Shown: positions 1 to 64,000 of the stretch, piece by piece
Layout of the letters: each line of letters begins with the position of its first letter
Numbering within the stretch: the first letter of the stretch is position 1
Assembly: GCA_001940925.1 (NCBI GenBank)
Contig: MSGZ01000009.1
Coordinates: 175,908 to 239,907 of the forward strand
Reading direction: 5' to 3'
Length of the DNA stretch: 64,000 nucleotides
Source: Ruminococcus sp. Phil11
GTDB taxonomy: Bacteria; Bacillota; Clostridia; Oscillospirales; Ruminococcaceae
Made by a program: the position numbers and the translations under genes
The notes under the pieces: model-generated
Database searches by the model: none
Told to the model about the DNA's origin: nothing
The model's input: only the letters and a program-made list of their open reading frames with translations

Positions 1-1
1 G

Positions 2-349
2 CGCGTGTTTTCGATTTTGCTGACATGGGCACTGGAAAACGGCATCACGGCCGCGAACAGCATGTCCGCACGCGGCTACGGCAGCGGAAAACGCAGCAGC
101 TTCACGTATTTCCGCTGGCATAACGGCGATATCGTCCTGCTGCTGATGTCTTTGATCCTCGCCGCGTTTGTGATTGATGCCGCATTCAGGGGTATCCTGA
201 CATGGCAGTTTTATCCGCAGCGGATCCCGCCTGCTGTGACGCTGCCGTATCTGGCGGCACTTGCTGCATATACCGCACTGGCGATGCTGCCGGTGATCTA
301 TGAGGGAAAGGAGGTGCTGACATGGCACTGCTTGCGGCGGAGCATCTGA
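2..349 (+). CDS. ECF transporter transmembrane T component, C-terminal part
   Basis: This is the 3' end of an EcfT-type membrane coupling protein; the start lies before the window. The visible frame opens with the conserved cytoplasmic segment around ALENGITAANSMSARGYG. That matches the EcfT consensus with its Ala-Arg-Gly motif, which couples the membrane protein to the ATPases. Two hydrophobic stretches follow (LLLMSLILAAFVIDAAF and LPYLAALAAYTALAMLPV). The stop at 349 overlaps the start of the ATPase gene by 28 bases, and an AAAGGAGG ribosome binding site lies inside its last codons. T component, ATPase, hydrolase and S component therefore form one translationally coupled operon. The family call is secure; the transported substrate is not visible here. 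Confidence 0.85.
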   Translation, partial: RVFSILLTWALENGITAANSMSARGYGSGKRSSFTYFRWHNGDIVLLLMSLILAAFVIDAAFRGILTWQFYPQRIPPAVTLPYLAALAAYTALAMLPVIYEGKEVLTWHCLRRSI

Positions 350-1962
350 CCGTAACATTTCCGGAATGTGAAGCTCCGGTTTTATCCGACGTTTCCTTTT
401 CGCTGAACGCCGGGGATTTTGCCGTGCTCTGCGGCGCGACCGGCTGCGGCAAAACCACGCTTCTGCGGATGTGCAAGCCGGAGCTGACGCCGCTTTGTAC
501 GCAGTCCGGCAGCATTTCCTTTGACGGGCAGCCGCTTTCCGCGCTCGATAACAGGACATCCGCAGCAAAGATCGGCTTTGTGATGCAGCATCCCGAGCAG
601 CAGATCGTGACCGACCGTGTCTGGCATGAGCTGGCCTTCGGGCTGGAAAACCTCAATACGCCGCCTGATATCATGCGGCGGCGCATCGCGGAGATCGCAT
701 CGTATTTCGGGATTGAGGAGCTGCTTGACCGTGACCCCGCGACGCTTTCCGGCGGACAGAAGCAGCTGCTGAATCTCGCGAGCGTTATGATCATGCAGCC
801 GCAGCTTCTGCTTCTGGACGAGCCGACTGCGCAGCTTGACCCGATCGCGGCAGCGGATTTTCTGACGACGCTGCAGCGTCTGAACCGGGATTTTTCCGTG
901 ACGATTCTGCTGGCGGAGCACCGTCTGGAGGAGGTCATCCCGCACAGCACGACGCTGCTGCTCATGGAGCAGGGCACGGTCATCATGCAGGATGCGCCGC
1001 GGGCTCTGCTGCAAAAACTGCCGGCAGATGCTCCGGTACTTGCAGGGATGCCTGCTGCAGTCCGGCTGTATCACGCGCTCGGGATGCGCGGGAAATGTCC
1101 GCTTTCGGTCAGCGAAGCAAGGCAGAACCTGATGCCGCAGCTTTCCTGTGCCTGCGATCATCTGCCGGAGCCTGCACCGCGTCCGGAAACGGAACCGGCG
1201 GTACAGATCACCGGGGCATATTTCCGCTATGAAAAAAACGGGCGCGACATTCTCAACGACCTGACATTTTCCGTGCAGACCGGTGCGCTTTACTGCCTGA
1301 TCGGCGGAAACGGCGCGGGCAAATCAACGGTGCTCGGGGTGCTGTCCGGGCTGAATCGCTGCTATGCGGGTAAGGTCATGATCTTCGGCAAACGCATTCA
1401 GGATTATAAGCACCGCAGCCTGCATCAGAACTGCGTGACGCTTCTGCCGCAGGATGTGCAGACCGTGTTCCTGCGGAATACCGCGGCAGAGGAGCTGGCC
1501 GAGATCGACAGGCATTACGCGGAGACACTCGCGGATTTCCCGTTTGATTTCACGCCGCTGCTCTCCCGGCACCCCTATGATCTGAGCGGCGGTGAGCAGC
1601 AGCTTCTGGCACTGGCTAAGGTCATGCTGACAAAGCCGCGGCTGCTTTTGCTGGACGAGCCGACCAAGGGGCTCGATGCACAGTCAAAGGCGCGGCTGGC
1701 TGACGTTCTGCACGGCCTGACGGCGCAGGGCGTGACCGTCCTCATGGTAACGCATGACATTGAATTTGCCGCCTGTCACGCCGACCGCTGCGGATTTCTC
1801 TCCCGCGGCGCGCTGATCTCTGCGGATATCCCGACGCGCTTTTTCTCGGAAAACGCGTTTTATACGACCGCCGCGAGCCGCATTTCCCGCGGGTATTACC
1901 GGCAGACTGTCACCGTGGAGCAGGTCGTGCAGCTTGGCGAACAGAACGGAGGATGCAGATGA
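322..1962 (+). CDS. ECF transporter ATPase with two fused ABC domains (EcfA/EcfA' type)
   Basis: This 546-residue protein carries two complete ABC ATPase domains in one chain, where many ECF transporters use separate EcfA and EcfA' subunits. Domain 1 has Walker A GATGCGKTT near residue 38, signature LSGGQKQ and Walker B LLLLDEPTAQLD. Domain 2 (about residues 290-546) has GGNGAGKST, LSGGEQQ and LLLLDEPTKGLD. All catalytic motifs look intact, so both sites should hydrolyse ATP to drive vitamin or cofactor uptake through the EcfT/S complex. The start at 322 has a strong upstream AAAGGAGG. The stop overlaps the next start in an ATGA arrangement. Fused ATPases are known from YkoD-like dedicated systems, which fits a transporter with its own S gene two genes downstream. 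Confidence 0.9.
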   Translation: MALLAAEHLTVTFPECEAPVLSDVSFSLNAGDFAVLCGATGCGKTTLLRMCKPELTPLCTQSGSISFDGQPLSALDNRTSAAKIGFVMQHPEQQIVTDRVWHELAFGLENLNTPPDIMRRRIAEIASYFGIEELLDRDPATLSGGQKQLLNLASVMIMQPQLLLLDEPTAQLDPIAAADFLTTLQRLNRDFSVTILLAEHRLEEVIPHSTTLLLMEQGTVIMQDAPRALLQKLPADAPVLAGMPAAVRLYHALGMRGKCPLSVSEARQNLMPQLSCACDHLPEPAPRPETEPAVQITGAYFRYEKNGRDILNDLTFSVQTGALYCLIGGNGAGKSTVLGVLSGLNRCYAGKVMIFGKRIQDYKHRSLHQNCVTLLPQDVQTVFLRNTAAEELAEIDRHYAETLADFPFDFTPLLSRHPYDLSGGEQQLLALAKVMLTKPRLLLLDEPTKGLDAQSKARLADVLHGLTAQGVTVLMVTHDIEFAACHADRCGFLSRGALISADIPTRFFSENAFYTTAASRISRGYYRQTVTVEQVVQLGEQNGGCR

Positions 1963-2507
1963 AGCTGCTTGTGATCGACGTACAGAATGCGGTTTATACG
2001 CCTGCGCTGTATGCGTATGATGCATTTACGGAGAACCTGACACGGCTGATACAGACTGCGCGCAGAACCGGTACCGAAGTGATCTTTGTCCGGCATGATG
2101 ACGGTACCGGAGAGCCGCTTTCGCCCGGGAATCCCGGCTTTGAGATCGCTGCGCCGTTTGCGCCGCTCCCCGGAGAGCGCATCTTTGACAAGAATGTCAA
2201 CAGTCCGTTCCGCGGAACCGGCCTGACGGAATATCTGCAAAACAGCGGCGAGGATATGCTGATGATCGCGGGTCTGCAAACGGAATACTGCGTGGACGCT
2301 GCGGTCAAATGCGGCTTTGAGCACGGCTTCCGGCTCATCGTTCCGGCTTATGCGAATACCACTGCCGACAATGCGCATCTGACCGGAGAGCAGACTTATC
2401 ACTATTACAACGCGTTCATCTGGAACCGCCGCTATGCCGCGTGCATTCCGGCGGAAGATGCGATCGCGGTGATGGAAACGAACGGGGGTGCGGCACCGTG
2501 CTCATGA
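1959..2507 (+). CDS. Isochorismatase-family cysteine hydrolase
   Basis: The product is a 182-residue isochorismatase-like hydrolase of the nicotinamidase/cysteine hydrolase superfamily. The expected triad is visible: Asp in LLVIDVQNAVY, Lys in IFDKNVNSPF and the nucleophilic Cys in GLQTEYCVDAA. I chose ATG 1959 over ATG 1953 because it forms an ATGA overlap with the preceding stop and sits five bases after GGAGGA. Its own stop overlaps the S-component start in the same way, so it lies between transporter subunits. That suggests it processes the imported compound, for example by amide hydrolysis. The exact substrate (nicotinamide, a ureido compound or other) cannot be read from the sequence. 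Confidence 0.85.
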   Translation: MKLLVIDVQNAVYTPALYAYDAFTENLTRLIQTARRTGTEVIFVRHDDGTGEPLSPGNPGFEIAAPFAPLPGERIFDKNVNSPFRGTGLTEYLQNSGEDMLMIAGLQTEYCVDAAVKCGFEHGFRLIVPAYANTTADNAHLTGEQTYHYYNAFIWNRRYAACIPAEDAIAVMETNGGAAPCS

Positions 2508-3184
2508 TCCGTTCGGAAAAAGTCCGCAGAGTGCTGCGTATTGCGCTGCCCTTTGTGATCATGCCCGCGCTGGTGCTGCTGCTGCCGCGCGCGATGCAGG
2601 CGAAATACTACGCGCCGGTGACGTTCCTGATGACCGGCTTTGCGCTGCTGCTGTTTCTGGCGGGATTTGAACGGCGCGAGCTCGGCACACGGCGCATGAT
2701 CCTTGTTTCGGTGATGACGGCACTGTCTGTTTTGGGACGGATGCTGCCGGTCATCAAACCAATCACCGCGCTGACTGTGCTCTCGGCAATGTACTTAGGT
2801 CCCGAAGCCGGATTCCTGACCGGTGCGCTCTCGGCGGTGCTCTCGAATTTTATCATGGGGCAGGGGCCGTGGACGCCCTTTCAGATGCTCGCATGGGGAC
2901 TGATCGGATTGTTTGCCGGACTGCTCGCGAAGCCGCTGCGGCGTTCAAAGCTTCTGCTGTATCTCTACGGCATTCTCTCCGGCATCGGCTATTCAATGGT
3001 CATGGATATCTGGACGACGGTCTGGACCTACGGCGAATTTTCGCTCCGGCAGTACGCCGCCGCAGTCATCAGCTCCATGCCGTATCCGGTCGTTTACGCT
3101 GTCTCGAATCTGATCTTTCTGATGCTGCTTGCAAAGCCGTTCGGTGAAAAGCTTGCGCGCATCGGCAAAAAATATGGTCTATAA
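2504..3184 (+). CDS. ECF transporter substrate-binding S component
   Basis: This 226-residue, very hydrophobic protein has about six membrane segments, including VLRIALPFVIMPALVLLLP, FLMTGFALLLFLAGF and PYPVVYAVSNLIFLMLLA. The central part (RMILVSVMTALSVLGRMLP, then GPEAGFLTGALSAVLSNF and GLIGLFAGLLAK) is the typical S-component signature. ATG 2504 overlaps the previous stop (ATGA) and follows GGGGG by about ten bases; GTG 2498 is an alternative. As the last gene of the operon it supplies substrate specificity. S components diverge strongly, so I do not assign a vitamin. The neighbouring hydrolase hints at an amide or ring-opened cofactor precursor. Confidence 0.85.
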   Translation: MIRSEKVRRVLRIALPFVIMPALVLLLPRAMQAKYYAPVTFLMTGFALLLFLAGFERRELGTRRMILVSVMTALSVLGRMLPVIKPITALTVLSAMYLGPEAGFLTGALSAVLSNFIMGQGPWTPFQMLAWGLIGLFAGLLAKPLRRSKLLLYLYGILSGIGYSMVMDIWTTVWTYGEFSLRQYAAAVISSMPYPVVYAVSNLIFLMLLAKPFGEKLARIGKKYGL

Positions 3185-3216
3185 AAATCCGCCCTGTTTT
3201 CGCAGAGCGGATTTTT
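3183..3216. terminator. Bidirectional Rho-independent terminator
   Basis: A perfect hairpin of arms AAAAATCCGC (3183-3192) and GCGGATTTTT (3207-3216) closes a 14-base loop. The flanking A and T runs let it serve both the ECF operon on the plus strand and the anti-sigma gene on the minus strand, whose stop codons lie within 10-15 bases. Confidence 0.85.
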
Positions 3217-3225
3217 GTATGCGGT

Positions 3226-4551
3226 TTATGAAAGATTTTCTGTGAATGTATCAATGACCGTGACGCCGTCCGCATCGTAGACTTTGACCGACCGCGGGAC
3301 ATACGTGCCGTTCCGGATCGTGTTTTCGATTTCAACCGCTTCCTCCAAAGAGGACGGCACATCCCCGAGAAAGTACGCGCGGTAAATGTAACCGTGCTTG
3401 CCGCTGTCGCCGATCACTGCGATCAGATCGGGGTAATCCTCTATATAGTTTGCATTTTTGGTTGTGCCGTAGGTCTGCCCGTTTTCGTTGACGGGATAGT
3501 CCGGATGATAATCCGGATACTCTGCGGGGTCAAACCGCCTGACCGTGACTTCCTGATCAAGTGTCAGCGCGGTCACTTCGGAATATCCGGTTCTGGTACG
3601 GTTTCCGTCAAATACCTCGTGCTTCAGCATTATGCCTGTCGCGATATCCGTATAGATTCTGAAGGTGCTGTTCTGCCCGGTCCCCTCGATCACCGCGCAG
3701 GTCCTGTTCAGCAGCGTTTCGGTGCCGGTGATCTTCCATTTGTCAAAATCGTGCAGCCGGGTCATTGCAAAATGCTGCGGAAACAAACAGAAATCGCCTG
3801 CGGCATCCAGATATGCTTTGTCCGGACGGTTGACCGCAAACAGCGAACCGTCATCCAGCAGGAGCGTGCGTTCGTTGTCGCTGAGGGACAGATCATGTTC
3901 CTCACCGCGCAGGCAATGCAAAAAGGTCTTTTCCTGCGGATCGGTCACAGTGACTGTTTCGTCTGCAAGGAAGCACTCCCGCTTTTTCTCACCGTTTTCC
4001 GTTAGTCCGACATAAGAGGCATGCTGTTCAAGATCCGCCTGAAATACAACGTCAAACGGTTCACCGAGGTTCGGATCCGTAATATTCGCGATCGTTCCTT
4101 CGGCAGTCTGAAAATAGTCGATGCTGTTGATCAACATGTGATAAAGATAGCTTTTGGATTCCGGCGTATTGATCTCCGCATCGTTTTTGCCCGTGAAGCA
4201 TTCCCGGATATATTTTTCCGTGTCGATCAGAGCGGGGCGGCTGTCCGTTGCCCATTCCGTCCGGATCAGTTCCATGACTTCATCATAGCTGCATACACGC
4301 ATTTCCTTCTGTGCATACAGCTCCAGTTTTGTGAAGCCGGTTTTTTCTCCGGAGATTTCCGCCCCGCCGCGGAGCAGCATCACCGTCACACCGACTGCGA
4401 ATACCGTGCAGGCAGCCAGTGCCGCCGCTGTCAGAAAGCGCGGTGCGGTGACGCCTGCAGACGCTCTCTGTTTTGTATTCCGCGGCAGTGCGCATGTATA
4501 ATACCGCTCCGGCAGTCCGCCAAGCGCATCCATGATCTCAAAGCTGTTCAT
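3226..4551 (-). CDS. Membrane-anchored anti-sigma factor-like protein
   Basis: The protein has 441 residues. A short cytoplasmic N-terminus (MNSFEIMDALGGLPERYYTC) precedes one membrane helix (FLTAAALAACTVFAVGVTVML, about residues 40-60). A large extracytoplasmic domain rich in charged and aromatic residues follows. The start overlaps the end of the sigma factor gene by 14 bases, the arrangement expected for a sigma/anti-sigma pair. By analogy, the cytoplasmic tail would hold the ECF sigma factor inactive until the outer domain senses a signal. I see no zinc-binding HxxxCxxC motif, and the outer domain resembles lipoprotein-like sensors only in general architecture. The regulatory role is inferred from position and topology. 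Confidence 0.65.
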   Translation of the reverse strand: MNSFEIMDALGGLPERYYTCALPRNTKQRASAGVTAPRFLTAAALAACTVFAVGVTVMLLRGGAEISGEKTGFTKLELYAQKEMRVCSYDEVMELIRTEWATDSRPALIDTEKYIRECFTGKNDAEINTPESKSYLYHMLINSIDYFQTAEGTIANITDPNLGEPFDVVFQADLEQHASYVGLTENGEKKRECFLADETVTVTDPQEKTFLHCLRGEEHDLSLSDNERTLLLDDGSLFAVNRPDKAYLDAAGDFCLFPQHFAMTRLHDFDKWKITGTETLLNRTCAVIEGTGQNSTFRIYTDIATGIMLKHEVFDGNRTRTGYSEVTALTLDQEVTVRRFDPAEYPDYHPDYPVNENGQTYGTTKNANYIEDYPDLIAVIGDSGKHGYIYRAYFLGDVPSSLEEAVEIENTIRNGTYVPRSVKVYDADGVTVIDTFTENLS

Positions 4552-5107
4552 CGAATCCCTCCTCTTTCAGGCGATCGCGGATTTGTTTTCTTGTGCGGTG
4601 CAGCAGGACTTTGACGGCAGAAAGGCTCATGCCGTTGTCTGCTGCGATCTCCTGCAGCGGCATTGTAAGCAGATAACGCTGCAGAAAGACCCGCTGTGCC
4701 TTTGCGGGGAGCCCGTCTATGCATTTCCGCAGTGCCTCTGTGAGCGCACGGCGGGAGCATTCCAGCTCCACGTTATCCCTTGCGGGCAGCAGTTCAGAGA
4801 GCTCGTCCAGTGCCGCAGCGAACTGCCGGCCGCCGCGCTTCTGACTGTTTCTCTGCCGCAGTCTGTCCATTGCAGAGCGGCGAAGCAATGTGACCAGATA
4901 CGCTTCCAGTGACTCCGGCTGATGCGGGGGCACAGTCCGCCAGATCGCCAGCAGCATATCGTTCACGCATTCCTCCGCGTCCTCTTTGCTGCCCAGCATC
5001 TGCTGCGCGATCCGGCAGCAGAGCTTTCCGTATGCGGCGCGGATCATGGTCAGTGCCTGTTCATCCCGCTTCTGCAGCAGCGTGATGATGCGGCTGTCAT
5101 TGTGCAT
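4538..5107 (-). CDS. ECF-family RNA polymerase sigma factor
   Basis: This 189-residue protein has the two-domain layout of extracytoplasmic-function sigma factors. Region 2 is visible as DAEECVNDMLLAIWRTVP followed by SLEAYLVTLLRRSAMDRLR. Region 4 is CIDGLPAKAQRVFLQRYL then LQEIAADNGMSLSAVKVLLHR, the helix-turn-helix that contacts the -35 element. The start has an AAGGGGGTG site just upstream. A promoter-like element with ECF character lies directly in front (5130-5157), consistent with autoregulation. The downstream partner is probably its anti-sigma factor. What the regulon contains is unknown; no other copy of the same promoter stood out in the window. Confidence 0.92.
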   Translation of the reverse strand: MHNDSRIITLLQKRDEQALTMIRAAYGKLCCRIAQQMLGSKEDAEECVNDMLLAIWRTVPPHQPESLEAYLVTLLRRSAMDRLRQRNSQKRGGRQFAAALDELSELLPARDNVELECSRRALTEALRKCIDGLPAKAQRVFLQRYLLTMPLQEIAADNGMSLSAVKVLLHRTRKQIRDRLKEEGFDEQL

Positions 5108-5129
5108 TGCTTCACCCCCTTTGTATACG

Positions 5130-5157
5130 TAGTCGTAAAAGCACCGGAAAGGTTACA
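5130..5157 (-). promoter_or_regulatory. Putative autoregulated ECF sigma promoter
   Basis: On the minus strand the element reads TGTAACCTTTC, then 15-16 bases, then CGACTA. This resembles the AAC - N16 - CGTC-type bipartite consensus of many ECF sigma factors. It is placed so that transcription would start about 16 bases before the sigma factor start codon, leaving room for little more than the ribosome binding site. Confidence 0.5.
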
Positions 5158-5477
5158 TTCGGCGGCAGATTTTTTCGCATCTGTCCTATTGAAAAACATG
5201 CGGAAATATGTTATAAGCGGGGCAGCCCCCCGCGGGCAATTCCTAAAGTTCGCCGAAAGATAATCCGAAAGAAAAAATACTGTGCGCAACTTGTTTTTTA
5301 TGGGATAATATGTTATTATGAGAACAGCTTATCGCAACAGGATAGCATTAGCAGAAAACAACGCTGTATCGCCCAAAATTGACCGGATAGACAAATCAGC
5401 TTATTCGATCCTAACACATTTTCCAGCCAAATAGTTGACCAAAAGTTGCCCAAATTACAACAAGACAAGCGAATATA
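5158..5477. other. Gene-free gap of about 320 bp
   Basis: This stretch lies between the sigma factor promoter and the broken end of the sortase gene. It is more AT-rich than its surroundings towards 5280-5477. I see no ORF with a credible ribosome binding site and no RNA gene. A near repeat (GACCAAAAGTTGCCCAAATT, 5438-5457) lies close to where the sortase frame ends. It may be sequence joined in by the rearrangement that removed the sortase catalytic half. Confidence 0.4.
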
Positions 5478-5792
5478 TCACAACACGCCCGTCAGATCAT
5501 CCTGTCCCTGCACGATCGGATAGCAGATATTTGTGCCGTAGATCTCCACCCAGCCGACCGTATCGGGATTCAGCCGGAGCAGATCCTGAAAAGCGGCCTC
5601 CGGATCCTCCTCCGTGGCTGTGACCTTCGGCCGGTACTGCAGGAGATCATAGGAGATAAATGCATTTTTTTCGGTGTAGAACACATCATACAGCACGTAC
5701 AGACTGTACACAAACAGCACCAGTGAGCAGATTATCACGAGGATCATCAGCAGCTTGTTTGCGAGCCATGCAATGCCTTCCAGTATTTTCAC
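5478..5792 (-). pseudogene. Class B sortase, truncated before the catalytic region
   Basis: The frame encodes about 104 residues. A membrane anchor (LLMILVIICSLVLFVYSLYVLYDVF) is followed by the opening of a class B sortase fold (AAFQDLLRLNPDTVGWVEIYG, then YPIVQGQDD). The frame then ends abruptly at DLTGVL. The catalytic His, the Cys in the TLxTC motif and the Arg are all missing, since the family normally runs to about 220-250 residues. None of the three frames beyond the break continues the fold. I chose GTG 5792 because GGAGG lies ten bases before it; TTG 5819 would overlap the upstream stop. It is coupled to the SipA-like gene, so this looks like the remnant of a pilus-assembly or protein-anchoring pair. 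Confidence 0.75.
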
Positions 5793-5815
5793 GCTGCCGT
5801 CACCTCCGTATCCGT

Positions 5816-6414
5816 TCAAAGATTGCTGCGGCGGACAGCCGTGATGACCTTGCCGAGGATCTCCTGCTCCGCGACGGCACCGTAATACCGGCTGTCCTCA
5901 CCGCTGCTGCGCAGATCGGCGAGTACGAAATAGGAGCCCTCCGAAAGCGTGACCGAATACGAAACGAAGGCTTCATAGCGCACCGTCTGTGCGTAGATAT
6001 TGGATTCGATCATCGTATTGCCGTTGATGACAAGGCTGCCGCTGTCGGTGATGTCCACGGTATCGCCGCCCTTGGCAACGATCCGCCCGACATAAACGGT
6101 GTCGTTCTTTTTCAGCACGACGACGTCCTGTGCGGCGAAGCTCCGGTTGAGCTGATAGTAGATCAGCAGATCGCCGGATTTCAGATTCGGCGTCATGTCC
6201 CCGTTCGGGACGGTCGCGAATCCGAAGACAAATCCGCACAGCAGCCATGCTGCGGTCACGATCAGCAGTGCATTCAGGAAGAAGGTCTGGATCGGTCCCA
6301 TCGGGGAACGCTGCTTCTTTTTTTGTGCTCCTGCAGCGTGTTTTCCTGCTTTTCAGCGGACGGTTCATCTGCTGCGGGATTTTGCTGTTCGGTCTTGTTC
6401 GGTTCTTTCTGCAA
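5816..6414 (-). pseudogene. SipA-like signal peptidase homologue without catalytic dyad, apparent frameshift
   Basis: The uninterrupted frame (5816-6301, 161 residues) has one membrane helix and a type I signal peptidase fold. Where the catalytic serine motif SMxPT belongs it reads GDMTPNL, and where the catalytic lysine belongs it reads YVGRIVAKGGDTV. Ser is therefore Asp and Lys is Gly. I recall the same substitutions from the pilus-assembly factor SipA of Streptococcus pyogenes, which supports an assembly role with the adjacent sortase. ATG 6301 has no ribosome binding site. Upstream, TTG 6414 follows GGAGG by nine bases and opens a charged cytoplasmic tail (EKQENTLQEHKK). That tail would join the main frame if the A7 run (T-run 6318-6324 on the plus strand) had one more base. 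Frameshift or slippage is inferred. Confidence 0.65.
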
Positions 6415-6503
6415 TGCCTGCCACCTCCGCTGTATATGATTTGCTGCAAGTGCTCCGGCATGTCCTGCCGAAAAAAGACAGCATTGATTTTATTTGCTCT
6501 ATG

Positions 6504-6532
6504 ATTATAGCATATGAACTTCGCCCTACTTC
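6504..6532 (-). promoter_or_regulatory. Possible promoter of the SipA-like gene
   Basis: A perfect TATAAT (6504-6509 on the minus strand) stands about 90 bases before TTG 6414. The -35 region is poor (GAAGTA at 17 bases), so only the -10 element is convincing. Confidence 0.4.
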
Positions 6533-6562
6533 GCCCTGCGGAAACGACATTCGCTGATATAC

Positions 6563-6596
6563 AAAAAAGCCTGCATTCCGTTTTCAGGATGCAGGC
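6563..6596 (-). terminator. Rho-independent terminator of the REC-SARP regulator gene
   Basis: On the minus strand GCCTGCATCC pairs with GGAATGCAGGC around a short loop and is followed by six T residues. It stands about 35 bases after the stop codon at 6631. Confidence 0.85.
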
Positions 6597-6630
6597 ATTC
6601 TGCGATATTATTATAGTATGCGGGGCTTGT

Positions 6631-7415
6631 TCAGGACAGCAGCGCCTCGCCGCTGATATCACTGGTTTCTGCCCATGAATACTGCAGCATGTATTCACCG
6701 CGGAACGCTCTGACCGCTTCCGGGTCGCCGTCCAGCATCCGGTAGAGGTCACAGTCCACGCGTTCCTTATTGATCCGTACCTGACGGTTCTGCTTGATGA
6801 CGGCATCGGGGAAGCCCGCCTGTTTCAGATCGTTCATCAGCAGCAGGATGAGCTTGGAAACACGCTCGTCAAAGAACGGCTCCTCCAGCACATCGGATGC
6901 GATATTCTTGCTGGTGACCGGAAATCCGTTCTGATCGACCAGATAGGCGAGGATCTCTTTGGAGCGCGTCCGGGTAAAGGTCAGGATCTCATTGTTTTTT
7001 CCGTAGACCGTAAAGGCACCGAAGGTGACGAGCCGCAGCTTATCGGTCATGAGCCCGGGCAGCGGATGCCGCAGATCGGCAAGCTCGCTGCGGATGTCCG
7101 CTTCGGTAAACGGCTTTGTTATAAATCCGCTCGGCCTTGCGCGGAATGCGTCCAGCGCGTCCTCCGGGTGCGAGGATACAAATATGATATTGCAGCAGGG
7201 CGAAGCCTGCCTGAGTTTCAGTGCGGAATCCATGACGGATGTTTGACTGATCCGTGTTTCCAGAAAGGCGACGCTATATCTTCTTTCTGTGCGATTGCCT
7301 CAAATTCCGGTATGCTGCCTGCAGTCAGGAGCCTGACGTCCGGAAGAAGTCCTGCGACCGTTTTCTGCAGCAGGCTGATTGTCGTTTTGTCGTCATCCAG
7401 AAGCAAAAATACCAT
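6631..7415 (-). pseudogene. Response regulator with SARP-type DNA-binding/BTAD output, frameshifted in the receiver
   Basis: Two abutting frames make one regulator. Frame A (7218-7415) begins MVFLLLDDDKTTISLLQK, the acidic pocket of a receiver domain, and runs off into nonsense after EDIA. Frame B (6631-7233 plus about 50 bases upstream) resumes with VAFLETRIS, then NIIFVSSHPEDALDAF and the conserved Lys in FITKPF. The rest is a winged-helix and BTAD-like output (LRLVTFGAFTVYG, then RSKEILAYLVDQ). One added base near 7277 (ATAGCGTCGCC) rejoins the frames. The residue at the phosphorylation position is Glu, not Asp, so the restored protein might be a non-phosphorylated receiver. GGAGG stands five bases before ATG 7415. 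The gene diverges from the signalling island at 7775 and might control it. Confidence 0.7.
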
Positions 7416-7507
7416 GTACGCCTCCGATTCGTCTCTCCTGCGTGCAGATAAACGTCAGCGGTTCTGACCGGCTTTTGTTATGGATGCATGTGTGAAAATA
7501 TGTGATT

Positions 7508-7536
7508 ATTATACCATACAACGAAACGAATTGCAA
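7508..7536 (-). promoter_or_regulatory. Promoter of the REC-SARP regulator gene
   Basis: On the minus strand TTGCAA (7531-7536) and TATAAT (7508-7513) are separated by exactly 17 bases, about 93 bases before the start codon at 7415. Confidence 0.75.
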
Positions 7537-7660
7537 GTGCTTTTCAATAAAGTATTTGTTTTTACGTGCTGTGCAGAGCGCACTGTCCGAACTGTCGGGA
7601 CAGGGGAGCAGAATAGATGCGAAAATGAAACAAAAATATACAAATTTCTTCAATTGTATA

Positions 7661-7689
7661 TTGTAATATTCGGCAATATGTGTTATAAT
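7661..7689 (+). promoter_or_regulatory. Promoter of the REC-GGDEF signalling island
   Basis: TTGTAA (7661-7666) and TATAAT (7684-7689) are separated by 17 bases, with a TG extension just before the -10 element. The region is sharply AT-rich compared with its neighbours. It lies 85 bases before the start at 7775 and probably drives the two or three following signalling genes. Confidence 0.75.
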
Positions 7690-7774
7690 ATGAATATCAT
7701 ACATATTTTGGTATAAAATTGACTCCCGCGATAAAATACGCAGAAACCGGAATACAAAAACGGAGGATCTCCCG

Positions 7775-9532
7775 ATGATGATGCATATAATGATCGTTGA
7801 TGATGACGCTGCCAACCTGCGGACGGCAGGGCATATTCTCAGCAAAAATCAGATGCGCGTGACCGCACTCGGCTCCGGAAGCGCACTGCTGGAAAGCATC
7901 CGCAGCGACGATCTGCCGGACCTGATTTTGCTGGATATCAAAATGCCGGAGATGGACGGCTTTGAGGCATTGTCGCTTCTCCGGGAAAAGGAGAAAGCAC
8001 TCGGGATCGGGGAGATCCCGGTGATCTTTCTGACGGCCGACGAAGCCCCCGATACGGAACGGCTGGGCTTTGAGGCCGGTGTCTCCGATTACATCCGCAA
8101 GCCGTTTGATCCGGATATCCTGCTCCGGCGCGTCAGCAATATTGTGTCGAAGGAGAAGCGTCTCAGCTCGCTGCGTTCCGAAGCGGATACCGACAAGCTG
8201 ACCGGATTCCTGAACAAAGCCGCCGCCGCAAGAGCGATGACGGCGCTCTGCGCATCCGATCTCGGCTGTCTGATGCTGGTCGATCTGGATTCGTTCAAGC
8301 TGGTCAACGATCTGTTCGGACACAAAACGGGAGACAATGTGCTCATCTGTTTTTCAGCGATCCTGCGCGGTGCCGCACCGGAGGGCAGCGTCATCGGCAG
8401 GATCGGCGGTGATGAGTTCACCGTATTTTCCAGCGGAATGCAGACGGAGGAGGAAGTTGCCGTATTTGCGAAGCGCATCAATGACGAGCTTGTCGCCAAG
8501 GCGAAGGAGCTCATGGGCGAGGATATGGGCATTCCGCTCGGTGCGTCTGTCGGTGCGGTGTTTGTCCCGCAGCACGGTGACGATTACGAATCCCTGTTCC
8601 GGCTGGCCGATCAGGCAATGTATCATGTAAAGAAAAACGGCAAGCACGGGTATTCGCTCTACCGTGCGGAAATCGCGCCGGAGGACATGATGCAGGCCTC
8701 TGCGCATGATATCGAAAAGCTTTCCGAGATCCTCGGGGAGCGTTCCGTGCCGAACATGGCTTTGCAGCTTGACAAGGATGCGTTCTCTTATGTCTACCGC
8801 TATATCATGCGCTATATGATCCGCAATCAGCGCACGCTTTATAAGGTGCTGTTTACACTCCTGCCGGAGCCGGACACCCCCGAACGCGATTACAAATCAA
8901 ACTGTGATGCCTTCGGCAGTCATATCCGCGCATCGCTCCGGAAAACGGATATTCTGATGCGCAACCGGTTCAATCAGTATTTTGTACTGCTGACCGATAT
9001 CCGCAGAAACGACATTGAGATCGTGACCGGCAATATCATGCGGCGGTGGAAGCTGAACGGCGGTGCAGGGCTTTCCGTCGCGTATGAGACGGAATTTGTC
9101 TGTGTTGATCTCACGGTGCCGAAGCGGACCGACGAGCTGCGGATCGTTGCCGCAGATGATGACGAGCAGGTTCTGCGGCTGATCGGCAATACGCTCAGCA
9201 AAGCAGGATTCCGGGTCTCTGCCGTGAAGTCCGGACGGGCACTGCTGAAATATCTCTCGGAGCAGACGCCGGATCTGATCCTGCTCGACGCGCAGATGCC
9301 GGAGCAGGACGGCTTTGATACGATACAGCAGCTCCGTGCGGTCAAGGATACTGCGGAGCCCCCCGTTATCTTCCTGACGGATGTCAGTGATCCGGAGACC
9401 GAACAGCGTTGTCTCTCGCTCGGTGCCGCAGAGATCATCCGGAAGCCTGTTCTGCCGGAGCTTCTGCTTCACAGAGTCCGCAATGTGATTGAGCTTGCTG
9501 CGCGGCGCGGCATCGTCCGTGCAAGAAACTGA
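7775..9532 (+). CDS. REC-GGDEF-REC signalling protein (putative diguanylate cyclase)
   Basis: This 585-residue cytoplasmic protein has four parts. An N-terminal receiver (MIVDDDAANLR, phosphorylatable Asp in LILLDIKMPEMDG, Lys in IRKPF) is followed by a GGDEF domain with intact RIGGDEFTVF and the preceding DLDSFKLVND. Residues 330-450 look like a second, degenerate GGDEF unit (SLRKTDILMRNRFNQYFVLL, no GGDEF). A C-terminal receiver ends the chain (AADDDEQVLRL, LILLDAQMPEQDG, IRKPV). The family makes cyclic di-GMP, so phosphorylation by the neighbouring hybrid kinases could gate synthesis; that link is inferred. Three ATG codons open the frame and GGAGG lies just before the first. The gene is followed after 29 bases by a hybrid kinase. 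Confidence 0.9.
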   Translation: MMMHIMIVDDDAANLRTAGHILSKNQMRVTALGSGSALLESIRSDDLPDLILLDIKMPEMDGFEALSLLREKEKALGIGEIPVIFLTADEAPDTERLGFEAGVSDYIRKPFDPDILLRRVSNIVSKEKRLSSLRSEADTDKLTGFLNKAAAARAMTALCASDLGCLMLVDLDSFKLVNDLFGHKTGDNVLICFSAILRGAAPEGSVIGRIGGDEFTVFSSGMQTEEEVAVFAKRINDELVAKAKELMGEDMGIPLGASVGAVFVPQHGDDYESLFRLADQAMYHVKKNGKHGYSLYRAEIAPEDMMQASAHDIEKLSEILGERSVPNMALQLDKDAFSYVYRYIMRYMIRNQRTLYKVLFTLLPEPDTPERDYKSNCDAFGSHIRASLRKTDILMRNRFNQYFVLLTDIRRNDIEIVTGNIMRRWKLNGGAGLSVAYETEFVCVDLTVPKRTDELRIVAADDDEQVLRLIGNTLSKAGFRVSAVKSGRALLKYLSEQTPDLILLDAQMPEQDGFDTIQQLRAVKDTAEPPVIFLTDVSDPETEQRCLSLGAAEIIRKPVLPELLLHRVRNVIELAARRGIVRARN

Positions 9533-9561
9533 TCCGTGCAGCATACCAGAGGTAATATACA

Positions 9562-12114
9562 ATGAAATCTCTTGAAAAAAGCAATCTGTTTCAGGCCTCG
9601 CAGCTGACCATTCTGCTGAGCCTCTCGGTCTTTTCCGTGATCCTGGCAGCGGAAGCCGTTCTGATGTCATGGGAGCTCTGGCCGCTGATCCCGATCCTGA
9701 TCGGACTTGTGGTTTCGTGGATGATGCATATTCAGCAGCGTCTGACGGACAAGCAGCGTCTGTGGCTGTATACGACCTTCGTGATGTTCTCGTTTTTCTA
9801 TTACGGCAGTCACAGCACAAGTGTCTTTGATACGGTCGCGGTCATGGCGATGATCATGATTCTGTACACTATGGTCTGTATCAAGCCGCTCACCACGTTC
9901 CTGCAGCTGATCTATTATTTGACGCTCGGCTACGGACTGATGATTCTGCGGCAGGCGGGCGCGGAGTTTGATACGCTGCTCTGGTCGCGTGCGCTGATGA
10001 ACGCCGCCGTAATCACCGCGATCGGCATTATCTCACGGACGATCATTGACAAATGGACGGATGTGGTGGATCATTCGCATGACGAGATCGAAAAGCTGAC
10101 GGATGCGACCGACCGCCTGAACGATTTTCTTGCGAATGTTTCACATGAAACGCGCACGCCGATCAATGCGATCATCGGTCTGACGGGCATCTGCATTGAT
10201 GAGGAGGAGAACGCGGAACGCCGTGCGAATCTGGTTTCCGTGCGGGAGGCCGGCCGCCGCGTCGCGGAGCAGATCAGCGACATTCTCGATTTCACGGAGA
10301 TCGACCGGAAAAAGCTGACGAATCATTATGAGGATTACATGCTGTCCTCCGTGCTGAACGATCTGGTCGAGGAGATCCGTCCGTTCAAGCCGAAGGAGCT
10401 GGAGCTCGTCATTGACGTTGACCCGGCGATCCCGTCTGTCCTGAATACGGATATCAGCAAGCTGCGGAAGATCCTGCGGCATCTGATCATGAACGGCCTT
10501 AAATATACGCATGAGGGCGGCGTGTATGTCCGGCTGTATTCGATTCCGGAGAGCTACGGCGTCAATCTGCTGATCAAGGTGACAGACACTGGCATCGGCA
10601 TGACGGAGGAGGAACAGGAGCGCATCTTCGAGCGGTATTATCAGGCGGATTCCGGCCGGAACCGGCAGGGCGGCGGTCTGGGTCTCGGCATGACGATTGT
10701 GCAGGGCTTTACCGCATCGCTCGGCGGCTTCATCACCGTCAGCAGCAAGCCCGGAGAGGGTACGACCGTTACGGTCAGCCTTCCGCAGAAGGTCGTCGAG
10801 CCGGCAAGCTGCATGTCTATTTCAAAGCCGGACAAGCTCTGTCTCGGTGCCTTCCTGCATCTGGACAAGTATGCGAATCCCAATGTGCGCGAATACTATG
10901 ACATGATGATCCACAATATCGTCAAGGGCTTCGGCGTGCAGATGCACCGCGTAGACAATGCCGCGAATCTGAAAAAGCTGCTTGCTTCCGTACAGCTGAC
11001 GCATCTGTTTATTGCGGAGGAGGAATATGCGACGGCACCGGAGCTGATCGAATCGCTTGCCGCGGAGGTCGTGACGGTCGTGGTCGCGAACGACGATTTC
11101 CGGCTTCCGGAGGGCTCAAAGGCAAGGATCATGGTCAAGCCGTTCTACTGCTTCCCGGTCGCGGCCGTGCTGAATGCCGAACGGGATCTGAACGTGCTGG
11201 ATGAACGGATCATCTTCCCGGGCACACGCGCACTTGTTGTCGATGACGAGCCGATGAACCTGACGGTCGCGCAAAACATTTTCGCGCGCTACGGCATGAA
11301 GGTCACGACAGCGGATTCCGGCAGTGAAGCGGTCGAGCTGTGCAGGGAAAACAGCTTTGACATTGTCTTTATGGATCATATGATGCCCGGCATGGACGGC
11401 GTCGAAGCACTGAAGCGGATCCGCTCCAATAAGAATTATGCGGAGATACCGATCGTTGCGCTGACGGCCAATGCGGTCAGCACGGCAAGGGAGACGTTCT
11501 TAGCCGCCGGATTTGACGGCTTTGTCAGCAAGCCGATCGAGCTGATTGATCTCGAACGCGTACTGCGGAAGGTGCTGCGGAAATCGCTTGTGACCGAATC
11601 GGCAGTCCGGCCGGAACCGCTGACGGCGCAGCCGCAGGAACCGGCACAGAGCCCTGCGGCGCAGCCGGTATCCGTTCTGCAGCAGCTTGAGACCTGCGGC
11701 CTGAACACAGAGGACGGTCTGAAATACTGCGCAGGCGATGAGGAATTTTATCTTTCGATGCTGCGGCAGTTTGCCGGGGAGTATCCGGAGCGCGCGGAGA
11801 AAATGCAGGGCTTCCTTGCGGAGCATGATCTGAAAAATTATGAGATCCTCGTTCATGCGCTGAAAAGCAATCTGAAAATGCTCGGCAGCGAGGCACTTTC
11901 TGAACGTGCGAAAGAGCTGGAATTTGCGGCAAAGGACGGCAATGAGGCTCTGATCGGAGAAAAGCACGGCGCACTGGCAGCGGATTGCAGTACCCTTGCG
12001 GCAGAGCTGCTTCAGATGCTCGGCGGCACGGAAGCAGCTGAGGAAGATGAGGTCATGGAGTTTCTGCCGGATGACGGTGCCGTGACGGAATTTGAGCCGT
12101 ACAGAGAGGAGTGA
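9562..12114 (+). CDS. Membrane hybrid sensor histidine kinase (HisKA-HATPase-REC-HPt)
   Basis: This 850-residue kinase starts with about five or six membrane helices (residues 12-160) without a large outer domain. The dimerisation/phosphoacceptor domain carries His near residue 195 in FLANVSHETRTPINAI. The ATPase domain shows HLIMNGLKYTHEGG, DTGIGMT and GGGLGLGMTIV. A poorly conserved receiver-like stretch (residues 420-550) precedes a good receiver (TRALVVDDEPMN, Asp near residue 604 in FMDHMMPGMDG). A C-terminal HPt domain has its His near residue 765 in ILVHALKSNLKML. The chain therefore holds a complete His-Asp-His phosphorelay. AGAGGT precedes the start. The next kinase starts four bases after the stop, so the two are cotranslated. 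The stimulus is probably sensed within or close to the membrane. Confidence 0.92.
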   Translation: MKSLEKSNLFQASQLTILLSLSVFSVILAAEAVLMSWELWPLIPILIGLVVSWMMHIQQRLTDKQRLWLYTTFVMFSFFYYGSHSTSVFDTVAVMAMIMILYTMVCIKPLTTFLQLIYYLTLGYGLMILRQAGAEFDTLLWSRALMNAAVITAIGIISRTIIDKWTDVVDHSHDEIEKLTDATDRLNDFLANVSHETRTPINAIIGLTGICIDEEENAERRANLVSVREAGRRVAEQISDILDFTEIDRKKLTNHYEDYMLSSVLNDLVEEIRPFKPKELELVIDVDPAIPSVLNTDISKLRKILRHLIMNGLKYTHEGGVYVRLYSIPESYGVNLLIKVTDTGIGMTEEEQERIFERYYQADSGRNRQGGGLGLGMTIVQGFTASLGGFITVSSKPGEGTTVTVSLPQKVVEPASCMSISKPDKLCLGAFLHLDKYANPNVREYYDMMIHNIVKGFGVQMHRVDNAANLKKLLASVQLTHLFIAEEEYATAPELIESLAAEVVTVVVANDDFRLPEGSKARIMVKPFYCFPVAAVLNAERDLNVLDERIIFPGTRALVVDDEPMNLTVAQNIFARYGMKVTTADSGSEAVELCRENSFDIVFMDHMMPGMDGVEALKRIRSNKNYAEIPIVALTANAVSTARETFLAAGFDGFVSKPIELIDLERVLRKVLRKSLVTESAVRPEPLTAQPQEPAQSPAAQPVSVLQQLETCGLNTEDGLKYCAGDEEFYLSMLRQFAGEYPERAEKMQGFLAEHDLKNYEILVHALKSNLKMLGSEALSERAKELEFAAKDGNEALIGEKHGALAADCSTLAAELLQMLGGTEAAEEDEVMEFLPDDGAVTEFEPYREE

Positions 12115-12118
12115 TGAT

Positions 12119-14806
12119 ATGAGTTCCGGACAGATCAATGGGCTGCTTTTCAGCGATCAGTACCCGCAGAAGGACAGACTGTTTATTCTGATCACCTCAC
12201 TGACGCTGTTTGCATGGTCAGTGAAGCTCGCGGAGATCATCATTGCTGCGGCTCCGGTTTATCACATTCTGTTTCTGGTTTTCAGCATGGTTCTGATTGC
12301 AGCGGTCATGATCCACGCAATCCGCACCGGACGCGGCAAGCTGGGCGCGGCGGCGGTTGCGGTCATCATCTGTCTTGTGTATACGCCGAACGTGTTTTTC
12401 CATGACGGCGGCATTTACGGCGAGGCACCGATCTGGTTCTTGTTCAGCGTGTTTTATATCAGCACCTGTCTAAGCGGCAGAACTATGATCATTTATCTTG
12501 CTGCAGAACTGGCCGAGGCGTTCGGCTGCTGGTACTGCTCGCTCCGATTCCCGGAGATGATCACGCAGGAGTCGGTTTTCTCGGCGCATACCTTCTCGCT
12601 CATCGCGCTGATCCTGACCGGCATGACTGTCAGCATTACGGTCGGCTACCGGAATCTGCTGTACCGGCTGGAGGTCCGGAAGTCACTAGGTCAGAAAAAG
12701 GAGATCGAAGCACTGAACGAGGCGCAGAATCACTTTTTCTCGAGCATGAGCCATGAGATCCGCACGCCGATCAACACGATCATTGCGCTGAATGAAATGA
12801 TCCTGCGCGAGAATATCAACGACGAGGTCGCGGAGGATGCGGCGAATATCCAGTCCGCCAGTAAGATGCTGCTGCATTTAATCAACGATATTCTGGATAT
12901 GTCCAAGTTTGCGTCCGGAAAAATGAAGCTGACGCCGGTCGTGTACAATCCGGGCGACATGCTCTCGGAGATCGTCGGAATGCTCTGGATCCGCGCAAAG
13001 GAAAAGGGGCTTGATTTTCAGGTGCACGTTTCACCGGATATCCCGGTCGAGCTGCTCGGCGACGAGGTGCGCATCAAGCAGATCCTGATCAATGTGCTGA
13101 ACAACGCGATCAAGTACACGCAGCAGGGCTCTGTCTCCCTGACGATCGAGCCCGGCGAGACCGAAAACGGCAGCCTGAATGTCGTGTATTCGGTCAGCGA
13201 TACCGGCATCGGCATCAAGAAGGAGAATATCCCGTATCTGTTCTCCGCGTTCAAGCGTGTGGACGAGGAAAAGAACCGGCATATCGAGGGCACCGGTCTC
13301 GGTCTTTCGATCGTCCGGCAGTTTGTCGATCTCATGGGCGGAAAGATCACGGTCAACAGTATTTATACGAAGGGCTCGACCTTTATCATCGAGATCCCGC
13401 AGAAGATCGTGACGACGCAGAAGATCGGCGAGATCAAAATCGACAGCGAATCCGTACCGGGTCAGCGCAGAGAGCATGTTGCAGGCTTTGAGGCACCGGA
13501 GGCAAAGGTTCTGGTCGTGGATGACAACGCATCGAATCTGCTGGTCGTCTCCAAGTTGCTGCGCGAAACAAAGGTGCAGGTCGAGACCGTTTCCTGCGGT
13601 GAGGATGCATTGAAGCGCACGCTGAATCAGCATTATCATGTGATCTTTATGGATCATCTGATGCCGGAAATGGACGGCATTGAATGCCTGAAAGCGATCC
13701 GGTCGCAGATCGGCGGTCAGTGCAAGGAATCCAAGATCGTCGTGCTGACAGCCAATGCGGGCAGCGAAAACAAGGTGCTGTATGAAAAGGCGGGCTTTGA
13801 CGGTTATCTGACGAAGCCGATCACCGGTGACATTCTGGAAAAGGAGCTCTACCGGCTGCTGCCGCGGAATCTTGCATTCACAACCGGAAACGGCGAGGAC
13901 ATCCTGCGGGAGACCGTCTCGTGGATGAAGAAGGAACAGCGGAAAAAGACCGTCGCGATCACAACGGAAAGCGTTGCCGATCTGCCGCAGGAGATCATTG
14001 AGCGTTACGGCATCGCTGTTCTGCCGCACATGGTCTGCACGGCAGAGGGCGATTTCCTGGACGGCGTCGAGATCGAAACAAAGGGTCTGCTGGACTATAT
14101 GAATGACCGGGAGCGGAAGGTACGCACCGGCATTCCGGATGTCCAGACGGTTGAAGCGTTTTTCGCGAAGCAGCTGACCACGGCAAATAACATCATCCAT
14201 ATTTCCATTTCAGGGGCGCTGACAAACAGCGGCTGCACGATCGCGCAGGAGGCGGCAAGAGCCTTCAACAATGTGACGGTCATTGACTCCGGGCATCTTT
14301 CCAGCGGACAGGGGCTCATGGTGATCGAGGCCTGCCGCATGGCAGAGGACGGCAAAAGCCCCGAGGAGATCCGTGAGCATCTGGAGCACATGAAATCGCG
14401 GATCCATACCAGCTTTGTTGTGGACAGCCTTGATTTTCTTGCGCGTGCAGAGCAGGTGAGCAGCCGGGTCGCAGGCGTGACAAAGGCACTCATGGCAAAG
14501 CCCGTGCTGGTTCTGAAGCACGGAAGAATGGGCGTCGGAAAGGTGTTTTTCGGTGCACGCGAAAATGTCTGGAAGCAGTATATCCGGTCCGTGCTGCGGT
14601 CGCCGTCGTCCATTGACCGCCGCATTCTGTTCGTGACATATGTCGGCATCACAAACCGGGATATGGAATGGATCCGGAATCAGGTGGAGAAGCGCGCGAA
14701 GTTTGAGAATATCTATTTTCAGCAGGCATCGCCTGTTATTGCCGTGAACTGCGGCAGCGGGACCTTCGGGCTGCTTGTCCGGGATGCGGATGCGCGGAAC
14801 GAATAG
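12119..14806 (+). CDS. Hybrid histidine kinase fused to a DegV/FakB-type fatty-acid-binding domain
   Basis: The protein has 895 residues. About six membrane helices (residues 15-180) precede a HisKA domain with His near residue 212 (FFSSMSHEIRTPINT). An ATPase domain follows (NVLNNAIKYTQQG, DTGIGIKKENI, GTGLGLSIVRQF), then a receiver with Asp near residue 512 (FMDHLMPEMDG). From about residue 610 to the end it is a complete DegV/EDD domain: KTVAITTESVADLP, then HISISGALTNSGC, TVIDSGHLSSGQGLMV and a C-terminal CGSGTFGLL. In Firmicutes this fold (FakB) binds a fatty acid for the FakA kinase. The fusion suggests a phosphorelay coupled to acyl-chain status. Start 12119 has GAGAGGAG in front; an upstream ATG at 12092 lacks one. 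No DNA-binding output is encoded nearby. Confidence 0.85.
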   Translation: MSSGQINGLLFSDQYPQKDRLFILITSLTLFAWSVKLAEIIIAAAPVYHILFLVFSMVLIAAVMIHAIRTGRGKLGAAAVAVIICLVYTPNVFFHDGGIYGEAPIWFLFSVFYISTCLSGRTMIIYLAAELAEAFGCWYCSLRFPEMITQESVFSAHTFSLIALILTGMTVSITVGYRNLLYRLEVRKSLGQKKEIEALNEAQNHFFSSMSHEIRTPINTIIALNEMILRENINDEVAEDAANIQSASKMLLHLINDILDMSKFASGKMKLTPVVYNPGDMLSEIVGMLWIRAKEKGLDFQVHVSPDIPVELLGDEVRIKQILINVLNNAIKYTQQGSVSLTIEPGETENGSLNVVYSVSDTGIGIKKENIPYLFSAFKRVDEEKNRHIEGTGLGLSIVRQFVDLMGGKITVNSIYTKGSTFIIEIPQKIVTTQKIGEIKIDSESVPGQRREHVAGFEAPEAKVLVVDDNASNLLVVSKLLRETKVQVETVSCGEDALKRTLNQHYHVIFMDHLMPEMDGIECLKAIRSQIGGQCKESKIVVLTANAGSENKVLYEKAGFDGYLTKPITGDILEKELYRLLPRNLAFTTGNGEDILRETVSWMKKEQRKKTVAITTESVADLPQEIIERYGIAVLPHMVCTAEGDFLDGVEIETKGLLDYMNDRERKVRTGIPDVQTVEAFFAKQLTTANNIIHISISGALTNSGCTIAQEAARAFNNVTVIDSGHLSSGQGLMVIEACRMAEDGKSPEEIREHLEHMKSRIHTSFVVDSLDFLARAEQVSSRVAGVTKALMAKPVLVLKHGRMGVGKVFFGARENVWKQYIRSVLRSPSSIDRRILFVTYVGITNRDMEWIRNQVEKRAKFENIYFQQASPVIAVNCGSGTFGLLVRDADARNE

Positions 14807-14925
14807 CAGCAAAACACTGCATCAGGAACAGTCTCCCTGCGGCGCGGGGAGGCTGCTTTATGTGCGGTATGCAGTCCTGCATACAATCATCAGACAATGC
14901 GGCATATATTCGGTATCATAATGCA

Positions 14926-14954
14926 TTGCAGGCCGCGGATTTGTATAGTACAAT
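14926..14954 (+). promoter_or_regulatory. Promoter of the LacI/AraC hybrid regulator
   Basis: TTGCAG (14926-14931) and TACAAT (14949-14954) are separated by 17 bases. The -10 element overlaps the palindrome at 14941-14953, so binding there would block transcription. Confidence 0.65.
14941..14953. promoter_or_regulatory. Putative operator TTGTA-N3-TACAA
   Basis: A perfect 5-3-5 inverted repeat (TTGTA TAG TACAA) covers the -10 box of the regulator gene. The same palindrome occurs over the -10 box of the downstream GH30/GH43 gene (17250-17262). This suggests autoregulation and shared control. Confidence 0.5.
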
Positions 14955-14993
14955 AGAAGCAGAAGGAAAACTGTCAGCAGGGGGAGGTGTACC

Positions 14994-17198
14994 ATGAAAA
15001 ACGGGAACTGTCTGATCGGCGTGATCGGCGCAGAGGTCAGCAGCATTGAGCAGCGGCGGATCCTGTCCGGCATCATCACGCGTGCGCAGGAAGCCGGTGC
15101 GCAGACGGTCGTGATCTCAAATCTCTATAACCCGTTCGACGAAGATCAGGGGGATGCAGCCGAAAACCGGATCTATGAGCTGATTGCCGGAGAGAGCTTC
15201 GATGCGCTGATCGTTCTGTCGGAATCCTTTGTGAATCACACGCTCCGGCTGAAGATCCGGGCGCAGCTGCTGAAACGGAACATGATCCCGCTGATTTTTG
15301 TCGGGGCCAGTCTGCCGGAATTTGAGGAAATGCATTTTCCTGGCATCAATACCAGCGATGAAAATGATCTGGAAGCGATCACGGATTATCTGATCGAACA
15401 GTGCGGCTTCCGGCAGATCTCGCTGCTGACAGGACCGCTTTCGCTTGATATTTCACATGTCCGCATCGGCGGATACCGGAAATCCCTTGAAAAGCACGGG
15501 ATCCCGTATGAAAGCGATCTGGTGATCGAGGGCAATTTCTGGTATGATGCCGGAGAAAAGCTCGCGCAGGAATATCTCCGCGGCATCCGTCCCGAGCCGG
15601 AGGCACTGATCTGCTCCAATGACTATATGGCGTTCGGCCTGCTGGATGCCTTTGCGGATATCGGCGAGGATGTATCTTCACACATGGCGGTCATCGGTTA
15701 TGAGTTCATTCCGCAGCGCAATCTGCACACGCCGCTGCTGATGACCTACCGGCGGAACCGGAGCGGGCTCGGTGCGGCTGCTGCGGATATTCTGCTGCAG
15801 CAGCTCAGTGAGGAGCCGCAGCGCCCGTTTGAGCCGCCGACCGGTGCCCTGATCGGCGGATTCAGCTGCCCCTGTGATCCGGCTTTGATCCGGCCGCATG
15901 AGGAGCTTGCGGCTGCCCGTCTGACGCAGCAGTTTGCAGAATGGAATCTCGGCTCCGGTATGGAGTACAGATTGACCGAGTGCAGAAGCATTGAGCAGTT
16001 TGCAGAGATCATGGGCGAGTTTCTGTATCTTGTACGGGATGCGGCGGATGTTGTGCTGTGCCTGTTTGAGAATTGGTACAGACATGCGGACACCGAAAAC
16101 GGCAAGCTGATCTGCCGGAACATCAATCCGTGGGCGGATCATACAGTCTTTACGGTTGACCGGATGGCACTGCCCGGCATGATCCGGCGGTACAAAAAAG
16201 CCGCAGCTGGGTACATCAATCCGATCTGTTTCAAGGAGCATCTGCTCGGTTACTGCATGGTGTGGTACGACAAGCCGGACACTTACGATGAGATCTATCT
16301 GCACTGGCTGAAAACGGTCGCGAACGGCCTTGAGTTTCTGCGGCTGAAGGGCGATGTGCGTTTTTTGCTCCAGTGCCGGACATTATCGCCGTCCTTTGAC
16401 AGCCTGACCGGCATGTTCAGCGCGGACGGTCTGCGGGATGCCTATCAGCTCATGCTGAATGCGCAGCAGCCGCAGCATGTGACTGCGGTCGCGTTCCGTC
16501 TGCTGTTCGGGCAAAACGCCCGCAATACAACCGTGCAGGCGAGGGAAACGGTCAGCAGTCTGATGGCTGCGGCCGCGGCGGTCAAGCGGTTCCACGGGAG
16601 CGGCGGCATCATCGGGCGCATCTCGGAATATGAGTTCCTGCTGCTGTTCGGTGCCTGTGATATGCCTGCGGAGATACTAGCAGATTCTATTTATACAGAA
16701 ATGATGTATGATGCGGATTTTATCCGGTATTCCGGGCGCGATGACCGCCTGTGCTGCAGCTGTGTCTTTCTGCCTGAACAGACCGGAACGGACGAGATAC
16801 TGGCGGAGATGACCGCCCGGCTTGACAGCATCCAGAATGCGCAGGACGAGCGCGCGCGTCAGCCGCATTATCATGAGCTGAAAGCACTGCACGACCGGCT
16901 GTATCGGGAACCGCTCTGCGAGATCAGCCTTACCGATGCGGCGGACGCCATGTGCATGAATATCAACCATTTCAACCGCATATACGGCCGCAGCTTCGGG
17001 GTCAGCTTTCATCAGGATCATATCCTTGCGCGGCTTCGCCTGGCAAAGCATTTGCTGATCTCCGGGGAACAGACTGTTGCGGAGATCGCAGAAGCCTGCG
17101 GCTATACCGACAGCAAGTATTTTATCCGGCAGTTTACGGCGGAAACTGCTTTTTCGCCGAAGCAGTACCGGCAGGCTGTCCGGAATTATTTGGGATGA
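14994..17198 (+). CDS. XylR-like regulator: LacI-type sensor domain with C-terminal AraC DNA-binding domain
   Basis: This 734-residue cytoplasmic regulator opens with a periplasmic-binding-protein fold of LacI/GalR type (NCLIGVIGAEVSSIEQRRILSG, FDALIVLSES, GFRQISLLTGP, ALICSNDYMAFGLLDAF, then MAVIGYEF). A central part of about 300 residues is not recognised with certainty but has GGDEF-like spacing without the catalytic motif. The last hundred residues are a two-helix AraC domain (ISLTDAADAMCMNINHFNRIYG and VAEIAEACGYTDSKYFIRQF). This is the architecture of sugar-responsive XylR proteins. It precedes the xylanolytic gene at 17336, shares a promoter palindrome with it, and is probably its activator or repressor with a pentose-type ligand. 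GGGGGAGG precedes ATG 14994. Confidence 0.88.
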   Translation: MKNGNCLIGVIGAEVSSIEQRRILSGIITRAQEAGAQTVVISNLYNPFDEDQGDAAENRIYELIAGESFDALIVLSESFVNHTLRLKIRAQLLKRNMIPLIFVGASLPEFEEMHFPGINTSDENDLEAITDYLIEQCGFRQISLLTGPLSLDISHVRIGGYRKSLEKHGIPYESDLVIEGNFWYDAGEKLAQEYLRGIRPEPEALICSNDYMAFGLLDAFADIGEDVSSHMAVIGYEFIPQRNLHTPLLMTYRRNRSGLGAAAADILLQQLSEEPQRPFEPPTGALIGGFSCPCDPALIRPHEELAAARLTQQFAEWNLGSGMEYRLTECRSIEQFAEIMGEFLYLVRDAADVVLCLFENWYRHADTENGKLICRNINPWADHTVFTVDRMALPGMIRRYKKAAAGYINPICFKEHLLGYCMVWYDKPDTYDEIYLHWLKTVANGLEFLRLKGDVRFLLQCRTLSPSFDSLTGMFSADGLRDAYQLMLNAQQPQHVTAVAFRLLFGQNARNTTVQARETVSSLMAAAAAVKRFHGSGGIIGRISEYEFLLLFGACDMPAEILADSIYTEMMYDADFIRYSGRDDRLCCSCVFLPEQTGTDEILAEMTARLDSIQNAQDERARQPHYHELKALHDRLYREPLCEISLTDAADAMCMNINHFNRIYGRSFGVSFHQDHILARLRLAKHLLISGEQTVAEIAEACGYTDSKYFIRQFTAETAFSPKQYRQAVRNYLG

Positions 17199-17234
17199 AT
17201 GCGGATTTTATCCACCTATTACGGATTTTATGAG

Positions 17235-17263
17235 TTGACGAACACCCCCTTGTATTGTACAAT
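17235..17263 (+). promoter_or_regulatory. Promoter of the GH30/GH43 gene
   Basis: TTGACG (17235-17240) and TACAAT (17258-17263) are separated by 17 bases. A leader of about 65 bases then precedes the start at 17336. Confidence 0.7.
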
Positions 17264-17323
17264 GGAATTGGCAGTCCGAATGGGAAACGGGTTGTCAATA
17301 CAAATTCCGATGTATACGATACA
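17250..17323. promoter_or_regulatory. Two putative operators flanking the transcription start of the GH30/GH43 gene
   Basis: Site 1 (17250-17262) is TTGTA-TTG-TACAA over the -10 box and matches the site in front of the regulator gene. Site 2 (17311-17323) is TGTAT-ACG-ATACA in the leader, with the same 5-3-5 geometry. Paired sites about 60 bases apart fit a dimeric AraC/LacI-type regulator. Confidence 0.45.
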
Positions 17324-17335
17324 AGGGGGAAAATC

Positions 17336-20300
17336 ATGATGAGAAAAAAAAGGATCCTGAAGCATCTGCTCGCATCCGTGCTGTCAGGCGCGATGCTGGT
17401 GCAGACGGCATCGCTCATGCCGGTCCCGGTTGCCGATGCAGCCGGTGCATGTACGATCAACACGAACAAGACCTATCAGATGATCCGCGGCTTCGGCGGC
17501 ATGAACCTGCCGGAGTGGATGGGCTCCGATATGACCTCTGCACAGGTGCAAAAGGCATTCGGAAACGGCGCGGACGAAATGGGACTGACGGTTCTCCGCA
17601 TCTATGTCAGCGATGACAGCAATTCATGGTCGCGTGCCGTCCCGACGGCTAAGGCCGCGCAGAACCTCGGCGCGACGGTCTTTGCAACGCCGTGGAACCC
17701 GCCTGCCGCGATCCGCAACACGGTTAACGGCGGCAATTCCGGCGGCAAGTATCAGCTGAAAAAGGACAAGTGGGCGGAGTACGCACAGCATCTGAACAGC
17801 TATGTCAAGTACATGGAGGGACAGGGCGTCAACCTGTATTCCGTTTCAATCCAGAACGAGCCGGACTATGCGGCTGACTGGACATACTGGTCTGCGAATG
17901 ACCTCGCATCCTTTGCGGCGCAGTACGGCAAAGCGGTCACGAACGGCACGAATGCGAAGCTGATGTCGCCGGAGAGCTTCCAGTACCGCAAGGATATTTA
18001 CAACGCGATCCTGAACAATCAGCAGGCGAAGAACAATATCGACCTGTTCGGCACGCATTTCTACGGCACGCAGCGCAGCCAGATGGACTTTTCCGCGCTG
18101 GAAAATTCCGGCAAGGATATCTGGATGACCGAGGTCTATGTCCCGGATTCCAATTCCGATGCCGATACATGGCCGCAGGCGATCCAGGTCGCGGAGAATA
18201 TCCACAACGGTCTGGTCGTCGGCAACATGAACGCTTACGTTTGGTGGTATATCCGCCGCAGCTACGGCCCGATGAAGGAGAACGGCAATATCTCCAAGCG
18301 CGGCTACATGATGGCACAGTATTCCAAGTGGGTTCGCCCGGGTGACGTCCGCATCGACGCGACCGAGCAGCCGAACAATAATATCCTTGTCTCTGCGTAT
18401 AAGCACAGCGACAAGCAGATCACGGTCGTGGCTGTGAACAAGGGCAGCAGCGAGGTCTCGCAGCAGTTCTCCGTGGACGGCAGAACGATCACGAATGTTG
18501 ACCGCTACCGCACGACCGGCAGCGAGAACATCGCACGTACGCAGAACATGGAGCATGAGACGTCCAGCTACTGGGCATCGCTCCCCGGAAACAGCGTTTC
18601 CACGTTTGTGATCTCGCTGGAAAGCGACGGCATCGCGGTTCCGGAGAATCCGGATCAGCCTGTTGTCGCCGAGCCGGAACAGCCGGACGAGAACGGCTAT
18701 TATTTCCATGATACGTTTGAGAACGGCAGCTGCAGCTGGGAAGGCCGAGGCGCCGCTTCCGCATCGACCGGCAGCGATGCCTATGCAGGCAGCAAGGGTC
18801 TGGCCGTGACCGGCCGTGAATCGGCATGGAACGGCGCACAGAAAACACTGAACAGCGCGACCTTTGAGGCGGGCAAGGAATACAGCTTCAGCGTCATAGC
18901 AAAGAGTGCGACATCACAAAACGTGATGCTCTCGATGCAGTATACCGATTCCGCAGGCGAGACGCAGTATGCGCATATCGCGAACGGCGTTTCAGAAGGC
19001 GGATTCGTGCTGCTCGCCAATCCGAATTTCAAGATCCCTGCCGGTGCAAGCTCGCTGATTCTGTATGTGGAGACCGAGACCGGTACCGGCGATCTCACGA
19101 TCGACGAAGCGATCGGCGCGGTCGCAGGCACGGCTGTCACCGGTCCGAAGCAGACCGTATTCACGCGCGGCGACGTCAACAGCGACGGCGTGATCAATGC
19201 GGCGGATGTGTCGCTTGCAAAGCAGGTCGTTTCCGGCAAGCTGACCGATTCCACGGCAAAGCGCGCAGCAGACGCCGACCAGAGCGGCACCGCGGATGCG
19301 GACGATGTGAAGCTGATCCGCGATTTCGTGCTCGGAAAGATCAAGGAGTTCCCGGTCGCGGAGCGTCCTGTCCCGGAGGTCGATTTCTCGGAAATGGAGC
19401 GGAAGTTCGGCTCCGTGAACCTTGCCAGATCCTACAAGAAGGATGACGAGCACAATCCGCTGATCTCGCAGTATTTCGGCGCAGACCCCGGCGTCATGGA
19501 GTATGACGGCAGAGTCTACATCTACATGACGGACGATCATCTGCTTTATAACGGCAACAGCATCAAGGATATTGAGTATTCCACGATCAACTGCCTGCGC
19601 TGCATCTCGTCCGATGACCTTGTCAACTGGACAGATCATGGCCTGATCAATGCAGCGGGCAACAACGGCATCTGCAAATGGGGCGGCAACTCATGGGCAC
19701 CGACCGCCTGCCATAAGAAGATCAACGGCAAGGAAAAATTCTTCCTGTACTTCGCGAACGGCGGCAACGGCATCGCGGTCATGACCGCTGACAGCCCGAT
19801 CGGCCCGTGGAGCGATCCGATCGGCAAGGCGCTGATCTCCCGCCAGACTCCGAACTGCGGCAATGTCGAATGGCTGTTTGACCCGGCTGTGCTCGTGGAT
19901 GACGACGGCAAAGCATATCTCTATTTCGGCGGCGGCGTTCCGCAGGGTCAGAACGCACACCCGAAAACTGCCAGAGCGGTACAGCTCGGCGATGACATGA
20001 CCTCGATCGTCGGTACGCCGGTTTCGATCGACCCGCCGTATCTGTTCGAGGACAGCGGCATCCACAAGTACAACGGCAAGTATTATTACAGCTACTGTAC
20101 CAACTTCAACACCGGCGGCAACCAGTACGGTCTGACCAGCGGTGCGATCGACTACATGGTCAGTGACAGCCCGCTCGGCCCGTTCACCTACAAGGGCGAG
20201 GTGTTCAAGGGCATCGGTACGTTCTTCGGTACCGGCGGCAACAATCACCATACGATCATGGAGTTCAAGGGTCAGTATTACCTGTTCTATCACGCCCAGT

Positions 20301-20779
20301 ATCTGCAGGACAGCATGGGTATCAAGGGCGGCTACAGAAGCACGCATATTGACAAGCTGACCGTCAATGCAGACGGTTCCATGCAGCAGGTGACCGGCAC
20401 CAAGAAGGGCATTTCCCAGATCAAGACACTCGATCCGACCGAGGTTGTGCGTGCAGCGACGCTGTCGCATCAGGGCGGCATTGAGATCGAAGGCAGGGGC
20501 AATACGACCGTGAAGGCGGACAAGGGCGACTGGTTCCGCGTTTCCGGTGTGGAATGCGCAAGCGTGTCTGCGATCACGGTCAAGGCTTCTTCGCAGAGCG
20601 GCAGCATCATCAAGGTCTGCAAGGGCAGCGCATCCGGTGATGTTGTCTCTTACATTGAGATTCCGGCAGGCAGCTCCATGCAGGAGGTCACTTCTCCGGT
20701 GAAGGATTGCTCCGGCACGGTTGATCTGTATTTCGTATTCAACAATACGACTTCCGTGGACAGCTGGAAAATGAGTTAA
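17336..20779 (+). CDS. Cellulosomal bifunctional xylanolytic enzyme GH30-CBM22-dockerin-GH43-CBM6
   Basis: This 1147-residue secreted enzyme starts with a signal peptide (KRILKHLLASVLSGAMLVQT, then AAGA). Residues 36-440 are a GH30 domain of the glucuronoxylanase type, with acid/base Glu near 175 (SIQNEPD) and nucleophile Glu near 266 (WMTEVYVP). Residues 460-600 resemble CBM22 (FHDTFENGSCSW, then VTGRESAWNGA). An internal dockerin follows near 609-672, with two calcium loops DVNSDGVINAAD and DADQSGTADADD. A GH43 domain occupies 685-1000 (Asp near 717 in GADPGVM, plus EWLFDPAVLVDDDG). A CBM6-like end completes it (WFRVSGVECASVSAI). It would cleave glucuronoxylan and remove arabinose or xylose side units while anchored to a scaffoldin. 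ATG 17336 follows AGGGGG. Confidence 0.92.
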   Translation: MMRKKRILKHLLASVLSGAMLVQTASLMPVPVADAAGACTINTNKTYQMIRGFGGMNLPEWMGSDMTSAQVQKAFGNGADEMGLTVLRIYVSDDSNSWSRAVPTAKAAQNLGATVFATPWNPPAAIRNTVNGGNSGGKYQLKKDKWAEYAQHLNSYVKYMEGQGVNLYSVSIQNEPDYAADWTYWSANDLASFAAQYGKAVTNGTNAKLMSPESFQYRKDIYNAILNNQQAKNNIDLFGTHFYGTQRSQMDFSALENSGKDIWMTEVYVPDSNSDADTWPQAIQVAENIHNGLVVGNMNAYVWWYIRRSYGPMKENGNISKRGYMMAQYSKWVRPGDVRIDATEQPNNNILVSAYKHSDKQITVVAVNKGSSEVSQQFSVDGRTITNVDRYRTTGSENIARTQNMEHETSSYWASLPGNSVSTFVISLESDGIAVPENPDQPVVAEPEQPDENGYYFHDTFENGSCSWEGRGAASASTGSDAYAGSKGLAVTGRESAWNGAQKTLNSATFEAGKEYSFSVIAKSATSQNVMLSMQYTDSAGETQYAHIANGVSEGGFVLLANPNFKIPAGASSLILYVETETGTGDLTIDEAIGAVAGTAVTGPKQTVFTRGDVNSDGVINAADVSLAKQVVSGKLTDSTAKRAADADQSGTADADDVKLIRDFVLGKIKEFPVAERPVPEVDFSEMERKFGSVNLARSYKKDDEHNPLISQYFGADPGVMEYDGRVYIYMTDDHLLYNGNSIKDIEYSTINCLRCISSDDLVNWTDHGLINAAGNNGICKWGGNSWAPTACHKKINGKEKFFLYFANGGNGIAVMTADSPIGPWSDPIGKALISRQTPNCGNVEWLFDPAVLVDDDGKAYLYFGGGVPQGQNAHPKTARAVQLGDDMTSIVGTPVSIDPPYLFEDSGIHKYNGKYYYSYCTNFNTGGNQYGLTSGAIDYMVSDSPLGPFTYKGEVFKGIGTFFGTGGNNHHTIMEFKGQYYLFYHAQYLQDSMGIKGGYRSTHIDKLTVNADGSMQQVTGTKKGISQIKTLDPTEVVRAATLSHQGGIEIEGRGNTTVKADKGDWFRVSGVECASVSAITVKASSQSGSIIKVCKGSASGDVVSYIEIPAGSSMQEVTSPVKDCSGTVDLYFVFNNTTSVDSWKMS

Positions 20780-20795
20780 GTTCCCCCTAATTTTG

Positions 20796-20910
20796 GAATA
20801 TGCGGGGCCTTTTCCCGCAAGGAGAGAGATCCCGCATATTCTGATTTCTGATGATATCGGACATTCATTCGCGCATCCCCTTCGCGCGGACGGATGTCCG
20901 TTTTCATTTG
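20796..20910 (+). terminator. Terminator region after the GH30/GH43 gene
   Basis: Two hairpins follow the stop. The first has arms GAATATGCGGG (20796-20806) and CCCGCATATTC (20831-20841) without a T tract. The second has arms CGGACAT (20858-20864) and ATGTCCG (20894-20900), with an inner CGCGC pair, and is followed by TTTTCATTT. The second is the likely terminator. Confidence 0.65.
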
Positions 20911-20959
20911 TGTGCGGACAAGTTTGCGCAAAATATCATATAATCCGGATGATAAAACA

Positions 20960-20989
20960 TTGCGCAGCCTGAATCAGAAACGCTATAAT
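20960..20989 (+). promoter_or_regulatory. Promoter of the dockerin-CotH gene
   Basis: TTGCGC (20960-20965) and TATAAT (20984-20989) are separated by 18 bases, about 70 bases before the start at 21063. Confidence 0.6.
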
Positions 20990-21062
20990 AAGAATTACAG
21001 GATGGAGAGCGGTACGCTGTTTTGGTGTATACGCGGTGTTTTTAAGAGGGAGGGTCATTACA

Positions 21063-23822
21063 ATGAGGAGAAAACTGATTGCCGGATTCTGTGCGGCCGG
21101 GACGGCACTGTCCGCGGCGGGCGGAGTGCTGCCTATGACGGATTATGCACGGATCCCGGCGCAGGCAGCCGTGCTCGGAGACATTGACGGGAACGGCACG
21201 CGCGATGCAGCCGATGCCGCTGCACTGACCGGCTGGCTTCTGACGAAGCAGAGCAGCGCAATGGGTGCCGACGTCAACAATGACGGCACGGTCAATGCCA
21301 AAGACCTGACAGTGCTGAAACGGCAGCTGCTTTCCGGCGCAGCAGCACCGGCAGGCGCATCGGGGCTGGTCATCAGCGAGGTCTGCTCCACGAATAAGAA
21401 ATCGCTGAAGGCTGCTGACGGCAGCTCGCCGGACTGGATCGAGCTTTACAATGCCGGAACCGCTGCCTGCGATCTCGGCGGCGTCGGCGTTTCCGACGGT
21501 GACAAAAACCGCTACAAGTTCACGTTCCCGCAGGGGACGAAGCTTGCTGCAGGGGAATATCTCATCATTTTCTGCGACGATACCGATGTGACAACCGGAG
21601 AGCTCCATGCCGCGTTCAAGATCAGCGCAGCAGGGGAAACGATCTACCTGACCGCAGCGGACGGCACGGAGCTTGACCGCGCCGCACTGCCGGAGCTTGA
21701 TCCGGATGTGACCTACGGCAGAACGGCGGACGGCAGCTTTGCGCTGCTGAACGCGACGCCGGGGAAATCCAATGATACGGCAGACCCGGTCTACCGCGTG
21801 GAGAAGCCTGTGTTTTCCTCTGAGGGCGGATTCTACGATTCCGCGTTTGATCTGACGCTTTCGGGCGCAGACGGCTGCACGGTGCTGTATACGCTGGACG
21901 GCTCCGACCCGCGGACTTCTTCCTCGGCGAAGCAGTATCAGAGCGGCATCAGCATCCGCAACAATACAAGTGACCAGAACAAACTGGCTTCCGTCCGCGA
22001 GATCTCCCTGCGCGGATACACCCCGCCGGATTACAATGTAGATAAGGGTATGATTGTCCGGGCGGTCTGCAGGGACAGAAGCGGTCAGTTCAGTGCCGTT
22101 GCCACCAACAGCTATTTTGTCGGCAAGACCGCGTCCTATTACAAGGACATGAAGGTGCTGTCGATCTCCACGGACAGCAGCAATTTCTTTGATAAGGAAA
22201 CCGGCATTTACATGATCGGCAATCAGTATGACCGCTGGAAGAACAGCGGAAACTTTGATCCGAAGCTGGATCTCGGCAGCTGCGACAATCCCACGAATTA
22301 CAACATGGAGGGCAAGGAATGGGAGCGTCCCTGCAATATTCAGGTGTTTGAGCAGGGCAAGCTGAAATATACCGAGGATGTCGGCGTGCGCATTTCCGGT
22401 AACTGGACGACCGCTTTTCCGCAGAAAAGCATGACGTTCTACGCGCGGAAGGAGTACGGCTCCAACAAAATGCAGCATGATTTCTTCGAGGGCGGCGCGC
22501 GCGATACCGAGGGCACCAAGATCAAGGAGTACAAAAAGGTCACGATTCGCAACGGCGGCAACGGCTATGACAACTGCCGCTTCCGCGATGACCTGAACCA
22601 GTCGCTCGCAGAGGGACTTGCACTCGGAAAGCAGGCCAAGCAGGACTATATCGTCTTTCTGGACGGCGAGTTCTGGGGTGCCTATTCGATGCAGGAAAAG
22701 CTCGACGAGAATTATGTCGAGTCGCATTATCATGTCGCTGCGGACAATGTGAGTATGCTGAAGAACGGCAAGGAATTTGATGGCGTTGATGCCGTGTATC
22801 AGGATTACAAGCAGTTCTGGACTTGGGCAATGTCGGCGGATATGGCCAATGCAGAGAATTACAAGCGCGTCTGCGATACGATCGATGTACCGGGCTTTAT
22901 GGACTTTGTTGCGTTTGAAAGCTACATCGTCAACTGGGACTGTATGCTGAACAACAACAACTGGCTGATCTGGCGCGCAGATGAACCGGATGCTTCCAAT
23001 CCCTATGCAGACGGCAAATGGCGGTTCCTGCTTTTTGATACGGAGTATTCCTCCGGTTATGACGGTCAGTGCCCGCTCAATAAGGATTATTTCAAGCACA
23101 TGGACCGCTCCGGCAAGCAGACCAGCATCGCGTCGCTGTTCTTTAAGCTGATGAACAACGCATCGTTCAAGGAGCAGTTCTTCACGCGGTATCAGACGGT
23201 CATGCAGGAGAACTTCGATGCCGCAAAGGTCAGCGAAAAGATCGACGCTTATGCCGCAGCAACGAAGGACGCAGCAAATGACACCTACCGCAGATTCAGC
23301 ATCGGCGCGCTGTTTGACAGCAATGTCCGCATCATCCGGAACTTCTATAACAAGCGCGGGAAATATGCGATGCATCACCTGAATCTGCTGTACGGCATTC
23401 AGGATAACTGGCAGGATGACCCGAACATGATCGACCAGTTCGGCTGGAGCATCTGGATGAATGACGGTGCCGGCTCGATCGAATACAACGACGACGGCAG
23501 CATCACGGTTGTCGTTACACGCACAGGCCAGTATGCACAGGTCAGCAGCAGCACAGTTTCGCTGCAGGCCGGCAAGACCTACCGCATGACCTATAAGGTC
23601 AGCACGGACCGGAATATCAATACATACGCGATGTTCCAGCAGGGGACAGGTGAGTATAAGAGCTATTATTATCAGGATTATACCTTCACCCCGAATGTGC
23701 AGACTTACACTGATACGGTCACAATGACGCAGTCAGATGAGAATGTCAAATTCCTGATCGGTCTGGACAAGGGTACCGGTACCTACCGCATTTCCGATTT
23801 CTCGATGATCTGCCTGAACTGA
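21063..23822 (+). CDS. Secreted dockerin - lamin-tail - CotH kinase-like protein with C-terminal carbohydrate-binding-like module
   Basis: The protein has 919 residues. A signal peptide (KLIAGFCAAGTALSAAGG) is followed by an N-terminal dockerin at about residues 36-95 (DIDGNGTRDAAD and DVNNDGTVNAKD). A lamin-tail domain comes next (LVISEVCSTNKKS, DWIELYNAG), then a chitobiase-C-like module (CTVLYTLDGSDPR). The CotH domain has PCNIQVFEQG, GVRISGNWTTAFPQKSM, NCRFRDDLNQSLAEG and the downstream FLLFDTEYSSG. The last 150 residues resemble a CBM4/16-like jelly roll. CotH proteins are atypical protein kinases in spore coats, and cellulosomal CotH proteins occur in Ruminococcus, where their substrates are unknown. 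ATG 21063 is preferred to 21036 because GGGAGGG precedes it and the signal peptide starts there. Confidence 0.9.
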   Translation: MRRKLIAGFCAAGTALSAAGGVLPMTDYARIPAQAAVLGDIDGNGTRDAADAAALTGWLLTKQSSAMGADVNNDGTVNAKDLTVLKRQLLSGAAAPAGASGLVISEVCSTNKKSLKAADGSSPDWIELYNAGTAACDLGGVGVSDGDKNRYKFTFPQGTKLAAGEYLIIFCDDTDVTTGELHAAFKISAAGETIYLTAADGTELDRAALPELDPDVTYGRTADGSFALLNATPGKSNDTADPVYRVEKPVFSSEGGFYDSAFDLTLSGADGCTVLYTLDGSDPRTSSSAKQYQSGISIRNNTSDQNKLASVREISLRGYTPPDYNVDKGMIVRAVCRDRSGQFSAVATNSYFVGKTASYYKDMKVLSISTDSSNFFDKETGIYMIGNQYDRWKNSGNFDPKLDLGSCDNPTNYNMEGKEWERPCNIQVFEQGKLKYTEDVGVRISGNWTTAFPQKSMTFYARKEYGSNKMQHDFFEGGARDTEGTKIKEYKKVTIRNGGNGYDNCRFRDDLNQSLAEGLALGKQAKQDYIVFLDGEFWGAYSMQEKLDENYVESHYHVAADNVSMLKNGKEFDGVDAVYQDYKQFWTWAMSADMANAENYKRVCDTIDVPGFMDFVAFESYIVNWDCMLNNNNWLIWRADEPDASNPYADGKWRFLLFDTEYSSGYDGQCPLNKDYFKHMDRSGKQTSIASLFFKLMNNASFKEQFFTRYQTVMQENFDAAKVSEKIDAYAAATKDAANDTYRRFSIGALFDSNVRIIRNFYNKRGKYAMHHLNLLYGIQDNWQDDPNMIDQFGWSIWMNDGAGSIEYNDDGSITVVVTRTGQYAQVSSSTVSLQAGKTYRMTYKVSTDRNINTYAMFQQGTGEYKSYYYQDYTFTPNVQTYTDTVTMTQSDENVKFLIGLDKGTGTYRISDFSMICLN

Positions 23823-23833
23823 ATATGAAAAAG

Positions 23834-23867
23834 CAGCCGCACGGGATCTGTTCCGTGCGGCTGTTTT
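23834..23867. terminator. Rho-independent terminator, probably bidirectional
   Basis: Perfect arms CAGCCGCACGG (23834-23844) and CCGTGCGGCTG (23853-23863) are followed by TTTTG on the plus strand and preceded by AAAAAG. The hairpin separates the convergent CotH and ABC ATPase genes. Confidence 0.85.
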
Positions 23868-23870
23868 GTG

Positions 23871-24629
23871 TTACTGTTCAAGCTTTTTGAGGAATGCCTT
23901 GGTGCGCTCGTTCGAGGGATTGTCAATGACATCCTTCGGGTCGCCCTGTTCAACGATGACACCGCCGTCCATAAACACAACATGATTTGAGACGCTGCGT
24001 GCAAAGTCAATCTCATGCGTGACGATCAGCATGGTCATTTTTTCTTTGGCGAGCTCTTTCAGCACCTTGAGAATCTCGGCTGTCAGCTCGGGATCAAGCG
24101 CGGAGGTCGGTTCGTCGAAAAAGAGCATTTTCGGTTTCATGGCAAGTGCACGCGCAATTGCGACGCGCTGCTGCTGTCCGCCGGAAAGCTGATAGGGATA
24201 GTAATCACTTTTGTCGCCGAGTCCCATTTTTTTCAGCAGAACCTTTGCTTCCGCAATGACCTCATCCTTATTCCGTTTCAGAACATGAATCGGAGCATCC
24301 GTGATATTTTTCAGCACGGTATAATGCGGAAACAGATTGAAATTCTGGAACACAAGGCTGAATGTGTGCTTGATCTCGTTCAGCTCGTTCTTCGGCACAT
24401 AGACCGGCTTGCCGTCCACCTGTTTCACGGCAGATTTGCCGCAGTAGGTCATGCTGCCCGCGTCGATCGTTTCGAGCATGGAGATGCACCGCAGAAACGT
24501 CGATTTTCCGGAGCCGGACGGCCCTAAGATCGAAACGACCTCGCCTTCACCGACCTGCAGGCTGATGTCCTTGAGCACCTGTAAATCATCAAAGCTTTTT
24601 TTGATATTGCTGACTTCAAGCAAGTTCAT
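23871..24629 (-). CDS. Polar amino-acid ABC transporter ATP-binding protein (GlnQ-like)
   Basis: This 252-residue ATPase has Walker [10 protein letters not shown], the Q-loop region [18 protein letters not shown], signature LSGGQQQR, Walker [13 protein letters not shown] and the His switch VTHEIDF. These are the hallmarks of the GlnQ/HisP family. The start at 24629 has AAGGAGGTG eleven bases upstream, and the longer open frame before it is only the shadow of the permease gene. It begins 13 bases after the receptor-permease stop, so both make one transporter. In this family the subunit energises uptake of glutamine, other polar amino acids or cystine. No substrate can be named. Confidence 0.93.
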
Positions 24630-24642
24630 CGTCTGCACCTCC

Positions 24643-26877
24643 TTATCTGAAATAGTTGAGCTTCTTTTCAATGCGGTCCATGACAAATGCAACGACTGCA
24701 TTGAATATGTAGTAGAATACGCCCGCGATGAACAGCGGCAGGATCGTTGCCTGTGCCGCTGCGACCTGCTTGGCCAGCGTGAACATCTCCGTATAGGAGA
24801 TCGCGAATGCCAGCGAGGTGTCCTTGACCAGCGTGATGACCTCATTCGTCACCGAGGGAATGATGTTCTTGACCATCTGCGGGAAAACGATCTTAAAGAA
24901 CTTCTGCGTTCTGGAGTAGCCGAGGATCTCGCAGGCCTCGTGCTGTCCGACCGGAACGGCCTGAATGCCCGAGCGGTAGATCTCCGCAAAATATGCGGCA
25001 TAATTCAGGGTAAAACCAATGATGACCGCATAGAAGCGGTAAGCAGCCGAGGTCTGGATGCCGAAGAGGTAATACGGGCCGAAGAATACGACCAGAAGCT
25101 GCAGCATCAGCGGCGTACCGCGGACGATCGAGATATACACCGTGACAAGCCAGCTCAGCGGCTTGAATCTGCTCATTTTACCTGCCGCAATCAGCAGACC
25201 GAGCGGCAGCGCAAAGAGCAGCGTCAGAAAGAAGATCGCGAGGGATGCGCCGACGCCTTTCAGCAGCTGCATACAGATGCTGCCGAGCTTTTCGCCGAAG
25301 GAAACGGTCTCGGCGGCGGTTTCAGCCTTGTTTTCCGTTTCGCGGCTCAGGCAGACGCTGTCAGAAAGCCCCCATTCATCTGCAATGCGGGCAAAGCTGC
25401 CGTCATCGAGCATTTCAAACAGTGTCTCCTGTACGGAATCGCGCAGGGCCGTGTTGCCTTTCAGGAAGCCAATGCCGTACTGCTCCGAGGAAACATGCTC
25501 GGAGAGCATGACGAACTGGTCGCCGCGCTTTTCGATCTCGTAATTGGCCACACCGATATCCATGCAGACCGCATCCACGGCACCGCTTTCGAGATTGAGG
25601 AATGCCGTGTTGTAATCGCCGACCTGCTGCAGATCGCGGAAGGATGCGGCAAGTGCGATATTGGATTCCTCTGCATCGTCGCCGGTAAAGGCGGCCAGTG
25701 CGGAGCTGTCTGCCTGAACAGCCACGACCTTTCCGGCCAGATCGTTCAGTGCGGTGATATCGGAGCCCTTCTTCACGACGACGACCTGCGAGTTATCGAC
25801 ATACGGCACAGACCATGTGTAATCGTTTTCGCGTCCGTTGATCGTAAAGCCGTTCCAGATGCAGTCGATCGCGCCGGTTTTCAGCTCCATATCCTTGGAG
25901 TTCCAGTCGATCGGCTGCTTGACAAGGGTCCAGCCGCGGCGGCTGCATACCTCCTCCGCCAATGAGAGGTCAAAGCCGACATATTCACCTGTCTCGTTCT
26001 GATAGCCGTAAGGCGGGAATTCCGCGTCAAATCCGACGGTAAAGGTCTCTCTGCCGTCCTCCTGCTGCGCATCGGCAGGTGCAGTCAGGCAGACACAGTC
26101 GGAGAGCTCCCATTCCTTTGCGATGCGGTCAAAGGTGCCGTCCGCCGCCATTTCAAAGAGGGTCTCCTGTACCTCGTCGCGCAGTTCCGTGTTGCCCTTC
26201 AGAAAGCCGACGCCGTATTCCTCAGAGGAAATATGCTCATCGAGCATCGTGAATTTCCCGCTGCGTGCGGCGATCTCATAATTCGCGACGCCGATATCCA
26301 TGCAGATCACATCGACCGCGCCGCTTTCAAGATTCATGAACGCGCTGTTATAATCGCCGACCTGCCGGAGATCCTTGAATGTCTCTGCGAGTTCTTTGTT
26401 CGCTTCCTCTGCATCGTCGCCGGTAAAGGCAGCGAGCGCGGAGCTGTCCGCCTGCACGGCAACGATCTTGCCGGAGAGGTCGGAGAGTGCCCGGATATCC
26501 GAATCGCTCCGGACGACCGCGACCTGCGAATTATCGACATAGGGCACTGTCCATGTGTAATCGTTTTCGCGGCCGTTGATCGTAAAGCCGTTCCAGATAC
26601 AGTCGATTGCACCGGTTTTCAGCTCCATATCCTTGGAGTTCCAGTCGATCGGTACCTTTTTCAGCTCCCAGCCGCGGCGTTCGCAGACCTCCTCTGCGAG
26701 CGAGAGGTCAAAGCCGACGTATTCACCGGCTTCATTCTGATAGCCGTAAGGCGGAAATTCCGCATCAAATCCGACTGTGAAGGCCGTGCGGTCTGCAGAG
26801 ACCGGCACAGCGGACAGCACACCGGTCAGCAGCAGCGATGCCGCGCTGAGCAGTGCAGCTATGCAGCGGTTTTTCAT
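24643..26877 (-). CDS. ABC amino-acid transporter: two tandem receptor domains fused to the permease
   Basis: This 744-residue protein has a signal sequence (CIAALLSAASLLLTGVLSAV), then two nearly identical periplasmic-binding domains of family 3 (residues 31-276 and 277-522). A permease domain of about 220 residues follows, with the EAA loop (GQHEACEILGYSRTQKFFKIVFPQ). Each receptor copy has TVGFDAEFPPYGYQNE, WNSKDMELKTGAIDCIWNGF and FMNLESGAVD or a close variant. The layout is that of GlnP proteins, in which receptor domains are tethered to the channel. Both copies keep the same ligand-facing residues, so they probably bind the same amino acid. The gene lies 48 bases after the PurA-like gene without a terminator, so it may belong to that operon. 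Confidence 0.92.
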   Translation of the reverse strand: MKNRCIAALLSAASLLLTGVLSAVPVSADRTAFTVGFDAEFPPYGYQNEAGEYVGFDLSLAEEVCERRGWELKKVPIDWNSKDMELKTGAIDCIWNGFTINGRENDYTWTVPYVDNSQVAVVRSDSDIRALSDLSGKIVAVQADSSALAAFTGDDAEEANKELAETFKDLRQVGDYNSAFMNLESGAVDVICMDIGVANYEIAARSGKFTMLDEHISSEEYGVGFLKGNTELRDEVQETLFEMAADGTFDRIAKEWELSDCVCLTAPADAQQEDGRETFTVGFDAEFPPYGYQNETGEYVGFDLSLAEEVCSRRGWTLVKQPIDWNSKDMELKTGAIDCIWNGFTINGRENDYTWSVPYVDNSQVVVVKKGSDITALNDLAGKVVAVQADSSALAAFTGDDAEESNIALAASFRDLQQVGDYNTAFLNLESGAVDAVCMDIGVANYEIEKRGDQFVMLSEHVSSEQYGIGFLKGNTALRDSVQETLFEMLDDGSFARIADEWGLSDSVCLSRETENKAETAAETVSFGEKLGSICMQLLKGVGASLAIFFLTLLFALPLGLLIAAGKMSRFKPLSWLVTVYISIVRGTPLMLQLLVVFFGPYYLFGIQTSAAYRFYAVIIGFTLNYAAYFAEIYRSGIQAVPVGQHEACEILGYSRTQKFFKIVFPQMVKNIIPSVTNEVITLVKDTSLAFAISYTEMFTLAKQVAAAQATILPLFIAGVFYYIFNAVVAFVMDRIEKKLNYFR
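25312..26787 (-). repeat. Tandem in-frame duplication of the receptor domain (two units of about 738 bp)
   Basis: The coding sequence for residues 31-276 is repeated as residues 277-522 with a period of 246 codons. Long DNA stretches are nearly identical, for example around AATCGTTTTCGCG and the WNSKDMELKTG coding region. That points to a fairly recent duplication or to ongoing gene conversion. Confidence 0.85.
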
Positions 26878-26925
26878 TGCAATCTGTTCCTTTCATGTTT
26901 TTTGTGAGATGCTGCAGCGGAACCG

Positions 26926-28137
26926 TCAGAGACGGAAAACGCGGACATCCTCTGCATAAAGGCTGGCAGAGCAGTACAGCGTTCCGAACAGTCCGTTCAG
27001 TCCGGCGCAGTAATCCGTGACGGGGATCCTGCCGTCTGTCGTTATGATGCATCCGTCCGATTCGTTCAGATGCGTGACAAACAGCGATACGTCTGCCGGA
27101 AGCTTGCTTTCTGCCAGATCGGCGCGGACAGCCTCGGCAAATTCTTCGGGACTGCCGTGCGGCGCGGAGCGGATCGTGCCCTGCCATTCGTTCTGTACAT
27201 TTGTGCGGTCACTGCTGCCGAATGTGTACGGCTGCTCCGGGTTTTCATGCGGGAGCGGCCCCGCCCCGTGCCGCGTGACATACGAACGCGTCATGTAAAC
27301 GATCTCCGTTTCCGGCTGCGCAGAACTGCCGCCGTACAGTTCCCGCAGGATGCGTGCCGGCTCTGTCAGTCCCGTGCGCGAGGCCGTCAGGTGCGGAGCG
27401 AATTTCGTATACATTTCGTCGAGCAGCAGCCCCTGCGCCCCCTCAAACAGAATATCGTCGTATTCCCGTAAAAATGAAGTCTCGCGGAGCGTAACGGATT
27501 CGGCATTTCTGGCCATGACCTCCGCCGCATTGCGGAGCACAATGTCGCTTTGCAGCAACTCACCGTATTCTCCTGCGTTTTGCAGGTCGATGTTCAGTGT
27601 ATGGAGACGGAACGGCAGATAATCCGTTTGAATCTCACGCATGTTCCGGTAGAGCTTTTCTGCGTCTGAACCGGCAATTTCGCCGAGATGCAGCGGATAG
27701 CGTCCGGAGCGCACGACTGCTTCATTGATTCCCATTCCGCAGGAGCCGTGGCGTTCCTTGCCGCGGGACGTTTCCAGCAGCATATTCAGCAGAATATCAC
27801 CGATATATGTGCAGCGGCAATCAGGAGACGCGTAAAGCTGCGGGTCGGTTCCGGAAAGAGCGCGGAACCGTTCCGTTTCCTCTGAAAGTTTATAGAGATC
27901 GGGCAGAAAGCTGTCCGCCCAGTATGTATCTGCTTCGCGGAACGAACCGGATGATAACTGAGAAAACACGAACCGTCTGTCCGGAAAATCAACGGTATGC
28001 CCGGCCTGTGCACCGCCGTTATGCCGCACGCAGACCGCCGTTTTTCCGGCGTTTCTGCTTCTCAGTGCAAAATGATCTGTGGCAAGTCCTTTTCCCTCGT
28101 CCCCGAAATTCTTGCCGATTACGATCGTAACAGACAC
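26926..28137 (-). CDS. Divergent adenylosuccinate synthetase-like enzyme (PurA superfamily)
   Basis: The protein has 403 residues. It keeps the GTP and catalytic motifs of PurA: FGDEGKG with its catalytic Asp and Lys near residue 12, GAQAGHT with catalytic His, FEGAQGLLLD and TRHGAGPLPHE. It departs where PurA binds IMP: the TGRGIGP-Y-DK-xxR stretch is replaced by GSCGMGINEAVVRSGR, and the length is about 30 residues below the usual 430. It probably performs GTP-dependent activation and amino-acid ligation on a purine-like or other 6-oxo substrate, perhaps not IMP. The GTG start at 28137 has no ribosome binding site and lies nine bases after the VWA gene, suggesting coupled translation. This context makes a housekeeping purine role unlikely. 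Confidence 0.75.
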   Translation of the reverse strand: MSVTIVIGKNFGDEGKGLATDHFALRSRNAGKTAVCVRHNGGAQAGHTVDFPDRRFVFSQLSSGSFREADTYWADSFLPDLYKLSEETERFRALSGTDPQLYASPDCRCTYIGDILLNMLLETSRGKERHGSCGMGINEAVVRSGRYPLHLGEIAGSDAEKLYRNMREIQTDYLPFRLHTLNIDLQNAGEYGELLQSDIVLRNAAEVMARNAESVTLRETSFLREYDDILFEGAQGLLLDEMYTKFAPHLTASRTGLTEPARILRELYGGSSAQPETEIVYMTRSYVTRHGAGPLPHENPEQPYTFGSSDRTNVQNEWQGTIRSAPHGSPEEFAEAVRADLAESKLPADVSLFVTHLNESDGCIITTDGRIPVTDYCAGLNGLFGTLYCSASLYAEDVRVFRL

Positions 28138-28146
28138 GGTGCGCGG

Positions 28147-29025
28147 TTACAGGCTGATCGTCGAAAGTGCTTTTGCGGCGACAGTTTTTGCCGGGTCTGT
28201 CCACTGGGAAAGTGTATCCGCCTTGGACATGCCGCCTGCGACCTGCATCAAAGAGATCATGACCTCTGCAAGGTATTCAATGTTTGCCGGCTCAATCACG
28301 GCATTGCGCCCCGGCAGGAGCGGCTCCCATGTCCGCAGCGAAGAAACGGTGCGGCTGCCGGTGACAATGTGGAATACCTCGTATTTCTCGCTGACCAGTG
28401 CGGCGAGCTTTTTCGTTTTGTAGTCTTTCGCGTTTTCGTCGCCGAACACGAACGCGATCTCTTTTTCTGACAGAATGTTCACATTCCCGTCGTCACCGAC
28501 CTCATCACCGATGCAGAAGATGAACCCTTTTTTTCCGCGCTTCTCAAAGCAGTCCGTGGAGGTGTGCTTCAGCGCAAAATACCAGACAAGTGCGTCATAG
28601 CTGTAGCGGTTGCCGCCGCCGAGCACGAAGTCCAGCAGCTGCTCGACGACGCGGATATCCGCCTCAAACTGCGTGACCTGCATCGGGATCGAGCTGTTCG
28701 GTGCCGTAAAGGCCGCGCACATCAGGTGCGGGTCGGTGACAGGCCGCTTTTCAAGGATCATGGTCGCGGTCTTGTTGAGTGAGTTCTTTGCGATCTCCGC
28801 AGCCAGATAGCCCATGGAGCCGGTCGAATCGAAGCCGATGATGATCGGCGTGGATGCCGGCGAGTCCTCGCTGTCTCTGGATTCGCGGACGGAAATGAAC
28901 CGCGGCTGATACTTTTCCTGTGCGCTGTTACCGCTGAAAATGTCATTCGCAGTCGAACTGCTGCTGATGCCCTTGCTGCTTTTCAGACGGCTCCAGTCTG
29001 CTGCATTGTAGCTTCCGTGTCCCAT
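28147..29025 (-). CDS. VWA-like metal-binding protein, first paralogue
   Basis: This 292-residue cytoplasmic protein starts MGHGSYNAADWSRLKSS. It has a von Willebrand factor A-like core: IIIGFDSTGSMGYLA resembles the MIDAS DxSxS site with Thr at the second position. Later come HLMCAAFTAPNSS and GFIFCIGDEVGDDG, where VWA domains have a second acidic loop. There is no signal peptide or membrane segment. It is a clear paralogue of the next gene upstream; both share the N-terminal YxAxDWxRL and the FDxTxSMG and TQFExDIR motifs. AAGGAGG precedes the start and the PurA-like gene follows nine bases after the stop. Adhesion-like partner binding or scaffolding of the neighbouring enzyme is a guess. 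Confidence 0.7.
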   Translation of the reverse strand: MGHGSYNAADWSRLKSSKGISSSSTANDIFSGNSAQEKYQPRFISVRESRDSEDSPASTPIIIGFDSTGSMGYLAAEIAKNSLNKTATMILEKRPVTDPHLMCAAFTAPNSSIPMQVTQFEADIRVVEQLLDFVLGGGNRYSYDALVWYFALKHTSTDCFEKRGKKGFIFCIGDEVGDDGNVNILSEKEIAFVFGDENAKDYKTKKLAALVSEKYEVFHIVTGSRTVSSLRTWEPLLPGRNAVIEPANIEYLAEVMISLMQVAGGMSKADTLSQWTDPAKTVAAKALSTISL

Positions 29026-29037
29026 GTTGGTACCTCC

Positions 29038-29937
29038 TTAAAAAGAAATAATATTCTGATCGGCCATGCGGATCGGTGCAAGTGCGTCCGCGATGATCTC
29101 TGCGGCACTCTGGTCAACGGCCCGCAGTGCTTCGTTCTGCGTTTTGCCCTCTGCCGCGGAGATCAGTGCAAAGATCAGCTCCGCAAGGCAGGCGATATTC
29201 TTTTTGCCGATGACCGCAGCTCTGCCGGGCATCAGCGCGTTCCATTCCGCGGAGATCCGGTCGTCTCCGGGCATTCCCTTGTCAATGGAAATGTGGAATA
29301 CATGGTATTTTTCCTCTGCGGCAGCGAGCAGCTCGGAATCGGACAGATCGTATTCCGCGGTGTCGCCGAATACGCGCGCGATCTCATTCCGCGTGAGCAG
29401 CCTGTGGCAGCGGTCGTCACCGATCGTGATGAGGATGCCTTTCTGCCTGCGTTTCTCCCAGCAGTCTGTCCGGGTGCGGTGTGCCGCGAAATACCATGCA
29501 AGATGATAGGATTCGCCGCCGTTTCCGCCGCCGCCGCCCTCAAGATAGAGCGCGGTCAGCTGTTTGATGATGCGGATATCGCTCTCGAACTGCGTTACCT
29601 GAAAAGGCACTTTGTCTGTTTTGCTGTCGCCGATCGCGCAGCAGAGCACCTGCGGACAGGAGATCGGCTTGTGCTCGTAGAGATACATGACCGCACGGTT
29701 CAGCGCACGGAGTGCCAATTCCTCCGCAAGAAATCCCATGGACGTTGTGACGTCAAAGCCGATGATGACCGGCGTGGACTGCGGGGAATCGGGATTGTCG
29801 CGCGCTTCGCGGAATACGTTTTTCAGCGAGGCGTTCTGCGTGCTGCTGCCTTTGAAGATTTGCTCTGCTTTCTTTTCGGTGCCGAAACTGCTTCTCAGCC
29901 TGTTCCAGTCACTCGCCGTATAGCTTCCCTGTCCCAT
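29038..29937 (-). CDS. VWA-like metal-binding protein, second paralogue
   Basis: This 299-residue protein is built like its neighbour: MGQGSYTASDWNRLRSS, then VIIGFDVTTSMGFLAEELA, QVTQFESDIRIIKQL and ILITIGDDRCHRLL. The MIDAS-like site again reads DxTxS. A Gly-rich loop (EGGGGGNGGES) replaces the shorter GGGN of the other copy. The two differ enough to suggest a heteromer. Its start is two bases after the stop of the zinc-ribbon gene, and the first paralogue starts 12 bases after its own stop. No secretion or membrane signal is visible, so it acts in the cytoplasm. I know of no assigned function for this subfamily. Confidence 0.7.
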   Translation of the reverse strand: MGQGSYTASDWNRLRSSFGTEKKAEQIFKGSSTQNASLKNVFREARDNPDSPQSTPVIIGFDVTTSMGFLAEELALRALNRAVMYLYEHKPISCPQVLCCAIGDSKTDKVPFQVTQFESDIRIIKQLTALYLEGGGGGNGGESYHLAWYFAAHRTRTDCWEKRRQKGILITIGDDRCHRLLTRNEIARVFGDTAEYDLSDSELLAAAEEKYHVFHISIDKGMPGDDRISAEWNALMPGRAAVIGKKNIACLAELIFALISAAEGKTQNEALRAVDQSAAEIIADALAPIRMADQNIISF

Positions 29938-29939
29938 AA

Positions 29940-30908
29940 TTATGTACCCTTGCCGTAGATCTGCTCATCGTCGGTATCCATCGTGATGAACTTGCGTTCA
30001 CCGTAGGAGCGGATCAGCACATCGTCCCATTTTGCAAAATCGTCGTAGGCATTGCTTTCCGGCTCCGATTTCAGGAAATCCGCAAACGGCTTCGGGATAT
30101 CGTCTGTTTCCTTTGCCGCTGCCGCATTCGGGAATCCGAGCACCTGTGCGGCAGTTTCACGCAGCGCAGTCAGATTGCTGCGTGTGGTCAGCGCTTTGCC
30201 GTTGACGGCCGTATGATTCCGCACCGCATTCCACCAGCCGCCGTACAGGCTTGCCTGATGATCGTAGGGGTCAATATAGATCGTGTCAATGCCGAAATCC
30301 GGGTGCACGATGCTGCTGTATTCCAGCACACAGCAGAGATTTTCCATACGCCCGATCAGCCATGCCGTATGCCGGCCGGAGAGCTTTCCGAACAGCCGGA
30401 GCGGATATTCGTCCTCGCTTTTTTTGACGGCAAGCAGCACGGAATCATCGGTGAGGGAGAACCCGCCGCTGATGACCGGGAAAAAACGGGAGAGATTTCT
30501 GACATCGGCGGACGGATAGTCGAGCATGGAAACGGCCCTGCGGTATTTGTCCGCATTTTCCGTCTGACCGGGCTCAAACCGGAAGATAACAGACTGTCTT
30601 GCGGTATAGGCGGTCATGACGCGGTCGCTGTACCGGTGCAGGCTCGCGACATTGATCTGTCTGCCGTCGCTGCAGGAAAAGGTCTCCTGTTCGGCCTGCT
30701 TCCAGAGCTCGTCTGCACGGCGTCTGCGCTCCTGACCGTCCGCGGAAAGCCGGAAAAAGCTTTTCATGCGTGCGTAGAATTCGCGGTAGTAGTCCGTGTC
30801 CTTGTGATCGAGCACATAATCCGTGCGGCAGTACGGACAACGCGCTGTCGTGCCGGACGGGTCGATCAGCATCGGACCGCCGCAGTTTCTGCAGTTCAGG
30901 TTCTTCAT
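29940..30908 (-). CDS. Zinc-ribbon protein of unknown function
   Basis: The protein has 322 residues. The first 35 form a zinc ribbon with two CxxC pairs (LNCRNCGGPML and ARCPYCRTDY). A charged helical linker follows (QERRRRADELWKQAEQE), then a globular domain not recognised by family (VIFRFEPGQTENADKYRRAV, WWNAVRNHTAVNG). It lacks membrane segments and known catalytic motifs. It is the first gene of the operon, behind a consensus promoter (30944-30972), with GGGAGGG before its ATG. Such ribbons often mediate nucleic-acid or protein contacts, so it may be the adaptor or sensor of the VWA/PurA-like module. The call stops at the ribbon. Confidence 0.65.
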   Translation of the reverse strand: MKNLNCRNCGGPMLIDPSGTTARCPYCRTDYVLDHKDTDYYREFYARMKSFFRLSADGQERRRRADELWKQAEQETFSCSDGRQINVASLHRYSDRVMTAYTARQSVIFRFEPGQTENADKYRRAVSMLDYPSADVRNLSRFFPVISGGFSLTDDSVLLAVKKSEDEYPLRLFGKLSGRHTAWLIGRMENLCCVLEYSSIVHPDFGIDTIYIDPYDHQASLYGGWWNAVRNHTAVNGKALTTRSNLTALRETAAQVLGFPNAAAAKETDDIPKPFADFLKSEPESNAYDDFAKWDDVLIRSYGERKFITMDTDDEQIYGKGT

Positions 30909-30943
30909 ATTCTGCCCTCCCTTGATCGCATTTGTATGATACT

Positions 30944-30972
30944 ATCATAGCACAGAACGGGCATGAAGTCAA
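30944..30972 (-). promoter_or_regulatory. Promoter of the zinc-ribbon/VWA/PurA-like operon
   Basis: On the minus strand TTGACT (30967-30972) and TATGAT (30944-30949) are separated by 17 bases, about 36 bases before the start codon. It is one of the closest matches to the vegetative consensus in the window, suggesting constitutive expression. Confidence 0.75.
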
Positions 30973-31100
30973 GGCATGATAATAATAATTGTATACAATT
31001 TCGTGCGGATCGTGTTTGATTCCGGCTGCCTTTTTTGCCGCCGCAGACTGTACAGTTTTGCATATCTGACAAAGCAGCAGCCTTTTTGCAGGATTGTTCA

Positions 31101-31129
31101 TTGACGCAGCCGGAAATCTATAGTACAAT
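31101..31129 (+). promoter_or_regulatory. Promoter of the dockerin metallopeptidase gene
   Basis: TTGACG (31101-31106) and TACAAT (31124-31129) are separated by 17 bases, with a leader of about 40 bases to the start at 31176. Confidence 0.7.
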
Positions 31130-31175
31130 GAAAGCAGATTTCCGCAGGACTGCGGAGAAAAGGGGAGGGGTTACG

Positions 31176-33824
31176 ATGAACAGAAAAACAGCGGCATTGC
31201 TGACGGCTGCGGCAGCAGCTTCTGCGATGCTTGATCTGCTGCCGGAACATGCGCTTGCAGCAGAGGAATACCGCATCCGCGACAAATGGGGCTACTGTCA
31301 GACGGCGCATTATGCGGAATCGGAGCATTTTGTCATTTTCTACGGGAACAATGACACGACCGGAAAGGTCAATGATGCGTTTCTCAAACGCAATCTGGCC
31401 GACTACGAAAAGCTTTGGAAATGCTACGGTGAGCTTCTCGGCATGACGGATATGAATGTCGATATCTACGGCAAGAGCGCGCAGAAATACAAAACGAATG
31501 TCTATCTGACCTTTACCGGATTAAGTCAGTATCCCGAGGGCTGGGCGTTCATGAGCTCGGAGGACGGCTACGGCATCGAGATCATCAGTCCCGAGGCGAT
31601 GCTCGATGACCTGACGATCGCGCATGAGTTCGGGCATGTTGTGACGATGCAGCAGAAGGCATGGGTCGATCAGGAGATTACCGGTGCATGGTGGGAGCCT
31701 CTTGCAAACTGGTTCCGCGAAATGTATCTCAGCAGCAGCTATTATACCGGTACAGTCAAAACCTGCTGGTTTGAGCCGTATATCCGGAATCTGAACATGG
31801 CCTATCCGCACGGCCGCGATTACTACGAGGTCTGGCCGTTTCTTGTGTATCTCGAAACGAATCCGGACAATCTGCCGGGTCTCGGACAGTTCGCGGTCAA
31901 GCGGCTGATCTCCGAGGCGAAGCCGGGGGAGTATCCGTTTGATACGATCACGCGGCTGTTCGGGACGGATGTGCAGACCGTGTTCGGGCATTATGCCAAG
32001 CGCATGGCGACCTTTGATCTCGGCGCGAGAGAAGCCTACCGCGCAGAATTTGCGCAGAAGCTCAAGGATGCACCCTATTATTGGAACCTGTTTTATACGG
32101 TTCCGGAGGACAGCGGCAGCGGCTGGCTGCAGGCACCGCAGTGGGAGGCACCGATGCAGGGCGGCATCAATGTGATTCCGCTTCAGATCACGGGCGGAGA
32201 GATCACCGCAGAGCTGCGCGGCCTTTCGGATGATGCGAATGCCGCATGGCAGGCATGTATTGTTACGGAGGATGCGTCCGGTAATGTGCGGTATTCCGAT
32301 CTGTTCGGCAGCGGGGAGACGGCAGCGGTCTCTGCTGCGGGCATGACAAAGGCGTATCTGACCGTATCCGCTATGCCGAAAACGCTTTATCCGGTCAACG
32401 CGTTCCATAAGGAAAAGGATTCGCCCTACCGCACCGGCGACGAGCGCAGACGGTATCCCTATGAGATCCGGCTGACCGGCGCGTCGGTGCAGCAGTCCGG
32501 CGGGTATCAGAAGGGAAACGGCCATATCCATGCAAACGGCGGCGGCTGGGTCGCGGATACTGCAAAGGTTTCCGATTCTGCTTATGTCGGCCCGGAGGCA
32601 ATGGTGCTCGGCAATGCGAAGGTTTCCGGAGAAGCAAGGATCACGGATCATGCAGTGGTCGCGGGTGATACCGTTGTGCAGGATCATGCGGTCATTTCCG
32701 GATATGCCTGCGTGCACGGCGGCGGCTGGGTCTATGCGGACGGCGGCTGGAAATCGGGCAGCGTGACGGTCAGCGGCAATGCTGTCGTGGGCGGGAGTGC
32801 GGTCATCAGCGGTATGTGCAGCATTACCGGGAATGCGTCTGTCATGCAGAAGGCGCATGTCTGTGATGCGGTCACACTGAAAGACCGTGCCTGCGCAAAG
32901 GGCACTTCGTATCTGACCGGCAGCGGCGTTTATTCCGGGCAGGCTGTTGCGGACGGCGATTATGCAAATGAAGAACAGAAAAACAGCGGTGTCGGGTTCG
33001 GCTGGCTGGATGAGGGCGGCTGGCATCAGACGGCGGAAGGGCATCTTGCTTCTTATGATTTTGCTGACCGGACAGGCTTCTGGGGCGCAGATGCCTATAC
33101 CGCGACCGGCATCCGTCTGAACGGCGCAGAGTGGGCTGCAGAACGCACCTCTGCAAAGGGCGTCGTCAGCTTTGACGGCGACGACGGCTGCCTGCAGCTT
33201 GACAGCGGCATCCTGATGACCGATGATCTTCAGATCAGTCTCGGGGTGCTCTGGAAGGGCGGACAGAACGGGCAGGAGCTTCTGCATTTCGGTGACAGTA
33301 CGGCTTACATCCGTCTGACGCCTGCTGATGCGGACGGACAGACCCGTCTGACCGTTACAGACGGCAGGAATCCGATATCCCTGAAAGCACCTGCACTGAC
33401 GAGGGGTGAATGGCACCGCGTCACAATCCGCATGTTTGACGGGACAGCATCTTTGCTGATCGACGGTCAGCAGGCAGACCGCAAAGCCTGCAGCGTCACG
33501 CCGCTGGATGTGATGTGTGCCGCAGAATCAGATCTTGCCGTGGTCGGAAAGGGGTTCCGCGGGGCACTGGATGATATCCGGTTCAGCTATCAGGAGACTG
33601 CGGAGCCGCAGATCCGGTACACCGGCAGCGAACCGGCAGACGATTCTCCGCTGCGCGGCGATGTCAATGCGGACGGAAAGGTTTCCGTCGCGGATGCGGT
33701 CATGCTCTGCCGGTATCTGACCGGGGAAGGCAGCGTCACGGACTGGCAGGCGGGCGATCTGAATGCAGACAGCAGGCTCGGCGCGGACGATCTGACGCTG
33801 CTGAAACGGCTGCTGCTCGGATAA
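31176..33824 (+). CDS. Secreted dockerin protein with HExxH-type peptidase-like domain, beta-helix and LamG-like domain
   Basis: The product has 882 residues with a signal peptide (AALLTAAAAASAMLDLLP). Residues 30-330 form a domain with an HEFGH zinc-binding motif at 150-154 and a following ENGSEXX-like acidic segment, resembling DUF6055-type putative metallopeptidases. From about 450 to 600 there are short repeats of the left-handed beta-helix kind (DTAKVSDSAYVGPEAMVLGN, AVISGYACVHGG). A LamG-like jelly roll follows (ISLGVLWKGGQNGQELLHFG, WHRVTIRMFDGTASLLIDG). The C-terminus is a dockerin (DVNADGKVSVAD and DLNADSRLGADD). It could cut cell-wall or plant glycoproteins within the cellulosome. 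ATG 31176 follows GGGGAGGGG. Confidence 0.82.
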   Translation: MNRKTAALLTAAAAASAMLDLLPEHALAAEEYRIRDKWGYCQTAHYAESEHFVIFYGNNDTTGKVNDAFLKRNLADYEKLWKCYGELLGMTDMNVDIYGKSAQKYKTNVYLTFTGLSQYPEGWAFMSSEDGYGIEIISPEAMLDDLTIAHEFGHVVTMQQKAWVDQEITGAWWEPLANWFREMYLSSSYYTGTVKTCWFEPYIRNLNMAYPHGRDYYEVWPFLVYLETNPDNLPGLGQFAVKRLISEAKPGEYPFDTITRLFGTDVQTVFGHYAKRMATFDLGAREAYRAEFAQKLKDAPYYWNLFYTVPEDSGSGWLQAPQWEAPMQGGINVIPLQITGGEITAELRGLSDDANAAWQACIVTEDASGNVRYSDLFGSGETAAVSAAGMTKAYLTVSAMPKTLYPVNAFHKEKDSPYRTGDERRRYPYEIRLTGASVQQSGGYQKGNGHIHANGGGWVADTAKVSDSAYVGPEAMVLGNAKVSGEARITDHAVVAGDTVVQDHAVISGYACVHGGGWVYADGGWKSGSVTVSGNAVVGGSAVISGMCSITGNASVMQKAHVCDAVTLKDRACAKGTSYLTGSGVYSGQAVADGDYANEEQKNSGVGFGWLDEGGWHQTAEGHLASYDFADRTGFWGADAYTATGIRLNGAEWAAERTSAKGVVSFDGDDGCLQLDSGILMTDDLQISLGVLWKGGQNGQELLHFGDSTAYIRLTPADADGQTRLTVTDGRNPISLKAPALTRGEWHRVTIRMFDGTASLLIDGQQADRKACSVTPLDVMCAAESDLAVVGKGFRGALDDIRFSYQETAEPQIRYTGSEPADDSPLRGDVNADGKVSVADAVMLCRYLTGEGSVTDWQAGDLNADSRLGADDLTLLKRLLLG

Positions 33825-33830
33825 CAAAAA

Positions 33831-33862
33831 AACAGCGGCAGGGAATCATCCCCGCCGCTGTT
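33831..33862. terminator. Bidirectional Rho-independent terminator
   Basis: Arms AACAGCGGCAGGG and CCCCGCCGCTGTT enclose a short AATCAT loop, with an A-run before and a T-rich end after. It separates the convergent dockerin peptidase and rtcB operons. Confidence 0.8.
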
Positions 33863-33863
33863 C

Positions 33864-34009
33864 TTATGCTTTGTTTTGCGCGAATACTTTTTCTTATCCG
33901 TATCCGCAATGCGCGTCACAGGCGAAAGCGTCCATGTGCCGCGCTTCTTTTTGTCCTGCTCGCGCTTCTGCTTTTTGCTCATTTTCTCATAGGGTACAAA
34001 ATCCTTCAT
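33864..34009 (-). pseudogene. Small basic protein gene coupled to rtcB, apparent 3' frameshift
   Basis: The reading frame starts at ATG 34009, overlapping the rtcB stop (ATGA). It encodes a lysine/arginine-rich protein: KDFVPYEKMSKKQKREQ, KKKRGTWTLSPVTRIADT, KKYSRK. I recall similar basic proteins of about 50-60 residues in many Firmicutes, ending shortly after the YxRK motif. Here the frame reads on through the terminator hairpin and into the antisense of the dockerin gene until 33590. That is not credible. Adding one A to the A4 run at 33874-33877 ends the protein at TAA 33864 after YSRKNKA, just before the terminator. Either the gene has lost a base or the sequence has. Confidence 0.6.
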
Positions 34010-35214
34010 TCCTCTGCACCTGCCTTAAAGTTATAAATCGGCCGGATGATCTCATTGATCTCGACGGTATCGCCGATGCATCCGGTGATCGCTTCCATCG
34101 GCTTATAGGCCATCGGGCATTCGTCCAGCGTCCCGCTCCCGACGGATGTGGTATAGATGCCGGCCATCTGCTTTTTGAATTCGGAGACCGTGAACGAAGC
34201 CTTTGCGTCCGAACGGGACATCAGTCTGCCTGCGCCGTGCGGAGCGGACTGGTTCCAGTCGTCATTGCCCTTTCCCGTGCAGATCAGGCTGCCGTCTCGC
34301 ATATTCATCGGGATCAGCAGCTTTTCGCCGGCACGCGCCGAGACTGCGCCCTTCCGCAGGATCATGTGCTCCGTGTCGATATAATTGTGAATTGTTGTGA
34401 ACTGCTCCGCAATATGCAGTCCCATGCCGCGGATCAGTTCGTCGATCATGGCTTTCCGGTTAAGCATTGCAAATTCCTGCGTCAGCTTCATGTCGTGGAT
34501 ATACTGCTCAAACAGTCTGCCCGTTGTATAGGCAAGATGCTTCGGCACATCGGTACGCTTTTCGGCTTTCAGCTTCTTCAGAGCCTTCTGGATTTGCGTT
34601 TCCCTGCCTTGTGCTTTTAATGCAGCAATCAGCGCATCGGCCTCGTCCTTTGAGACAGCATTCAAATGCCGGTACGCTTCCTCCTGATAGTATTTTGCGA
34701 CCTCGACGCCGAGATGCCGTGAGCCGGAGTGAATGACCAGATAAATACTGCCGTCCCCGCTCTGATCGGCCTCGATGAAATGATTGCCGCCGCCGAGTGT
34801 TCCGATGCTCAGCATCATGCGCGGAACGTGTATTTTGTCGGCGCAGTAAAGCAGTTCCGGTGCAAAGCGCGATGCAAACCGGTGCGGTGTCTCCCTGACG
34901 GAAAACCCGGACGGAATGCTCCGGTAGATCAGCTTGTCGAGCTTCTGTAGCTCGATATGCTTTTCTTTGAGCCGGACAGTCTCCATGCCGCAGCCGATAT
35001 CGACACCGACGAGATTCGGGATCGCGGTGTCAGTGACGGTCATGGTCGTGCCGATCGTGCAGCCTGCACCGGCGTGGACATCCGGCATGATGCGGATCTT
35101 TGCACCGGCACTCACCGGCTGATTGCACAGGGACAGGATCTGCGCGACGGCGCTTTCCTCTGCGATATCCGCAAAAACCTTTGCAGAAGCGTATTTTCCC
35201 TGAATTTCAAACAT
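34006..35214 (-). CDS. rtcB: RNA-splicing ligase RtcB
   Basis: This 402-residue ligase has the RtcB signatures: MPDVHAGAGCTIGTTM, VGVDIGCGM with the metal-binding Asp and Cys, GTLGGGNHFIE with the Mn-binding Asn-His, HSGSRHLG, and the C-terminal APHGAGRLMSR with the His that is guanylylated. RtcB joins 2',3'-cyclic phosphate ends to 5'-OH ends of RNA using GTP and manganese, in tRNA or stress-induced RNA repair. The start at 35214 follows AAAGGA; the longer upstream frame crosses a terminator and is rejected. Transcription must pass the terminator at 35240-35271, so expression is probably conditional. A small basic protein is coupled downstream. No Rtc regulator or release factor H is adjacent. 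Confidence 0.95.
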   Translation of the reverse strand: MFEIQGKYASAKVFADIAEESAVAQILSLCNQPVSAGAKIRIMPDVHAGAGCTIGTTMTVTDTAIPNLVGVDIGCGMETVRLKEKHIELQKLDKLIYRSIPSGFSVRETPHRFASRFAPELLYCADKIHVPRMMLSIGTLGGGNHFIEADQSGDGSIYLVIHSGSRHLGVEVAKYYQEEAYRHLNAVSKDEADALIAALKAQGRETQIQKALKKLKAEKRTDVPKHLAYTTGRLFEQYIHDMKLTQEFAMLNRKAMIDELIRGMGLHIAEQFTTIHNYIDTEHMILRKGAVSARAGEKLLIPMNMRDGSLICTGKGNDDWNQSAPHGAGRLMSRSDAKASFTVSEFKKQMAGIYTTSVGSGTLDECPMAYKPMEAITGCIGDTVEINEIIRPIYNFKAGAEE

Positions 35215-35239
35215 AAATTGTCCTTTCCGGAGTGCCCGC

Positions 35240-35271
35240 AAAAAAAAGCATCCCTGCCGGTGCAGAGATGC
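35240..35271 (-). terminator. Rho-independent terminator in the rtcB leader
   Basis: On the minus strand GCATCTCTGC and GCAGGGATGC pair around a four-base loop and are followed by eight T residues. The element stands only 26 bases before the rtcB start and after the promoter at 35411-35439. It either ends a short upstream transcript or acts as an attenuator for rtcB. Confidence 0.85.
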
Positions 35272-35282
35272 TTTGACGATCG

Positions 35283-35377
35283 TCATGAATACACAGTCAG
35301 GCCGTGTATGCGGGCAAACTCCTCATGCAGTTCGGTTGTTGATGTTGATATGGAATTGTCAGATATTGATATTTCAT
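35283..35377 (-). CDS. Possible small ORF between the rtcB promoter and leader terminator
   Basis: A short ORF lies between promoter and terminator, with AGGTG seven bases before ATG 35377. As written it encodes 26 residues (MKYQYLTIPYQHQQ...) ending at 35297. One extra A after ATGAA gives a more protein-like 31-residue reading, MKISISDNSIS then TTELHEEFARIHGLTVYS, ending at 35283 just before the terminator. Either could be a leader peptide or an independent small protein. I do not recognise it. The choice of frame cannot be settled from this sequence alone. Confidence 0.3.
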
Positions 35378-35410
35378 GGGGTTCACCTGCCTTTCTCAGA
35401 ATTTGAGTTT

Positions 35411-35439
35411 ATTATATGCGCTTTCCGCTGATTTGTCAA
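35411..35439 (-). promoter_or_regulatory. Consensus promoter of the rtcB leader unit
   Basis: On the minus strand a perfect TTGACA (35434-35439) and perfect TATAAT (35411-35416) are separated by 17 bases. It is the strongest promoter by sequence in the window. The leader to rtcB is about 190 bases and contains the small ORF and the terminator. Confidence 0.85.
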
Positions 35440-35486
35440 GCGGTATTCCTGAATTGTAACCGTTTTGTAGCGGGTCGGTATTTAGC

Positions 35487-36203
35487 TTATTTTATCTCCG
35501 GCGTAAAATCAATATACGGATAATCTCCGATCTGCTGTGCAATGACCGTTCGTGCAAGATTGAACCAGCGGCTGCATTCGTCCAGAATGATCGCGTCGCC
35601 GGAGGCAACGAGCGGCTTTGTTTTCAGGAGCGCATCGACCGGATTCTCGATCAGCACATCGAGCTCAAAGGAGATGTGCTCTGCCAGTTCAAAGATGCGC
35701 TGTTTCAGTCTGCCGGAATTGGAGACCGGCTGATCGAGACAGATCACGGCCTTTGCGGTCCGGCTCGTTTCCAGTGTGCTGAGCAGCGCGGTGATCGCGG
35801 AATCGGTCTGCGGGATCAGCCGGTAGGTGCCGTGCAGTCCCGCGAGGTCGCGGACGGTGCCGTCCATGCAGTGAAACAGCATCGACTGGGAATAAGCGAT
35901 CTCCAGTCCGATGATGACATTGAATCCGTCGATCCAGAGCGTTTCGCCGGCAATATTGGTCACCTCGCGGCTTTTGCGTGCGTGTACTGCCGCTTCCTGA
36001 GAGAGCGTGCGCGCCAGTGCCAGACGCTGGCGTTCGGAGAACTGATACCGGTCACCGACAAAGCGCGTGACCGGCGTGACAGGATAGCCGCGGTCCAGCA
36101 GATAGCAGACCTCCTCTGCGGCCTTTTTCAGCTTCGGGAGACTTTCTGCGCTGAAATCCCGCGCATCTGACGGCAGAAAGCCGCGCTTTGCCTGAACTGA
36201 CAT
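35487..36203 (-). CDS. DUF434/DUF5616 domain protein
   Basis: The 238-residue protein matches the DUF434 family by memory of its pattern. The N-terminal helical DUF434 part (AEEVCYLLDRGYPVTPVTRFVGDRYQF) is followed by a C-terminal nuclease-like fold (LWIDGFNVIIGLEIA, DSAITALLSTLE, KAVICLDQPVSNSGRLK, VASGDAIILDECSRWFNLA). The acidic residues in WIDGFNV, CLDQPVS and SGDAIILDE could line a metal site as in PIN-like folds; this is inference. It is transcribed away from the two-component system at 36412 and towards rtcB. Separate promoters make an RNA-metabolism link only suggestive. The start follows a weak AGGTGA. Confidence 0.75.
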   Translation of the reverse strand: MSVQAKRGFLPSDARDFSAESLPKLKKAAEEVCYLLDRGYPVTPVTRFVGDRYQFSERQRLALARTLSQEAAVHARKSREVTNIAGETLWIDGFNVIIGLEIAYSQSMLFHCMDGTVRDLAGLHGTYRLIPQTDSAITALLSTLETSRTAKAVICLDQPVSNSGRLKQRIFELAEHISFELDVLIENPVDALLKTKPLVASGDAIILDECSRWFNLARTVIAQQIGDYPYIDFTPEIK

Positions 36204-36223
36204 ACATTCACCTCATAAAAATC

Positions 36224-36252
36224 TTGACAAGACTGTGCCGATATGCTACAAT
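36224..36252 (+). promoter_or_regulatory. Promoter of the two-component system leader
   Basis: TTGACA (36224-36229) and TACAAT (36247-36252) are separated by 17 bases. Transcription would begin near 36259, about 150 bases before the response regulator start and only about 25 bases before a terminator hairpin. Confidence 0.75.
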
Positions 36253-36284
36253 AGGAGCATCGGCAGGCATCATATTCAATCACC

Positions 36285-36307
36285 GCATACCTTCGGGTAT
36301 GTTTTTT
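36285..36307 (+). terminator. Promoter-proximal terminator before the response regulator
   Basis: A compact hairpin CATACC-TTCG-GGTATG with a stable TTCG tetraloop is followed by six T residues. It stands within 55 bases of the predicted transcription start, so most transcripts may end as a short RNA unless antitermination occurs. Confidence 0.75.
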
Positions 36308-36411
36308 ATTATACAGCAATCCGGCCGAAAAAGCAAGAGCGGCGAATTCACGGGAAGGACATACGGAGGACACATCTTTCTGCTAACATGAAGATACCGG
36401 AGGTGAGGCAA

Positions 36412-37095
36412 ATGACATACAGGCTCCTGCTTGTGGAGGACAATGTGCAGATCTGCAGAATGATCTGTGATTATTACTCCGCGCAGACCGACTGTCTCTG
36501 TACGATCGACACCGTGCAAGACGGCGCGGACGGTCTGGAAGCTGCGCGCAGCGGCGAATACGATCTGATCCTGCTGGATGTCATGCTGCCCGGTCTGGAC
36601 GGCTTTTCGATCTGCCGGAGCATCCGTGCGGTATCGGATGTGCCGCTGCTGTTCCTGACGGCGCGCACCCGTGAAGAGGATGTGCTTTACGGCTATACGC
36701 TCGGCTGCGACGATTATGTGGTCAAGCCCTTTTCGCTCGCCATGCTCTATGCCAAGACACAGGCCTTGCTCAAACGCTCGAAGGGAACGGTCTTAAAGCG
36801 GGAGCTTGTCTGCGGCGCGATCACGCTGAACCCGGTGACGCTGGACGTCACGGCGGACGGTCAGTCAGTCACACTGCCTGCAAAGGAATTTGCGCTGCTG
36901 CAGTTCCTGATGGAGCATAAGGAATGGGTGATCTCGCGCGATCAGCTCCTTGACCGGATCTGGGGCAGCGACTTTTTCGGCAGCGACCGCGTCGTTGATA
37001 CGCATATCAAAAAGCTGCGCAAGGCACTCGGCAGTGCGGGGAAACAGATCCGGACCGTCATCTCCAAGGGATATCAGCTGAAAGACCATGTCTGA
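36412..37095 (+). CDS. OmpR/PhoB-family response regulator
   Basis: This 228-residue regulator has a receiver domain (LLLVEDNVQICRM, phosphorylatable Asp in LILLDVMLPGLDG, Thr in LFLTAR, Lys in VVKPF). A winged-helix DNA-binding domain follows (LTLP-type AKEFALLQFLMEHKEWVISR, WGSDFFGSDRVVDTHIKKLRKAL). I chose ATG 36412 because GGAGGTGAG precedes it; the long N-terminal extension of the open frame covers the promoter and terminator. The cognate kinase starts 12 bases after the stop. The regulated genes are not evident. The CmpB-like gene downstream, with its own operator-like repeats, is a candidate. Confidence 0.93.
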   Translation: MTYRLLLVEDNVQICRMICDYYSAQTDCLCTIDTVQDGADGLEAARSGEYDLILLDVMLPGLDGFSICRSIRAVSDVPLLFLTARTREEDVLYGYTLGCDDYVVKPFSLAMLYAKTQALLKRSKGTVLKRELVCGAITLNPVTLDVTADGQSVTLPAKEFALLQFLMEHKEWVISRDQLLDRIWGSDFFGSDRVVDTHIKKLRKALGSAGKQIRTVISKGYQLKDHV

Positions 37096-37107
37096 GGGGT
37101 GATTGTG

Positions 37108-39006
37108 ATGCGAAAAAAGAAAAAGCAGGGTAAAAAGAAATTCGGAATGTTCTTTCGCAGGCGGTTTTTGCTTTGCCTGGTCATTTGTATTCTGATTGCA
37201 GTTTCGTTTTTCAAGTTCTTCCTGCATATAGACCAGTGGACACCGGACGCCATGAACGACTACAATTTTTTTGTCCCTGCGCAATATTATTTTAAAGAAA
37301 AAAACTGGAAGAAATATGATGAGCAGGGGCGGATTGCAGATGCTCTTGCAGTGATTTGCGGCTGTCGGAATTTTTCTACATCAGATGCCAATGAAAATAC
37401 AGCTTTGCTGTATCAGCCTGAAACTGGCGAAATCCTGACCGGGAGTCCGTTTGCAAGTGCCTGTATCTGGCAGAACGGCGAATCACGGCAGTATACTCTG
37501 CGCGATCGGTCAATCTTGGAACATCTGGATGATACAGCAGGGCATTTTACGGATTATTACGGAGAATTTATTATTTATAGTGTATATGTGAAAGACGATC
37601 AGTTCATGCCGGGGGAAGTATTTGTCCAGAAAAATAAAGGAGTACTTCCATTGCCGCGATTCAAGAAGGCAGGCACCCCGATCAGCGGAGAATGGATTGA
37701 TCTTTCTTCGGATGATAAGAAAGGCTGGACGAAGATTTGCAGTTCTAAGAGCAAAGAGACACTTACGGTTTATCCGGATTGGGAAAGCGGGGATTACGGA
37801 TTGGCATCGACCAATCGTTCCGCCGAAGAAAAGAGTGCAGACGGCTGTCAGTATCTGGGTTCTGTTACGGTCTACGGTTCTCTGAATGAGCCGCAAGCTG
37901 ATCGCTTCATTGAACTGATAAGTACGTTTCTTCCGCGGGAACATCACCGTATTGCCGTAGAAGAGAATTCACGTCTGCAAAAGCTTGAAGGCGAAACTGT
38001 CACTGATGAAATGCTGTATGAGGGGGATGCAGAGGACAAGGCGGAATTGCTCGCAAACGTGAAGAAAAACTTTGCAGAGCAGCGTTATGCGCTTCCGGAA
38101 AAGATATTTAATAATTATATAGATTACTGGCACAGAAGAATACCGGAATATCCGGTGAATGTTTCGACAGAGGAGATTGCATTTCGGGGACAGACATGGC
38201 AGCTGGTGCGCTTTGTATATGTGGAGCCTGCTCCCATTCTCTTACAGGTTGCACTCACATACGCGCCGAATTTGATCGGTCTTGTTCTACTGGCTGTTCT
38301 TGCCGCCCTGCTCTGGTCCGTCATCGCTTATCTGCTTTACAGCAGAAAATACGATATTGAGGCTTACCGCAGAAACCTGACCGGCGCGCTCGCGCATGAC
38401 CTGAAAACGCCGCTTGCCGTGATCTACGGCCATGCGGAGAATATCCGGGCGCATACGCATCCGGAATCCGCGGACGAATACGCAGACTGCATCATGGAGA
38501 ACGTCACGCATATTGATGAGATGATCGCAGGCGTGCTGGATCTTGCACAGCTTGAGGGCAGAGCCGCACCGGCCATGAAGGAAAAGCTTGACCTGACGGA
38601 ATTGCTGCACGCGGCATTTCTCAGAAACGCGGCTCTTATGGAGCAGCGCGGTCTGACACTGACGGAATCCGGGCAGCTGACCGTGAAGGGCAATCCGGAA
38701 ATGCTGGCACAGCTTTGCGAGAATCTCGCAGCGAATGCCGTACAGCATACGGCGGAGGGCGGTGCGATCACCGTCACCGCAGAAAAGCGCAGCATCCGCA
38801 TCAGCAATCCGTATACCGGTGAGCTGGATGCCAAAATCCTCTGTGAGCCGTTCAAACGCGGCGATGAGGCACGCGGCAGTCAGTCCGGCAGCGGGCTCGG
38901 GCTGAGCATCGTGCAGCAGATCGCGGCACTGCATAAGCTGCGTCTGCGCGTGACCGCAAAGGACGGCATCTTCACCGTTGAGCTGAAACGCAGGCGGTTC
39001 CGCTGA
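37108..39006 (+). CDS. Membrane sensor histidine kinase of the adjacent OmpR-type regulator
   Basis: The kinase has 632 residues. A very basic N-terminus (KKKKQGKKKF) leads into membrane helix 1 (FLLCLVICILIAVSFFKFFL). An extracytoplasmic sensor of about 340 residues and helix 2 (NLIGLVLLAVLAALLWSVIAYLL) follow. The transmitter has the H-box LTGALAHDLKTPLAVIYGH, an N-box NLAANAVQHTAEGG and GSGLGLSIVQQIAAL. No HAMP domain is evident, and the D/G1 box (ISNPYTGELD) is weak. The sensor-coding part (about 37250-38270) is markedly more AT-rich than the transmitter part, suggesting a different history. GAGGGG stands eight bases before ATG 37108. The ligand is unknown. Confidence 0.9.
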   Translation: MRKKKKQGKKKFGMFFRRRFLLCLVICILIAVSFFKFFLHIDQWTPDAMNDYNFFVPAQYYFKEKNWKKYDEQGRIADALAVICGCRNFSTSDANENTALLYQPETGEILTGSPFASACIWQNGESRQYTLRDRSILEHLDDTAGHFTDYYGEFIIYSVYVKDDQFMPGEVFVQKNKGVLPLPRFKKAGTPISGEWIDLSSDDKKGWTKICSSKSKETLTVYPDWESGDYGLASTNRSAEEKSADGCQYLGSVTVYGSLNEPQADRFIELISTFLPREHHRIAVEENSRLQKLEGETVTDEMLYEGDAEDKAELLANVKKNFAEQRYALPEKIFNNYIDYWHRRIPEYPVNVSTEEIAFRGQTWQLVRFVYVEPAPILLQVALTYAPNLIGLVLLAVLAALLWSVIAYLLYSRKYDIEAYRRNLTGALAHDLKTPLAVIYGHAENIRAHTHPESADEYADCIMENVTHIDEMIAGVLDLAQLEGRAAPAMKEKLDLTELLHAAFLRNAALMEQRGLTLTESGQLTVKGNPEMLAQLCENLAANAVQHTAEGGAITVTAEKRSIRISNPYTGELDAKILCEPFKRGDEARGSQSGSGLGLSIVQQIAALHKLRLRVTAKDGIFTVELKRRRFR

Positions 39007-39013
39007 ATAACAA

Positions 39014-39050
39014 AGAGCCTTCGTACCGGCAGGATACGGAGGCTCTTTTC
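39014..39050 (+). terminator. Rho-independent terminator of the two-component operon
   Basis: Arms AGAGCCTTCGTA (39014-39025) and TACGGAGGCTCT (39035-39046), with one T-G pair, are followed by TTTTC. Confidence 0.8.
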
Positions 39051-39064
39051 TGCAGCCCGAAATC

Positions 39065-39109
39065 AGTGACATTTGTCACTGTCGGAATGACGGATGACAT
39101 CTTCTGTCA
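39065..39109. promoter_or_regulatory. Two operator-like inverted repeats (TGACA...TGTCA)
   Basis: Site 1 (39065-39080) is a perfect palindrome AGTGACA-TT-TGTCACT. Site 2 (39095-39109) is TGACA-TCTTC-TGTCA and overlaps the -35 region of the following promoter. The pair looks like a binding site for a dimeric regulator controlling the CmpB-like gene; the regulator is not identified. Confidence 0.5.
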
Positions 39110-39130
39110 CGCTGCAGGATATGCTATAAT
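39102..39130 (+). promoter_or_regulatory. Promoter of the CmpB-like gene
   Basis: A perfect TATAAT (39125-39130) is preceded at 17 bases by TTCTGT (39102-39107), a weak -35 element embedded in the second inverted repeat. This is the profile expected of a regulated promoter. Confidence 0.6.
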
Positions 39131-39165
39131 ACAGACAGATCGGAAAACCGAACGGAAAATTGCAG

Positions 39166-39204
39166 AAAGGAGAGCCGGGTTTCTTCCCGGCAGATAATAT
39201 CATG
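39166..39204 (+). promoter_or_regulatory. Structured ribosome binding site with a hairpin in the spacer
   Basis: AAAGGAG (39166-39172) is 29 bases from ATG 39202, too far for normal initiation. Between them lies a hairpin GCCGGG-TTTCTT-CCCGGC (39174-39191). With the hairpin folded, the effective spacing is about eleven bases. Confidence 0.5.
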
Positions 39205-39741
39205 AAAAAGAGATGGCTTTCGGAACATATCCTGTTTTTCTGGATCTATGCGGTGATCGGCTGGCTGTATGAGGTCACGCTGGAAACCGTGATCTACCGC
39301 TGGGGATTCAGCAACCGCGGCGTACTGTTCGGCCCGTGGCTGCCGGTATACGGCTTCGGCGCGACCGTTTTTCTGATCCTCTGGTACCGCCTGATCAAGG
39401 ATAAGCCGATGAAGCGAAAGCTCCTGATGCTGCCGGTGATCTTCCTGCTGACGATGGCAACTGCAACGATGATCGAACTGATGACAAGCTACCTCTGCGA
39501 ATGGATCATGGGCTCGTGGCCGTGGCAGACCTACGCAGACTACAAAATCAACTTTCAGGCGCGGATCGCGCTGAGCCCGAGCATCCGGTTCGGCATCGGC
39601 GGCGTCGTGTTTCTGTATGTGATCCAGCCGCTTCTTGATAAGCTTGCGGCAAAGCTGAAAGACAAGCCGCTGCATATCATTGCAGCCGTAATCGTCACGG
39701 TGATGACGGCTGACCTGATCTATACAGTTTTCTTTCGCTGA
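39202..39741 (+). CDS. CmpB-type (putative ABC transporter type IV) membrane protein
   Basis: This 179-residue integral membrane protein has about five helices. It starts with the typical EHILFFWIYAVIGWLYEVTLE, then NRGVLFGPWLPVYGFGATVF, which match the ABC_trans_CmpB (DUF1113) family as I know it. Despite the name, no ATPase accompanies it, and the molecular function of these proteins is not established. I chose ATG 39202, which lies next to the folded spacer. The upstream TTG at 39160 would put the Shine-Dalgarno sequence inside the gene. It has its own promoter, two operator-like repeats and a terminator, so it is a single-gene unit next to a two-component system. Confidence 0.8.
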   Translation: MKKRWLSEHILFFWIYAVIGWLYEVTLETVIYRWGFSNRGVLFGPWLPVYGFGATVFLILWYRLIKDKPMKRKLLMLPVIFLLTMATATMIELMTSYLCEWIMGSWPWQTYADYKINFQARIALSPSIRFGIGGVVFLYVIQPLLDKLAAKLKDKPLHIIAAVIVTVMTADLIYTVFFR

Positions 39742-39774
39742 TTTCTTAAATCCTTCTATACTTCCTTTCTGAAG

Positions 39775-39813
39775 GCGATCCCCTTCATCCGCTCCCCGGG
39801 TGAGGGGGATCGC
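39775..39813 (+). terminator. Terminator-like hairpin after the CmpB-like gene
   Basis: Long arms GCGATCCCCTTCA (39775-39787) and TGAGGGGGATCGC (39801-39813) form a strong stem, but the tail (TGTCTTTCC) is only moderately T-rich. Confidence 0.6.
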
Positions 39814-39882
39814 TGTCTTTCCGCAAAAATGATACAGCATTTATCAAAAATGGATACACGAAATTAAAATATTGAATTGCTA

Positions 39883-39911
39883 TTGATTTTTTTGTAAATA
39901 TATGCTAAAAT
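39883..39911 (+). promoter_or_regulatory. Promoter of the EamA/NhaC transporter pair
   Basis: TTGATT (39883-39888) and TAAAAT (39906-39911) are separated by 17 bases in a distinctly AT-rich patch, 36 bases before the start at 39947. Confidence 0.6.
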
Positions 39912-39946
39912 GAAATTGTTGATTTTTGTCAAACGGAGTATGTTTT

Positions 39947-40861
39947 ATGCTGAAACGATTTCGGGGCTGCTTTCTGCTGCTGCTGACCGCACTGATCTGG
40001 GGCTCCGCATTTGTCGCGCAGAGCGAAGGGATGCGGCACATCGGCCCCTTTACCTTCAACTGCATCCGCACGCTGCTCGGCGGAATTGTCTTGATTCCCG
40101 TGATATGCGGGGCGCGGCTGCTGCAAAAGGGGCGGCCGCCGCAGTATTCTGACCGCAGTATGACGCTGAAGGGCGGGATCTGCTGCGGTGTTATTCTTTG
40201 TATCGCAAGCGGTTTTCAGCAGGTCGGCATTCAGTATACCACAGCGGGAAAAGCGGGCTTTATCACGGCACTGTACGTCGTGCTTGTACCGCTGCTCGGC
40301 CTGCTGATGCATAAAAAGCCGCCGCGGAAGATATGGATTTGTGTGGCCTGTGCGGTCGCAGGCTTCTGGCTGCTCTGCATGAAGGAGCAGTTCACGCTCG
40401 GAAAGGGCGATCTGCTCGTGCTTTGCTGTACGCTGTTTTTTGCGGTGCACATCATGACGGTCGATCATTTCTGTGCGCGTGCGGTCGATCCGATGATGAT
40501 GTCCTGCATTCAGTTTTTTACTGCCGGGCTTCTGCTCGGCGTCGGGATGTTGCTCTTTGAGACACCGCATCTGCCGGATATCCGCAGCGCGGGCGTCTCC
40601 ATTCTTTATGCCGGCATTCTGTCGTGCGGTGTGGCATATACGCTGCAGATCCTCGGTCAGCGGGAAACGCCGCCGACGCTTGCCACGCTGCTGATGAGTC
40701 TGGAATCGGTCTTTGCGGCACTGTCCGGCTGGCTGATTCTGCATGAGCGGCTCACTCTGCGCGAGGGCGCAGGCTGTATTCTGGTCTTTACGGCAGTAAC
40801 GGCTGCGCAGCTGCTGACTGCCGCGGAGCAATCCAAAAATGAGAGGAAGGAACAGGTATGA
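39947..40861 (+). CDS. EamA/DMT-family transporter
   Basis: This 304-residue membrane protein has about ten helices arranged as two EamA halves. The first half begins LLLLTALIWGSAFVAQSEGM, and the family-typical GKAGFITALYVVLVPLLG and PPTLATLLMSLESVFAALSG are visible. Members of the drug/metabolite superfamily export amino acids, nucleosides or other small metabolites; the substrate is not deducible. ATG 39947 follows ACGGAG. Its stop overlaps the start of the NhaC gene (ATGA), so the two carriers are cotranslated and may serve one physiological purpose, such as export of a solute together with ion balance. Confidence 0.88.
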   Translation: MLKRFRGCFLLLLTALIWGSAFVAQSEGMRHIGPFTFNCIRTLLGGIVLIPVICGARLLQKGRPPQYSDRSMTLKGGICCGVILCIASGFQQVGIQYTTAGKAGFITALYVVLVPLLGLLMHKKPPRKIWICVACAVAGFWLLCMKEQFTLGKGDLLVLCCTLFFAVHIMTVDHFCARAVDPMMMSCIQFFTAGLLLGVGMLLFETPHLPDIRSAGVSILYAGILSCGVAYTLQILGQRETPPTLATLLMSLESVFAALSGWLILHERLTLREGAGCILVFTAVTAAQLLTAAEQSKNERKEQV

Positions 40862-42519
40862 AGAACAAGTATGTCAGTAAGATCATTTTCGGACTGATCG
40901 TTGTGGTATTCGGAATATGCTGCATGATACAGTCCCCGGTCAGCAATGCGGTCGGCTCGCTCTGGTCGCTGCTCCCGCCGATCGTTGCGATCGGCCTTGC
41001 ACTGATCACGAAAGAGGTCTATTCCTCGCTCTTTATCGGTGTGCTGACAGGCGGATGTCTGTATGCGATCACCGAAAAAAGCGGCTTTTCCGGCATGTTC
41101 AATGCGGTCGTCAAAGACGGCATCATTGCGAATGTCGCGGATGCGTATAATGTCGGCATTCTGCTGTTCCTTGTCGTGCTGGGCACGATCGTCGTGCTGA
41201 TGAACAAGGCAGGCGGCAGCCGTGCCTACGGCGAATGGGCATCCAAGCACATCAAGACCAGAGCCGGTGCCTGTCTTTCGACATTCCTTCTCGGCGTGCT
41301 GATCTTCGTCGATGACTATTTCAACTGTCTGACGGTCGGCTCCGTCATGCGCCCGATCACGGACAAGCACAATGTCTCGCGCTCAAAGCTCGCGTACCTG
41401 ATTGACGCGACCGCCGCGCCGGTCTGCATCATTGCGCCGATCTCCTCATGGGCGGCAGCCGTTGCCGGTACGGTTGACGGCGTCAACGGCATTTCGCTGT
41501 TCATCCGGACGATCCCGTATAACCTCTATGCGCTGCTGACGCTGCTCATGGTCGTTTTCATTGCGCTGTCCGATGTGGACTACGGCCCGATGAAGCGTCA
41601 TGAGGATAACGCGAAAAAGGGCGACCTGTTCACGACACGCAGCAAGGTCTATCCGGAGGACGCAAAGCCTGCGCATACCAGAGGAAAAGTGATTGATCTG
41701 ATTCTGCCCGTTGTGATTCTGATTGTACTCTGCGTGCTCGGTATGGTATATACCGGCGGTCTGTTTGACGGGGCAAGCTTTATGGATGCTTTTGCGGACT
41801 GTGACGCGTCGTTCGGCCTTGCGGTCGGTTCGCTCGGTGCCCTGATCGTCATCATCCTGTATTTCCTTGCGCGCCGCGTACTGACCTTTACCGAATGCAT
41901 GGATTCGATCGCGGACGGCTTTAAGCAAATGGTCCCCGCGATCCTGATCCTGACCTTTGCATGGACGCTGAAAACGATGACGGGTCTGCTGCAGGCGGGC
42001 GAGTTTGTCTCCGGCGTGGTCGAAAGTGCCCGTGCCATGCAGATTCTGCTGCCGATGATCCTGTTCGTTGTGGCAGTCGGACTGGCCTTTGCGACCGGTA
42101 CCTCGTGGGGTACCTTCGGCATCCTCATCCCGATCGTGACCGGCGTGTTCTCGTCGCAGCTCGTCCGGACGGGCGACAGCGTGACGATCCCGCCGATGGT
42201 GATCATCTGCATTTCCGCATGTCTGGCCGGTGCGGTCTGCGGCGACCACTGCTCGCCGATCTCCGATACGACGATTATGGCCTCGACCGGTGCACAGTGC
42301 GACCATGTGAACCATGTGTCCACGCAGCTGCCGTATGCGTTTACGGTTGCCGGTGTCTGTGCCGTCGGTTATCTGCTGGCTGGCTTTGTGCAGAATGTGT
42401 TTGTCGTGCTCGGCGTCAGCATTGTGATGATGATCGGTGTGCTGTTCCTGATCAGGTTTTTCTCCGTTACAAAGAAGCCGGAATCCGTGAAGCCGGATGC
42501 TGAAAACACTGCTTCGTAA
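40858..42519 (+). CDS. NhaC-family Na+/H+ antiporter
   Basis: The protein has 553 residues and about twelve membrane helices. Motifs typical of the NhaC superfamily are present: VLIFVDDYFNCLTVGSVMRP with paired Asp, CIIAPISSWAAAVAG, FAWTLKTMTGLL, GTSWGTFGILIPI and CGDHCSPISDTTIMASTGA. The family exchanges sodium or protons, or solutes such as lactate/malate or arginine/ornithine, across the cytoplasmic membrane. The start overlaps the EamA stop, and AGGAAGGAA lies inside that gene's end. A strong terminator follows. The charged C-terminal tail (KKPESVKPDAENTAS) is cytoplasmic. The substrate stays open. Confidence 0.88.
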   Translation: MKNKYVSKIIFGLIVVVFGICCMIQSPVSNAVGSLWSLLPPIVAIGLALITKEVYSSLFIGVLTGGCLYAITEKSGFSGMFNAVVKDGIIANVADAYNVGILLFLVVLGTIVVLMNKAGGSRAYGEWASKHIKTRAGACLSTFLLGVLIFVDDYFNCLTVGSVMRPITDKHNVSRSKLAYLIDATAAPVCIIAPISSWAAAVAGTVDGVNGISLFIRTIPYNLYALLTLLMVVFIALSDVDYGPMKRHEDNAKKGDLFTTRSKVYPEDAKPAHTRGKVIDLILPVVILIVLCVLGMVYTGGLFDGASFMDAFADCDASFGLAVGSLGALIVIILYFLARRVLTFTECMDSIADGFKQMVPAILILTFAWTLKTMTGLLQAGEFVSGVVESARAMQILLPMILFVVAVGLAFATGTSWGTFGILIPIVTGVFSSQLVRTGDSVTIPPMVIICISACLAGAVCGDHCSPISDTTIMASTGAQCDHVNHVSTQLPYAFTVAGVCAVGYLLAGFVQNVFVVLGVSIVMMIGVLFLIRFFSVTKKPESVKPDAENTAS

Positions 42520-42532
42520 CACAAAGAAAAAT

Positions 42533-42570
42533 GCCCCTGCCGGGATTTTGTTTCCGGCAGGGGCTGCTTT
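42533..42570. terminator. Rho-independent terminator
   Basis: Perfect arms GCCCCTGCCGG (42533-42543) and CCGGCAGGGGC (42554-42564) are followed by TGCTTTTTT on the plus strand and preceded by an A-rich stretch, so the hairpin may also serve the minus-strand gene at 42580. Confidence 0.88.
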
Positions 42571-42579
42571 TTTGCAGGT

Positions 42580-43782
42580 TTATTCCATGACACGGTCGAT
42601 CAGCAGGTGAATGCGGTTCTGGATATTGACATCCGGCAGACTGGAATCATAATCAAGGGCGACAATGCTGCCGTGATATTTCCGCACCATAGCGGAATAC
42701 TGTCCTCTGCCGTAAATATGGCTCGGGATGCAGCGGAACGCCTGAACGCCGAGAATCTTTTTGACGCCCTTCCGAAAGCAGCCGCAGGTGTCCATGCCGA
42801 TGAGCCAGCCGTCGCCGACGCTGTCAAGCTCGGCTTTCTCCTTGCCGAACAGCTTTTTCAGTGTGCCGTAATCGTAAAAAGTGAACATGCCTGCTTTTTT
42901 CAGCGAACGCATCATGATTTTCTGGAATGTGAGGATCATCGTATAGATCGCATTGTAGCCGAACCGCAGCGCACCGCTTGCTTCCTTTTTGTTGCAGTCG
43001 ATATAGTACAGGAAATAAGAGGACAGGCCGTTCATGAATGTCTCGCAGCCGGCCTCCTCCAGATATTTCACGAGATCCCGGTTCCCGAATCTGCAGTATC
43101 TTGTAAAAAGCTCGCCGACAATGCCGATCCGCTGCTTGTGTTCGCCGGTCTGTTCAATGGCTTGGAAATCCGCAATGATCTTCCGGAACTGCCTTTTCAG
43201 CAGCAGCGGATTCAGATGCTTTCCGGTCCGGAAATCCTCCGAGAGCGTGCCGATCCATTTCTGCATACATCTGTCTGCCGCACCTTTTTCCGCTTCATAG
43301 GGTCTGATCTGCTGCGAGAGGAAGAGCAGGAGGTCGCCGTACTGCATGGAGAAAAATGCGCGCATAAACATGAAATACTGCATGTGGATCTTGTTGTCCT
43401 CGCCCTGCTTCACGCTGAATGTGATGACGCTGACATCCGGGATCTTCGCCTTTTCCAGTGCCTTTTTGAGGATCTCCGTATAATTGGAGCCGAGACAGCG
43501 GTCGCCGAAGGTCGGCATCAGCAGCAGCGTGTTTTTCAGGTCATACTGTCCGCTCTGCAGCGCACGGATGATCTGTCCGATGTTGATGATGCAGGGATAG
43601 CACATATCGTTATTGACATATTTCAGGCCGGTTTCGGTGATGCTGTCATCGTTTTCCAGTATGACAGGGTAGTATTCCTCCGAGCAGAATGCGTATTTCA
43701 TCAGCGGAAAATGGTGATCGAACATTGCCGGGATGATAAGCGTTTTCTGTCCGGGGACCTGCTTTTCGTTGATCTGATACAT
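42580..43782 (-). CDS. 2-hydroxyacyl-CoA dehydratase activase-related protein
   Basis: This 400-residue cytoplasmic protein resembles the C-terminal, non-ATPase half of large activase-like proteins related to the BcrAD/BadFG activators (DUF2229 neighbourhood) and the HgdB-type dehydratase subunits. Visible signs are IIPAMFDHHFPLMKYAF, NNDMCYPCIINIGQII with Cys residues suited to an Fe-S cluster, and LLLMPTFGDRCLGSNY. The usual N-terminal ASKHA ATPase domain is absent here and not found nearby, so the partner is unknown. ATG 43782 follows GGGAGA. Functions of these stand-alone halves in Firmicutes are not established, and I make no pathway claim. Confidence 0.7.
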   Translation of the reverse strand: MYQINEKQVPGQKTLIIPAMFDHHFPLMKYAFCSEEYYPVILENDDSITETGLKYVNNDMCYPCIINIGQIIRALQSGQYDLKNTLLLMPTFGDRCLGSNYTEILKKALEKAKIPDVSVITFSVKQGEDNKIHMQYFMFMRAFFSMQYGDLLLFLSQQIRPYEAEKGAADRCMQKWIGTLSEDFRTGKHLNPLLLKRQFRKIIADFQAIEQTGEHKQRIGIVGELFTRYCRFGNRDLVKYLEEAGCETFMNGLSSYFLYYIDCNKKEASGALRFGYNAIYTMILTFQKIMMRSLKKAGMFTFYDYGTLKKLFGKEKAELDSVGDGWLIGMDTCGCFRKGVKKILGVQAFRCIPSHIYGRGQYSAMVRKYHGSIVALDYDSSLPDVNIQNRIHLLIDRVME

Positions 43783-43915
43783 AGAATTGTCTCCCGTTCT
43801 GAAGTCTTGCGCATCCGTGATTCCAAAACGTAATAGCAGGTCTGTGTGTGATGCGGCAGGCAGATTCGGTTTATTCGCTGCTTTGTCTGTGCGGGGATGT
43901 GCGGTGCTGCTTCTC

Positions 43916-43944
43916 ATTATATCACAAAAACGCAGGGATCGCAA
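43916..43944 (-). promoter_or_regulatory. Promoter of the activase-related gene
   Basis: On the minus strand TTGCGA (43939-43944) and TATAAT (43916-43921) are separated by 17 bases, with a leader of about 125 bases to the start at 43782. Confidence 0.6.
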
Positions 43945-43976
43945 TGGGCGTATGACGAAATACAGCGTTGTCAGAC

Positions 43977-44010
43977 AGCAGCCTCACCGTTTTGAAGCGG
44001 TGAGGCTGCT
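43977..44010 (-). terminator. Terminator-like hairpin after the dockerin gene
   Basis: A perfect 13-base stem (AGCAGCCTCACCG / CGGTGAGGCTGCT) directly follows the stop at 44016. The tail on the minus strand (CTGTCTGAC) is weak. Confidence 0.6.
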
Positions 44011-44015
44011 TGTGT

Positions 44016-46358
44016 TTATGCGGCTGTTGTTTTGCCGGCAGCTTTCTGTGCAAGGATCTGCTGCTTTATCCGCGTGAGATCGGCAGCATCCAGCTTCTGA
44101 TCGTAATTCAGATCCATGGCCTGCCAGCCGGTGAGCTCCGTGTCCGGCATACAGCAGAGCCATTTGCGGAGCAGTTCGGCATCCTGCAGCGTCTGCGGAT
44201 TCTCCGGCACAGTCGTCCCGGGTACCGGTTCTGTCTGCGTCGTCAGCGCGGTCTGAACCGGCAAAGTCGTCTGTACGGGCTGAGTTGTCAGTACGGGCAA
44301 AGTCGTCTGTACCGGCTGCGCTGCGGTCTGCAGCACCCTGGAGCCGGTGATTTTCGTGCTGTCTTTTGCAGCAACGATCACCGTAAAGCCTGAGCCTTCT
44401 TCGGTTCCGCGGACGTATGCGACCGTGTAATCGGTATCCGGTTCGGCAACGGTCACTTCGCCGGCGGCCGGATCGGTCAGTGTCAGCGTTACTTCGCCGT
44501 TCGCGGAAACGGCAGCCGAGACACTTTCGCCGTTTTTCGCTGCCAGCGAATCGGCGGCAAACGTGCTGACATGTCCGCAGCCGCTGCATTTCAATGTGAT
44601 GCTGCCGTCCTGACCGCCGGAAGGCGCGGTATAGCTCTGCAGCTCATAGTTATGCTTGGCCGTGATGCGGAATGACTTGGGATGATTTGAGAATCTTCCG
44701 AGGAACAGGACAAAGCGCACAGACGGCTCATCAAAACCATTGACAACGTACCGACCGGTTTCCCCGCCGTAGCTGACATAGTCTTCACCCTCGGTTATCT
44801 CATCAAACAGCCACAGATCCTGCACGCCGTTCTTGTTCAGGTAATATTCAAATTTATCTCCCGTATCCAGATATTCCCGTTCCGGGTAGAATTCTGTTTT
44901 GTAGATCCGTCCGCGCTCCGGCTGAAGCTTCTGGAGGCCGATCATATATTTCGGCGCATCTGCCGCGATCCTAAGCCCGCATTTGCTGCAGACCTGTTCT
45001 GTCCGGCCTTCCGCATCGGGTTCGCCGACCGGTTCAGTTTCGTGACCGGCCACTCTTGTGAAGGTTTCGGTCTGTTCGGGATTTGTAAGATCAATGCTGT
45101 AGAACCGGATATCGGAGTAGTCCCATGTGTACCAGTATACCTTGTTGCCGGAAACGACCGGCTCACAGTCTGAGAGCGCACCGTCCATTGTATACTGCCT
45201 GCCGGTGACATTGCCGGCACCGTCCAGAAACTGCCAGCATACCTGCCTGCCGTGTGCCCACATCAGCAGGAACCGGTCATCACCCGCGGGGATCAGATAC
45301 GGGTTGCCGCCGGAGCTTTCTCCTTCGGCATAAGCAGTGATCGGGATCGTCTTTACATTTGCAGTGGAAAGCTGATCCTTCGGGACGGCTGCGACATACA
45401 CGTTTCTGACCGTTTCCGAAAACTCATAGTTACGGCTGACGGCAAGGTCATGCCAGTTGTCCTGATTGATCGAGTTGTATGCGACCAGATAATGTGTGCT
45501 GCTTTTTTCAAAGCCGCCGACGGAAACGCCGGTATAGTTTATGATATGCATATCACTCTGATCCACATCCCCGAGCGGCGCGTACTCCACCATTTTTGCC
45601 ATCGACGCATAGTTTCTGAACAGCTGGACAGCTCTGGGATAACCGTCACCATGATCCAGCATCAGGATGTTGTCGCCGTCAAACATAACAAACTGATTGA
45701 AGGAATGGCTGACATACCCTCTGTCGTCACCTTCAAAGTTAATTTTCATGTCCTGCATATCGACGTCAAGCGTGTAATTGGACTGATGCCCGTCCTTCCG
45801 CAGATGTGATGTGCGGATCACAAGATGCTTTCCGTCATCCGCGCACCGAAGGACTGAATCATAGGCGGCCTTCACCACATTCTTGCCGAGGGTCTGGACA
45901 TGATCCAGCAGTTCCCAGTCTGTGCTGTACTTCGCAATGTCAAATTTCGGTTCATCCATTGATGTCAGATCGCCGATCTGGGTGCAGGTGATTACATAAT
46001 AGTTTCCGTCGGATCCGATATGAAAGGTGCCGAAATCCTCCAGCAGCCTCGGGATGCCGAAGCGTTCGGTCAGCTGAAAATCGGGATCATAGTATTCGAC
46101 CATGATGTCCATGACGCGGGAGTCGTCCGTCTGCACCCGCATCCAGCGGCCGTCCGGCAGCGGATGCAGATAGGAATAAATAGGTTCTGCCCAGTTGTGA
46201 TAGACCCCGTAATAATTGTGATGATTCAGGTTGCTGCCTTCATCCGTGAAGCAGCAGATATTGCTGCGGGGTTCCTCTGCACAGACCGTCTGCAGCGGGG
46301 CCGGCGCACTGAGACAAAGCATGATCGAAGCAGTAAGTGCTGCAAGCATTTTTTTCAT
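44016..46358 (-). CDS. Secreted dockerin protein with beta-propeller-like N-terminal region
   Basis: The protein has 780 residues and a signal peptide (MLAALTASIMLCLSAPAPLQ). Residues 30-430 contain repeated strand patterns with Trp, Tyr and Asp (GRWMRVQTDDS, NYYVITCTQIGD, DDRFLLMWAHGRQVCWQF) suggestive of a beta-propeller; no catalytic family is recognised. A Cys-containing segment (VCSKCGLRIAAD, LKCSGCGHVS) resembles the C-x-x-C modules seen in ruminococcal secreted proteins. A TTLPV-rich linker of about 40 residues precedes a C-terminal dockerin. Its first calcium loop is degenerate (AELLRKWLCCMPD) and the second is good (DLNYDQKLDAAD). AGGAAGAAT lies before the ATG. It is probably cellulosomal with an unknown binding or enzyme role. 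Confidence 0.75.
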   Translation of the reverse strand: MKKMLAALTASIMLCLSAPAPLQTVCAEEPRSNICCFTDEGSNLNHHNYYGVYHNWAEPIYSYLHPLPDGRWMRVQTDDSRVMDIMVEYYDPDFQLTERFGIPRLLEDFGTFHIGSDGNYYVITCTQIGDLTSMDEPKFDIAKYSTDWELLDHVQTLGKNVVKAAYDSVLRCADDGKHLVIRTSHLRKDGHQSNYTLDVDMQDMKINFEGDDRGYVSHSFNQFVMFDGDNILMLDHGDGYPRAVQLFRNYASMAKMVEYAPLGDVDQSDMHIINYTGVSVGGFEKSSTHYLVAYNSINQDNWHDLAVSRNYEFSETVRNVYVAAVPKDQLSTANVKTIPITAYAEGESSGGNPYLIPAGDDRFLLMWAHGRQVCWQFLDGAGNVTGRQYTMDGALSDCEPVVSGNKVYWYTWDYSDIRFYSIDLTNPEQTETFTRVAGHETEPVGEPDAEGRTEQVCSKCGLRIAADAPKYMIGLQKLQPERGRIYKTEFYPEREYLDTGDKFEYYLNKNGVQDLWLFDEITEGEDYVSYGGETGRYVVNGFDEPSVRFVLFLGRFSNHPKSFRITAKHNYELQSYTAPSGGQDGSITLKCSGCGHVSTFAADSLAAKNGESVSAAVSANGEVTLTLTDPAAGEVTVAEPDTDYTVAYVRGTEEGSGFTVIVAAKDSTKITGSRVLQTAAQPVQTTLPVLTTQPVQTTLPVQTALTTQTEPVPGTTVPENPQTLQDAELLRKWLCCMPDTELTGWQAMDLNYDQKLDAADLTRIKQQILAQKAAGKTTAA
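44238..44330 (-). repeat. Short tandem repeats encoding a TTLPV-rich linker
   Basis: Imperfect 15- to 27-base repeats such as CAAAGTCGTCTGTAC encode the linker units QTTLPV and LTTQPV just before the dockerin. Such arrays are prone to unit gain and loss. Confidence 0.7.
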
Positions 46359-46394
46359 TTCATTCTTCCTTTCTGCGCGGTTATGCAGGATGAA

Positions 46395-48041
46395 TTACCG
46401 TTTTGCGTCAATATTCTCGATGAGCTGTTCAAACGTGATGCCGTACTGCTGCGCAATCGCCTGCGCATAGCTTTTGCCGTCCGGCTTTCTGCGGCTGATC
46501 TTGTACTTGTTGTCCGCACCGTTTTCCATGACGATGCTGACTGCTCCGGTAACTGCGGATGTCGTTTCGGAAAGGCTGCCGCAGTGCTCTGCGAGCTCGT
46601 GCATATGCGTGTTGAAGCAGGTTCTTGCACCGAGACAGCAGAGATATTTCAGCACATCCTCTGCAATATACAGCGATTCCGTGTGACTTGTCGTTGCAAA
46701 GGATTCATTAAACAGCAGCAGGCTGTCGGCGGTAGCATGTCTGCAGATCTCGCGGCAGCGGTCTGCTTCTTCGCCGAGCCGTCCGAGTGAGACCGTGCGT
46801 TCCTCCTCAACCGGAAAATGTGTGAAGATGCCGTCGCAGGGGCGGATCTCTGCGGCGGATGCAGGAACGAACACGCCGCTCTGATACAGCAGGAACGCCA
46901 GCCCGATGCCCTGTGTCAGAATGGTCTTGCCGCCGCGGTTCGGGCCTGTCAGAATCTGGACTGCCTGCTCCTTTGTGAATGCGATATCATTGCATACGAC
47001 CGTCTCCGCCAGACTGCCCTGCATGGAAATGACCGCAAGCTTGACATTATAGAAATCGGTCAGCACGGTGTCGCCGCCGGATGCTGCAGCGTCGCAGCAG
47101 GGGAATCCGTGCTCCTTCAGCTTTTGCTCAAAGCGGATGAAGCGCAGATAAAACAGCAGCTCATCTGCAAGGTCGGCCAGTGCTCTGCCGCTGACATGCA
47201 CATATTTATCCAGCACCTTTTTGAGCTTGTTTGTCAGGTTCGGCAGCATTCCCTCCACGATTTCCGTCAGGTTGTTGATGAGGATACTGTCGGTGGCGCG
47301 GTGCGGCGTCTGAATGCCGTAGCAGTGCTTCTCGAACCAGTCCCAGCCGTCCCAGTGCTTTTCCATGGAGAATGGATAGAGGTCGCGGTCGGAGACATGA
47401 TCCTTCCTGTGAAACGCCATAAAGTTTTGCAGTGCGGTCTGTTCCCCGTAGAAAAAACGGTTCAAAGACACAATGCCGACTTCCGCCGGATAATAATCCG
47501 CGTTGAGATTGACGCCCAGCGTAATGCTGTGGATGCTGTAAACATCATCATCCAGAACGGACATATCCTTCATCAGCTCGTCAAAACCGCTGCCGCGGCA
47601 GATCTCCGCAACATACGCGGCAAACCGCTTCATGCCCTCGGACTGAAACTTACGGTCAGCGAACAGATCGCGCAGCTTCAGCACAGAGCGGATATAATGC
47701 TCGATCGAACGGAACCGCTGGATCAGCTCCCAGATCGTGGACTGACTGCCGATCTGGATCGGGCGGTCATTGAAGGAAAACCGCAGCGAATCACAGATGT
47801 GAAACAGTTCCTTGCAGAGTTCACCGTCACTGCGCAGCTCGGAATATATTTCTCTGCGGTAGCGGATGATCTCCGGATCGGCCGGCATGTTCATGAGAAT
47901 TTTTCGGACTGCTTCCTGTTCCGATGTGTTTTCCGTGATGTTTTCTGCCAGAAACGCAATTCCCAGGTCGTTCGCCGTGATGCTGCTGACCGGAAAGCAG
48001 CGCAATGTATCGTCCGGGGTCAGAAGGCTGATCGTTTGCAT
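46395..48041 (-). CDS. MutS-family ATPase without mismatch-recognition domain
   Basis: This 548-residue protein has a helical core (residues 1-330) and a C-terminal MutS ATPase domain. Walker A is LTGPNRGGKTILTQGIG, Walker B LLLFNESFATTS, and a His-containing switch lies in CFNTHMHELAEHCG. It lacks the N-terminal mismatch-binding domain of MutS1 and the Smr endonuclease of MutS2. It therefore resembles the stand-alone MutS-like proteins of Clostridia whose role is not defined. The linker LFNESFATTSHTES has Asn-Glu where MutS has Asp-Glu. Start 48041 is chosen for GAGAGGTG seven bases upstream. A TTGACA/TATAAT promoter stands just before it, so it is independent of the LRR operon. Confidence 0.8.
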   Translation of the reverse strand: MQTISLLTPDDTLRCFPVSSITANDLGIAFLAENITENTSEQEAVRKILMNMPADPEIIRYRREIYSELRSDGELCKELFHICDSLRFSFNDRPIQIGSQSTIWELIQRFRSIEHYIRSVLKLRDLFADRKFQSEGMKRFAAYVAEICRGSGFDELMKDMSVLDDDVYSIHSITLGVNLNADYYPAEVGIVSLNRFFYGEQTALQNFMAFHRKDHVSDRDLYPFSMEKHWDGWDWFEKHCYGIQTPHRATDSILINNLTEIVEGMLPNLTNKLKKVLDKYVHVSGRALADLADELLFYLRFIRFEQKLKEHGFPCCDAAASGGDTVLTDFYNVKLAVISMQGSLAETVVCNDIAFTKEQAVQILTGPNRGGKTILTQGIGLAFLLYQSGVFVPASAAEIRPCDGIFTHFPVEEERTVSLGRLGEEADRCREICRHATADSLLLFNESFATTSHTESLYIAEDVLKYLCCLGARTCFNTHMHELAEHCGSLSETTSAVTGAVSIVMENGADNKYKISRRKPDGKSYAQAIAQQYGITFEQLIENIDAKR

Positions 48042-48084
48042 GGTAACACCTCTCATTCTGCTGAAATGATAAAACGGCCTTTTT

Positions 48085-48114
48085 ATTATATCAAACGAAT
48101 AATTTGCTTGTCAA
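48085..48114 (-). promoter_or_regulatory. Promoter of the MutS-like gene
   Basis: On the minus strand a perfect TTGACA (48109-48114) and TATAAT (48085-48090) are separated by 18 bases, 44 bases before the start codon. Confidence 0.75.
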
Positions 48115-48152
48115 GTCATTATTTGCGTGATCTTGCGGAGCCGGAACAAAGA

Positions 48153-48182
48153 AACAGGACGGTTCAAGAGAGCCGTCCTGTT
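48153..48182. terminator. Terminator after the MBL-fold gene
   Basis: Arms AACAGGACGGTT and AGCCGTCCTGTT form a stem with one mismatch. It has a TTTTTT tail on the plus strand and a TTTCTTTG tail on the minus strand. The minus orientation would end the LRR/HEAT/MBL operon. Confidence 0.65.
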
Positions 48183-48198
48183 TTTTCGGCAGGATACG

Positions 48199-48831
48199 TT
48201 ATTCCGTCAGAAGCAGCATTGTTTCGATGTCGGCATCCACGAGCGAACGGAAAACGTCACCGTCGCTTATTTTGCCGACGATCGAGCCGTAATGGATCGG
48301 GACCGCGATTTCGGGTCTGATCGTATTGATAAGTTCAGCAGCCTCTTTGGCGTTCATGGTAAAGGTCCCGCCGATCGGCACAAATGCAATGTCACATCTG
48401 ACAGCCGCTGCTTCCCTGACCGCGTCGGTATCGCCGGCAGCATAGATCCGCCGGCCTTCCGCGGTGATGACATAGCCAAGATTGCCGTTTGACTTCGGAT
48501 GAAACGGCTTCATGAGATTATAGGATGCAACTGCTTCAACCGGGATATGCCGTACTTCCGCCGATTCGCCCGGCGCAAGCAGAACAGGATCGGTGAACCC
48601 GTGCTTTGCCAGTGCCTTTTTCATGCTTTTCGGCGCGACCAGCAGGGTGTCCGGCCTGCTGACCTTTCTGATATCCGCCGGAGAGAAATGGTCGTAGTGA
48701 TCGTGCGTGATGAAGATGATATCCGCATCATGCGGTTCGCCTGCGATTTTGAACGGGTCAAACCGGATAACCGTATCTGCGGTCTGAATGCGGATGCTGC
48801 TTTGCGTGTTGACTGTGATTTCCGGCTTCAT
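48199..48831 (-). CDS. MBL-fold metal-dependent hydrolase (UPF0173-like)
   Basis: This 210-residue metallo-beta-lactamase-fold hydrolase has the metal motif ITHDHYDHF (HxHxDH), a second ligand region GNLGYVI, YAAGDTD with bridging Asp, and VPIHYGS with the last His. It belongs to the short soluble L-ascorbate-6-phosphate-lactonase/UPF0173-like group, whose substrates are mostly unknown. The start follows AAAGGCAGG. It lies 43 bases after the LRR gene without a terminator between, so it may be the last gene of that operon. Activity is plausible since all ligands are kept; the substrate is not deducible. Confidence 0.85.
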   Translation of the reverse strand: MKPEITVNTQSSIRIQTADTVIRFDPFKIAGEPHDADIIFITHDHYDHFSPADIRKVSRPDTLLVAPKSMKKALAKHGFTDPVLLAPGESAEVRHIPVEAVASYNLMKPFHPKSNGNLGYVITAEGRRIYAAGDTDAVREAAAVRCDIAFVPIGGTFTMNAKEAAELINTIRPEIAVPIHYGSIVGKISDGDVFRSLVDADIETMLLLTE

Positions 48832-48874
48832 GTGAGAACCTGCCTTTCTGTTTGTCTGAAACAGCTGTATCCGG

Positions 48875-50233
48875 TTACAGCAGTCCCAGATCCCTCAGTC
48901 TGTCTTCTTCCATCATTCGGGTTACTTTTTCCGGGTCTTCCATATCCAGTCTCATATCCGCCTGCTGCTTTGTCAGCTGCGAAATCTCATATATCCGATA
49001 ATTCCCGATCGGGGTGGGGTCATACACAGGATGCGCACCTTTCTGCTCCCGTTTTGGTTTCACTTCGCAGTATAAGTCACTTGTCGGCCACTGTGCACAG
49101 ATGATGTAATATTTCTTTGCTGCTGCAAGGATCTGAATATATGCGTTTCTGTAGGATGCCCGGAATGCCCTCAGTGCTGCTTCGGAGGTATCGCGTTCCT
49201 CAATGATATCGGGGGAGAAGGCTTCTGCTGGAACGGACTCGTTGCTTCGGATGTAATCCATGATCCATTTGAGCGCCTTGTCCGGATCCGCGGCAAGCTC
49301 CGCCGCAGCATCATCCCACAGATATATCAGGCCGCCGTGCCGTTCTGCGGTGCGTCTGAAAACGCCGTTTTCGATGCGTTCACACGGAACATGATAATAA
49401 AAGCTGATATAACAACTCGGTCTGCTTGCTTTTGCAAACTTTACGATGAAAGCAGTCTTATGGTCGATCAGGACCGTGCCGCCGTTGGCACTGATCCAGC
49501 CTTCAATTCCGCGGCTGTCGAGGAACAGACTGCCGTCCGTTTCCTTTACCCAGCCGCTGAGCCCCAGAACCGGCTTGCTTTCGCCGGATATTTTCGTTCT
49601 GCCGGCTTTTTTCTGATAGGGTGTATTTTCAAAGGCTGTGGGGGAACAGAAGGATCCCTCCTGCACACGCGGCAGCAAAAATACGTTGCTCAACTCTGTG
49701 CAGCCGGCAAACGCTCTGTCACCGATTGTCCGGCAGTTTCCGCTGAACCAGATGCTGCGGAGCTTTTTGCAGTCGGCAAAGGCATGGTCGCCGATTACGC
49801 TCAGCCTTTCCGAAAAGCTGAGTTCGGTCAGTTCGTTCAGTCCGCAAAAGGCGTATTCCCCGATCTTTTTCAGCGTTCCGGAGAATTCAGCTTTCTGCAG
49901 ACCGGAATCTTCAAATGCATGGCCGCCGATCTCCAGCAGATGATACGGCAGTTTGATCTCCTGCAGCCGCTTGCAGTATTCAAATGCGCGGCTGCCGATA
50001 TAGGTCAGGCTTTTCGGCAGGGAAACCGCCGTCAGATTGTAGCAGCCTTTGAATGCTTTGCTGCAGATCTCCGTGACGCCTTCGGGAACCGTCACGCTGC
50101 GAAGATTTGCTTTGTTTTCAAATGCGCCGACGCCGATGCAGGTGATGCCTTCGGGGATCTGTACCTCCGGTGCATTTCCGGTATAGGATACCAGCATTCC
50201 GTCACGGACTGTAAATGCTTCTGTATGCTCCAT
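48875..50233 (-). CDS. Cytoplasmic leucine-rich-repeat protein (LRR_5/BspA type) with C-terminal extension
   Basis: The 452-residue protein begins directly with LRR_5 units of about 23 residues (VQIPEGITCIGVGAFENK, VTVPEGVTEICSKAFKGC, VSLPKSLTYIGSRAFEYC) for about 210 residues and has no signal peptide. The rest (from KETDGSLFLDSRGIEGW) is an unrecognised globular domain with a C-terminal polar tail. BspA-type repeats are usually surface-exposed, so the lack of a secretion signal here and in the larger paralogue at 52898 is unusual and suggests an intracellular interaction role. AAGGAGAG precedes ATG. It follows the DUF1848 gene by 54 bases. Confidence 0.75.
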   Translation of the reverse strand: MEHTEAFTVRDGMLVSYTGNAPEVQIPEGITCIGVGAFENKANLRSVTVPEGVTEICSKAFKGCYNLTAVSLPKSLTYIGSRAFEYCKRLQEIKLPYHLLEIGGHAFEDSGLQKAEFSGTLKKIGEYAFCGLNELTELSFSERLSVIGDHAFADCKKLRSIWFSGNCRTIGDRAFAGCTELSNVFLLPRVQEGSFCSPTAFENTPYQKKAGRTKISGESKPVLGLSGWVKETDGSLFLDSRGIEGWISANGGTVLIDHKTAFIVKFAKASRPSCYISFYYHVPCERIENGVFRRTAERHGGLIYLWDDAAAELAADPDKALKWIMDYIRSNESVPAEAFSPDIIEERDTSEAALRAFRASYRNAYIQILAAAKKYYIICAQWPTSDLYCEVKPKREQKGAHPVYDPTPIGNYRIYEISQLTKQQADMRLDMEDPEKVTRMMEEDRLRDLGLL

Positions 50234-50287
50234 ATGTTTCTCTCCTTCCTGCTTTACAGATCGGTTCGCCTGCTCCGTCCGGCAGGA

Positions 50288-51214
50288 TCAGAACAATGTA
50301 AGCTGGCTGTCGATCCAGCTTTCCTGTTTTGCGGGATGAATGATCTCGCCTTCCCGCAGCTCCCCGACAAGGAGCGGCGAATCCGGATGATGCTGCTGCA
50401 TATTCCGCCTGACATTCTCATGATTGTAGTTTGCATAGCAGTACCGGCAGAAATGCGCGCAGGTATCGTATGCGCCGATGTCCGTCCCGAGCACGCAGGC
50501 ACATTCCGCGCGCTGGGATTTCCGTTTCGGAACGGTCAGGCGGCTGCCGATCGCGGCCTCAAAGGTCTGCTGCGTCATGCAGCCTGCGCAGTCCACGCCG
50601 TATGGCGAAAGCTCCGTTCCCTCGGCACAGGCCTTGACTGTAATGCCGTACCGTCGGCCGATCTCCGCAAAAGCCCTGCCGATCGTGATGCGCTGATGCG
50701 CGGTGACCTCCTGCGCCTCCGGAAAGCTGCGCCGGACTTTGTCGTACAGGTCAATGAAGCTGATGACGCAGACATTCGTATAGCCCGAAAGCGTGCTGCA
50801 CATCTGTTCAAAATCGTGTATATGCCGTTCGGCGGGATAGTTCTGGTCAATAAAGATCGGATCGTAACGCCAGCCGGTGCACGCCGCTCCGACGGTCTCC
50901 GATAGTGTGATAAAATCCTGCATGACGGCTTCCTTCGGCGGCACATTCGGCTCAATATCCCTGCCGTAGGGCGTGACCGTGACGAACCAATACTGATGAA
51001 ACGGCTTCAGTTCACCGAGATGCTTCAGCATCGGACGGGGATTCTTGGTGCAGAAGCAAAGGCAGTCCACGACATCCGGATCCAGGTCATAGCGCGTGAT
51101 CCAGTCCGGGCGGTAAGGATTCCGCACGAGCACAAAGCCTGCCCGGATCCGGTTCATGAACCATTCGGAATAAAATGCGGGGATATCCGTCCGCATTCCG
51201 GTGTTGATGATCAT
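50288..51214 (-). CDS. DUF1848 family protein, putative iron-sulphur protein
   Basis: This 308-residue protein matches the DUF1848 pattern as I recall it. It starts MIINTGMRTDIPAFYSEWF, followed by FCTKNPRPMLKHL, WFVTVTPYG and WRYDPIFID. The C-terminus carries CACVLGTDIGAYDTCAHFC then RYCYANYN, a cysteine cluster suited to an Fe-S centre. Its distant kinship to radical-SAM spore-photoproduct-lyase-like folds is inference, since the classical CxxxCxxC order is at the wrong end. Its ATG overlaps the stop of a 29-residue ORF (ATGA), so translation is coupled to it. The link to the LRR and HEAT genes around it is unexplained. Confidence 0.75.
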   Translation of the reverse strand: MIINTGMRTDIPAFYSEWFMNRIRAGFVLVRNPYRPDWITRYDLDPDVVDCLCFCTKNPRPMLKHLGELKPFHQYWFVTVTPYGRDIEPNVPPKEAVMQDFITLSETVGAACTGWRYDPIFIDQNYPAERHIHDFEQMCSTLSGYTNVCVISFIDLYDKVRRSFPEAQEVTAHQRITIGRAFAEIGRRYGITVKACAEGTELSPYGVDCAGCMTQQTFEAAIGSRLTVPKRKSQRAECACVLGTDIGAYDTCAHFCRYCYANYNHENVRRNMQQHHPDSPLLVGELREGEIIHPAKQESWIDSQLTLF

Positions 51215-51300
51215 AGCAGCACCGCCCCGGACGCATCAGGCAGGATGAATCCCTGCGGATGACTGATGCACTGACAGAAGGATATGAAGTCCATTGCCAT
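51211..51300 (-). CDS. Small ORF (29 residues) translationally coupled to DUF1848
   Basis: ATG 51300 has GAGGGA six bases upstream. The frame encodes 29 residues (MAMDFISFCQCISHPQGF...) and ends in an ATGA overlap with the DUF1848 start. It fills the otherwise empty gap after the HEAT-like gene. It has a CxC pair and no recognised family. It may be a leader peptide for coupling or a true small protein. Support is the ribosome binding site and the overlap only. Confidence 0.4.
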   Translation of the reverse strand: MAMDFISFCQCISHPQGFILPDASGAVLL

Positions 51301-51324
51301 TATGTTCCCTCTTTTTTGAGTGTG

Positions 51325-52896
51325 TTAATAACGGATTGACATATCGTAAATGATCTGATTGTTGACCTGACTCGGGAGATAATTGCCGTCTCTGACATAT
51401 GCAAGTGCGGCAATGATCTCCTTCTTCTGATCTTCCGTCACATACGCTTTTAGACCGATATATTTCTGGATTATATAAAGGAAATTCTGGTAGTTTTTCA
51501 GGTCGTCCTTCAGTGCGCGGATCAGATGCGGCATGGCTGACCAGACGCCGTTTTTGGTGAGCAGCAGCGTCAGCCGGTACCGCTGTACACTGTCGGGATT
51601 GTCCCGGATGAGCGGCAGCAGCTCGTCGGTGTCAAAGCATTTCAGCGACCGCGCAAGACGGTATGCGGTTTTGGCCGGCCTTTTATTGTCGCCCAGCATC
51701 TTGTTCAGGATGATCGTCTTGATATCCGGTGCGCCGAGCTTTGCCAGCGCATACATCGCTTGCGCGGGGTGCGTTTCCAGATACTGCCGGACAAGCGGAA
51801 TATCCGCTTCGGTACCGTAATTTCCGAGCAGCGGCAGCGATTCCGGCAGATGCTCCCGCGCATAGGTAAGAAAATCAAATCCGCACGCTTTCAGTTTGTT
51901 TGCGGCGTAGTCCCGGATCCGGCGGGAAGGGGAGAGCAGCAGCTGTTCAAAGCCGTCCCGGATACCCTCCTGCGCGAATTTGTATTCATACGCAATGAGG
52001 CGCGCTTTTGCATAATGATCCTGCATGAACATTTCAAGCACATTTGCGGGGAGCGGCACATCCGTCATCCGTATATAGATGCGCATCAGCAGACAGCGGA
52101 GCTCACCGGAATGCTCTCTCCGGTAGAAATGGAGGATGAGCCCGCGGTATTGCGGATCCGGATGCTGCGCGAACACCTTGTAGCACAGTCCGGATGCACG
52201 CTGCAGAACACGCTGCGGATCTTTCTCAAAGAAGCGGATCAGCATATGATCCAGCGCATCTATGGAAAAGTCTGCGTTCCGGTGTGCCCGTTCGCTCTGC
52301 CGCGCAAGCTCTGCATAAGGCATCGCATCAATAAAGGGCGTTGCTGCGTCCGGTCTCTGCATCCGCTCTGCGATCACACTCCATGCTGCACGGCGAACCG
52401 CCGGCACCGGATCCGCGAGGCAGGGGTACGCAAATTCCAGCAGTCTCCACATATCCGTTTCCGGAAAATGCAGCAGACACTGTTCCCGGAGATAGCCGTT
52501 CGGATGTACGGAACCGCAGATCAGCAGTGCGCGGTAAAATCCGCTGTCTTTCCTGAGCGTTTCCCGCCAGTACTGAAAATCCGGTTTTCCGACCTCATAG
52601 GCAGCAAGCTTCATCATGTTCTGGACGCGCAGCAGTTTGTTTCGCTTCGCGTCTTTTTCGATGAACACGCTGAAGTTGAATGCCATTCGTTCGGCCTCTC
52701 CGGCGATATAGCGGAGCTGTTCCGGTGTCGGGTCATAAAACAGCGCGGAAAAGAGCGCGGGAAAGCAATAGCGGCGTATCAGGTCCTTGTCGATTCTGCG
52801 GATGGCCCCCCTGAAATACCAGTCGGTTTCTCCGGAAATCTCCTTTTGATAGCGTTCAATCATGCACTGTACGCGTTCGTTTTTCTGTTCTGTCAT
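51325..52896 (-). CDS. HEAT-like repeat protein of unknown function
   Basis: This 523-residue, all-helical cytoplasmic protein is dominated by paired-helix repeats. Examples are CLADPVPAVRRAAWSVIAER, LSPSRRIRDYAANKLKACG, YGTEADIPLVRQYLETH and LKCFDTDELLPLIRDN. These resemble HEAT/armadillo-type solenoids. No enzymatic motif is visible. The start lies one base after the stop of the giant LRR gene (TGA-T-ATG), with AAGGAG inside that gene's end, so the two proteins are made together and may interact. Solenoids of this kind act as scaffolds. A DNA-glycosylase-like (AlkD) alternative is possible but I see no supporting residues. Confidence 0.65.
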   Translation of the reverse strand: MTEQKNERVQCMIERYQKEISGETDWYFRGAIRRIDKDLIRRYCFPALFSALFYDPTPEQLRYIAGEAERMAFNFSVFIEKDAKRNKLLRVQNMMKLAAYEVGKPDFQYWRETLRKDSGFYRALLICGSVHPNGYLREQCLLHFPETDMWRLLEFAYPCLADPVPAVRRAAWSVIAERMQRPDAATPFIDAMPYAELARQSERAHRNADFSIDALDHMLIRFFEKDPQRVLQRASGLCYKVFAQHPDPQYRGLILHFYRREHSGELRCLLMRIYIRMTDVPLPANVLEMFMQDHYAKARLIAYEYKFAQEGIRDGFEQLLLSPSRRIRDYAANKLKACGFDFLTYAREHLPESLPLLGNYGTEADIPLVRQYLETHPAQAMYALAKLGAPDIKTIILNKMLGDNKRPAKTAYRLARSLKCFDTDELLPLIRDNPDSVQRYRLTLLLTKNGVWSAMPHLIRALKDDLKNYQNFLYIIQKYIGLKAYVTEDQKKEIIAALAYVRDGNYLPSQVNNQIIYDMSIRY

Positions 52897-52897
52897 A

Positions 52898-55756
52898 TCA
52901 GTTCTCCTTTTCATTGGATGATACAGGCACAAAGCGGATATCGTTTTGTTTCGCGTAATCCTCTGCAGCAGAACCGGGTTTCCCGCGCAGGACAAATCCC
53001 GCGATGCGATCCCGATGATAATAATTGCCTTCATAACCGATCGAATGCTTGATGATCGTTTTGACGCTTTCCGGAACAGTCATGGATTTCAGGCTTGAGC
53101 AGCCGAAGAATGCGCAATAAATGAATTCGGCGGTCTCCGGCAGCGTGATCTTCTGCAGACTTTTGCAGTTCGAGAAGGAATTTGTGCTGATGTGCACGAC
53201 ACCCTCCGGGATATTGACTTTCCGCAGAGCAGTACAGTCACGGAATAACGATTGGGGGATATTTCTGACGCTGTCCGGCAGTGTGATTTCCGTTAAGCTT
53301 TCGCAGTTCGAGAAAACGCCGTAATCCATCCAAGTCAGATTCCGGCCGAGCCGGACGTCCGTCAGTCTGCTGCACCGTGCGAAGCATAAGAATTTGAGCT
53401 CCGTAATGCTGTCGGGAACTGAAACCGACTGCAGTGCTGCACAGTAGTAAAAAGCACTTTTCCCGATCTCAGACAGTCCCTCCGGCAGAATGGCTGCTTT
53501 CAGACTGCTGCACTTTTCAAAACAGGATTCCCCGATCGTTTTCAGTTCTTTCGGGAACGTAAATGCTTCGAGGCCGAAGCATTCGCGGAAGCAGCCGGTA
53601 CCGAGTGTCTGAACGGTATCCGGGAGAGAAGCCTGATTCAATGCCATGCATTCGGCAAAGCATTCGTCACTGATCTCGGTCAGGCTGTCCGGCAGCGTGA
53701 ACGAAATCAGGCGAGTGCATCCGAGAAACGCAGCTTTCCCGATCATCTGCAGATTGGAAGAAAACCGGATATGCTGCAGGTTTTCGCAGTTTTTGAAGGC
53801 TTCCTTTCCGATTGCCGTGACGCTGTCCGGCATCATGATTCCGGTCAGGGAACGGCAGGCGGAAAATGCGGAATCTGCAATGATGCGGATGCCGTCCGGG
53901 ATCGTGATCTCACCTTCTGCCTGCGGCGACTGCATCAGCACATCGCCGACGATCACCAGTTTGCTGCTGCGCGGCGCATCCGCCCATTCTGTTCTGCGGA
54001 AGGTCGTCTCGTCTGTTTCGATATTATGTGCGGGGAGCATGATTTCTGTCAGCTTTGTGCAGTTATCAAATGCTTTGATCCCGATCGCGGTGACACTTTC
54101 CGGAATGCTGACGGTTTGCAGGTTTGTGCAGTTCTGAAATGCGGCGCGTCCGATTTCTTTCAGCTGCTCCGGCAGATGCAACTCCGTGAGATTATCGCAG
54201 CTGCAGCACATTTCCTCTGCAATGGATGTCAGATGATCCGGCAGCCGGAGCGCAGTCAGGGTGGTGCATCTGTTGAACGTAAGCTTTTCGATCGTTGTCA
54301 CCGCGGCAGGCATCGTGATTTCTTTCAGGCTTTGACAGTGCTCAAATGCCTTTTGCCGGATGACCGTCACGCCCGCCGGAAGTGCAATCGTTTCGATCCC
54401 GCTGTTCCGGAATGCACAGGCACCGATTTCCGTAATGTCCGCGGGGAGCCTGATCTCTCTCAAAGCTTCGCAGTCCTCAAACGTAAAGGCCGGTATGGAT
54501 GTGATGTGCTCCGGGAGTTCAATGAATTTCATGCTCCGGCAATTCAGGAATACACGTTCTTCTAAGCACTTGACAGAATCCGGAACACGGAATTCCGTCA
54601 CAGCAATGCATCCGGCAAAGGCCGCTTTTTTGATCTCTGTGACATGCGGCGGAATGCGGAGCGTGCGGACACTTTCGCAGCAAACAAATGCGGCAGTCTG
54701 AATGACAGTTACGCCGGAGGGGATTTCGATCATCTGCAGACTGCTGCATTTTTGGAACGCATACCGGCCGATCTCCGTGACGCAGGCCGGGATCGCTGCT
54801 TCTGACAGCAAAACGCAGCCGTCAAATGCAGAATCCCCGATTTTCGTGACATGGGGCGGAATCCGGACGGCTGTCAGCTTCCTGCAGCCGCACATGATCC
54901 CGGCGGGGATCGCGGTCAGCGATTCAGGAAACCGGATACGCATGAGCTCGCGGCAGCCGCGAAATAGGTCATTTCCAAGCTGTACGGCGGAATCCGGCAG
55001 CGATACTTCCTGCAGCATTCTGCAGTTTTGAAACGCATCATCGTCGATTTCGCACAGGCCGTCCGGCAGATGCAGCGCAAGCATTCTGCTGCAGTTCCGG
55101 AATGCGCCTTCGCAGATTTTTCTCACATTGCTTGGAATGCGCACACCTTGCAGCTTTTCGCAGTATTCAAAAGCCTGTTTTCCGATCCCGACGAGGGATT
55201 CCGGCAACGTGACCTGTTTCAGGGCTTTGCAGCCGAAAAAGGTTTTCGGCTGAACGGATGTGATGCCCTCAGGGAGCGTGATCTCCTGCAGGGAACAGCA
55301 TTCTTCAAATGCCGATCTCGCGATCATACGCATCTGCTTCGGGAGACGGATCGTCTCAAGCTGTTTGCATTTGCGGAAAGCACATTCGCCGATCTCCTGC
55401 ACGCCGTCCGGTAATGCAGCGGTTCTGAGGGCGCATCTGAAAAATGCATTCGCGCCGATGCGCTGTACGCTTCCGGGAATCGTGATGCTTTTCAGTGCGA
55501 TGCATCTCGCAAAGGCGCGTTCCCCGATTTCCGTCACGCTCTCCGGGAGCCTGATCTCCTGCAGGCGGATGCAGGCTTCAAATGCGCCTGCGCCGATCCG
55601 AACGACGGTATCCGGAACGGTCACGCTGACAAGGTTTATGCATTCTGCAAAGGCGTCCGCTGCGATCTCCCGGATGCCGTAAGGGATCGCGATCTTTTCT
55701 GCGGCAGTCAGGCACTTTTTCAGTGCATAGTGTTCGATCGTAAACATTTCTTCCAT
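52898..55756 (-). CDS. Large non-secreted leucine-rich-repeat protein (LRR_5/BspA type)
   Basis: The protein has 952 residues and is almost entirely built of about forty LRR_5 units of 23 residues (consensus: aliphatic-PxxVxxIGxxAFxxCxxLxxI). Examples are VTVPDTVVRIGAGAFEAC, IRLPESVTEIGERAFARC and MMPDSVTAIGKEAFKNC. One interruption near residue 615 (TEWADAPRSSKLVIVGDVLM) is the insert also seen in other BspA-like proteins. The C-terminus ends in a short cap (GFVLRGKPGSAAEDYAKQN). ATG 55756 has a very strong GAGGAGGGG. The N-terminus (MEEMFTIEHYALKKCLTAAE) is not a signal peptide. It heads the LRR-HEAT-DUF1848-LRR operon behind a good promoter. Confidence 0.85.
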   Translation of the reverse strand: MEEMFTIEHYALKKCLTAAEKIAIPYGIREIAADAFAECINLVSVTVPDTVVRIGAGAFEACIRLQEIRLPESVTEIGERAFARCIALKSITIPGSVQRIGANAFFRCALRTAALPDGVQEIGECAFRKCKQLETIRLPKQMRMIARSAFEECCSLQEITLPEGITSVQPKTFFGCKALKQVTLPESLVGIGKQAFEYCEKLQGVRIPSNVRKICEGAFRNCSRMLALHLPDGLCEIDDDAFQNCRMLQEVSLPDSAVQLGNDLFRGCRELMRIRFPESLTAIPAGIMCGCRKLTAVRIPPHVTKIGDSAFDGCVLLSEAAIPACVTEIGRYAFQKCSSLQMIEIPSGVTVIQTAAFVCCESVRTLRIPPHVTEIKKAAFAGCIAVTEFRVPDSVKCLEERVFLNCRSMKFIELPEHITSIPAFTFEDCEALREIRLPADITEIGACAFRNSGIETIALPAGVTVIRQKAFEHCQSLKEITMPAAVTTIEKLTFNRCTTLTALRLPDHLTSIAEEMCCSCDNLTELHLPEQLKEIGRAAFQNCTNLQTVSIPESVTAIGIKAFDNCTKLTEIMLPAHNIETDETTFRRTEWADAPRSSKLVIVGDVLMQSPQAEGEITIPDGIRIIADSAFSACRSLTGIMMPDSVTAIGKEAFKNCENLQHIRFSSNLQMIGKAAFLGCTRLISFTLPDSLTEISDECFAECMALNQASLPDTVQTLGTGCFRECFGLEAFTFPKELKTIGESCFEKCSSLKAAILPEGLSEIGKSAFYYCAALQSVSVPDSITELKFLCFARCSRLTDVRLGRNLTWMDYGVFSNCESLTEITLPDSVRNIPQSLFRDCTALRKVNIPEGVVHISTNSFSNCKSLQKITLPETAEFIYCAFFGCSSLKSMTVPESVKTIIKHSIGYEGNYYHRDRIAGFVLRGKPGSAAEDYAKQNDIRFVPVSSNEKEN

Positions 55757-55817
55757 AGCTGCCCCTCCTCTGATGCTGATATCAATCATCATTCTGACAA
55801 TGAAGATATTTGTATAA

Positions 55818-55846
55818 AGTATAGCATATTTTGATGTGAAAATCAA
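55818..55846 (-). promoter_or_regulatory. Promoter of the LRR/HEAT operon
   Basis: On the minus strand TTGATT (55841-55846) and TATACT (55818-55823) are separated by 17 bases in an AT-rich patch, about 60 bases before the start at 55756. Confidence 0.65.
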
Positions 55847-55949
55847 GATTGTGCAGGCTTTTGCATCCGAAAGTGCCGCAATACCGTCACGCACCCATTG
55901 AAATATACGCCATTTTGTGATATAAAGCTATACAGAGAGCTTTTCAGCA

Positions 55950-57023
55950 ATGCTGAATGCAATGGAACAGGAATACTGCCTGAACAGCTGGAAGAAACCG
56001 GATTATGATGCGCTCCGCCGGGACTGTCTGCCGCAGCTTGCGGAAGCGGAGAATACCGGGGACCGGACCGCATACGCAAGGATTCTGACCGAAGCGGGCT
56101 GCCGTTTTTATGATTCGCATGTCGGAGCGGAATTGCCGTATCAAACAGAAAGCGATGTCTGTGATGTGCTCGCGGCGCGTGATTACGGCTTTTCCATGAT
56201 CAGACTGGATGACGGCAGCGTGATCGCCGTACTGACGGAGCCGGACAGTGCACCCGGACAAAGCGGGATCCATGACGGAACCGTGATTCTTTCGTGGGAC
56301 GGCCGGGAGATCAACGAAGCAATTGCGCAGACAGAATGCATTTATCCCGGCTGCGCGTTCGCGGTCAAAAGCAATGAGGATGTCTACCGGCCGGCATTTC
56401 TTGCCGCAATGAGCGGAGACAGCGTTACGGTTACATTTCTTGACGACAGCGGGAAAGAGCAGACCGCTGTGCTTCCGGATCTCGGGTACGGATGCGGGCG
56501 TCTGGAAAGCTTTTGCAGTGCGCTGGTTTCCCTCTTTACGGATCAGAAAAAACTGTTATCCTCGTTCGGATATGAAGACCGGAACGGGTATCATAATAAG
56601 ATGGACGAGTATATTTTCCCGGACGGCAGATACAAGGCTCTCCCTGCGGTCGTTCTGGTGAATCAGAAATGCATGAGTGCAGGCGATGCGTTGGCGAAAT
56701 ATTTAGGTGCGTGTGAAAACGTCACGCTGATGGGATATACGGCAAGCTCCGGTGTCAATCAGAACATCCGCGGTTATATCTATCTGCCGGACGGCATCTG
56801 TATGCGCTATCCGGTTAATCTGAGCCTTTCGGAGGAGGGTGTCCCGCTGATCGACACGGATGAGACCCGGGAAAACAGGATCCCGCTGGAAGCCGTGATC
56901 CCTATGACGTAGGAACGTGCCCTGCAGCTGTTTAACTACCGGAAGGTTCTGGATTTCAATTTTGATGATACGGAACTGGAATACGCTGTCAGGTATCTGG
57001 AGCAGAACAGCATTCCGGAATGA
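55950..57023 (+). pseudogene. S41-family (tail-specific/C-terminal processing) peptidase, degraded
   Basis: The frame resembles an S41 protease with PDZ-like part (HDGTVILSWDGREINEAI) and catalytic-domain end (VVLVNQKCMSAGDALAKYL, which contains the Ser region). Three lesions are visible. ATG 55950 has no ribosome binding site or signal peptide, so the 5' end is lost. Between LPDLGYG and CGRLESFC the segment that normally holds the DxRxNxGG strand is missing. An in-frame TAG at 56910-56912 is followed by 36 more sensible codons (ERALQLFNYRKVLDF, DDTELEYAVRYLEQNS) to TGA 57023; CAG-to-TAG would explain it. I call it a pseudogene. The remaining 5' frame could still give a 320-residue product. 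Confidence 0.7.
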
Positions 57024-57067
57024 GCAAGGATCAGCGTGCGAGAACAGTCGGTACCGTATAAACATTA

Positions 57068-57099
57068 AGGCTCGCCGGGCAGTCCGGCGAGCCTTTTTG
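57068..57099 (+). terminator. Rho-independent terminator after the S41 pseudogene
   Basis: Perfect arms AGGCTCGCCGG (57068-57078) and CCGGCGAGCCT (57084-57094) are followed by TTTTTG. Confidence 0.85.
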
Positions 57100-57189
57100 T
57101 AATCATTCATTTGTCAGGTGACGCTTTTTTCTTGATGCGCTGACAATGTACAGGGAGAAGCCGGTCGGATATCTGTCGGAGATACCGGA

Positions 57190-57360
57190 TCATTGTTTTC
57201 CGGCGATCCTGTATTCGTTGCCGTCGCGGTAATAGGGGCAGTGCGCATGGGAATCCTGTATATAGCGTGCGTATTCATCCTCATCCAGATTCATTTCGCA
57301 GACGTAGCATTCCCAGTCCTCGTCATACGCATAGTATGCACAGGTATCACAGTCATTCAT
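57190..57360 (-). CDS. DUF6472-like small cysteine-rich acidic protein
   Basis: This 56-residue protein starts MNDCDTCAYYAYDEDWECY, continues VCEMNLDEDEYARYIQD and ends in CPYYRDGNEYRI. Four to five cysteines in CxxC-type spacing and the many acidic residues match a small, widespread Clostridia family I know as DUF6472, probably a metal-binding protein. It is below the usual ORF-length cut-off and easily missed. Its ATG at 57360 overlaps the end of the membrane-protein gene by eight bases, so it is the third gene of the asparagine synthetase operon. Confidence 0.8.
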   Translation of the reverse strand: MNDCDTCAYYAYDEDWECYVCEMNLDEDEYARYIQDSHAHCPYYRDGNEYRIAGKQ

Positions 57361-57661
57361 GTTTCCTGCTCCGTTTCTTCAGAATCGCGGCTGCAATGCT
57401 GACCGCAGCCGTCACGCCCATACCGATCAGGCAGAGCATATTGCCCTTCCAGAGCCCGAGCAGTCCGCCGATGACAGGGGACAGCGCGACGATCGCCGTG
57501 ATCTTGGCGATCAGCTTGGTCTGCTTTTTCCGGCCGGTTTTCCGCATGGTCTGCTCGACCCGGTAGGGCAGGAGCTTATGGTTTCCGCCGGACAGCACAG
57601 CCGCATAGAGCAGCAGCGCGGCACCGAAAATCAGCATCAGAACCGAAAAGCCGTTATCCAT
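57353..57661 (-). CDS. Small membrane protein of unknown function
   Basis: The product has 102 residues and three predicted helices (SVLMLIFGAALLLYAAVL, KITAIVALSPVIGGLLGLW, MLCLIGMGVTAAVSIAAAIL). A basic cytoplasmic loop (YRVEQTMRKTGRKKQTK) and a basic C-terminus (KKRSRKHE) complete it. No family is recognised. It lies 24 bases after the asparagine synthetase gene and overlaps the DUF6472-like gene, so the three form one transcription unit. AAAGGGGCG precedes the start. Confidence 0.65.
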   Translation of the reverse strand: MDNGFSVLMLIFGAALLLYAAVLSGGNHKLLPYRVEQTMRKTGRKKQTKLIAKITAIVALSPVIGGLLGLWKGNMLCLIGMGVTAAVSIAAAILKKRSRKHE

Positions 57662-57685
57662 GATACGCCCCTTTCACGATTTCCG

Positions 57686-59224
57686 TCAGCGTTTTACAAA
57701 ATATTCCTCATACCACACAAGGAAGGTGTAGATCGTCCAGACCTTGCGCCAGAGGTCGGAGTTTCCGCCGACATATTCGTCGTAGATCGCCTGCACCTGC
57801 TCCGGCTTGAAGAATTTTGCACAGATATCGCTTGTGAGCAGTCTGCGCACATCGCCGTTATACTGCTCGTCAGCGAGCCAGAGACGGATCGGCACGATGA
57901 AGCCGAGCTTCTTGCGGAACGCGATCTCCTCCGGCAAAACCTTTGCCGCAGCGGTACGGAACGCGACCTTGTTCTGTTCCTCCGTGACCTTATACTCCGA
58001 CGGCATCCGAGATGCGATATCGAAGATGCGGCGGTCGGTCAGCGGCATCCGGATCTCCAGACCGGCAGCCGTGCTCATCTTGTCAACATTGAGGTAAATG
58101 TCGCCCTCCAGCCAGATCTGGATATCGACATCGGACATTTTTGTCAGCGGGTCGAGCCCCTCGGTCTCCTCGTAGATCTGCTGCACCAGCTTGATCGGCA
58201 GGACTTCCGGATCGTAATGCTGCAGCAGACGCTCCTTTTCGTCCTCTTTCATGATGTTGGTATTGCCGACATAGAAGGTCTTGAGGTTGTCGCCGTAGCG
58301 TTCCGCATTGCGGTACATATTGTATCCGCCGAAAAATTCGTCTGCACCCTCACCAGAATAGCAGAGCTTTGTATGTTCTGCGGTTGCAAGGCAGCCGAGC
58401 GTAAACACGATCGCGGATGCATCACCGAGCGGCTGTTCCATGTTGTACATGACATACGGCACGATATCGAAATACTGCTGCGGGGTGATCTTTGCGACGG
58501 AATGCTCGACGCCGAGCAGCTCTGCGGTTTTTGCAGCAATGCGGGATTCGTCGAAGCGTTCCTCGTCGTAGCCGCAGGAATCTGCGCGCTTTGCATCGGA
58601 CATTGCAAGTACATAGGAGGAATCCACGCCGCCGGACAGGAAGGATTCCGCTGTCTCGTCAGCGGTCTTGACCTCGCGCATCATCTGTGCAAGTGTCTCA
58701 TGGATCTCGTCGGCATATTCGTTCAGCGAGCGGCTTCTGTCCGGATGAAATTCCGGTTTCCAGTAGCGCGTTACGGTAAAGCTGCCCTTGCTCCATTCAA
58801 GCAGACAGCCCGGCATCAGCTTTTTCAGTCCCTTGAAAAAGGTATCTTCCCCGGCAACATAGGTCAGCGTCAGATAGATCTGGAGCATACTTTCGTTGAG
58901 CTCTTTGACAAAGCCGTCTTGCCCGATGATATCGCGGATCATGGTACCGTAGAGCAGCCTGCCGTCCGCGGTCGGATAGTAGTAAAACGGCTTGGTGCCG
59001 AAGTGGTCGCGGACACAGATCAGCTTTTCCGCATCGGAATCCCACAGCGCGAATGCAAACATGCCGTAGAGATGATCCGGCAGCGCATTGCCCCATGCTT
59101 CGTATCCCTTGCAGAGGATCGCCTGTTCCCTTTCTTCACGGGAAAGCGTTTTGTCAATGGAAAGCTCCCCGCAGAGAGCCTCCCAGTTGCGGATATGTCC
59201 GCGGTAGGTTTTCAGTTCGATCAT
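57686..59224 (-). CDS. Asparagine synthetase-like protein lacking the N-terminal glutaminase cysteine
   Basis: This 512-residue protein has the AsnB synthetase domain with P-loop FLSGGVDSSYVLAM, YSGEGADEFFGGYNMY and KMSTAAGLEIRMPLTDRRI. The glutaminase half is incomplete. The frame begins MIELKTYRGHIRNWEALC, aligning with the YNGEIYN region of AsnB, so the first 60 or so residues with the nucleophilic Cys2 are absent. The rest of that half (DHLYGMFAFALWDSD, RDHFGTKPFYYY) is intact. GGTG lies a few bases before the ATG, and a TTGACA/TATACT promoter lies 92 bases upstream. The 5' end is therefore a real start. It may use free ammonia or another amine. Truncation versus a specialised ligase is unresolved. 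Confidence 0.85.
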   Translation of the reverse strand: MIELKTYRGHIRNWEALCGELSIDKTLSREEREQAILCKGYEAWGNALPDHLYGMFAFALWDSDAEKLICVRDHFGTKPFYYYPTADGRLLYGTMIRDIIGQDGFVKELNESMLQIYLTLTYVAGEDTFFKGLKKLMPGCLLEWSKGSFTVTRYWKPEFHPDRSRSLNEYADEIHETLAQMMREVKTADETAESFLSGGVDSSYVLAMSDAKRADSCGYDEERFDESRIAAKTAELLGVEHSVAKITPQQYFDIVPYVMYNMEQPLGDASAIVFTLGCLATAEHTKLCYSGEGADEFFGGYNMYRNAERYGDNLKTFYVGNTNIMKEDEKERLLQHYDPEVLPIKLVQQIYEETEGLDPLTKMSDVDIQIWLEGDIYLNVDKMSTAAGLEIRMPLTDRRIFDIASRMPSEYKVTEEQNKVAFRTAAAKVLPEEIAFRKKLGFIVPIRLWLADEQYNGDVRRLLTSDICAKFFKPEQVQAIYDEYVGGNSDLWRKVWTIYTFLVWYEEYFVKR

Positions 59225-59315
59225 TTCACACCTCGAAAAATCACTCCGTCAGTGCGGAGCAGCGTTCGGAAAAAGATGCTTTTTTCCGTTTATTGTGTAT
59301 GCAAAGTCCATTGCA

Positions 59316-59344
59316 AGTATACCATATATGCGGGAAATTGTCAA
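59316..59344 (-). promoter_or_regulatory. Promoter of the asparagine synthetase-like operon
   Basis: On the minus strand a perfect TTGACA (59339-59344) and TATACT (59316-59321) are separated by 17 bases. The leader is about 85 bases and contains no further in-frame coding sequence for the missing glutaminase part. Confidence 0.75.
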
Positions 59345-59465
59345 GAAGCAGGCCGTGCGGGAATCCCGCTGCTGCAGACAATTTGCATCTGTCTTTCATA
59401 AATCTGTCACATTCGCATGATATGATAGAAATCAGGAAGATCGAAGCAAAGAGAAAGGAGCTGCG

Positions 59466-60110
59466 ATGAGGATCTATGCTGTTGCAATGCTGCTGACGGG
59501 CGTCGGAATGCTGTCGGCATGCAGTGCTGCGAATTCGGCGGGGTCGGGTGCCTCCGTACCCTCTGCAAAAACAGACAACATTTCTGCTGGAACGGATACG
59601 ATTCTGACGGAACCGGCTGCGAAGAAACCGGATACTACCGAACAGCCTGTATATTCGCTGCCGAATCTGAACAGCTTTACCGCGCGGACGCTGGACGGCG
59701 GCAGCTTTTCGGCTGACGACTTTTCCGATGCGGATATCACTGTCATCAATATCTGGTCCACGACATGCGGCCCATGTATCCGGGAAATGCCGGAGCTTGC
59801 GGAATTTGCAGCCGGTCTGCCGGATACGGTACGCGTGATGACATGGTGCATTGACGCAGAATACTCGCCTGATCGCTCGCAGATCGGGCAGTTCATGAAG
59901 GACTGCGGTTTTCACGGTATTACGCTGACCTCCGGTGACGGGGATATGCAGACATTTCTCGAACAGCTGCAGTATACGCCGACGACGGTGTTCCTTGACA
60001 GCAGCGGCAATCTGCTGTCGGAGCCGGTGATCGGGGCAGGGGATATCGAGATCCAGTACACTGCAAAGATCAATGACGGCCTGACAAAGCTCGGCAAGGA
60101 TACGATCTGA
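59466..60110 (+). CDS. TlpA/ResA-like thioredoxin-fold lipoprotein
   Basis: The protein has 214 residues. A lipoprotein signal peptide (VAMLLTGVGMLSACSA, lipobox LSAC) is followed by a Ser/Thr-rich spacer of about 45 residues. The redoxin domain has FTARTLDGGSFSADDF, the active site STTCGPCIREMPELAEF and the cis-Pro region QYTPTTVFLD. Proteins of this type reduce disulphides or assist cytochrome or exported-protein maturation on the outer membrane face; in an anaerobe they may act in oxidative repair. AAAGGAG precedes the ATG. It is a single-gene unit with a terminator directly after it. No CcdA-type electron donor is adjacent. Confidence 0.9.
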   Translation: MRIYAVAMLLTGVGMLSACSAANSAGSGASVPSAKTDNISAGTDTILTEPAAKKPDTTEQPVYSLPNLNSFTARTLDGGSFSADDFSDADITVINIWSTTCGPCIREMPELAEFAAGLPDTVRVMTWCIDAEYSPDRSQIGQFMKDCGFHGITLTSGDGDMQTFLEQLQYTPTTVFLDSSGNLLSEPVIGAGDIEIQYTAKINDGLTKLGKDTI

Positions 60111-60116
60111 ATATGA

Positions 60117-60154
60117 AAAGCACCTGTCGGATGTGTGAACCGGCAGGTGCTTTT
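60117..60154. terminator. Bidirectional Rho-independent terminator
   Basis: Arms AAAAGCACCTGTCGG and CCGGCAGGTGCTTTT with self-complementary ends separate the convergent TlpA-like and DUF4874 genes. Confidence 0.85.
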
Positions 60155-60155
60155 G

Positions 60156-62561
60156 TCATTTTGCATTCAGAAGGATGCGCTTCAGCATTGCAAGGTCGGA
60201 TGCGCTGAGGACGCCGTTTCGGTCGATATCCGCGGCGATCCGGTCGGGGAGGGCGGTTTCTTCAGTCAGCAGATATTTCTGCAGCAGCACGGCATCGGCA
60301 GAATTCACTGTACCGTCCGCGTTGACATCCCCTGCGTTCACTTGCCCGAGGATATCCGCGATCTCGCAGATCTCCGCAGTATTTACTGTTCCGGCAGCGG
60401 ATGTGATCTGCACGGAATACAGTCCTTTATCGGAAGCTTCACCGGCATAAACAGAGAGCGTGCGCTCCGTTGCACCGGCAATCTCCTTGCCGTCACGGTA
60501 CCACTGATATTTTGCGGGCATAACAGCACCGTCGTCAACGGAAAGCGTAATGGTGCTGCCGGTCTGCAGTATGACAGTGCGCTTTGCGGTATAGACCGGG
60601 AAATCCGGTTTCAGCGTGTAGGAATCCGCGGTCACATCGCTGCACACAGCCCATTCGTTTGCTTCATCCTGCAGAAAGTAGCGGATCTTGTTGAGCGTGA
60701 TGCCCTGTTCTAGCTCCATGACCGGGCCGAACGGGATCCGGAATTCGACCACGCCCGGCGTATGCTTCTGCAGGCAGCCGGTATACGAGCCGTGATTGAA
60801 ATATACATATCCGCCGCTGGTATAATACATCCAGTAGCGTGTATCGTTTTTTTCATTGTTCAGGGAAATGTTGTGCACCTCTGACTGCGCCGTCGGGTCG
60901 TATGTTGCCGTGATATAGAGATACTGCTCGTCATTGTGCAGATACAGCTTACCGGACTCTGTCTCCGCAGCCGGTGTTCCGAGTTCGCCGTCATGCGAGA
61001 CGGCACCGTCCGTCAGCTGCAGCCCGTTGATCGTATAGAGCGTGCCGTCGCCGCTGCCGAATCCGGTATGCGTCAGCAGTGCCGGATCATCGGTGCTTTT
61101 GATCTGCACCTTGCCGATGTAGTTCGCACCGAGGCCGGGATTCCACAGCCCCTCATTTGCAAACCGTACCGAGCGCAGATGCGTCTGCTGCACGGGATTG
61201 TCACCGACGGATAATTTCAGATACGCTTTCCAGTCGCCGGTCTCCAGACCGCCCGGCACCTGCACCGATACGGCTTCCTCTGTTCTGGTGCAGGAACGCC
61301 ACTTTGCCGAATCCAGCGGGATCTCCGTGCGGATGTAATTACCGTCCTTTTCGAGCAGCAGCTCTGCTTTCTGCCTGCGGATCGGATTTGCAAAGCCGGT
61401 GTTTTCAACCGTGAATTTCAGCTTTAATTCGCCGCCCTGCGTGATCGCCGGGGTCATTTCGGCTTTCCGGATGACAAACCGGTAGCCGAGGTGATCGCGC
61501 ATGAATTTGCGCACGGTCTGGCCGTAATACGCGCTGTTGTCAACATCCGGCACATCGTACTGCTCACCGAAGGTGTAGTCATTGTACAATGCGAAAATAT
61601 TGCTGTTGATATAACTAAGATGCGTTTTATACATCTCCGGGATCGCGTTCTCCGGCAGATAGGTGTCATACTTCTTCGCGAAATCGAGATTGCCCGAGAA
61701 CTCCCCGCCGAAATAACTGGTCAGCGTCTGCCTGCCGAGCCATGTCGTTTCGTTTTCGCGGTTGGAATATGTGCCGAGGTCGCTGTCCGAGCCCATGTAG
61801 CCGTCATCGTACAGACCGACTCTCGCGGCGCGGCTGCCCGGCTCGGAGACCCAGTTCACGAGCTCCTTCTGCTCGATGCCTGCCCATTTTGCAAAGATGT
61901 TCGGCGTGCGGACGGTGACCGGGATCGGGTCGGGTACGACGTCCAGCAGCAGGTCAAGCAGCTCGGCCTTTTGCTCAAGGGAGCAGTATTTTCCGCCCCA
62001 TTGTTCGCCGTAGCAGCCGACGAACCCGCTCTCCACATACATCAGGATATCCTGATAATCCTCGAATAATTTGCTGTCCGCGATTTGCTGAATGTGCGTT
62101 TTGAGCATATCGAATGTCGCAGGCTCCGGGTTCTGAGTGCCGTCGTCATCATAGCGAAAGCGCACGGCGATTGTACAGCCGTTATTCCGGCAGTTCTCAA
62201 AGGTGCCGCGCAGACCCGCAAAAAAGGTATCGTCCAGCGGGTAGTCCGTGCCTGGCGTATACGTGCCGTCGTCGTTTTTGGTGCCGTTCTCGCCGCTGGA
62301 AAATGCCCCGATGTCAATGAACATCAGCACAAGGCTGCCGGTCGGATTCTGCACGGCGGTCTTGCCGGGGGCACAGCGGTACCAGAGCGTTGAGGTGTAA
62401 CCCATGCCGGGATTGAGGATTGTCTCAGTCGATTCCGAATAGCTGATGCCGGTTTCAGTCAGTGCGTCGGCTGCAGAAACAGCAGGCATCGGGGCACAGG
62501 GGATGAATGTGCCGAGCAATGATACTGTTAAGAATGCCGCAATGCGTTTCAGTTGTTTCAT
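60156..62561 (-). CDS. Secreted dockerin protein with DUF4874/DUF4832 glycosidase-like core
   Basis: The product has 801 residues with a signal peptide (RIAAFLTVSLLGTFIPCAP). Residues 35-430 match the DUF4874-DUF4832 architecture as I recall it (SESTETILNPGMGYTST, CTIAVRFRYDDDG, VGCYGEQWGGKY). This TIM-barrel-like arrangement is thought to be a glycoside hydrolase of undefined specificity. A beta-sandwich region follows (FTVENTGFANPIRRQKAELLL), then an all-beta domain and an Ig-like module (YQWYRDGKEIAGATERTLSVY). The C-terminus is a dockerin with DVNADGTVNSAD and DIDRNGVLSASD. ATG 62561 follows GGAGGG. It is probably a cellulosomal polysaccharide-active protein with unproven activity. Confidence 0.8.
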   Translation of the reverse strand: MKQLKRIAAFLTVSLLGTFIPCAPMPAVSAADALTETGISYSESTETILNPGMGYTSTLWYRCAPGKTAVQNPTGSLVLMFIDIGAFSSGENGTKNDDGTYTPGTDYPLDDTFFAGLRGTFENCRNNGCTIAVRFRYDDDGTQNPEPATFDMLKTHIQQIADSKLFEDYQDILMYVESGFVGCYGEQWGGKYCSLEQKAELLDLLLDVVPDPIPVTVRTPNIFAKWAGIEQKELVNWVSEPGSRAARVGLYDDGYMGSDSDLGTYSNRENETTWLGRQTLTSYFGGEFSGNLDFAKKYDTYLPENAIPEMYKTHLSYINSNIFALYNDYTFGEQYDVPDVDNSAYYGQTVRKFMRDHLGYRFVIRKAEMTPAITQGGELKLKFTVENTGFANPIRRQKAELLLEKDGNYIRTEIPLDSAKWRSCTRTEEAVSVQVPGGLETGDWKAYLKLSVGDNPVQQTHLRSVRFANEGLWNPGLGANYIGKVQIKSTDDPALLTHTGFGSGDGTLYTINGLQLTDGAVSHDGELGTPAAETESGKLYLHNDEQYLYITATYDPTAQSEVHNISLNNEKNDTRYWMYYTSGGYVYFNHGSYTGCLQKHTPGVVEFRIPFGPVMELEQGITLNKIRYFLQDEANEWAVCSDVTADSYTLKPDFPVYTAKRTVILQTGSTITLSVDDGAVMPAKYQWYRDGKEIAGATERTLSVYAGEASDKGLYSVQITSAAGTVNTAEICEIADILGQVNAGDVNADGTVNSADAVLLQKYLLTEETALPDRIAADIDRNGVLSASDLAMLKRILLNAK

Positions 62562-62582
62562 GACGAACCCTCCTTTTTCTGT

Positions 62583-62611
62583 ATTATAACATATTGCACA
62601 TAAAATTACAA
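62583..62611 (-). promoter_or_regulatory. Promoter of the DUF4874/DUF4832 dockerin gene
   Basis: On the minus strand TTGTAA (62606-62611) and TATAAT (62583-62588) are separated by 17 bases, just before GGAGGG and the start at 62561. Confidence 0.7.
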
Positions 62612-62649
62612 GATGAATTTTGAAATTTATAAATATCATTGCCGACAAA

Positions 62650-62678
62650 CAGACCCGCAACGATGTGCTGCGGGTCTG
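62650..62678 (-). terminator. Terminator after the SmsB-like gene
   Basis: Perfect arms CAGACCCGCA (62650-62659) and TGCGGGTCTG (62669-62678) follow the stop at 62682. The tail TTTGT on the minus strand is short. Confidence 0.65.
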
Positions 62679-62681
62679 GCT

Positions 62682-63608
62682 TTATTTCAGGAATCCGTTG
62701 ATGATCTGTTCCTCGGCCTCTGCTTCGGTCAGACCGAGCGTCATCAGCTTGACAAGCTGCTCACCGGCAATCTTGCCGATCGCGGCCTCATGCACAAGTT
62801 GCGCATCGACGCTGTTTGCTTCGAGGGACGGCACCGCGAGGATGCGGCCGTCATCCATGATGATCGAATCGCACTCGGTATGTCCCGTGCAGGCAGCATT
62901 GCCGAGAATGCACATATCGAGCTTCTGATAGGAATGATCTCTTGCAACCGAGCGCGAGACCACATCCGCGCTGGAACCGTCGCCGTCCAGCGTGACCTTG
63001 TAGATGCTCAGCGCAGACTGCTGCCCGTGTGTCATGAGCCGCTCGCGGACGATCAGCTTTGCGTCGGCTTTCAGCTCCGCGATCGTCGAACGATCCGTGG
63101 AATCCACGCCCTTGATCTGCACCATTTCCATTTCCATGGTGCTGCCTTCATCGAGATGCACTTCCGTGACCGGATTCAGGATGCGCTTGCCGTCTCCGTT
63201 TCCGGAGCCGTAATGCTTTTCCACATATTTGACCTTCGCATTTTTCCCGATGAAGAACCGGTGAATGCCGTCGTGCTCGGAATCCTGCGTGCCGCAGTTG
63301 TCAATGCCGCAGCCTGCCACAATCAGCACATCTGCGTCATCGCCGACATAGAAATCATTGTAGACGGTCTCTTTCAGGCCGCTTTCGCTCAGCACGACCG
63401 GGATATGCACGCTCTCATGCTTTGTGCCTTCCTTGATGCGGATATCAATGCCGGAGCCGTTTTCCTTCGGCGTGATCTCGATATTAGCGGTTGACTGCCT
63501 GCCGACCGCCTTGCTGTTCGCACGGATATTGTATGCGCCCTCCGGGATCTCGTGGAGACCGGCGACCTCCTGCAGAAGCTGCATCTGAATTGCGTCCATT
63601 TTCGCCAT
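62682..63608 (-). CDS. smsB: SufB/SufD-like scaffold of the minimal SMS iron-sulphur assembly system
   Basis: This 308-residue protein is a short SufBD-core protein. It has the beta-helix segments and the characteristic HGQQSALSIYKVTLDGDGSSADVVSRSVARDHSYQ region (first 20 residues HGQQSALSIYKVTLDGDGSS). It also has LGNAACTGHTECDSIIMDDG with Cys, His and Glu suited to cluster binding, and the C-terminal HEAAIGKIAGEQLVKLMTLG. SufB proper has about 470 residues. With a SufC-type ATPase directly upstream and no SufD, SufS or SufU, this is the two-gene SUF-like minimal system described for anaerobes. It would assemble Fe-S clusters on an SmsC2B2 complex. The start lies three bases after the ATPase stop. 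Confidence 0.88.
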   Translation of the reverse strand: MAKMDAIQMQLLQEVAGLHEIPEGAYNIRANSKAVGRQSTANIEITPKENGSGIDIRIKEGTKHESVHIPVVLSESGLKETVYNDFYVGDDADVLIVAGCGIDNCGTQDSEHDGIHRFFIGKNAKVKYVEKHYGSGNGDGKRILNPVTEVHLDEGSTMEMEMVQIKGVDSTDRSTIAELKADAKLIVRERLMTHGQQSALSIYKVTLDGDGSSADVVSRSVARDHSYQKLDMCILGNAACTGHTECDSIIMDDGRILAVPSLEANSVDAQLVHEAAIGKIAGEQLVKLMTLGLTEAEAEEQIINGFLK

Positions 63609-63611
63609 ATC

Positions 63612-64000
63612 TCACGCCTCCTCTGAAAGCTTGCGGCATACATCCGAAGCATATTTGGTGCCGATGATATCCGGCAGAATTTCGTCCCGTTTGCCCTGAC
63701 GCAGGATCTTGCCCTCGCTCAGTACAATGATCTCATCCGCGATATTGAGGATGCGCTCCTGATGCGAAATCACAAGGATGCTTCTGCCGTTTTCGTTCTG
63801 CTGCATTTTCTCAAAAATACGGATCAGGTTCTGGAAGCTCCAGAGGTCGATGCCGGCTTCCGGTTCATCAAAGATCGCAAGCCTGACATCTCTGGCGAGA
63901 ATCGTGGCGATCTCGATCCGTTTCAGCTCACCGCCGGACAGCGATGCATTGACTTCGCGCTTGATATAATCCTTTGCACAGAGTCCGACCTCGGACAGGT
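63612..64000 (-). CDS. smsC: SufC-like ABC ATPase of the SMS system, C-terminal part
   Basis: The 5' part lies beyond the window. About 129 residues are visible: the signature ASLSGGELKRIEIATILA, Walker B VRLAIFDEPEAGIDLWSF, the His switch ILVISHQERIL and a C-terminal tail (DVCRKLSEEA). The EAGID after Walker B and the LKRIEI signature are those of SufC rather than transport ATPases. With the SufB-like gene three bases downstream it forms the complete SmsCB pair. It supplies ATP-driven conformational change for cluster assembly. Confidence 0.9.
   Translation of the reverse strand, partial: LSEVGLCAKDYIKREVNASLSGGELKRIEIATILARDVRLAIFDEPEAGIDLWSFQNLIRIFEKMQQNENGRSILVISHQERILNIADEIIVLSEGKILRQGKRDEILPDIIGTKYASDVCRKLSEEA

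What the first reader, a model, noticed from the sequence alone, without database searches (positions are those of the whole stretch)
26926..30908. Compact operon of zinc-ribbon protein, two VWA-like paralogues and an altered PurA-like ligase
Seen: four genes with gaps of 2, 12 and 9 bases behind a near-consensus promoter (30944-30972). All are cytoplasmic. The VWA pair shares DxTxS-type MIDAS variants but has diverged, suggesting a heteromer. The PurA-like enzyme keeps catalytic Asp, Lys, His and the FEGAQG motif but replaces the IMP-loop TGRGIGP stretch with GSCGMGINEA. Known: PurA joins Asp to IMP using GTP; VWA domains assemble protein complexes; zinc ribbons contact nucleic acids or proteins. 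Inference: a dedicated system that modifies a nucleotide-like or other substrate under VWA/ribbon control, perhaps in stress or conflict. I do not recognise it as a named defence or resistance system.
Basis: partly seen in the sequence, partly recalled or inferred. Interest (0 to 1): 0.85.

Follow-up and report, generated by a model that had tools for sequence, protein, structure and literature searches.

The report
NAD-linked pseudokinase, VWA-like, PurA-like module
The four genes are one version of a rare but very conserved gene trio, shared by bacteria and large phages, that often sits beside genes for NAD salvage and sensing; its altered purine-ligase probably does a still unknown chemical step there.

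Summary
In detail: four same-strand genes, gaps 2, 12, 9 bases, behind TTGACT-17-TATGAT. They are a local form of a conserved trio: a J-domain protein with a degenerate kinase half; a VWA-like protein; a separate branch of the PurA superfamily. With the VWA protein as bait, the PurA-like gene follows within 300 bp in 77 of 77 sampled bacterial loci with room, the pseudokinase precedes in 66 of 76. In the window a zinc ribbon replaces the J domain and the VWA gene is doubled. New: NAD/ADP-ribose genes flank many copies. NrtR is the top neighbour family (13 of 119 neighbour ORFs of 31 loci); some loci look like whole NAD-salvage islands. The window promoter carries a palindrome whose only other exact copy in the genome lies in an NrtR promoter. 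The enzyme keeps catalytic Asp, Lys, His and Gln but not the aspartate loop. Eight library searches found no description. Most likely an NAD-stress-responsive, GTP-dependent ligase module, substrate unknown. VWA fold, NrtR control and mechanism are unproven; 12 of 31 loci show no NAD gene.

The parts
29940..30908 (-). Gene 1, 322 aa: N-terminal zinc ribbon (CxxC..CxxC) plus C-terminal degenerate protein kinase; orthologues elsewhere carry a J domain instead of the ribbon
   Evidence: Pfam DnaJ at E<=0.1 in 43 of 49 members; DFG replaced by GGWW; HRD Asp in 12 of 115; model, pLDDT 88, kinase-like order of strands and helices, ribbon part below 50
29038..29937 (-). Gene 2, VWA-like protein 1, 299 aa, the copy that keeps the family motif GGGNxxESY
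   Evidence: (phrog_2971, 3.6e-41)
28147..29025 (-). Gene 3, VWA-like protein 2, 292 aa, diverged copy (GGGNRYSYD in place of GGGNxxESY)
   Evidence: (phrog_2971, 1.3e-25)
26926..28137 (-). Gene 4, PurA-like ligase, 403 aa, GTG start
   Evidence: PF00709 106.8 bits; far below PurA and PurZ cut-offs; phrog_1211 1.2e-43; model, mean pLDDT 93.0, pTM 0.93
30944..30972 (-). Promoter TTGACT-17-TATGAT
   Evidence: sequence
30935..30949 (-). 15-bp palindrome TATGATA-g-TATCATA over the -10 box, candidate NrtR operator
   Evidence: for; against:
30987..31000 (-). Second palindrome AATTGTATACAATT upstream of -35, function unknown
   Evidence: also in L029, not in L030 or L031

Best explanation
The operon is a conserved module that answers NAD+ breakdown or ADP-ribose build-up. 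Proposed working: when NAD+ is cleaved (by phage, toxin or defence NADases) ADP-ribose rises, an NrtR-type repressor lets go, and the module is made. The pseudokinase protein (J-domain, here zinc ribbon) and the VWA-like protein act together as scaffold or co-chaperone for the PurA-like enzyme, which uses GTP to activate an oxo or carboxyl group of a nucleotide in the NAD/ADP-ribose network and joins an amine to it. Shown by computation: the conserved trio, the pseudokinase and J-domain assignments, an altered but largely intact PurA-type active site, NAD neighbours at many loci, the shared palindrome. Inferred: regulation by NrtR, complex formation, GTP use, substrate and product.
For: Gene order fixed in bacteria and phages. 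NrtR_WHD and NUDIX the most frequent neighbour families, 13 each of 119 neighbour ORFs from 31 dereplicated loci; next 5 (AraR_C, related wing) and 3 (cytidylyltransferase-like). At least one of seven NAD families within the fetched 7 kb in 50 of 80 loci, 19 of 31 dereplicated. Clostridium L074 and L114: NrtR, PRPP-synthase-like, nicotinamidase-like, NAMPT, PARG-like, then the trio. Alphaproteobacterial MAGs L063 and L071: NadM-NUDIX right behind the trio, NadE-like genes on both, NAPRTase-like gene in L071. Phage loci: NAMPT and NADAR near the pair in L141 and L164, NAMPT in L147, NADAR in L026. Palindrome shared with an NrtR promoter; GATAnTATC upstream of the pseudokinase gene in 15 of 44 loci with NrtR nearby against 10 of 287 control genes. 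Catalytic residues kept in 149-151 of 151; confident fold model. Two inteins right behind the catalytic His, in a phage contig and a Paenibacillus.
Against: No NrtR gene in the window or near L029-L031. In 15 related genomes the exact palindrome has 18 sites (7 for the reversed pattern); 16 were examined: 1 precedes the module, 0 precede NrtR (125-126). Of four NrtR promoters read in three sister genomes only one has the 11-base core. The 15 of 44 fall in only 3 of 18 groups, and 4 of 22 loci without NrtR nearby have it too. 12 of 31 dereplicated loci show none of the NAD families searched. Viral neighbours are not dominated by NAD genes (NADAR 1, NAMPT_N 1, isochorismatase 1, metallophosphatase 3 of 119); NAPRTase in 15 of 49 viral records, 0 of the 4 phage-collection records among them. 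A PurB-like lyase was not searched for. VWA fold weak.
Confidence: 0.42

Rival explanations
1. A PurZ-like system: the enzyme makes a modified purine deoxynucleotide (from dGMP or similar) for phage DNA or as a second messenger.
For: Best PHROG is '2-aminooxy adenylosuccinate synthetase'; S-2L PurZ also lacks the PurA aspartate loop; phages carry it.
Against: PurZ model 30.6 bits against a cut-off of 300; catalytic Asp kept in 150 of 151 where S-2L PurZ has Ser (99); no DatZ or MazZ relative (phmmer, E<=1e-3) in 165 loci; many copies in bacterial genome contigs beside NAD genes.
Confidence: 0.1
2. A defence system: the trio makes a modified nucleotide or NAD analogue that harms or blocks an invading phage, and phages carry captured or counter versions.
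For: Rare, scattered distribution (1 of 398 Bacillota genomes, the window's own; 551 confirmed stretches in a collection of 84,980 species); phage and bacterial sequences interleave in the tree.
Against: PADLOC scan of 119 neighbours shows mostly generic kinase models and no defence island in the 25 families listed; no PADLOC match of the four proteins themselves beyond E 0.041; no effector domain recognised; kept intact in large phages.
Confidence: 0.2
3. An RNA-repair accessory: the enzyme adds or heals a nucleotide group on RNA ends or tRNA.
For: RtcB (34006-35286) lies one gene away from the window operon and also near L029; Thg1 in 2 and RlaP in 2 of 119 viral neighbours.
Against: RtcB is not near L030-L035; such genes are not among the 25 leading families of bacterial neighbours; the profile is PurA-like over most of the protein (112).
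Confidence: 0.08
4. An ordinary but diverged adenylosuccinate synthetase supplying AMP during NAD resynthesis, with assembly helpers.
For: Catalytic residues D13, K16, H41, Q224, T239 kept; PurA-like fold model (141).
Against: Loop with R303/R305 deleted in 151 of 151, K331 replaced in 147, N38 to Gln in 143 (99); host has canonical PurA; far below PurA cut-offs.
Confidence: 0.2

Closest known systems
Adenylosuccinate synthetase PurA (PF00709, NF002223, TIGR00184)
   Same: Same superfamily over most of its length; catalytic Asp, Lys, His, Gln kept (99)
   Different: Separate clade; aspartate loop deleted; N38, T129, V273 and K331 positions changed; fixed gene partners
PurZ (NF038379) of aminoadenine phages
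   Same: PurA paralogue carried by phages; lacks the same aspartate loop in S-2L (99)
   Different: Keeps the catalytic Asp; no DatZ or MazZ found (138); bacterial NAD context
Phage NAD+ salvage or reconstitution (NadV + NadM as in passages of PMC7139368; NARP1 as in the start of the abstract of PMC12774641, search listing; 'NARP2' recalled)
   Same: Shares neighbourhoods with NAMPT and NadM-NUDIX in some loci
   Different: The trio is not part of those pathways in the text seen; its step is unknown
NrtR regulons (recalled; PMC2330246 not held)
   Same: Nudix-type regulator near 49 of 80 sampled bacterial loci by a home-made profile
   Different: Trio as regulon member not found in the searches made (0 papers)
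Nudix-TF/ARG/vWA systems of PMC9503650 (passages seen)
   Same: Nudix regulator and a vWA gene in an ADP-ribose setting
   Different: Those centre on ADP-ribosylglycohydrolase; the text has 0 occurrences of 'PurA', 'succin' and 'adenylosuccinate'
Kinase-vWA-PP2C and MoxR-vWA systems (PMC7159879, passages)
   Same: Kinase-like plus vWA partners, some kinases inactive
   Different: 'PurA' does not occur in that text; here the pseudokinase bears a J domain and the third partner is a ligase

Membership tests
PurA | NCBIfam equivalog cut-off | tested here: not met
   88.3 bits vs 402 (NF002223), 68.8 vs 395.55 (TIGR00184)
PurA | Catalytic Asp13, Lys16, His41, Gln224 | tested here: met
   150, 150, 150, 151 of 151, window included
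PurA | Aspartate loop with Arg303/Arg305 (role recalled) | tested here: not met
   deleted in 151 of 151
PurA | Makes adenylosuccinate from IMP, Asp, GTP | not testable with these tools
   needs enzyme assay
PurZ | NCBIfam cut-off | tested here: not met
   30.6 vs 300 bits
PurZ | Catalytic Asp replaced (Ser in S-2L) | tested here: not met
   Asp in 150 of 151
PurZ | DatZ/MazZ neighbours | tested here: not met
   0 in 165 loci
Active protein kinase | HRD Asp and DFG motif | tested here: not met
   115 sequences: GGWW (100-109 of 115 per position) at the DFG site; HRD Asp in 12 of 115, the window (HPD) among them
J-domain protein (gene 1 family) | HPD motif and DnaJ similarity | tested here: met
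   H 95%, P 92%, D 95% of 115; Pfam DnaJ 43 of 49 at E<=0.1 (114); PDB DnaJ hits from 3.2e-7 (110)
J-domain protein (window member) | HPD motif | tested here: not met
   HKD after a zinc ribbon
VWA domain | MIDAS DxTxS plus later Asp; VWA fold | tested here: inconclusive
   D, T, S 99-100% of 168; fold hits weak (111, 119, 120); no structure model made
NrtR regulon member | NrtR operator in promoter | tested here: inconclusive
   for; 125, 126, 129 partly against
Phage NAD salvage (NadV/NadM) | NadV present with the module | tested here: not met
   NAPRTase in 15 of 49 viral records; no hit of the NadV or NadM searches in the window
Known defence systems (PADLOC) | Match to a defence model | tested here: not met
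   four proteins, one hit, E 0.041
Kinase-vWA-PP2C triad | Adjacent PP2C phosphatase | not tested
   no PP2C family among the 25 listed; no dedicated search

The most novel reading that the evidence does not exclude
A third functional branch of the adenylosuccinate synthetase superfamily, working with a J-domain pseudokinase and a VWA-like protein, carries out an unknown GTP-dependent ligation in NAD/ADP-ribose metabolism; bacteria switch it on when NAD+ is destroyed and large phages carry it to keep NAD+ up against NADase immunity, a pathway distinct from NARP1 and NARP2.
Probability: 0.3. Interest if true: 0.92.

Novelty: categorically new. Interest (0 to 1): 0.8.

Why it matters
A gene trio kept in fixed order under seven bacterial phylum labels (several from metagenome bins) and in large phages, often linked to NAD, whose enzyme is filed as an ordinary or base-modifying PurA, is a testable gap in NAD biology and phage-host conflict. 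It gives a PHROG of unknown function (phrog_2971) a context, and 189 mycobacteriophage records a hypothesis to test for their 'PurA-like' gene.

Tried and rejected
Whole-phylum survey (55): 1 of 398 Bacillota genomes, the window's own, so co-occurrence rests on the best 80 of 551 genome stretches and best 80 of 379 viral stretches (33-34), a sample leaning to sequences near the query. Neighbour statistics used 31 dereplicated bacterial loci (of 80) and 63 viral loci (of 80), ORFs of at least 120 and 100 aa, called by a simple script (57). My home-made NrtR profile also catches NadM-NUDIX (L063, L160, L169, L185; 138), so the Pfam count (61) is the one to trust. Viral neighbour scan (66) gave no leading NAD family. 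PADLOC neighbour scan (113): mostly generic kinase models. RtcB link dropped: absent from L030-L035 (25). Palindrome with 2 mismatches (88) is noise: 40 sites against 32 for the reversed control; the five further one-mismatch sites lie before or in genes that I did not recognise as NAD genes (91). In related genomes the exact palindrome is mostly elsewhere (125-126). Papers PMC7139368 and PMC12038007 concern ordinary PurA annotations (passages, 62-63). Loss of the aspartate loop as proof of another amino donor was given up because S-2L PurZ lacks it too (99). hhalign against four VWA proteins of the own genome gave at best P 0.0007 (120).
Full report
What is there. The host is most likely a Ruminococcus: contigs of the same lengths as those of its relatives carry Ruminococcus or Oscillospiraceae titles, and a dockerin gene flanks the operon; this is inference. 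A canonical PurA is encoded elsewhere (G000:C20).

The module. Among 100 related genomes (own included) seven others hold a close relative of the PurA-like protein: three same-genus genomes at 71-91% and four at 38-40%. Where fetched (L029-L035), the first three repeat the window's four genes; the other four have one VWA gene and a first protein alike only in its C-terminal part. Phages show the pair too: tblastn of 50,697 phage records found the PurA-like protein in 223 and the VWA protein in 206 records, with matching groups (189/188 Mycobacterium, 10/10 Rhizobium, 6/6 Vibrio, 1/1 Mycolicibacterium, 4/1 'Bacteriophage'). The further PurA hits (Listeria 5, Salmonella 2, Acinetobacter 2, Staphylococcus 2, Escherichia 1 and 1 more) have no VWA hit and were not examined; they may be true PurA or PurZ. 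In the five phage records read, the VWA gene lies upstream of the PurA-like gene, directly in four and with one small gene between in L028. Scans with the VWA alignment gave 551 confirmed stretches in genome contigs and 379 in viral contigs; the best 80 of each were kept. In the 80 bacterial loci the PurA-like gene follows within 300 bp on the same strand in 77 of 77 with room, and the first-gene homologue precedes within 300 bp in 66 of 76. In the 80 viral loci: PurA-like 75 of 78 (53 within 300 bp), first gene 44 of 76 (37 within 300 bp). The bait was the VWA protein alone, so the neighbours were not selected for.

The parts. Gene 1 is a pseudokinase. The family profile hits J-domain structures (from 3.2e-7) and protein kinases (best 6.5e-6) of the PDB; Pfam DnaJ matches 43 of 49 members at E<=0.1; HPD is 92-95% conserved in 115 sequences. 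The DFG site reads GGWW (100-109 of 115 per position); the catalytic-loop Asp is present in only 12 of 115, the window (HPD) among them. The model of the window protein (mean pLDDT 88) has the strand-rich then helix-rich order of a kinase; the ribbon part is low (below 50 in residues 1-13 and 26-37). In the window the J helix is replaced by a CxxC..CxxC ribbon and HPD reads HKD. Some phages lack this gene and carry a Met/Gly-rich protein upstream instead. Genes 2 and 3 are VWA-like by motif: DxTxS and a later GD are 99-100% conserved in 168 sequences, but fold searches are weak. Copy 2 reads GGGNRYSYD where the family has GGGNxxESY (92-100% per position). Gene 4: hhalign with a two-sequence PurA profile gives probability 99.9, E 4e-35; the model is confident (mean pLDDT 93.0, pTM 0.93); yet it scores far below PurA and PurZ cut-offs. 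In a quick IQ-TREE of 113 rows the 99 PurA-like rows form one side of a branch (SH-aLRT 95), 13 canonical PurA another (90), S-2L PurZ a very long branch; phage and bacterial rows interleave (starred branches force at least 7 and 6 changes); phylum labels include Bacillota, Pseudomonadota, Bdellovibrionota, Thermodesulfobacteriota, Nitrospirota, Spirochaetota and Melainabacteria. In 151 of 161 sequences (330-460 aa; literature numbering = position minus one) Asp13, Lys16 and His41 are kept in 150, Gln224 in 151, Thr239 in 149; Asn38 is Gln in 143, Thr129 is Cys in 125, Val273 is His in 151, Lys331 is Cys or His in 147, and the loop with Arg303/Arg305 is deleted in 151. The roles of these residues in PurA are recalled. 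S-2L PurZ also lacks that loop, so its loss does not exclude aspartate. Two members, viral contig L147 and Paenibacillus L095, hold intein sequences immediately behind the catalytic His; that inteins favour active sites of important proteins is recalled, and suggests a working enzyme.

The NAD link. Of 119 ORFs flanking the module in 31 dereplicated bacterial loci, 13 have the NrtR winged-helix domain and 13 a NUDIX domain; the next families have 5 (AraR_C, a related wing) and 3 (cytidylyltransferase-like), the rest 2 or 1. NrtR is found in 4 of 14 control genomes, so chance adjacency is small (my estimate: well under 1% per locus). By home-made searches for seven NAD families, 50 of 80 loci and 19 of 31 dereplicated hold at least one in the fetched stretch, 12 of 31 none. 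Islands: Clostridium L074 and L114 carry NrtR, PRPP-synthase-like, nicotinamidase-like, NAMPT and PARG-like genes right before the trio; alphaproteobacterial MAGs L063 and L071 carry NadM-NUDIX behind it and NadE-like genes, and L071 an NAPRTase-like gene. Pfam support: NAMPT in L114, NadM-NUDIX in L063, PARG in L064, CinA in L071 and isochorismatase in L063; the other names come from similarity to those or from my reading (NadD-like, NAD-kinase-like in L071 without a Pfam hit). In viral loci NAMPT and NADAR lie near the pair in L141 and L164, NAMPT in L147, and NADAR in phage L026. Of 49 records searched (45 of the 80 viral contigs, 4 of the 5 phage records) 15 hold a NAPRTase-family gene, including 7 of 7 longer than 250 kb and 0 of the 4 phage records. 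No control set of large phages without the module was run, so this is not shown to be enrichment. Among 119 neighbours of 63 viral loci no NAD family leads.

Regulation in the window. No NrtR gene is in the window, but the genome has two. The window promoter holds TATGATA-g-TATCATA over the -10 box; the NrtR gene on C30 has TATGATA-t-TATCATT over its own. The 13-base core occurs at exactly two places in the 3.7 Mb genome, these two; the reversed pattern at none. GATAnTATC lies within 200 bp upstream of the pseudokinase gene in 15 of 44 loci with NrtR nearby (3 of 18 groups at 80% identity) and 4 of 22 without (2 of 14 groups), against 10 of 287 and 1 of 139 control genes. Against: in 15 related genomes the core has 18 sites (reversed pattern 7); of 16 examined one, the sister genome G024's, precedes the module and none precede NrtR. 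Of six NrtR genes in three sister genomes four promoters were read: G024's has the 11-base core, the other three do not. I rate NrtR control of the window operon as likely, not shown.

Literature. Eight searches of the open library found no description of the trio; NrtR with 'adenylosuccinate synth' gives 0 papers. Passages seen: PMC9503650, PMC7824862, PMC7139368, PMC12038007, PMC7159879; no paper was read whole. Subscription papers and preprints are not covered.

Verdict. The module is real and conserved, and linked to NAD in a large share of the sampled bacterial loci. The chemistry is open: the most likely reading is a GTP-dependent ligation on an NAD-network nucleotide under ADP-ribose control (confidence 0.42 for the general reading). 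I call it categorically new because no named system seen here has these three parts; that rests on the searches named.

Noticed in passing
window 24643-26877: ABC-transporter protein with two tandem extracellular solute-binding domains (SBP_bac_3) fused to a permease domain.
   Followed up: no
window 34006-36203: RtcB RNA ligase and a DUF434/DUF5616 protein one gene beyond the operon; also near L029 but not L030-L035.
   Followed up: partly
window 21036-23822 and 31035-33824: The 31035 protein carries DUF6055, laminin-G-like and dockerin domains; the 21036 protein was not scanned and looks dockerin-bearing by eye.
   Followed up: no
L147:3403-5922 and L095:7980-10286: Intein sequences at the same place behind the catalytic His of the PurA-like enzyme, one with a LAGLIDADG domain.
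   Followed up: partly
L025:5702-6529, L026:6240-6953, L141:6151-6807, L147:1702-2388, L169:6252-6983: Met/Gly-rich phage protein of unknown function sits where the pseudokinase gene would be; no Pfam hit for L169's.
   Followed up: partly
L066, L069, L070: DUF4291 gene between NrtR and the trio in Lachnospiraceae.
   Followed up: no
window 30987-31000: Perfect 14-bp palindrome AATTGTATACAATT upstream of the -35 box, also in L029, not in L030 or L031.
   Followed up: no
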